Below are positions 1 through 21,816 of a stretch of DNA of 21,816 nucleotides, piece by piece. Position numbers and translations under genes: made by a program. The stretch comes from a virus, in the IMG/VR virus record IMGVR_UViG_3300042542_003620, positions 1-21,816 of that record. One strand, 5' to 3'. Position 1 is the stretch's first letter, and each line of letters begins with the position of its first letter. Below the pieces are notes generated by a model. It was not told where the DNA came from. It saw only the letters and a program-made list of their open reading frames with translations, and searched no databases.

Positions 1-126
1 GCCATCAACCACGATGCTCAGATCGTCCCGGCATAGGTGGGCGGCAGTCCGCCGATCCAGGGCACGGCTCAGCTGCGTTTCTAGGCTGAGGGTCGGCACC
101 ATCCAACTATTCGAGGTCGAGGCCAT
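1..126 (-). CDS. Possible hypothetical protein, cut by left window edge
   Basis: An open frame begins with ATG at 126-124 and continues to the left edge without a stop, giving 42 visible residues starting MASTSNSWMVPTL and ending DDLSIVVDG. The composition (LETQLSRALDRR, then an acidic and hydrophobic stretch) looks like real protein, but the product is not recognised. A second in-frame ATG lies at 102-100. No Shine-Dalgarno sequence is visible upstream of either ATG. The first ATG shares the CCATGG palindrome with the start of the plus-strand gene at 125, so the two would be divergent with starts overlapping by 2 bp. The frame could be chance, because it is short and truncated. Confidence 0.35.
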   Translation of the reverse strand, partial: MASTSNSWMVPTLSLETQLSRALDRRTAAHLCRDDLSIVVDG

Positions 127-385
127 GGCAGATCAGGAGCTGCAGTTGAGGGTAGGAACAGACGCAAAAGGCGGCGGCTGCTGGGAGGTGTGCATTGATG
201 GGGTCTTACACCAGGACCGATCGCAAGCCCCCCTGCGTGCCCTGATCGAGCAGCGCCGCGCCCAGCAACCGGCCCAGTGGGCCCAGCTAGAACCGATCGA
301 AGGGCTAGACGAGGATGCCGACGCGGGGCAGGCTGGCTGGGGGGGCATGGTGCAGGACGAGGGGGGCTGGCGGGAGGAGGGCTAG
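125..385 (+). CDS. Small hypothetical protein, 86 aa
   Basis: The ATG at 125 was chosen over the frame's earlier start at 14 because a GAGG lies 8 bases upstream (113-116) and the longer N-terminus is Arg/Ser-rich and unprotein-like. The product begins MADQELQLRVGTD and contains CWEVCIDGVLHQDRS followed by LRALIEQRRAQQPAQW, probably a strand pair and then a helix. The tail is acidic and Gly-rich (DEDADAGQAGWGG). There is no signal peptide or membrane segment. The function is not recognised. A stable hairpin starts over its stop codon. It lies outside the late operon and on the opposite strand, so it may belong to an accessory or flanking region. Confidence 0.5.
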   Translation: MADQELQLRVGTDAKGGGCWEVCIDGVLHQDRSQAPLRALIEQRRAQQPAQWAQLEPIEGLDEDADAGQAGWGGMVQDEGGWREEG

Positions 386-410
386 CGATCTGCAACGATC
401 GCGCTGGCCC
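379..410. terminator. Stable stem-loop at the end of the 86-aa gene
   Basis: GGGC (379-382) pairs with GCCC (407-410), and GCGATC (385-390) pairs with GATCGC (397-402) around the six-base loop TGCAAC, with a small internal loop (TA against GCTG). It overlaps the TAG stop at 383-385. No T-run follows on the plus strand (next bases AGCTGCGCC) or on the minus strand, so it is not a classical intrinsic terminator. It may be a processing or protection hairpin. The remaining 411-517 is non-coding, and I see no clear promoter in it. Confidence 0.3.
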
Positions 411-517
411 AGCTGCGCCGAATCCCGTTGGCGGTAATAGGGCACGCCGATCAGCGGATTAGGGGGAGCAGCTGTCATGGGCTCGGTAGCATAGCGGCAA
501 CAATCTAGCCCCGCCCA

Positions 518-1369
518 ATGCCCGTTTTCACGCTCAGCAACCGGGCCCAGTACAGCCTGACGACCCCTGACATGCCATTAACAGGCACGTTCTACGGTCA
601 ATTGATGACCTCTGCTTTTACGTTTAACCGTGACACCCATGACACGATGGCCGCAATCACCAGCGGCGAGATCACCCCCGTTACCGGCTATTTAGCAGGC
701 GGCAAGCCGTTGGTGCTCAGTAACTCAATGAACACCACTACCGGAATCAATGCCCTAGTCATTGACCCGGTTACATGGAATGCCAATATCACGGGCGCCA
801 GTGGGATTCTGATTTATTATCGACCATCAGCAACACCTTCTCAGCAAATAGTTTTAGGCTACAACCACTTTGGCAGCCCTCAAAGCAGTGTTGGGGGGTT
901 GTTCAGGGTTGAGCAAATGCAGATTGAAGCTGCGCAAACAAACAACAACAATATCATAATTCCTTACGCAACAATCAACGCAATCATAAACAAAACTATA
1001 GACCTGAGTGCGGGCAACTTCTACGCCATGCTGCTGGGGGCTGGCTACACTCCCAGCGCCACTCATTCGTCTCGGTCAAATCTGACCAACGAAGTGACAG
1101 GCACTGGCTACACCGCTGGTGGCGTGCCTGCTCCGCTGACGATCACACGGGATGATGCTGCTGATAAAACCATAGTGCAGGCCAATCAAATTATCCTTAC
1201 GGGCGCTACAGTTTCGCCTAGATATGTGGTTTATTATCAAAGCCTTGGCGGGGCGGCTTCTGCTGACCGTGTTTTGATGATTGTAAATTGGGGCATAGAC
1301 TACCCTGCTAATGGTGCCGCGTATCCGATCAATGCCAATACTTTTGATATCACCGGGGTTTACGTTTAA
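518..1369 (+). CDS. Phage structural protein with two copies of a FY...GYxAGG...YY...G domain, 283 aa
   Basis: Two copies of a roughly 95-residue beta-rich domain are visible, at residues 24-119 and 167-259. Both run: FY plus hydrophobics (TFYGQLM / NFYAMLL), a Thr/Ser/Asn-rich stretch, GYLAGG (57-62) or GYTAGG (197-202), a strand, a tyrosine pair (IYY / VYY), and an end in hydrophobics plus G (GYNHFG / VNWG). A Gln/Asn-rich linker (QTNNNNIII) separates them. Short phage proteins of about 130-150 aa with one such domain, containing NEVTGTGYTAGG-like motifs, are common in siphophage structural regions; I recall the pattern but cannot name a family accession. No Shine-Dalgarno is evident. It shares one base (TAATG) with the next gene. 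It lies on the strand opposite to all the tail genes. It is probably a virion surface, fibre or decoration component, but the function is inferred. Confidence 0.75.
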   Translation: MPVFTLSNRAQYSLTTPDMPLTGTFYGQLMTSAFTFNRDTHDTMAAITSGEITPVTGYLAGGKPLVLSNSMNTTTGINALVIDPVTWNANITGASGILIYYRPSATPSQQIVLGYNHFGSPQSSVGGLFRVEQMQIEAAQTNNNNIIIPYATINAIINKTIDLSAGNFYAMLLGAGYTPSATHSSRSNLTNEVTGTGYTAGGVPAPLTITRDDAADKTIVQANQIILTGATVSPRYVVYYQSLGGAASADRVLMIVNWGIDYPANGAAYPINANTFDITGVYV

Positions 1370-1710
1370 TGGATTTCCCTGAATCCTGTCTGCCGATTGG
1401 GAGGCCGCATACGTTAGGTGATTTCAATATCGCCGCTGAACTTGATCGGCGGTTTTTATTGAGCGACACCCTGGCTGGCCAGACCGTGTCCCTGCCCCTG
1501 CCCTTGCTCAGCCCCGCACAGTTCGCCGATTTCGTGGAGCACTTCCGAACTGTGGGGCTGCTGGCATCCTGGGAGCTGCCTGCTGCGGTCTGGGTGGGGC
1601 GTGCAGTTCCCCCGACGCCGGTTCGATGGCGCTATGCCTCGGCACCATCGTGGGCTCTGCAGCCTGGCGAGCTGTGGGAGGTTGCCGGGGTTGAGCTGCG
1701 TGCGGTGTGA
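1369..1710 (+). CDS. Putative minor tail protein, similar to the N-terminal domain of the facing fibre gene, 113 aa
   Basis: Its ATG overlaps the previous stop by one base, indicating translational coupling. Residues 41-110 (SLPLPLLSPAQF, then a helix, SWELP, WRYASAPSW, LWEVAGVEL) align by eye, strand for strand, with residues 46-119 of the fibre protein on the opposite strand (DMSFDGLTEADA, FGFHP, WAYARPV, FYRLAVQFVGVW). Siphophage minor tail proteins often end in this 'WRYxxxP ... G-W-V-elel' pattern. There is no membrane segment. The stop (1708-1710) lies only 4 bp from the stop of the minus-strand fibre gene (1715-1717), so the two transcripts must converge. The role, an adaptor or tail-tip piece, is inference. 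Confidence 0.65.
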   Translation: MDFPESCLPIGRPHTLGDFNIAAELDRRFLLSDTLAGQTVSLPLPLLSPAQFADFVEHFRTVGLLASWELPAAVWVGRAVPPTPVRWRYASAPSWALQPGELWEVAGVELRAV

Positions 1711-1714
1711 GCTG

Positions 1715-2980
1715 CTAGAAGATCGGCAGCGGCCCGGTCGGTACGGTATGTGGCCTGGCGGCTAAGGTGATCTGGAAATCATTGAACCGTCCATTACAGA
1801 TTTGAGAATCCCCAAAGCGTTTTCCTATGTCTAGGATTGTTTGCGGGTAATTGCGAATATATGTAGGCACAGGATCGGGAGACACTGGAGTGATAAATGT
1901 CTGGCCGCTGACTGTCGAGAACGATGTTCTTACAAACCCAGCCGCTCTGGTCTGCTGGAAGAAGTACCAGTTCCCTGGAGAGACCACTGCTTGCCCGCTA
2001 TATTCGGTCCCGACCTGGGATCCAGGGCTATTCAAATTGTCAGAATAGTAAACCCATCCACTTGTCGCGATTACAAAAGCATTCAAAAAACTAACATCTG
2101 CTGGTACAGATCCGATATTTCCTGCTGCATTTGTGATCTGAAACAACTCGTTCCTTGTGGTCAATGTTGTTAGATTAAACCAAAATCTGATTGTGTAATC
2201 TCCTGCGCCCAAGGCCTGCGCCAGTTCTACCGACAGCCAGTCTGGCGTGCTGTCGGCGCTATTCAATAGTGCAGAGCCGGCGCCCCAGCGACCTGCGCTG
2301 GCATCGATGCTGATACCGCCTTGCGTTGTTATTGACCCCGATTGGCCGCTGACATCGGTAAAGCCCTTGTCAGCAGTCAGGGGCAGATGCACCAACACTG
2401 ACCCGTAAAGAGGGTCGTTCAATGGCGTCGATACGAGCCCAGCGGGCGACGTCTTCAGCAACAACAGCGTCGATTGGGACGGCGTGCCCGTAGCCATCCC
2501 CGCCGCCGTGGTGGTCAACTGCACGATCGTGGATCCGCTGGGGGTGCCTGCCGGCAGGGCCCTGGCCGCTGTGGTGCGGAGCGCGATGCGGGTCGATCCG
2601 GAGGGGGTGGAGGCCCGTCGAATCCAGACCCCGACGAACTGAACGGCCAGGCGGTAGAACCCGCTGCCGACCGCCTGGACGTCGTCCTGAGTAACCGGCC
2701 GCGCATACGCCCACTGAAACCCGGCCGGAGTCAGTGCCGTGGCCAGGGTGGTGGGATGAAACCCAAACGAGCGGCCCCGCTGGGCCTGCTGGTGGTCTGG
2801 CACGCTGCGGGCGTCGGCCTCGGTCAACCCGTCAAACGACATATCCAGAACGTCTCCGGTCGCTACCAAGTCGGCCGTGCTGGTCACGGTGCTGCCGTCG
2901 TAGCCAGCCTGCAGGCTGGCAGGGACCGCGCCAGGAGTGATTGAGACAGTGGCAGGGCGGAGGGTCGGGAATGTGGTCAT
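1715..2980 (-). CDS. Tail fibre or lectin-like minor tail protein, 421 aa
   Basis: The ATG at 2980 was chosen over a TTG at 3046, because the latter lies inside the J gene; this start is one base past the J stop. Layout: residues 1-120 form a minor-tail-type N-terminal domain similar to the plus-strand 113-aa protein. Residues 125-184 are three degenerate 20-residue repeats opening TPSGST/TPSGST/TPSQST. Residues about 195-421 look like a LamG/concanavalin-A-like jelly roll (HLPLTADKGFTDVSG near the start, DYTIRFWFN in the middle, FNDFQIT near the end). Such domains on tail fibres usually bind cell-surface glycans. As the last gene of the late block, it is in the usual place for a receptor-binding fibre. 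The receptor role is inference. Confidence 0.75.
   Translation of the reverse strand: MTTFPTLRPATVSITPGAVPASLQAGYDGSTVTSTADLVATGDVLDMSFDGLTEADARSVPDHQQAQRGRSFGFHPTTLATALTPAGFQWAYARPVTQDDVQAVGSGFYRLAVQFVGVWIRRASTPSGSTRIALRTTAARALPAGTPSGSTIVQLTTTAAGMATGTPSQSTLLLLKTSPAGLVSTPLNDPLYGSVLVHLPLTADKGFTDVSGQSGSITTQGGISIDASAGRWGAGSALLNSADSTPDWLSVELAQALGAGDYTIRFWFNLTTLTTRNELFQITNAAGNIGSVPADVSFLNAFVIATSGWVYYSDNLNSPGSQVGTEYSGQAVVSPGNWYFFQQTRAAGFVRTSFSTVSGQTFITPVSPDPVPTYIRNYPQTILDIGKRFGDSQICNGRFNDFQITLAARPHTVPTGPLPIF
2429..2608 (-). repeat. Three tandem ~60-bp repeats coding TPS(G/Q)ST units
   Basis: Within the fibre gene, three consecutive units of 20-21 codons begin TPSGSTRIAL, TPSGSTIVQL and TPSQSTLLLL, each followed by a T/S-A-rich half. 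They are diverged at the DNA level, so the repeat is old or under protein-level selection. It probably forms a short beta-stalk between the tail-attachment domain and the lectin-like domain. Confidence 0.6.
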
Positions 2981-2981
2981 G

Positions 2982-5225
2982 CTATACAGGTGGCGAGGCA
3001 GGATCGGTTGTTTCCGGGAACGGTCCTGACAGCACCCCTCGATCAAAAATATAAGGCCACGTCTGTTGATAACTGCCGTTTATCAAGTGCTGGTATTGAG
3101 TTGGCAGGCCAGTGGCCGTCCCATCTGGATTGAATGCAGCAACAAAAGTAGACTGCAAGTTTTGCTCTACAATCACTGCCCTTTGGCCTGGGCCAACCTT
3201 AATGATTCGATTTTCTATTACAATGCCCGCATATGCCCCAGGGTTTGCTAATGGATAGTCAGGGTTTAACGTCCAGCTAAACTGCAGGCTCCACTGGATC
3301 AAATCGCCTGCGGGTGGCTCCTTCGGCGGCACCGGTGGATTTGCTGGCCCCGTTGGCGTGTCTGGCTGGGAGGGGATGCCGGGGGGATCGACCGGGCCGG
3401 TAGGGGGCTGTGGGGCGGGGGGGGCAGCTTCACCCCGCCATAGACTTCCCCCGCCGCCGCTGCTGCCAGCACCTCCCCCGCCGCCACTGCTGCCAGTGGG
3501 GCCAGCCGCAGGAGCACTGCTAAAGGCAAAGCTGGCATCACCTTCACCAGCCACGGCGCCGCCACTCGCATATTCACCACTATCTGGAAAACGACCATTT
3601 TCATTGTAGAAATAAACCTCTTCAGCGGTCCGACTCTCGGCATCCTCCGCAGGGATTGAAGTATCAGTTGCGCGACTGGGGTCGGCATCGCAGGACGGCA
3701 CGCTGCTGCCAGTGATGAATAAATCTTCCTCCGCTAAAACACTTGCAACATCCAGCGCAACCAACGACCGGCTCTGGGGGTCAACAGGAAAATGCTCCAG
3801 TTCTAGCGATAGCTGCCCTTCCCTTCCTTGCTTCATGCTTACAATCAAATACCACTCCACCAACGGGTCATCAACGCCGTCTACGTCTTCCCGGTCGAGC
3901 TGAATAGCAATCAAATCACCTTCGCCTATCCGCGCATTCCAATATCCTGCCTTGATTATTACCTGCGCAGTATGCGTAACGTATCGCCGTTTTGCTTGCG
4001 TAAATCGCATAGCCTTAACAGCATGACCTTTAGATGTGGCAAACTGCGTCATATCATGCGGTTCAATTGGTGCCGAGTCCGGGGTGTCTTCATATTTGAC
4101 CGTTGCAGTTCTAGTGATTCCCGACAGCCCGTCATCCCCTTGTTGCCGCCATGCCACCTCAGCCCTGTATGGCTGCCGGGCCTTTGGGTCTGCGAGCTGA
4201 TATGAATAGCTGCCATCAACGATCGCTTCACCATCAAACACCCACGCAGGCTTTTGCGGTTCGGTGTCAATTGCCCCTGACGGGGTGACGGGTAGCAATG
4301 GCCTCATGCCGTACCGCCCGCCAATGGTGCTGGAACGCACCAGAAAGTAGAGCCCCACCCTGCTCAGCCAATCACTGGTGCTGGATGGCTCGGTGAGAAT
4401 GCCATCCCAGAAAAGGCCATTGGCCGCCATAAATTTAGCGGTTGTCGTTAATGAATCACGGTCTATCTGTATCTCTGGAATCCTGCCAGTATGGGTCAGC
4501 AGCCAGTAGTAAAGCTCTGCAAGGTTGTTGCTGCTGCCGTAGACGTTATCGGTTAGCCGGGTGGACTGGGCGCCGTTGCGAACAAAAATGTTGACTTTGC
4601 GTTGCCAAAGCTCTTGATCTTCAAGGGGAACAATAAAAGAAATACCATCGACAATTTCAGTCGTGTATCCATTAAGGTAAGTTGCCTGAAAGCTAAGGGT
4701 AGATATTCCCTCAAACGTGCCAACGGTCCCACAAAATGTTGGCGCTAGCTTTACCCTATTACCAAACGCAGCGTGTATAGTATTGCCAGGAAGCCAATCG
4801 CCCGCCCTTTTGCCAAAAGACTGACTGTAAGAGCCAACACGGCATGGACCATGGAAAACATCTCTAACCTGTATTCCCCCTATTTTGCCTTCGCTTACAA
4901 CTAAATGATAGGCAATTGCTACGCCGTTAATACCTGAAACGGAGATTCTGCAAGCTGTTGCTTTTGGTGCTACAACGACTCCGCCCGTGCCATTCTTGCC
5001 CCCGACGCCATCTATCCTTCTGGTCCACACTATGGGAATTGACTCAAGCAAAAGCATTGCTTGCTGTTTGCCGTTCCATTGCGGGCCAGCGTCTACGCCA
5101 TTGGGTCTAGTAACAAGCGCTGAGCCTCCAAGCGCTTGTTTTCGTTTACCAATAGCACTTTGATAAGGCAAAGCCTTTGACGGGGTATTGCTGGTGCTGC
5201 TAAAACTAAAACTTGATGGATTCAT
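2982..5225 (-). CDS. J: Tail-tip attachment (J-like, central fibre) protein, 747 aa
   Basis: The ATG at 5225 leaves a 4-bp gap after the upstream stop; a TTG at 5240 would add five residues and overlap it. Around residues 225-315 is the J-family core: Asn-Leu-Ala-Glu followed by YYWLLTHTGRIPEIQIDRDS, then a 'dwlsRvglyFLVRSS...GGRYGMRPLLPV' segment. Residues about 330-500 continue with hub-like beta domains (EVAWRQQ, YEDTPDSAPIE, LELEHFPVD). About residues 570-640 are a Gly/Ser then Pro-rich linker, followed by a roughly 105-residue C-terminal domain. The protein would form the tip of the tail and contact the host. It is shorter than lambda J (1132 aa) and has no fibronectin-III tail. Its 5' half is AT-richer than its neighbours, suggesting mosaic exchange. 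Confidence 0.82.
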   Translation of the reverse strand: MNPSSFSFSSTSNTPSKALPYQSAIGKRKQALGGSALVTRPNGVDAGPQWNGKQQAMLLLESIPIVWTRRIDGVGGKNGTGGVVVAPKATACRISVSGINGVAIAYHLVVSEGKIGGIQVRDVFHGPCRVGSYSQSFGKRAGDWLPGNTIHAAFGNRVKLAPTFCGTVGTFEGISTLSFQATYLNGYTTEIVDGISFIVPLEDQELWQRKVNIFVRNGAQSTRLTDNVYGSSNNLAELYYWLLTHTGRIPEIQIDRDSLTTTAKFMAANGLFWDGILTEPSSTSDWLSRVGLYFLVRSSTIGGRYGMRPLLPVTPSGAIDTEPQKPAWVFDGEAIVDGSYSYQLADPKARQPYRAEVAWRQQGDDGLSGITRTATVKYEDTPDSAPIEPHDMTQFATSKGHAVKAMRFTQAKRRYVTHTAQVIIKAGYWNARIGEGDLIAIQLDREDVDGVDDPLVEWYLIVSMKQGREGQLSLELEHFPVDPQSRSLVALDVASVLAEEDLFITGSSVPSCDADPSRATDTSIPAEDAESRTAEEVYFYNENGRFPDSGEYASGGAVAGEGDASFAFSSAPAAGPTGSSGGGGGAGSSGGGGSLWRGEAAPPAPQPPTGPVDPPGIPSQPDTPTGPANPPVPPKEPPAGDLIQWSLQFSWTLNPDYPLANPGAYAGIVIENRIIKVGPGQRAVIVEQNLQSTFVAAFNPDGTATGLPTQYQHLINGSYQQTWPYIFDRGVLSGPFPETTDPASPPV
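3448..3496. repeat. Imperfect 22-bp direct repeat in the Gly/Ser linker of the J-like gene
   Basis: A 22-bp C/G-rich unit occurs at 3448-3469 and again at 3475-3496 with a single G/A difference. On the minus strand it encodes Gly-Ser-Ser-Gly-Gly-Gly-Gly runs in the linker of the tail-tip protein. Such short GC repeats are prone to length change by slippage, which would alter linker length. Confidence 0.6.
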
Positions 5226-5229
5226 GTTA

Positions 5230-5706
5230 TTAAAAATCAAATTTACAGGGCGTGCCGATCAATTCTGTAGTTGCAATCCTAGGCGGCATCATCGCCATGA
5301 CTGGGGGTGGCGTGCTGGTGGCCGAGAATGAAACCGTGGTCAAACCGCCATCGCCGCCGCTGACCTGGAACAGCCCGCTGGAAATCTTGGAGAGGCCGCC
5401 CAAAATGACCTCAAATTGGGTCACTTCGATCAGCCATTGATTGGCCGCTGCTTGAAACACCAGCGACTCGACTGCGGGGGAATGTGCGCAGGTGATTGTG
5501 ACTGATCCCGATGTCAAGCCCGAATCAAGGCCTGGGCAGAAGAACTCCTGAAACTCCCAGCGCTGCACCCCGTCGCCATCGCCGGCATCAAAGGAAGTGA
5601 AGGGGCTGTTGTTGATCTCAAGCCGGTGCCAGCGCGCATTCGCGTTGCCGCCGGGGTCCAGCCACTTCAGCGTCTGGGTGTAGACGTGGGGGCCGTAGTC
5701 GGGCAT
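5230..5706 (-). CDS. Minor tail protein, 158 aa
   Basis: It starts in a TGATG overlap with the tape measure stop and ends 4 bp before the J-like ATG. That is the only gene between H and J, where lambda has M, L, K and I. The sequence is beta-rich (HRLEINNSPF, WEFQEFFCPGL, SGSVTITCAHS, FEVILGGLSKISSGLFQVSGGDG), with no membrane segment and no catalytic Cys/His pair of an NlpC/P60 hydrolase. A distal-tail or L/M-like adaptor joining the tube to the tip is the likely role by position. I do not recognise the family firmly; a DUF1833-type protein is possible. Confidence 0.65.
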   Translation of the reverse strand: MPDYGPHVYTQTLKWLDPGGNANARWHRLEINNSPFTSFDAGDGDGVQRWEFQEFFCPGLDSGLTSGSVTITCAHSPAVESLVFQAAANQWLIEVTQFEVILGGLSKISSGLFQVSGGDGGLTTVSFSATSTPPPVMAMMPPRIATTELIGTPCKFDF

Positions 5707-8700
5707 CAGGCAATCCCTATTGCGCGGCGGCCGTCAAAGCTCACCCGATAAGCTTCGTAATCTTCCAGCGCCCTAGCGGTGATTGATTCGGCGTCGGCCA
5801 GAGTTATGGCGTCGGCGCCATTTGGGAGTCGGTAGACTGGGCCGGTGTGGGCGAGTTTAAACTCAACGGCAAAGCTGCCAGCCCTGCTACCTCTGCTAAG
5901 GTTGCCAGCTCTTCCAAGTTGGCGCGTGCCGAGGCGCTTGTCGAGACTTTCGCCTCCGAGCCACGCATCAGAAAGCCTGGGCACGCGCTTTTGGACGCCG
6001 CGGCCCCCGTAATAATCAATGACCTCTTCCTGGGGATGCAGCATGGCCATAAATCCGCCCCGGCCATCAAGCCCGCCAGACCGTGGGCCGTTGCCGGTGT
6101 GGCCGCCGCCGGCAAACTGGGGCACATTCACGGGCTGGATCATCCCCAACTGCGGGCCCCGCACAGCGGCGCTCACCGAATTAGCCGCCTGGATGAGGCG
6201 GTTGATCTGCTCGATAAAGGCGTTGACTGCCCGCCCTGCCAGCGACAACGCCGAATTGATCACCCCGCGCACGGTGCCAACAATTGATTCCCAGGCGTCG
6301 GTAATGGGCTGCACCAGGCCCACGGCATAGTCCCGCATGCCATCCATGGCCAGATTCCAGGTCTGCCCCAGGCGGGCAATCAGGCCATTCTCTGGGCCGA
6401 TGATCGTGTCGAAGAATGCTGCAAAGTTGTCACTGATATTCGGCAGAATGTTGCTGACGTAACTGCTGATGTTGTCCATCATTATGTTCCAGCCGCCGCC
6501 GATCATTGCGACGAACCCGGTTTCAGGGTTGGCGATTAGGTTCCATAGCCCCCTAAAGGCATCGGCAATCTTGTCGCGAAAAGCAAAAATAACAACGCCC
6601 AACGCAACAGCCGCAATCGCCAAGCCCGCCGGTGATGCCGCCACAACTGCAACAAATCCCAGCGCCGCTTGCGCCCAACTGCCAATGGTGGCGGCGATCC
6701 CTGCCCCCTTGATTGCTGTCACAAATGGAGGCAACGCCCCAGCCCAGCCGGCGATGGTCGCGCCTAGACCAAGGCCAGCAATGGTTTTGAGAGAAAACGC
6801 CACGCCAACCAGGAGCGGTGCAGCGATTACAAGAGCAGCGCCAAGAGCCCCAAAGCCAATTGCTAATTGCGTAATCAACGGATGCTCTTTAGCAAACTCT
6901 GCTACGGCTTGTGCCATTTCAATAAACTTATGAATTGCAGTGTTGATATGCGGCAACAACTGACTGCCTATCTCAATCTGCAAATTTTCTACATTGTTTT
7001 TGGCTAATTGAATTTGCGCCGCAGTTGTTTCCATTTGAACTCCAGCCTCAACGGTAACCGACCCCATGTTTTTAGTTTCATCACTTGCAACTTTTAACAT
7101 CTCGGCGAGCTTTTGTGTATTGTTAATCATCGGAAACAATCCCCTAGCCTCATCGCCAAAAAAGTCAGTAAACGTAGGTAGTTGCAGCTCTTGCGGCAAG
7201 CTTTTGATTTTATCCAGCATCGCAATTATCGTAGGCTCTGCGTTAGTGACCATGTTTCTAGCCAACAACAAGCCTGCACTTTCGCCCGACTTCCTAGCCG
7301 CCTCGTCTTGTTGAATTTTCAGCATCTTTTGCTGACCATCGTACAAAGCTCTTTCTTCTGTAAAAGATGCTTCTATGCCTTGCTTTTTGCTGTCCAGCCT
7401 TTCTTGCTCTGCTTGCTTAAACGCGGCGACACTTTCTTCGTATGCCTTTTTTTCCTTGTCGGACCTGTCTTTAATTGCTTGTGATTCTTGCTCTTTTCTT
7501 TCATTAATTGCATCCATCCTTAACTGAGAAGCATCTTCTATTGCTCGCTGTTCGCGCTTTAGATATTGCTGCGAGGCTTCATCAGTGCCAGTAATCCGTT
7601 TGCGGAGTTGCTCTAATTGGTCTTCAGTTTGCCGGCGCTCTGCCGTCTCGATAGTTCTGTATTTTTTGTTCAGCTTTTTTTCCTCTTGAGATACCTGCTG
7701 ATCCAGGATTTTTAGTTGTTCATCCATCCGCCTCTGAGCTTCGCGCAACACGCCATTTGTTTCCACCTCGGCCAGCCTGATCGCGCCATCTTTGCGACGG
7801 TTCAGGGCGTTCTCATAGCGCCGATCCTCGGCCGATTGCACCATCTCATCTTGTGCCTGGCTAATAGCGGTAGCCGCCTGACCCGATGCCATTCCCAGGG
7901 TCTGCAGCGCTCGAATCTGCCGATCCGTCATGGAGTCGCCACGGGTGAGGGCTTTGACCATGTTGTTGAAGCTGGTGGCGGCGACCTCAGTTTCGACGCC
8001 TGCCGAGATCATCGCCGCCCCAAAACCTGCAACTTGCTCCGCCGTCAATCCTGCCTGCTGCCCAACAGCTCCAGACCGTAAAGCAAATTCGATCAGCTGT
8101 TTACCATTGGCAGCACCGGCTTTATCAAGTTCATTCATTGTATCGGCCAGCTTCAATACGTCTGGCTGCGTTAATTTCATGCTATCGCGCATCTTCGCAA
8201 TAGACAAACCGGCCTCATTTGCCGTCATATTGAAAGCAATACTTATCTTTGCAACATCTCCGGCAAATTGCCGTACTTCCTCCCTTGCGATGCCTGACGC
8301 GCCGGCAGCGGCGTAAATCTCTCCAAATCCCTTGGCTGAGATCGGCAGCTCTAGGGATAGTTCTCTGATCTCGTCTGAGATTTCCGCAATTGCAGCCGGC
8401 GTCTCTAGGCCATCCATCACCTTGCGGACCTGGGAGATGCTGGTCTCAAAATCAATGGCTGCTTTGGTGCTGGTCACTAGCGCAACGCCAAAGCCCGCCG
8501 CGCCAGCAGCAGCAGCCTGCCAGGATCGGCTGTTGAGCACAGCATCAAATCCCCGGCTGAAAGATGCGTCGATCTTGTTGAGGCCAGACAGGACCGACTG
8601 CAGGCGGGTGGCTTCTACGTGAACCACGCGCAACGATTCAGCCTGAGCCTGGGCCGCCCTAAGCTGCGCATCTGCTACTTCTCTTTTTTTGGCAACAATG

Positions 8701-9218
8701 TTTGTGGTTATTACTAGCTCTTCCTGCGCAATTCGGTTAGCAGTCCTGGCGGCCTCGGTCTGCCGCAACATCTCTGGCGTGATCTTGCCGTAGGCGCCAG
8801 CAGTGGAAACCACCGACTGGGCTCGCTGCAGCTCCAGTTGGGTGGCCGTCTTTTTTGCCTGGGCCGTCTTCAGCTCGCCGGCTAACTGCTCTTCTGTCTG
8901 CTTGCGCCGCAGCTCCGCGCCTTTGACCTCCAGTGCCGCCATTTGGTTCTGAGCCGCCGCCCGATCCCTGTCGTTATCCAACAGCTTCATCCGCGACGCC
9001 AGCACCTGCTTATCGGCGTCCAGAATCTGGATCGATGCTGCCGTGGCCGCGGCCATCTGACGCTCTATCCCGTCGGTGCTGAAGACGCGAGCATTCTCCT
9101 GGGCCGCCAGCTTGGCCGATTTCGACACATTGATCAGCGTGTCGGAGAGCTTTGTGACGCTGCCCATCCCTGCGACTTCGGCCCCAATCTTCAGAATCGC
9201 GTCAAAATTGACGGCCAT
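5706..9218 (-). CDS. H: Tail tape measure protein, TP901 type, 1170 aa
   Basis: This sets tail length and is ejected through the tube. Residues 1-230 are an Ala/Gln/Lys coiled coil. A TP901-type core begins near 255 (FETSISQVRKVMDGL, ELSLELPISAKGFGEIYAAAG, VAGFGAAMISAGVE) and resumes after about 645 (FTDFFGDEARGLFPMINN, IEIGSQLLPHINTAI near 748). Between 450 and 644 lies a very charged coiled coil that interrupts the core. Residues about 780-885 are long hydrophobic Ala/Gly/Val stretches, the expected membrane-active part. The C-terminus has GGGHTGNGPRSGG and a short globular end. A GAGGGG lies 6 bases before the ATG, and the start overlaps the upstream TAA by one base (TAATG). Using lambda's ratio of tail length to tape length, a tail of about 170-190 nm is inferred. 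Confidence 0.93.
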   Translation of the reverse strand: MAVNFDAILKIGAEVAGMGSVTKLSDTLINVSKSAKLAAQENARVFSTDGIERQMAAATAASIQILDADKQVLASRMKLLDNDRDRAAAQNQMAALEVKGAELRRKQTEEQLAGELKTAQAKKTATQLELQRAQSVVSTAGAYGKITPEMLRQTEAARTANRIAQEELVITTNIVAKKREVADAQLRAAQAQAESLRVVHVEATRLQSVLSGLNKIDASFSRGFDAVLNSRSWQAAAAGAAGFGVALVTSTKAAIDFETSISQVRKVMDGLETPAAIAEISDEIRELSLELPISAKGFGEIYAAAGASGIAREEVRQFAGDVAKISIAFNMTANEAGLSIAKMRDSMKLTQPDVLKLADTMNELDKAGAANGKQLIEFALRSGAVGQQAGLTAEQVAGFGAAMISAGVETEVAATSFNNMVKALTRGDSMTDRQIRALQTLGMASGQAATAISQAQDEMVQSAEDRRYENALNRRKDGAIRLAEVETNGVLREAQRRMDEQLKILDQQVSQEEKKLNKKYRTIETAERRQTEDQLEQLRKRITGTDEASQQYLKREQRAIEDASQLRMDAINERKEQESQAIKDRSDKEKKAYEESVAAFKQAEQERLDSKKQGIEASFTEERALYDGQQKMLKIQQDEAARKSGESAGLLLARNMVTNAEPTIIAMLDKIKSLPQELQLPTFTDFFGDEARGLFPMINNTQKLAEMLKVASDETKNMGSVTVEAGVQMETTAAQIQLAKNNVENLQIEIGSQLLPHINTAIHKFIEMAQAVAEFAKEHPLITQLAIGFGALGAALVIAAPLLVGVAFSLKTIAGLGLGATIAGWAGALPPFVTAIKGAGIAATIGSWAQAALGFVAVVAASPAGLAIAAVALGVVIFAFRDKIADAFRGLWNLIANPETGFVAMIGGGWNIMMDNISSYVSNILPNISDNFAAFFDTIIGPENGLIARLGQTWNLAMDGMRDYAVGLVQPITDAWESIVGTVRGVINSALSLAGRAVNAFIEQINRLIQAANSVSAAVRGPQLGMIQPVNVPQFAGGGHTGNGPRSGGLDGRGGFMAMLHPQEEVIDYYGGRGVQKRVPRLSDAWLGGESLDKRLGTRQLGRAGNLSRGSRAGSFAVEFKLAHTGPVYRLPNGADAITLADAESITARALEDYEAYRVSFDGRRAIGIA

Positions 9219-9583
9219 TAGGAACCCCTCAGCAGTGTCAGCAACTCCAACTCGATGACGCGCAGATCATCCAGCAGCGCAGCAACCGCACCACGGCCGC
9301 GCCGCAGGCCCGCCAGGGCGATCACCGCCGGATAGTTGAGCCCGGTGCGCACTCGGTACGGATGCCCCTCTGGGGTGTATTCAGTGGCCCACTGCCATTG
9401 GGTTTGGACCTGGCACCAGAGCAAGAAGGCCTCCCAGTTCTCGGGCCATATCCAGCAAGTGGGCTCAGTAGGCTTGGGCCGATCCTCGCGGGGCTGAGGC
9501 ACGTAGACGATGCCCATGGCTTCGGCCGCCCGGCGCTGCCCTGCGTCCTCCTGCTCCCGTGTTTTGGCCGGCACCTGGGTCAT
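9218..9583 (-). CDS. T: Tail assembly chaperone T-like ORF (DUF1799), likely made as a G-T fusion
   Basis: Residues 44-84 show the DUF1799 signature: W-I-WPENW, then a hydrophobic stretch, TQWQW, and GLNYPAVIAL. The ORF's own ATG overlaps the upstream stop (ATGA), so it could be translated alone. However, the frame stays open upstream to 9625, exactly where a -1 shift at the GGGAAAG heptamer enters it. The added residues AANLQEIAREWFRQ look like a helix that belongs to the protein. In lambda the T part is made only as gpG-T, which binds tail tube subunits and the tape measure during tail assembly and is absent from the virion. The predicted fusion is 139 + 135 = 274 aa; lambda gpG-T is about 279. 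Confidence 0.85.
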   Translation of the reverse strand: MTQVPAKTREQEDAGQRRAAEAMGIVYVPQPREDRPKPTEPTCWIWPENWEAFLLWCQVQTQWQWATEYTPEGHPYRVRTGLNYPAVIALAGLRRGRGAVAALLDDLRVIELELLTLLRGS

Positions 9584-10041
9584 TTGTCGAAACCATTCCC
9601 TTGCGATTTCTTGGAGGTTGGCGGCTTTCCCTCGCTGTCACCGTCGAGGCCCTTGAGTTTTAGCCATGCCGCAACAATGGCACTCGCCATGCCCTCAATT
9701 CGAAGCATTTTGTTTTTTTCTTCTTCGGTGTACTCAAGGGGGTCACCACCTGGGTCGCGCACATCCTCCCCCCAGCCGCCCAGGATGCGATCAGCCCAAT
9801 CAATGTCGCTGACATTTGTGGCGCCCTTGGTGGCTTCGGGCAAAAGGCGCCCCTCGGTAATAGCCTTTCGAGTTTGGTCCCAATGCCAAATGGCTTGAGT
9901 TAAGGTATTAACTTCCTTTTGGTCCATCCGATTAAACTTAGCCGTAAAGGCCAAGTCTTCAGTTTCTCCATTTTTTAAGACAGCACCTTTTAGCACTACT
10001 CGGCAGGGATAGGTGCCGTCTACATTGAGCTTGTCAAACAT
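9580..10041 (-). CDS. G: Tail assembly chaperone, G-like, 153 aa
   Basis: It lies between tail tube and tape measure genes, as in lambda, and is followed by the DUF1799-like ORF. It begins MFDKLNVDGTYPCRVVLKG with a beta-rich N-terminal half (LAFTAKFNRMDQKEV). The middle is charged and helical. An acidic and hydrophilic C-terminal tail (DGDSEGKPPTSKKSQGNG) contains the slippery codons GGA-AAG at residues 138-139. The length is close to lambda gpG (140 aa). It would coat the tape measure during tail assembly, with a minority extended to the G-T form. A 41-bp gap separates it from the tail tube gene, the longest in the operon, and no strong Shine-Dalgarno is visible there. Confidence 0.82.
   Translation of the reverse strand: MFDKLNVDGTYPCRVVLKGAVLKNGETEDLAFTAKFNRMDQKEVNTLTQAIWHWDQTRKAITEGRLLPEATKGATNVSDIDWADRILGGWGEDVRDPGGDPLEYTEEEKNKMLRIEGMASAIVAAWLKLKGLDGDSEGKPPTSKKSQGNGFDK
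9625..9631 (-). promoter_or_regulatory. -1 ribosomal frameshift site GGGAAAG (G to G-T)
   Basis: On the minus strand the heptamer reads G GGA AAG in the frame of the upstream chaperone gene (GGA starts at 9630, a multiple of three from the ATG at 10041). It therefore has the X XXY YYZ phasing needed for simultaneous slippage. The same heptamer is used in lambda gene G. After a -1 shift, reading continues from 9625 in the frame of the downstream ORF (42 bases, 14 codons, upstream of its ATG) with no stop. I see no strong stem-loop just downstream. Confidence 0.85.
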
Positions 10042-10082
10042 GGAAATTAGGGCAAAGGATTGGAAGCAACAGGCTCAGCGAA

Positions 10083-11027
10083 TTAGGTCTGAACAATCGT
10101 CAGCTCTTGGTTAGCCGCTTCGGCAACCATCCGGCCTTGAAGTTGAATGTAGTTGTTATCCTTGACATTGACAAGGCTAGGCATTACCTGAACTTGTGGC
10201 AAGTTGAAGGTGTTGATGTTGCCAGCCACCGTACCGACTGGAAGCACCAACGCGCCTAGCTGAGAGTTAGAAGCATTGGTGAACACGTCCAATGTTTCAA
10301 TTGGAGGGCGAGCGATTGTAAGAGTAAATGTTACAGTTCGATCGGTAAAATCAATGTGAGGCACGCACCCAGCATTATCGTAATACTGGGTAATATTTTC
10401 GATGGTCAGCTCAAACGCCTCTACACAAACCCCAACACCGGCAAACGTCAGCGAGCCCGGTGTAGTGCTGGACGAATCAAACGGCACCGAATTGGCCAGT
10501 GGCGCCGGATAGCTCGGGGTTGGGTTGGCAACGGTTGCAGGAGGGCGGTAGAGGCCCATGTAGCTGGCAACGGCGCTCAATGGCTGCCCAGCCTGGCCGC
10601 TGATTACCAGCTTGCTGACTCGCCCGCCAGCAGCGGAGTACACCACGCCATCGCGGTGAAACCGTGCGGTGTGGGTGACCGCCGGCGGGGGCCATGCCAG
10701 GGCGTAGCTCACACTGCCGCTGCCCCCCGCGACCACGCTGGAATTGAAGCCTGCGGCCAGCATCACCGCATTAAGGGCCGAGATCGCGCCACGGGTGCCC
10801 GAGCCCGCAAACTCAAACGGGATGTCAGCGGAAACTTTGCGCTCGGTGATCGCCGCTGCCCGCTGCGTGCCAGGGCGAGCGCCTAGCTGTGTTCGCTCAA
10901 CCTCGACCCAGTCGGCAACATTGGGGTCAAACGATCCGCAAGGGATCGCGTTAGCCCCGGTCAGCGTTACCGCTGTGCCGCTGGTTGTTTCGGGGCCCAG
11001 GAGGAAAATTTGATCGCGGTAAGGCAT
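10083..11027 (-). CDS. V: Major tail tube protein, V-like, 314 aa
   Basis: It begins MPYRDQIFLLGPETTSGTAV, a typical tail tube N-terminus, and is beta-rich throughout. Notable segments are VEVERTQLGARPG, VSADIPFEFAGSG, then ISALNAVMLAAGF, and a C-terminal strand pair NNYIQLQGRMVA-EAANQELTIVQT. It forms the hexameric rings of the tail tube. It is longer than lambda V (246 aa), so an extra surface domain is possible. A GAGG sits 9 bases before the ATG. Its first 77 bases overlap the end of the small 80-aa gene in another frame. The position directly upstream of the G/T chaperones supports the call. Confidence 0.82.
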   Translation of the reverse strand: MPYRDQIFLLGPETTSGTAVTLTGANAIPCGSFDPNVADWVEVERTQLGARPGTQRAAAITERKVSADIPFEFAGSGTRGAISALNAVMLAAGFNSSVVAGGSGSVSYALAWPPPAVTHTARFHRDGVVYSAAGGRVSKLVISGQAGQPLSAVASYMGLYRPPATVANPTPSYPAPLANSVPFDSSSTTPGSLTFAGVGVCVEAFELTIENITQYYDNAGCVPHIDFTDRTVTFTLTIARPPIETLDVFTNASNSQLGALVLPVGTVAGNINTFNLPQVQVMPSLVNVKDNNYIQLQGRMVAEAANQELTIVQT

Positions 11028-11193
11028 CGGTCGAATCCTCGGGGGGTGATGGTTGAGGGGTTTGCTGGTCGGTGGCGGGAAGCTCTACTGCGGCAAAGGG
11101 CGCAACCTGCTGCCAATCGGACTGGCCCGGCTCCCAAATGAACTGGCCAGCCCCTTGGGGAAGCGGGGGAGGCGTGGGGTCTTCAGTGCTCAT
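10951..11193 (-). CDS. Small Pro-rich hypothetical protein, 80 aa
   Basis: It starts in an ATGA overlap with the tail terminator stop, and its last 77 bases overlap the tail tube gene in a different frame. Residues 1-36 (PTPPPLPQGAGQFIWEPGQ, SDWQQVAPFAAVEL) look conserved-domain-like. The rest is Pro/Ser/Gln-rich and probably disordered. There is no membrane segment. Small linker genes between U and V occur in many siphophages, but I do not recognise this one. The start overlap favours a real gene, although the long overlap at its end is unusual. Confidence 0.5.
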   Translation of the reverse strand: MSTEDPTPPPLPQGAGQFIWEPGQSDWQQVAPFAAVELPATDQQTPQPSPPEDSTDALPRSNFPPGPRNNQRHSGNADRG

Positions 11194-11669
11194 CTGATCA
11201 AAGTCACATCAGACTCTGCGGTCTTGTAGGTGACAGCATAAAGCAACCTCAGCCAACACGCTTGTGAGTCAGGCTCCGGAAACTGCCGGCCGCTTGACTG
11301 GATGCTCTGGCACAGGCCCCCCAGCGTGCGAGGGGGGGCCATGATCCGCCGATGCACTTCGGCATAGAACGGACCTAGCAACCGCCAGTTGGGCGGATCG
11401 CCTGGTTTCCTGGGCATGTAGATCGTGACCATGATAGGCAGCGTTGTTTGCACCCGGCAGGTATCCGCAACCTGGTCCCTGGCCATGCCCTCGCCTGGGT
11501 CGCCCTGCTCCAATCGAACTACCACGCCATCGCCTTCAGTCGCCACTCGGCTGGGGTCAAGCAGGAGCAGTCCAACCCCAGGAATATCGCTCCGGTCCTC
11601 GGTGGCCGCTGCGCCCTGCAGCAGATCGGCCAGGGCATCCATGATCTGGGCGTCGATGGGGAGGGTCAT
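11190..11669 (-). CDS. U: Tail terminator / completion protein, U-like, 159 aa
   Basis: It has an N-terminal helix (DAQIMDALADLLQGAAATED), a central beta region (VVVRLEQGD, QTTLPIMVTIYMP), a helix (FYAEVHRRIM) and a final strand (WLRLLYAVTYKTAESDVTLIR). This alpha/beta layout ending in a strand plus D/E is typical of tail terminator proteins, which cap the tube and join it to the head. It is slightly longer than lambda U (131 aa). It starts in an ATGA overlap and ends in another. Its position two genes before the tail tube supports the assignment. Confidence 0.7.
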   Translation of the reverse strand: MTLPIDAQIMDALADLLQGAAATEDRSDIPGVGLLLLDPSRVATEGDGVVVRLEQGDPGEGMARDQVADTCRVQTTLPIMVTIYMPRKPGDPPNWRLLGPFYAEVHRRIMAPPRTLGGLCQSIQSSGRQFPEPDSQACWLRLLYAVTYKTAESDVTLIR

Positions 11670-11890
11670 GGGTTGGGGGTGCGGTCCTGCTGGGGCTCGG
11701 CATGGGCGTCATGTCGCCGCCGGCCGCGCAGCAGGTTGCCAACCGCAGGAATGGCACCCTGGATAGGGCTTGGCATTAGCACACCTAGGGCCAATTGCCA
11801 GCGGCTCTCGCAGGCCTGGAACGGGCTTGGCACCCTGGCCTCACAGACGCCGATGTAGCCGGCAATCAGCAGGGCGGTAAACCAGTTCAT
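11666..11890 (-). CDS. Small membrane-associated protein, possible lipoprotein, 74 aa
   Basis: Residues 1-16 (MNWFTALLIAGYIGVC) form a hydrophobic segment ending in Cys16, which could be a weak lipobox (I-G-V-C) or simply a short membrane anchor. A second hydrophobic stretch (WQLALGVLMPSP) follows near 31-42. The tail is Arg-rich and hydrophilic (LLRGRRRH). Both ends overlap neighbours by ATGA, which argues for translation. The function is not recognised. With the two genes upstream it forms a run of three small membrane proteins, which could be holin- or spanin-like, or a superinfection-exclusion factor. That is inference only. Confidence 0.6.
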   Translation of the reverse strand: MNWFTALLIAGYIGVCEARVPSPFQACESRWQLALGVLMPSPIQGAIPAVGNLLRGRRRHDAHAEPQQDRTPNP

Positions 11891-12381
11891 CCCCTCCCCC
11901 TCGGCGTGGTCATAGGTGACAGGTTGTCGGTTTTGGTGTGAGGCATTTTATCCCAAATGGCGATCGCTTGCATTATCAGCCAGCCAGCCAGCAACGCCCC
12001 GCCACTACAAAAAGCCATTTTGATAAATATGCCGCTCATATTATCCTGCAAACCTTTAACGGCAGTTAGAAGTGCCTTGTTAGTCTCTTGACAAGCGTCT
12101 ACATCTTTCTGAAGCGCAAGAATCTCTAGGTCATGCTCTTTTAATCCGTCGGCATGCTCCTTTCTTGAGTCGGCATGTTCTTTTTTTATGTCTCTTATAT
12201 CAGACTCCGTTCGGGTTTGGCTTTCGCGTACGCTTGCTAAATCGTATTTTATAGACGTAACATCTTTAAGTTCTGTTCTGACTCCTCTAAATTCTTGACA
12301 AGCTTCTCTTAGTATAACTATCAAGCCGCTTACATCGCTCAGCGGGATCTGCTGTTCTGTGTCATGCCGCTCTTCGTTCAC
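11887..12381 (-). CDS. Coiled-coil protein with C-terminal membrane helix, 164 aa
   Basis: The GTG start at 12381 overlaps the stop of the 40-aa gene (GTGA). Residues 20-115 are predicted coiled coil by heptad pattern, including three tandem seven-residue units at 67-87 (KEHADSR, KEHADGL, KEHDLEI). Residues about 120-143 (KMAFCSGGALLAGWLIMQAI) are one membrane helix, followed by a hydrophilic 20-residue tail. The soluble-coil-then-helix layout resembles XhlA-type or Rz-like phage membrane proteins, but the length and position differ and no family match is claimed. The gene is AT-richer than its neighbours, consistent with separate origin. Confidence 0.72.
   Translation of the reverse strand: MNEERHDTEQQIPLSDVSGLIVILREACQEFRGVRTELKDVTSIKYDLASVRESQTRTESDIRDIKKEHADSRKEHADGLKEHDLEILALQKDVDACQETNKALLTAVKGLQDNMSGIFIKMAFCSGGALLAGWLIMQAIAIWDKMPHTKTDNLSPMTTPRGRG
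11960..11967. other. HIP1 octamer GCGATCGC
   Basis: A single perfect copy of the palindrome that is highly over-represented in many cyanobacterial genomes. One copy in 21.8 kb is weak support for a cyanobacterial host, because marine picocyanobacteria and phages often lack enrichment. Confidence 0.5.
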
Positions 12382-12500
12382 GGCTCCAACCTCCCGCGCA
12401 TCCAGCGACGCAGCGCGGGAATCTCAGCCAGGACGCCTAGTGCTACTGGGAACAAAACAAAGTGCAGCGCCGTCATGGCGCCAACATCCCATAGGTCCAT
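12378..12500 (-). CDS. 40-aa single-pass membrane protein
   Basis: The ATG at 12500-12498 follows the upstream stop (12503-12505) after 2 bp, and the TGA at 12380-12378 overlaps the next gene's GTG (GTGA). The product begins MDLWDVGAMTALHFVLFPVA and continues LGVLAEIPALRRWMRGRLEP. It is therefore a hydrophobic helix at about residues 9-27 followed by a basic, Arg-rich tail, a positive-inside anchor. Its exact fit between coupled neighbours is the main evidence that it is real. It is shorter than usual gene-finding cut-offs. Holin-like or regulatory membrane peptide roles are possible, but the function is unknown. Confidence 0.65.
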   Translation of the reverse strand: MDLWDVGAMTALHFVLFPVALGVLAEIPALRRWMRGRLEP

Positions 12501-12502
12501 GG

Positions 12503-13018
12503 CTAAGCGCCGGGCGGAGTTATGGCGATTATAGCCTCATTAAGGGCAACCATGAAGGCCGTTGGCAAATTGTATCTGGCGGCTAAGGCTAGAAATTCTT
12601 GGACCAGTTCCGCCTTGTTTTGCTCGGGCTGCACCGAAACAATCAGCAAGAGTCCTTGTAAATATTCGGCAAAATCTCCTTTATCCTGGAAACGATCTAG
12701 GCGGGAGTGAGAGAACGTCACCGCAAGGCGAGCGGAAGCATTTTCAGAATCCAGGGCCAACGCCATTGCGTCCACGTATCCGTTTTCAGTCATGATCGCC
12801 TGCCTAAACTCCGACCAATCCGTGCTAGTTGCGCCATTAATTCCGTAATACCCCTCGGCTGCCACCAGGGAATCAAACCACGTCCAGCCGTGACAAGGAT
12901 AAGTGTATGAATCTTTCTCGGACGCAAGCAACGGTTCAGTGTTTGGCGTGTAGACCGCCGTTGGAGCGCAACGCAGTTCGCCATCCAGAAACCGGTAAAA
13001 CCCTGCTGTTGTAGTCAT
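12503..13018 (-). CDS. Hypothetical protein following the fibre genes, 171 aa
   Basis: The ATG at 13018 (MTTTAGFYRFLDGELRCAP) overlaps the previous stop as ATGA and is preferred to an upstream alternative at 13033. The N-terminal half has a FYRFLDGEL...YTYPCHGWTWFDS...YYGI pattern (about residues 7-60), and the C-terminal half is helical (FQDKGDFAEYLQGLLLIVSV, FLALAARYNLPTAFMVALNEAI). There is no signal or membrane segment. Placed directly after two fibre genes and coupled to them, it could be a fibre assembly chaperone or fibre-associated protein. That is positional inference; I do not recognise the family. Confidence 0.7.
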   Translation of the reverse strand: MTTTAGFYRFLDGELRCAPTAVYTPNTEPLLASEKDSYTYPCHGWTWFDSLVAAEGYYGINGATSTDWSEFRQAIMTENGYVDAMALALDSENASARLAVTFSHSRLDRFQDKGDFAEYLQGLLLIVSVQPEQNKAELVQEFLALAARYNLPTAFMVALNEAIIAITPPGA

Positions 13019-14406
13019 GCTGTCACCACCCAATTTTTAGCCGTGGCGATGCTAGCGTTAAAACCTTGGTTAGGATTGCCAGAAACGGTAATCGTTTGGC
13101 TGGTTGCCACCGTAGGCAACCCTTCAAGAATTTCATTTGTTGCCGCCGCTGATAGTCCACAATTTGCCAGGCTAAACGAAAACCGCATACCTGATATAAG
13201 CATCCTTTTAAGAGATGGAAGTGGTTGACCTGCGGTAATGCTGCCGTTTGAGGCGTTACTCGCTCCGGCCATGTTAATTACTGGCAATTCCTGCAAGTTA
13301 GGCATACCGACAACCATTCCATTCATGTTTGTTATGCCTGCTGTTGAACCTGGGAACGGTGGAATGCGTTTTGCGTTTGTACTAGAATACATAAGATTAG
13401 CCGTTGTTAGCGCAGCAATTGAAACCGGTAACGGCGGAAAATCCTCTGCATTGAAGCAGTTGGCAAACATTGCGGACGTATTTGTAACTTTTGCGGCACT
13501 CCCTAAAAATACCGGAAAATCCCTCAAGCCGCTAGATTGGTAATGGCTGGCCAACGTTGTTACTTCAGTTATCCCGCTGGGGAATGCTGACACACTTCTA
13601 AGTGCAGGAGTGTTGGCATACATATTTGCCATGTTTGTCAAAACACCGCAGGCGATTACATTAACCCGCTCTAAGATTCGATGGCCAACGGCAGTACCAC
13701 TTAATGTATAGCTAGCTCCAGTGACATTAGGAACAGAAATCGCAAGCTCAAGCCAGCCGGTTGTATATGCTGGCAATCCTGTTTGATTGTGTTTTGCTTG
13801 AAAATTGACAACAGTTAAATTTTGGCCAGCCTGGGGGGTAATCGTTACAATCGCTATTTTGTAGGGCAGCAATGCTGCGCTACCATTGTTTGTCAGCGTA
13901 ATAGGGTTGCCACCAAGGGTGGCGGAAACCTGAAACGTATTTGTTGTTGGATTCACAACATAATAGCGCCGACCGGCGGCCAATCCAGTTGTCGTAATAA
14001 TGTTAAAAAACGAGAGCGCTCTACCAGCGTTAAAGCCGTGACCTGTTAGGTTCACCGTGTTGGTTGACGACGTGAAAGTTACAGGCTTGTTTGTGCCGTC
14101 TAGCGCTGCATTGTTAAAATTAAATTCGTAGTTTGCTTGAGTATTGGTTGCATAGTTTGTTGTGGTTCCATCACCATAGTTTATTGTGTAAGCGCCTTGG
14201 CTATTAAAGGCGAACCAGTTACCTCCATTTCCTACGCCATCACCAGGCCAGACAGCATAAAGACCAACGATTTTTTGCTCGCTGGCCAAAACCGTTGGAA
14301 TCGCTGGCCAGGCGGGATTGCGAATCCAATCATCTACAAACTGGGTACTTGTTCCGCCGCCGCCAACATCAACAAAAACGCCGGCTTCCTTTACCTTTAA
14401 CCCCAT
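13015..14406 (-). CDS. Tail fibre / surface protein with BspA-like leucine-rich repeats, 463 aa
   Basis: It starts in a TGATG overlap with the upstream fibre gene. The N-terminus has a short virion-anchoring Gly-rich piece (FVDVGGGGTSTQF). Residues about 65-200 look like a PKD-like 'YTINYGDGTTTNYAT...' domain that appears to be split by a 75-residue beta domain (109-182, with LTGHGFNAGRALSF and YYVVNPTTNTFQVS). Residues 255-450 are degenerate BspA/DUF285-type repeats of about 24-50 residues (TNMANMYANTPALRSV, VTNTSAMFANCFNAEDFPPL, ITNMNGMVVGMPNLQELPVI). Such repeats form solenoid surfaces in adhesins and phage fibres. A receptor-binding role is likely but inferred. Confidence 0.72.
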   Translation of the reverse strand: MGLKVKEAGVFVDVGGGGTSTQFVDDWIRNPAWPAIPTVLASEQKIVGLYAVWPGDGVGNGGNWFAFNSQGAYTINYGDGTTTNYATNTQANYEFNFNNAALDGTNKPVTFTSSTNTVNLTGHGFNAGRALSFFNIITTTGLAAGRRYYVVNPTTNTFQVSATLGGNPITLTNNGSAALLPYKIAIVTITPQAGQNLTVVNFQAKHNQTGLPAYTTGWLELAISVPNVTGASYTLSGTAVGHRILERVNVIACGVLTNMANMYANTPALRSVSAFPSGITEVTTLASHYQSSGLRDFPVFLGSAAKVTNTSAMFANCFNAEDFPPLPVSIAALTTANLMYSSTNAKRIPPFPGSTAGITNMNGMVVGMPNLQELPVINMAGASNASNGSITAGQPLPSLKRMLISGMRFSFSLANCGLSAAATNEILEGLPTVATSQTITVSGNPNQGFNASIATAKNWVVTA

Positions 14407-15695
14407 CAGATGCCACCCATCCAGAGATCGCCGTTCACAGCATTTACGGGCTCTACGGTCCCAATCCAGTAGACCGCTGTCACTCCTGAAGGCCGAGCTG
14501 TGCTGGCGTTAGACCCGTGGGTGACAGCGGTCACAGCACTGTGAGCGTTCCCAACAACCTTCTGAAATGCTTGCAGGATTGAATCTGAATCGCTGACCGT
14601 GCCAGCCCCTGCGGTAAAACCGGTGATGGGTGTTGCTCGAACCTGCGCCTCGGTGAATCCATCCGTGATGCCATAGCCGACCAGGGTCGTGGGCTTGTCG
14701 CTGATCCCCGCCCCGAACGGCAGCCCCGTGGCGTTGGTCAGCGTGAGACTGGAGGGTGTGCCCCCTGCCCCGTCAAACAGCACGGGGGCCCCTGCGGCGC
14801 CGGCATTCGCTGCCAGGGCATTGGCGATACCGGTTCCCAGGCCGCTGATGGTGCTCAGGGCCTGCGTGCCGCTGTGGTTGCTTCGGGCCAGGTAGTAGGC
14901 CGCGTTGTTTGCCGCCAGGGCCGTCAGGTTTGCGGAGAGAGGCTGATAGCTGCTGGCTGCGCTGGCTGTGGTCAGGTAGGCGGCCAGCGTTGAGGCCAGC
15001 CCTGGAGGCTGCACCGCCGTCGCGGCTAGGGCCCCCTGGGCAGAGGTGGCAAAATCTCCCGTATTGGCAGTGGCAGCAGTGCCTAGGCCGGTGATAGTGG
15101 AGGCCGGCTGCGTCCCTGTGTGGGTGGATCGATCCCGCAGCTGCTCATTAGTGGCATTCGCCGTGGCGCCGCTGGCGATCCCGTTGAGCTTGGCGTTGGC
15201 TGCTGACGCCAGCCACCATGCAGCGATGGCCTGGAACACACGCTGGGGGGTGTAGGCAAACCGCGCCGTGCTGCTGCCGGCCTCCGCCGTGGGCTGGTCA
15301 ACCGTGGCGGCGCTCCACTCGCGGGCGTTGCTGAGCCGTGCGTCACCCTCCTGCACCGCCCCCTCCGCCTTGGCCCGGTTGCTCGGCGCCTGGAGCCCTG
15401 CCAGGTTTTCGGTTGCCAGGGGGACATCAGCGTCGCCCCCTGTGGATGACGCGATCGTCAGCCCCGCTGCCGTGCGGTTGATGACCGACAGGTTGGTGGG
15501 GTCGCCGGGGCCGCCTGGGGTGCCGCCGTTATACGCCAGGGCATTCCATGCGGTTACGCCATCGCCGATTTTTAGCTTGCGCGTATCCGTCTCAAGCCCC
15601 CATTCGCCGCTAAGCAACACCGGGTTGACCGCAGTCCAGTTGGCTGCTGTATCGCGCCTTTGTACTTGACGTGTAAAAACTACTTGGGTAGTCAT
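14406..15695 (-). CDS. Modular tail fibre protein with Mtd-like N-terminus, 429 aa
   Basis: Residues 26-53 (LLSGEWGLETDTRKLKIGDG followed by VTAWNAL) are the short virion-attachment motif found at the N-terminus of many phage fibres and of the Bordetella phage Mtd protein. Two fibre repeats follow: THTGTQPASTITGLGT (191-206) and NHSGTQALSTISGLGT (273-288). The rest is Ala/Thr/Gly-rich, as in trimeric shafts, with AYTPQRVFQAIAAW and NAKLNGIASGATANAT stretches typical of fibre stalks. The C-terminus lacks a recognisable C-type-lectin variable domain. It is coupled by ATGA to the head-tail joining gene and by TGATG to the next fibre. Having a fibre here, between head and tail-terminator genes, is atypical for lambda order. 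Confidence 0.82.
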   Translation of the reverse strand: MTTQVVFTRQVQRRDTAANWTAVNPVLLSGEWGLETDTRKLKIGDGVTAWNALAYNGGTPGGPGDPTNLSVINRTAAGLTIASSTGGDADVPLATENLAGLQAPSNRAKAEGAVQEGDARLSNAREWSAATVDQPTAEAGSSTARFAYTPQRVFQAIAAWWLASAANAKLNGIASGATANATNEQLRDRSTHTGTQPASTITGLGTAATANTGDFATSAQGALAATAVQPPGLASTLAAYLTTASAASSYQPLSANLTALAANNAAYYLARSNHSGTQALSTISGLGTGIANALAANAGAAGAPVLFDGAGGTPSSLTLTNATGLPFGAGISDKPTTLVGYGITDGFTEAQVRATPITGFTAGAGTVSDSDSILQAFQKVVGNAHSAVTAVTHGSNASTARPSGVTAVYWIGTVEPVNAVNGDLWMGGI

Positions 15696-16075
15696 GCGCC
15701 ACCCCCATCGTAAATATATTCAATCACTGTTGGCGCTGGTGGGACCGGCACCAACGCCGCGCCGCCATCCAGGATTACTACCGTCTCTTCTAGAGCGTCA
15801 ACTTTGGCTAGCGGGATTCTGCAAAACTTGCCATCGTCAAATCGTTGCGGTGACATTTCCACTTTATACGTTTCGCCATTTACGCTAATTGCTGCACCAT
15901 ATCCCAACCCTCCAAACTTGCTGGTTTGCGCAGTCAATAAATAATCAATTATTGTTAGGTTGCCACTAAAAATCATTTCACTGTTCAAATCAAGATAGCC
16001 GTCGCCAGTAATGGCGCCGGCTATCACTGGGACAACATCCAAGTCCGAGTCTAGGAAGTCATCCAGGTCATCCAT
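15692..16075 (-). CDS. Head-tail joining protein, FII-like, 127 aa
   Basis: An acidic N-terminal helix (MDDLDDFLDSDLDVV) is followed by a beta-rich body. Residues about 45-90 (DYLLTAQTSKFGGLGYGAAI, then SVNGETYKVEMSPQRFDDGK, then FCRIPL) follow the lambda gpFII pattern of a strand, G-x-x-hydrophobic, a further strand ending in a basic or charged turn, and a C-terminal hydrophobic strand. The length is near lambda FII (117 aa). It would sit on the portal/connector and receive the finished tail. The position after the capsid and FI-like genes agrees. The similarity is recognised by eye and is weak at sequence level. Confidence 0.65.
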   Translation of the reverse strand: MDDLDDFLDSDLDVVPVIAGAITGDGYLDLNSEMIFSGNLTIIDYLLTAQTSKFGGLGYGAAISVNGETYKVEMSPQRFDDGKFCRIPLAKVDALEETVVILDGGAALVPVPPAPTVIEYIYDGGGA

Positions 16076-16251
16076 CAGTCGCCAGGCTCCGCAGGCTTGG
16101 TCTTCTTGCCACCTTCGGGCGTGGCACCAACAACCCCCAAGGCCATCAGAGCGGCAGCTTCTTCGGTGGTTAGCCGGGGGATCTCGGCGCCATCTTCATA
16201 GCGGGCCCCGTCGTGGTAAACAGGGCCATTGAGAACGGTGTAGGCGGGCAT
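16075..16251 (-). CDS. Small FI-position protein, 58 aa
   Basis: The start at 16251 (MPAYTVLNGPVYHDGARYED) lies 2 bp after the capsid stop. An earlier start at 16335 would run back into the capsid gene and is rejected. The pattern 'hydrophobic, HDG, Y-x-x-G, I-x-L/R, T-x-E-A-A-x-L-x-x-L-G-V-V' is common among tiny proteins next to capsid genes in many siphophages. The C-terminus is Lys/Gly/Pro-rich. It ends in a TGATG overlap. A packaging accessory or connector role is possible; lambda FI is longer (132 aa), so the parallel is only positional. Confidence 0.65.
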   Translation of the reverse strand: MPAYTVLNGPVYHDGARYEDGAEIPRLTTEEAAALMALGVVGATPEGGKKTKPAEPGD

Positions 16252-16253
16252 GA

Positions 16254-17210
16254 TCAGGCGACTGCGTTTTTGATCAGGTAGCCAGCCGCCTTGCAGGCAA
16301 TGGCGGGAGCTTCGCAGCTGGACACCGGGAAACACCAGCTCTTCTGGTTGTTTTCGTAATACGCTGGCTCACTCATTGGGTATCCGTCAAGGTTGTAGGT
16401 GTACCCATAGCTAGGCAGTCCCTTTTGAGCCAGCGATGCAATTGGAGCGTAAGCAAGTACCATATCCTTGCCCCATACATCAGAAAACACGCCAGCATCA
16501 CTTGCCTGAATAGCATCGCCAACATAAACATTGGGAATACCAGACAGTGAAGCCAAAAGCTCGGGAGTGGCGGTATCTCGACCGGTGTATTTGATTCGAT
16601 CAACAATCACAGGGTGCTGACTGATTACTTCAAAGACTTGAGCACCCATCCCCCAAACAGTAGGGCGTTTCCCAGTCTGTTGGCGAATTACCTCTTTACC
16701 AGTTTTTACAATCTTTATCGGATTGCTAGTGCCGCTAAAGTCTGAGAATTGGTCAGCGCCGGAAAGGGTGATTCTATTAGAAGGATCATAATTTGCCAAA
16801 TTAGTGGCTAGGGCAGCTTGTTGAATTTCAAGCCGCAAACCAATAATATCCATGGCACCATTGATGGCCATAGTCGCCCCGTCAATGGTAAAACCTTTAG
16901 AGGGATCAAGCTGCTCTTCTCGAATTTCCTTTGGCAGCTTGCCTTCAATAGAGAAATCTTGTAAAGCGTAATCACTCCCGGAATAACCAAACTCTACGCG
17001 AGGAGTCCTAGCGCCAGGACTTCTCGCCATGTTTGTGTATTGCATAAAGGAAGACTTATCAAAGGTGATAATCTTGCCAGCACGAGCACCGGTTGGCACG
17101 CGGGGGAAAAAATAACCACCAATGAATTCAGAGTTTTGAAACCCTTGAGCGATTGCAGTGTTGACGGGGCTGATGCCAGCACGGGCCTGGCTGAGGTTTT
17201 GTGCGGCCAT
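16254..17210 (-). CDS. Major capsid protein, 318 aa
   Basis: The length is close to lambda E (341 aa), and it directly follows a decoration gene and precedes FI/FII-like genes. Recognisable features are an N-terminal arm (NLSQARAGISPVNTAIAQGF), FFPRVPTGARAGKIITFD, an 'ARSPGARTPRVEFGYSGSDYALQDF' region in which the arm turns, then SIEGKLPKEIREEQ and a long helix (LRLEIQQAALATNLANY). A GMGAQVFEVISQHPVIVDRIKY helix follows in the A/P-domain part. No Shine-Dalgarno precedes the ATG; the two bases TC separate it from the D-like gene's TGA, so translation is probably coupled. It is likely an HK97-type fold, but no protein-level proof is available here. Confidence 0.82.
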   Translation of the reverse strand: MAAQNLSQARAGISPVNTAIAQGFQNSEFIGGYFFPRVPTGARAGKIITFDKSSFMQYTNMARSPGARTPRVEFGYSGSDYALQDFSIEGKLPKEIREEQLDPSKGFTIDGATMAINGAMDIIGLRLEIQQAALATNLANYDPSNRITLSGADQFSDFSGTSNPIKIVKTGKEVIRQQTGKRPTVWGMGAQVFEVISQHPVIVDRIKYTGRDTATPELLASLSGIPNVYVGDAIQASDAGVFSDVWGKDMVLAYAPIASLAQKGLPSYGYTYNLDGYPMSEPAYYENNQKSWCFPVSSCEAPAIACKAAGYLIKNAVA

Positions 17211-17212
17211 GA

Positions 17213-17548
17213 TCAGTTGGGGATAAGGAGAGCTTCGGCAATGTCACCAGCGGCAGCGGCAGCGGTGATAGATCGGGCAACGGTAGCGCCAGTAGTTCGA
17301 GTTACTAGGCGGCCGACAGAGTCAAACTGCAGCGCAATGTCTGCGGCGAATGCCGCGCCGGCTTCAACCTGCGCAGTTCCCGTCACAACAGCAGTGATGA
17401 GATCGCCACTCACGCCGCCAAACACCGCCACAACGCCATGACCGCCAACGGCAGGAACAGCGCCAGCAAAGTTGATGGCTCGGTTTTGGGTGATGGTAGC
17501 CGTTGCCCTGATGGGCAGGCTGATTTCAGCGTAATTACCAACGGCCAT
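17213..17548 (-). CDS. Capsid decoration protein, D-like (DUF2190-type), 111 aa
   Basis: Small, Ala/Val/Gly-rich and all-beta in character (ISLPIRATATITQNRAINFA, GGHGVVAVFGGVSGDLITAV, ADIALQFDSVGRLVTRTTG, AAAGDIAEALLIPN). The 'GDLITAVVTGTAQVEAG ... GRLV ... GD' layout fits DUF2190/cement proteins. The length equals lambda D (110 aa). It sits between the protease-scaffold and capsid genes as in lambda. A near-perfect Shine-Dalgarno (AAGGAGGT) is found 9 bases upstream of its ATG, within the end of the protease gene. This agrees with need for high copy number (about 400 per lambda head). Confidence 0.8.
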   Translation of the reverse strand: MAVGNYAEISLPIRATATITQNRAINFAGAVPAVGGHGVVAVFGGVSGDLITAVVTGTAQVEAGAAFAADIALQFDSVGRLVTRTTGATVARSITAAAAAGDIAEALLIPN

Positions 17549-17550
17549 GA

Positions 17551-18912
17551 TCAGTTACCTCCTTGGTTGGTGATAGCGCGAATTGCATCCTGATAGCTAG
17601 CGCCAGGATGCTCGACTTGATAGGCCAATGCGCTGGCGTGGATCGCATCTTCATCAGCTCCAGGGCCAAGAACCCCGGAGAACGCAAAGGCCTTGCCAGG
17701 TTTAGCCTCATGGTTGCCGTCAGGGGCAGGGGCGTAGGGAACATTGGGGGCCCCGTCAGACTGCCGAGCCTGCGCAACAGCGGCGAGGCCGGCCTTTTCG
17801 GCAGCCAGAACAGCATCACCAGCTTCAACGCCAGTGGTCTTGCCATCAGCGGCCAGGCGCTCAATCAGAGCTTCATGGCCTGGCATGGACCGGGCGCGAA
17901 CATCGGCGATCCGCCGGCGTTCGGCGGCAGCGCCTTCGGCCCGCAATGATGCGACGACATCGGGGTTGGCCGCCAGCCATTCGGCAGTGGTCTGGGGCGT
18001 GGGTTGATTTTCATCCATAGCAAAACGGGCGGGGGGCTGAGTGGATGGGGCAGAGCGCCCACCAGTGGAGGCGCTAGGGGTTGCAGTGAGTTGAGCTATC
18101 AGCATGTCCAGGCTACTGATTTGGTCCGCAAGGCCAGCATCAATCGCCTGTTGACCGATGAACATTCGCCCATCAGCCATGTCATTGAGAACACGCTCAA
18201 CCGATACCCCACGGTCGGCAGCTTGATCATTGACAAACAGCGAATACAAATAGTCTACTTGATCCTGAATCATTTTTTGGCCGGTTTCGGTCAGCGGGCC
18301 GTGCTGCGATGCCGCCCGCTTGAACCTCCCGGCTACGATCTCAGTGGTCTTGACCCCTTGGGCTTGCTCTCGCTGGCTTACGTCAACATGGGTCGCTACA
18401 ACACCAATCGAGCCAACATGAGCAGTCTCAGAAGCCAGTACCACCAGACCCGTAGCGGAACCAATCCAAACCCCGGCGCTAGCCATCAAGTCCTGAACCA
18501 TGGTGGCGATCGGCTTCACACCACGCACCGCCCGCACTGCTGCGGCTGCGGTCTGGGTGCCAGCCACGGTGCCGCCTGGGGTGTCCGCCAGCAGGATGAT
18601 GGCCTTGACAGTGGGGTCTGCCGCTGCGGTCTGAACATCACGAGCGAACAGCTCGGTGCTGGTGCCACCTGACATGTTGGTCATCAGGTTCATCCGTTGG
18701 GCCAGTACGCCATGCAACGGGATCAATGCCGCGCCGTTCCGCACCTCATAGCCCTGTTGCTGCTCGGTCCCCAGTGGCCGGCCAATCCTGGCCTCTACTT
18801 CCGCAATGTCCAGTTCCTCCCCGCGGCTGCGGGCCGCGTAGATCCCCTGAATTTCCTCCAGGCGGTTGGGCAGGATCGCCCACGGTGCATTTAGGACATC
18901 AAGAACTGTCAT
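17551..18912 (-). CDS. S49 prohead protease fused to scaffold region (C/Nu3-like), 453 aa
   Basis: Residues about 55-275 are an SppA/S49 serine peptidase. ALIPLHGVL is followed by LLADTPGGTVAGT, the nucleophile Ser145 in DLMASAGVW, SETAHVGSIGVVATHVD, and the likely general base Lys198 in IVAGRFKRAAS. The Ser-Lys spacing is like that of Bacillus SppA (147/199). FIGQQAIDAGLADQI closes the domain. Residues about 300-453 form a hydrophilic, helical scaffold part (AEGAAAERRRIADVRARS, LIERLAADGKTTGVEAGDAV). An internal in-frame Met299 could start a separate scaffold like lambda Nu3, although no Shine-Dalgarno is seen there. Nine bases separate it from the portal stop. It would cleave scaffold and other head proteins during maturation. 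Confidence 0.88.
   Translation of the reverse strand: MTVLDVLNAPWAILPNRLEEIQGIYAARSRGEELDIAEVEARIGRPLGTEQQQGYEVRNGAALIPLHGVLAQRMNLMTNMSGGTSTELFARDVQTAAADPTVKAIILLADTPGGTVAGTQTAAAAVRAVRGVKPIATMVQDLMASAGVWIGSATGLVVLASETAHVGSIGVVATHVDVSQREQAQGVKTTEIVAGRFKRAASQHGPLTETGQKMIQDQVDYLYSLFVNDQAADRGVSVERVLNDMADGRMFIGQQAIDAGLADQISSLDMLIAQLTATPSASTGGRSAPSTQPPARFAMDENQPTPQTTAEWLAANPDVVASLRAEGAAAERRRIADVRARSMPGHEALIERLAADGKTTGVEAGDAVLAAEKAGLAAVAQARQSDGAPNVPYAPAPDGNHEAKPGKAFAFSGVLGPGADEDAIHASALAYQVEHPGASYQDAIRAITNQGGN
17558..17565 (-). promoter_or_regulatory. Strong Shine-Dalgarno AAGGAGGT for the decoration gene
   Basis: Minus-strand AAGGAGGT at 17565-17558, 9 bases before the ATG at 17548. It is encoded in the protease's last codons (Gln-Gly-Gly-Asn-stop). 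It is the strongest ribosome binding site that I find in the late block and marks the decoration protein as a high-expression product. Confidence 0.75.
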
Positions 18913-18921
18913 GGGCCCAAT

Positions 18922-20490
18922 CTAATCGGTAGTGTTGTTTGGGTCAGGTGGTGGCACCGCAACCGCAACGGCTGGCATCTGCAGACCATCACGCACCCTG
19001 GCCGCCATCTCCCTGGCGCTCTGCCGGTGCTTGGTTTCCCAGTCGCCGCCGTCGTAGGCAACAACCTCTTCAGCTCGGGTGGTGATACCCTCCTCCATGC
19101 GCTTGGCTGCCGCCATGGCCTCTTTCAACGGATCGAGAGCCCCAGGGCCATCGCCGCACCAGCTGGTCTGGCTCCAGGCATACCTGATGAACGGGTCAGC
19201 AAAAAACCCTGGCGCCTGGATGATCCCCAGTGCCACGGCATCGGCCAACCACTCCTCATAAACGGGCTGGCATAGCCGCTGTGCCAGCCAGACGCGCTTG
19301 ATTTGCCAAGTGCGCCACGCATCCATTAATGCAGCACGGCTGGCGGAATAGGAAGCGTTGAAGGCTTTGGCCAGCACCTCCTTAGGGATCCCTAGGCCCA
19401 TGCTGCAGATGTTCAGCATCGCCCCAAAAAATGGGTCGAAGTTCGGGTTTGGGCGGCCAGGGGTAGGGCTGACAACGCTTTCGCCCGGCGCCAGGTTCAC
19501 GGCCCGGCCGCTTTCGAGCGTGCCGTCCCAATTAGCCGCGGTCAACATCCTTTGTCGTTCTTGATCGCTAAAAATAGTCTCGTCTGAAAACGCCTCTGGG
19601 TCCATCTGCAAAAACAGCGCCAGCGCTGCGCTGTTCACCGCCGCGTCCACTTCGGCGTCGGTGTACCGGGTTAGCTGTTTGATTGTGGCAATAATCGGGG
19701 CCAAGATCGGCAGCCCACGGGTTTGGCCGGGGCGCTTCATTTCCTTCAGGTGCAGGACATTGCGGCGGCCAGAACTGCCCCGGTACGGGATCCGTTCCCA
19801 TGTGTTGGCGGTTCGAGGGATCAGCCGGCCTGGGTGGTAGCGAGAAACCTCGATCGCTACCGGCTCGCCGTCGGCATCACGCCATACGCCATCAATCAGC
19901 ATGGCGGTATTCATCCGTCCATCTGGATTGCTGACCCGGTCAGCCTCAACAAGCTGCACCGTCAGCCGAAACGGCCAATCCTCGCGGCCCTTATCGCCAA
20001 GCAGTGCAAACACATCACCGCTGGAATCGTGCGAACGCAACGCCAGCTGCTGCTGCTCATAGAAACACAGCTCGCCATGGCGATCGGCATACGGCGATTT
20101 TGCCCACATTCCAAACCGCCGCTCGGTGAGACTTTGCCATTCGCTGGCCTGTTCATCCGACAGGCCCAGCTCCTTGGCATCGATTCGGCTTTGCAGGCTG
20201 AGGCCGGTTCCAACAATGTGCGAAACCCTAGTCTCGATCGCCCCAGTCGCTACCGGTGCGGTTCGCTCCAGGTCCCTGGAAAATGCCCGCAGGTCGGCCA
20301 GTTCATACTCGGCCTCACCGTCTGCATCCAGTAGCTGTGGACGCCAGTTAGCAAACCGCGGCGACCGGGCCATCCTGCTAGTACCGGTCATGCCGCCAAA
20401 CGCCATCATCCCGCCATGGCCTAAGCGGTCAAGGTCGGCGGGCAGAGCCTGAGCCAGCTGAAGCTTCTTGTTGTTGCGGCGCTTTGCCAT
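18922..20490 (-). CDS. B: Portal protein, lambda B family, 522 aa
   Basis: Length 522 against 533 for lambda B. Diagnostic stretches are DLRAFSRDLERTAPVATGAI, NVLHLKEMKRPGQTRGLPIL followed by an 'IATIKQLTRYTDAEVDAAVN' helix, the region after it (SAALALFLQ), LGIPKEVLAKAFNASYSASR and RVWLAQRLCQPVYEEWLADAV. It forms the dodecameric ring at the packaging vertex. The C-terminus is Pro-rich (AVPPPDPNNTTD). It starts in a TGATG overlap with the upstream small gene. A basic N-terminus (MAKRRNNKK) may touch DNA. Lambda B is cleaved by the prohead protease; whether this one is cannot be seen. Confidence 0.92.
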   Translation of the reverse strand: MAKRRNNKKLQLAQALPADLDRLGHGGMMAFGGMTGTSRMARSPRFANWRPQLLDADGEAEYELADLRAFSRDLERTAPVATGAIETRVSHIVGTGLSLQSRIDAKELGLSDEQASEWQSLTERRFGMWAKSPYADRHGELCFYEQQQLALRSHDSSGDVFALLGDKGREDWPFRLTVQLVEADRVSNPDGRMNTAMLIDGVWRDADGEPVAIEVSRYHPGRLIPRTANTWERIPYRGSSGRRNVLHLKEMKRPGQTRGLPILAPIIATIKQLTRYTDAEVDAAVNSAALALFLQMDPEAFSDETIFSDQERQRMLTAANWDGTLESGRAVNLAPGESVVSPTPGRPNPNFDPFFGAMLNICSMGLGIPKEVLAKAFNASYSASRAALMDAWRTWQIKRVWLAQRLCQPVYEEWLADAVALGIIQAPGFFADPFIRYAWSQTSWCGDGPGALDPLKEAMAAAKRMEEGITTRAEEVVAYDGGDWETKHRQSAREMAARVRDGLQMPAVAVAVPPPDPNNTTD

Positions 20491-20735
20491 CAGAAGTTGG
20501 GCCTAGGGGTGAATCCCCGGCCACGGCCATTGGCCCGGTTGCTCAGCTCCTGCACCCTGCGATCCCATATCTGAATTCCCGCCTGCACTTCTGCAAGGTC
20601 TGCACGCTTTAAAGTCCGGCCGCCAATCGTTTTTTCCTGGCCGGCCAGAATCTTCAGCTCCGCATCGAGATAATCCTCTAGCCGCGCCGTGGCGGTTGCG
20701 AGCGTGATACCTGCCATGGCTTGCATCATACTCAC
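20490..20735 (-). CDS. Small head-joining-position protein, DUF6148-like, 81 aa
   Basis: A GTG start at 20735 overlaps the terminase stop (GTGA); an ATG two codons later would also serve. The sequence ITLATATARLEDYLDAELKI, then AGQEKTIGGRTLKRADLAEV, then QAGIQIWDRRVQEL is the DUF6148 pattern: a helix with DAE/L, G-Q, then R-x-LxRADLAEI and a final helix. It occupies the place of lambda W, which is a similarly small protein that helps finish the head for tail attachment. Whether DUF6148 proteins do the same job is inference. Confidence 0.78.
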   Translation of the reverse strand: MSMMQAMAGITLATATARLEDYLDAELKILAGQEKTIGGRTLKRADLAEVQAGIQIWDRRVQELSNRANGRGRGFTPRPNF

Positions 20736-21816
20736 CCAAACCGCCCGCCAGTGCCAAACCTATTAGCCCCTCCCCCTCCTGCCCCCGGCGCCTGGGAGCC
20801 CAAGGTGCGGGCGAGCTGGGCCCACATGGTCCCTTTGGCATAGCGGCGGGACACCAGCAACATCGCGGCATAGGCCATCCGCGTGCAGTCGCCGCCTTCG
20901 TCGTTGCACCCTGGGGGCTTGATCCAGTGGTATTCGGTGCGGGCCCGGGTCTTCGGGACGTACTTCCAGGTAAACAGCTCCCGCAGGAACTCATCTGTAG
21001 AAGCCTGCCCAAAATGCAGGTATCGAGGCCCCGGCTGCTCAACCCGAAGCATTGCCTTGAGCATGTTGACGCTCGCGTCGTAACCAGTGGTATAGAGCAA
21101 TCCGCCGCGGCGGGTGACTGATTGATTTTTGCGGTTGACCTCCGTCGGCTTGCCCTTCTGGATGATCGGCAATCCTTTGGTGCCCGATCCTTTCATCGCA
21201 ACCCATCGATCGGGACGGGCGCGGCAGAAATCCTCGACCTGCTTGCTGCACAAGCCGCCATGATCAACACCCCCCAGGTTGGTTTTCATGGTCCCCCCGT
21301 CCTGGCGGGTCCAAGCTTTCGTGCTGATGATGTCCAGCTGCTCCCATACCTCCGGCTGCTGGGGGTCCCCCTCAATCTCAACGTGTGCAATGTGCCAGCC
21401 CTCCTCACCAGCCCCCCAGCCCCAGATGGTGTAGACCAGCCGCTCGCCCACGGTGCCGCCGCCGCCCTGCACATCGACACCATCGGTCAGCAGTAACACA
21501 TCGGTCGGAATGTCCCACTCCTCGCTGTCCCATGGATAGCCATTACCAAAGCCTACATTTTTTCGCCGCTCGGCTAGGCCATCACCGGTAAGTTTGCTGG
21601 TGATTTCATCAGCCCATGGCACCCCTAAATCTGTGTTGTGAAACGTTTGCATGGGCGCCACGTTCCCCATTTTCATTTGCTCCAGCGCCACCCGATGCCT
21701 GGCCACCAGCTCGGGCCACATGGCCGCCCGGTGGTAGCTCATACCAGGGCCCACCTGCTGTGATCGCCAGATCGGCACACCGTTGCGCAAGACCTGCTTG
21801 CTGCGATCCAGTCCCA
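20732..21816 (-). CDS. A: Terminase large subunit, GpA family, C-terminal nuclease part (5' end outside window)
   Basis: The frame is open from the stop at 20732 to the right edge with no true start, so the N-terminal ATPase part lies outside. The visible 361 or so residues begin with the link to the nuclease domain (AMWPELVARHRVAL, then TFHNTDLGVPWADE). The nuclease part shows acidic motifs: LLLTDGVDVQ, GGVDHGGLCSKQVEDF and DEGGDCTRMAYAAMLL, the expected metal-binding Asp positions of GpA nucleases. The C-terminal tail is Gly-rich (GAGGGGANRFGTGGRFG). With a small subunit this enzyme cuts concatemeric DNA and drives packaging. The position before W and B matches lambda. Confidence 0.88.
   Translation of the reverse strand, partial: GLDRSKQVLRNGVPIWRSQQVGPGMSYHRAAMWPELVARHRVALEQMKMGNVAPMQTFHNTDLGVPWADEITSKLTGDGLAERRKNVGFGNGYPWDSEEWDIPTDVLLLTDGVDVQGGGGTVGERLVYTIWGWGAGEEGWHIAHVEIEGDPQQPEVWEQLDIISTKAWTRQDGGTMKTNLGGVDHGGLCSKQVEDFCRARPDRWVAMKGSGTKGLPIIQKGKPTEVNRKNQSVTRRGGLLYTTGYDASVNMLKAMLRVEQPGPRYLHFGQASTDEFLRELFTWKYVPKTRARTEYHWIKPPGCNDEGGDCTRMAYAAMLLVSRRYAKGTMWAQLARTLGSQAPGAGGGGANRFGTGGRFG

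What the first reader, a model, noticed from the sequence alone, without database searches (positions are those of the whole stretch)
9580..9640. Lambda-type -1 frameshift that makes a G-T tail chaperone fusion
GGGAAAG lies in the X XXY YYZ phase in the chaperone gene (GGA at 9630, AAG at 9627). After a -1 shift the frame is open from 9625 into the DUF1799-like ORF, adding AANLQEIAREWFRQ before that ORF's Met. The fusion is 274 aa, close to lambda gpG-T. The phasing and open frame are read directly; the lambda parallel is established knowledge. An odd point is that the second ORF also has a coupled ATGA start, so it might additionally be made as a free protein.
Basis: partly seen in the sequence, partly recalled or inferred. 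Interest (0 to 1): 0.65.

Follow-up and report, generated by a model that had tools for sequence, protein, structure and literature searches.

The report
T1-type tail-chaperone frameshift, cyanophage-like group
This phage gene carries a signal that makes some ribosomes slip back one base, producing a long and a short version of a tail-building helper protein; this is a well-known phage trick and here an unannotated member of the phage T1 type, with hints about which part of the long version recognises the tail tube.

Summary
GGGAAAG lies at 9631-9625 (-) in X XXY YYZ phase (gaG GGA AAG), is the window's only copy, and starts 6 nt into a 58-nt stretch where the -1 frame is open; the fusion is 274 aa. 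All 56 distinct complete relatives in a wide survey keep an in-phase slippery heptamer there (GGGAAAG, AAAAAAG, AAAAAAC, GGGAAAC or AAAAAAA), even where the G protein is only about 30% identical. The -1-frame stretch before the Met is an ancestral helix of the T domain (one Leu invariant down to phage T1), which a protein begun at the ATGA would lack. So frameshifting is very likely the real expression mode; some free T cannot be excluded. The 'lambda' label needs correction: mechanism and heptamer are lambda-like, but the proteins belong to the phage T1 pair (Phage_TAC_4 + DUF1799), not to lambda G/T (PF06894 + PF06223). Among relatives the G half is exchanged as a cassette with its joint at the heptamer, and the T linker type follows the tail-tube type across the exchanged G, as expected if T binds the tube. 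New member of a known kind, unannotated in cyanophages. Nothing was shown experimentally.

The parts
9580..10041 (-). G: short tail assembly chaperone, 153 aa (0-frame product)
   Evidence: ORF; relatives 33-43% identical match Phage_TAC_4 PF08748, L021 at 21.5 bits vs cut-off 21.1; profile vs phage T1 G E 6.6e-5; phrog_569 E 7e-4; fold resembles annotated tape measure chaperones of Serratia phage Scapp, prob 1.00, E 1.3e-3
9625..9631 (-). slippery heptamer G GGA AAG
   Evidence: sequence and phase; only copy in window; in-phase heptamer in all complete viral and genome-contig relatives surveyed
9638..9640 (-). TGA stop in the -1 frame just upstream of the heptamer, which limits where a productive shift can occur
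   Evidence: -1 frame open only from 9637
9584..9625 (-). -1-frame stretch AANLQEIAREWFRQ, made only by frameshifting; first helix of T
   Evidence: conserved better in the -1 frame than in the 0 frame; Leu invariant from window to T1, HK639 and S-CBS1; predicted helix 2-16
9580..9583 (-). ATGA: G stop overlapping the first in-frame ATG of T; possible reinitiation site
   Evidence: sequence; 18/18 near junctions; CTG in L046; absent in distant relatives
9218..9583 (-). T ORF from its first Met, 121 aa
   Evidence: DUF1799 PF08809, 33.7 bits vs cut-off 26; phrog_680 E 2.8e-14
9464..9583 (-). T linker (about 40 aa after Met) whose sequence type follows the tail-tube type
   Evidence: Mantel r 0.776 with tube distance, partial r 0.744 given G, 33 distinct loci
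9239..9457 (-). DUF1799 domain of T
10083..11027 (-). tail tube protein, predicted partner of T
   Evidence: Phage_tube_2 PF18906 E 6.8e-18
5706..9218 (-). tape measure protein, predicted partner of G; start overlaps T stop (TAATG)
   Evidence: PhageMin_Tail E 5.8e-26; phrog_28 E 2.6e-64

Best explanation
This is a programmed -1 ribosomal frameshift in a tail assembly chaperone gene of the phage T1 type (Phage_TAC_4 + DUF1799). Most ribosomes read G to its stop at 9580 and make the 153-aa chaperone. A minority, with Gly- and Lys-tRNAs on GGA AAG, slip back one base onto GGG AAA and continue from 9625 in the -1 frame, making a 274-aa G-T fusion. By analogy with lambda, G coats the tape measure protein and the T part recruits tail tube subunits, so the ratio of the two products matters. 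Shown: heptamer, phase, open frame, conservation, constraint on the -1 peptide, association of T linker and tube types. Inferred: that frameshifting occurs, its rate, and the binding partners. Not resolved: whether some free T is also made from the ATGA.
For: Heptamer in exact phase at the start of the only stretch where -1 is open. Kept in 18/18 distinct near junctions, including loci whose G is 33-43% identical, and in 56/56 distinct complete loci of the wide survey. The heptamer changes type while phase is kept: GGGAAAG, or AAAAAAG one codon downstream; AAAAAAC or GGGAAAC right before the G stop in distant relatives. The base before the two codons belongs to five different codons (GAG, TTG, GTG; GGA, GCA) yet always supplies the needed X (the loci counted there were found by the heptamer pattern, so the variety of codons, not the 100%, is the evidence). 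The -1 frame before the Met is more conserved than the 0 frame (pairwise identity 0.82 vs 0.73; excess of synonymous changes in -1 p=0.053, none in 0 frame p=0.92) and is part of the family-wide T domain. Position between tube and tape measure genes. Related named phages Silvanus and Smarc2 carry joined 'tape measure chaperone' / 'pre-tape measure frameshift' annotations. T linker follows tube type across exchanged G.
Against: No direct evidence of frameshifting in this phage. No supported downstream RNA structure: z-scores of the window's folds are 0.4 to 1.8, i.e. weaker than shuffles, and a 7-pair consensus hairpin shows no covariation. The window's own G is not hit by Pfam; membership comes through relatives and profile comparison. 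One lineage of the family (Klebsiella phages) keeps both ORFs without a canonical heptamer (C CAA AAG instead). The ATGA would also allow coupled translation of T.
Confidence: 0.92

Rival explanations
1. Both products are made: G-T by frameshifting and, in addition, a free T by termination-reinitiation at ATGA.
For: ATGA present in 18/18 near junctions; ATGA or TGATG couplings are common between this phage's genes.
Against: ATG follows by chance in about 1 of 4 cases once the stop is TGA, and its Met is also coded by the -1 frame, so its conservation does not need a start function. The nearest SD-like stretch (AGGG) ends 14 nt upstream, too far for a good site. Starting at Met would delete the conserved first helix. 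L046 has CTG and distant relatives have no start there.
Confidence: 0.25
2. No frameshifting: G and T are two separate proteins joined only by translational coupling, and the heptamer is incidental.
For: The ORFs overlap by 4 nt like other coupled genes in the window.
Against: In-phase heptamers throughout the relatives with turnover of type, and constraint in the -1 frame upstream of the Met.
Confidence: 0.03
3. The -1 relation is a sequencing or assembly error in a single continuous gene.
For: None found.
Against: The same -1 relation occurs in dozens of separately assembled contigs and in finished phage genomes.
Confidence: 0.01

Closest known systems
Phage T1 tail chaperone pair (ST40/ST39; Phage_TAC_4 + DUF1799) and relatives HK639, S-CBS1, S-LBS1, Silvanus, Smarc2
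   Same: Same two protein families, same gene order (tube, G, T, tape measure), -1 relation, in-phase slippery heptamer
   Different: There the heptamer is AAAAAAC or GGGAAAC directly before the G stop and T has no start codon at the junction; here GGGAAAG begins 52 nt before the end of the G stop, G has a 0-frame tail past the slip, and the junction carries ATGA
Phage lambda G / G-T
   Same: Same heptamer GGGAAAG, same -1 direction, same place between tail tube and tape measure, similar sizes
   Different: Lambda G is Phage_TAC_2 PF06894 and T is Phage_tail_T PF06223; no detectable similarity (hhalign E 0.39 and 0.69)
Acinetobacter phage Loki gp12/gp13 (PMC5313236)
   Same: AAAAAAC next to the stop of the chaperone gene, proposed frameshift fusion
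   Different: Only proposed there; a different phage group, and its protein families were not tested here

Membership tests
Phage_TAC_4 / DUF1799 frameshifted tail chaperone (phage T1 type) | T half matches DUF1799 (PF08809) | tested here: met
   33.7 bits, cut-off 26
Phage_TAC_4 / DUF1799 frameshifted tail chaperone (phage T1 type) | G half matches Phage_TAC_4 (PF08748) | tested here: inconclusive
   Window G itself has no Pfam hit; its 37%-identical homologue L021 passes the cut-off and L013 and L042 come close; profile vs T1 G E 6.6e-5, prob 64%
Phage_TAC_4 / DUF1799 frameshifted tail chaperone (phage T1 type) | Lies between tail tube and tape measure genes | tested here: met
Phage_TAC_4 / DUF1799 frameshifted tail chaperone (phage T1 type) | T in -1 frame, with T-domain residues coded between slip site and first start codon | tested here: met
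-1 programmed ribosomal frameshift (X XXY YYZ) | In-phase slippery heptamer in the overlap | tested here: met
-1 programmed ribosomal frameshift (X XXY YYZ) | Conservation of the heptamer beyond coding need | tested here: met
-1 programmed ribosomal frameshift (X XXY YYZ) | Stimulatory downstream structure (present in many, not a required feature) | tested here: not met
   no supported structure
-1 programmed ribosomal frameshift (X XXY YYZ) | Measured frameshift product | not testable with these tools
   needs a reporter assay or mass spectrometry
Lambda G / T protein families (PF06894 / PF06223) | Sequence homology to lambda gpG and gpT | tested here: not met

The most novel reading that the evidence does not exclude
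In this phage group the slippery site doubles as a recombination joint: different G heads are exchanged up to the heptamer, while a roughly 40-residue T linker just after it follows the tail-tube type. The linker would then be the tube-recognising element of the fusion, and these phages a natural swap experiment for how the chaperone chooses its tube.
Probability: 0.4. Interest if true: 0.5.

Novelty: new member of a known kind. Interest (0 to 1): 0.3.

Why it matters
It adds an unannotated group to the T1-type tail chaperone frameshifts; the cyanophages S-CBS1 and S-LBS1 have the same kind of unannotated site. It shows that the frameshift-only peptide is a conserved helix of the T domain, so annotation of T from its first ATG is probably wrong in these phages. 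The matching of T linker and tube types gives a testable map of the tube contact.

Tried and rejected
Close homologues in named phages with the window proteins as queries: none; reached only through intermediate relatives. RNA stimulator: single-sequence folds no better than shuffles in most loci, consensus hairpin without covariation and weakened in the window; Rfam, tRNA and promoter or terminator scans gave nothing relevant. Homology to lambda G and T: none. Solved structures: no significant match for G or T by sequence or for G by fold; fold search of T among viral models not significant, best hit a tape measure chaperone at E 0.18. NCBIfam: nothing above cut-off. An independent link between G and tube types vanished once the T linker was controlled for (partial r 0.03); G vs the tape measure N-terminus showed no significant link, so the expected G-tape measure pairing was not seen.

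Full report
Observation. On the - strand the 153-aa ORF 10041-9580 contains GAG GGA AAG at 9633-9625, so GGGAAAG (9631-9625) is in X XXY YYZ phase. It is the only GGGAAAG in the window, 3.5 being expected by chance. The -1 frame has a stop at 9640-9638 and is open from 9637 on, so only a 58-nt stretch up to the G stop can lead to T, and the heptamer is at its start. After the shift the reading is AANLQEIAREWFRQ-M..., and the fusion is 274 aa. In this genome any in-phase XXXYYYZ within 16 codons has a chance of about 8%, so the case rests on relatives.

Relatives. Scans of viral contigs with both halves gave 18 distinct junctions; all have the -1 relation and an in-phase GGGAAAG or AAAAAAG beginning about 49-52 nt before the end of the G stop. 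In many of them G is only 33-43% identical to the window's. A wider scan gave 56 distinct complete loci, near loci included, all with an in-phase heptamer: 25 AAAAAAC, 16 AAAAAAG, 13 GGGAAAG, 1 GGGAAAC, 1 AAAAAAA. In the distant group the heptamer lies directly before the G stop and T has no start codon there. Of named phages, HK639, S-CBS1, S-LBS1, KLB26, RC1, Silvanus, Smarc2, T1, phiES15, PS-1, Silvergun and LF82-19 have AAAAAAC or GGGAAAC; the exception is a Klebsiella phage lineage (4 records read) with C CAA AAG at that place. The relatives are not independent samples, and several share recent ancestry; what carries weight is that the heptamer persists across G families and changes type without losing phase. 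The codon before it differs (GAG, TTG, GTG, GGA, GCA) but ends in the base the heptamer needs.

The -1-frame stretch before the Met. Over 15 distinct 42-mers the -1 reading is more conserved than the 0 reading (identity 0.82 vs 0.73), with more synonymous changes than expected in -1 (p=0.053) and no excess in 0 (p=0.92); this test alone is weak. An alignment from the slip site across the family shows why: the window's NLQEIAREW aligns with KLIGAAEHW (S-CBS1), KLRQVAAALY (HK639) and KLKRAVYLLY (T1), with the Leu invariant in all 17. AlphaFold2 predicts one helix over residues 2-16, across the Met (pLDDT 75, pTM 0.58, moderate). A protein begun at the ATGA would lack this element.

Families. T is DUF1799. 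G relatives match Phage_TAC_4, one above the curated cut-off; the G profile matches T1 G at E 6.6e-5. T1's own pair scores as Phage_TAC_4 + DUF1799. Lambda's pair is Phage_TAC_2 + Phage_tail_T with no similarity to ours. The G model resembles tape measure chaperones of Serratia phage Scapp, including a 236-aa entry whose length would suit a frameshift product (E 1.3e-3, TM about 0.4). So it works like lambda G-T and belongs with the T1 type.

Mechanism. In lambda, gpG and the G part of gpG-T bind the tape measure protein and T binds the tail tube protein, in a ratio of about 30:1 (review PMC5009743, which also lists G_GGA_AAG among highly shift-prone heptamers in E. coli). The same division of labour is inferred here.

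Mosaicism. Nucleotide profiles show that WIN and L016 share tube and T (mostly 80-97%) but not G, with similarity returning at the heptamer; WIN and L003 share G and the DUF1799 domain but differ in both the tube and the T linker. Over 33 distinct loci the distance of the T linker correlates with that of the tube (Mantel r 0.776; 0.744 given G), while G adds nothing once the linker is known (0.03). The linker class follows the tube class in all 10 tube x G combinations seen; with 6 against 4, random matching would give this in 1 of 210 cases (own arithmetic; the classes were grouped after seeing the data, so this is a lead and not a test). G lies between tube and linker, which argues against simple linkage, but shared ancestry of the tube-linker pairs is not excluded.

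The ATGA. Given TGA as G stop, the -1 frame must read NTG at that point; ATG needs only an A before it. The Met is also part of the fusion. Conservation of ATG is therefore expected either way. Free T remains possible and is given 0.25.

Limits. No experiment. The host is unknown; a contig in a Synechococcaceae genome bin (L046) and the cyanophages S-CBS1 and S-LBS1 are the nearest hints. The window is a 21.8-kb virus record with nothing further held. The library lacks the original lambda papers, so novelty of the mosaic pattern was searched only in open-access text.

Noticed in passing
L132, L139, L140, L141 (Klebsiella phages): This lineage of the family keeps G, T and the post-slip helix (ALTAAIEGLY) but has C CAA AAG instead of a canonical heptamer, plus a GTG 25 nt before the end of the G stop; either a non-canonical slip site or separate initiation.
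   Followed up: partly
L130 (S-CBS1), L131 (S-LBS1), L129 (HK639): The AAAAAAC frameshift site is present but no joined gene is annotated; T is annotated from internal starts in the cyanophages and not at all in HK639.
   Followed up: partly
window 5706-9218: Several relatives align to the tape measure protein only over pieces (about 458 residues and more), suggesting an insertion or length differences in the window's tape measure.
   Followed up: no
L046: A DUF1799 relative in a short contig of a Synechococcaceae genome bin has AAAAAAA and CTGA instead of ATGA, an intermediate architecture.
   Followed up: partly
window 10951-11193 and 10083-11027: An 80-aa ORF overlaps the start of the tail tube gene by 77 nt in another frame; most relatives with a near-identical tube keep it at 81-91% identity.
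   Followed up: no
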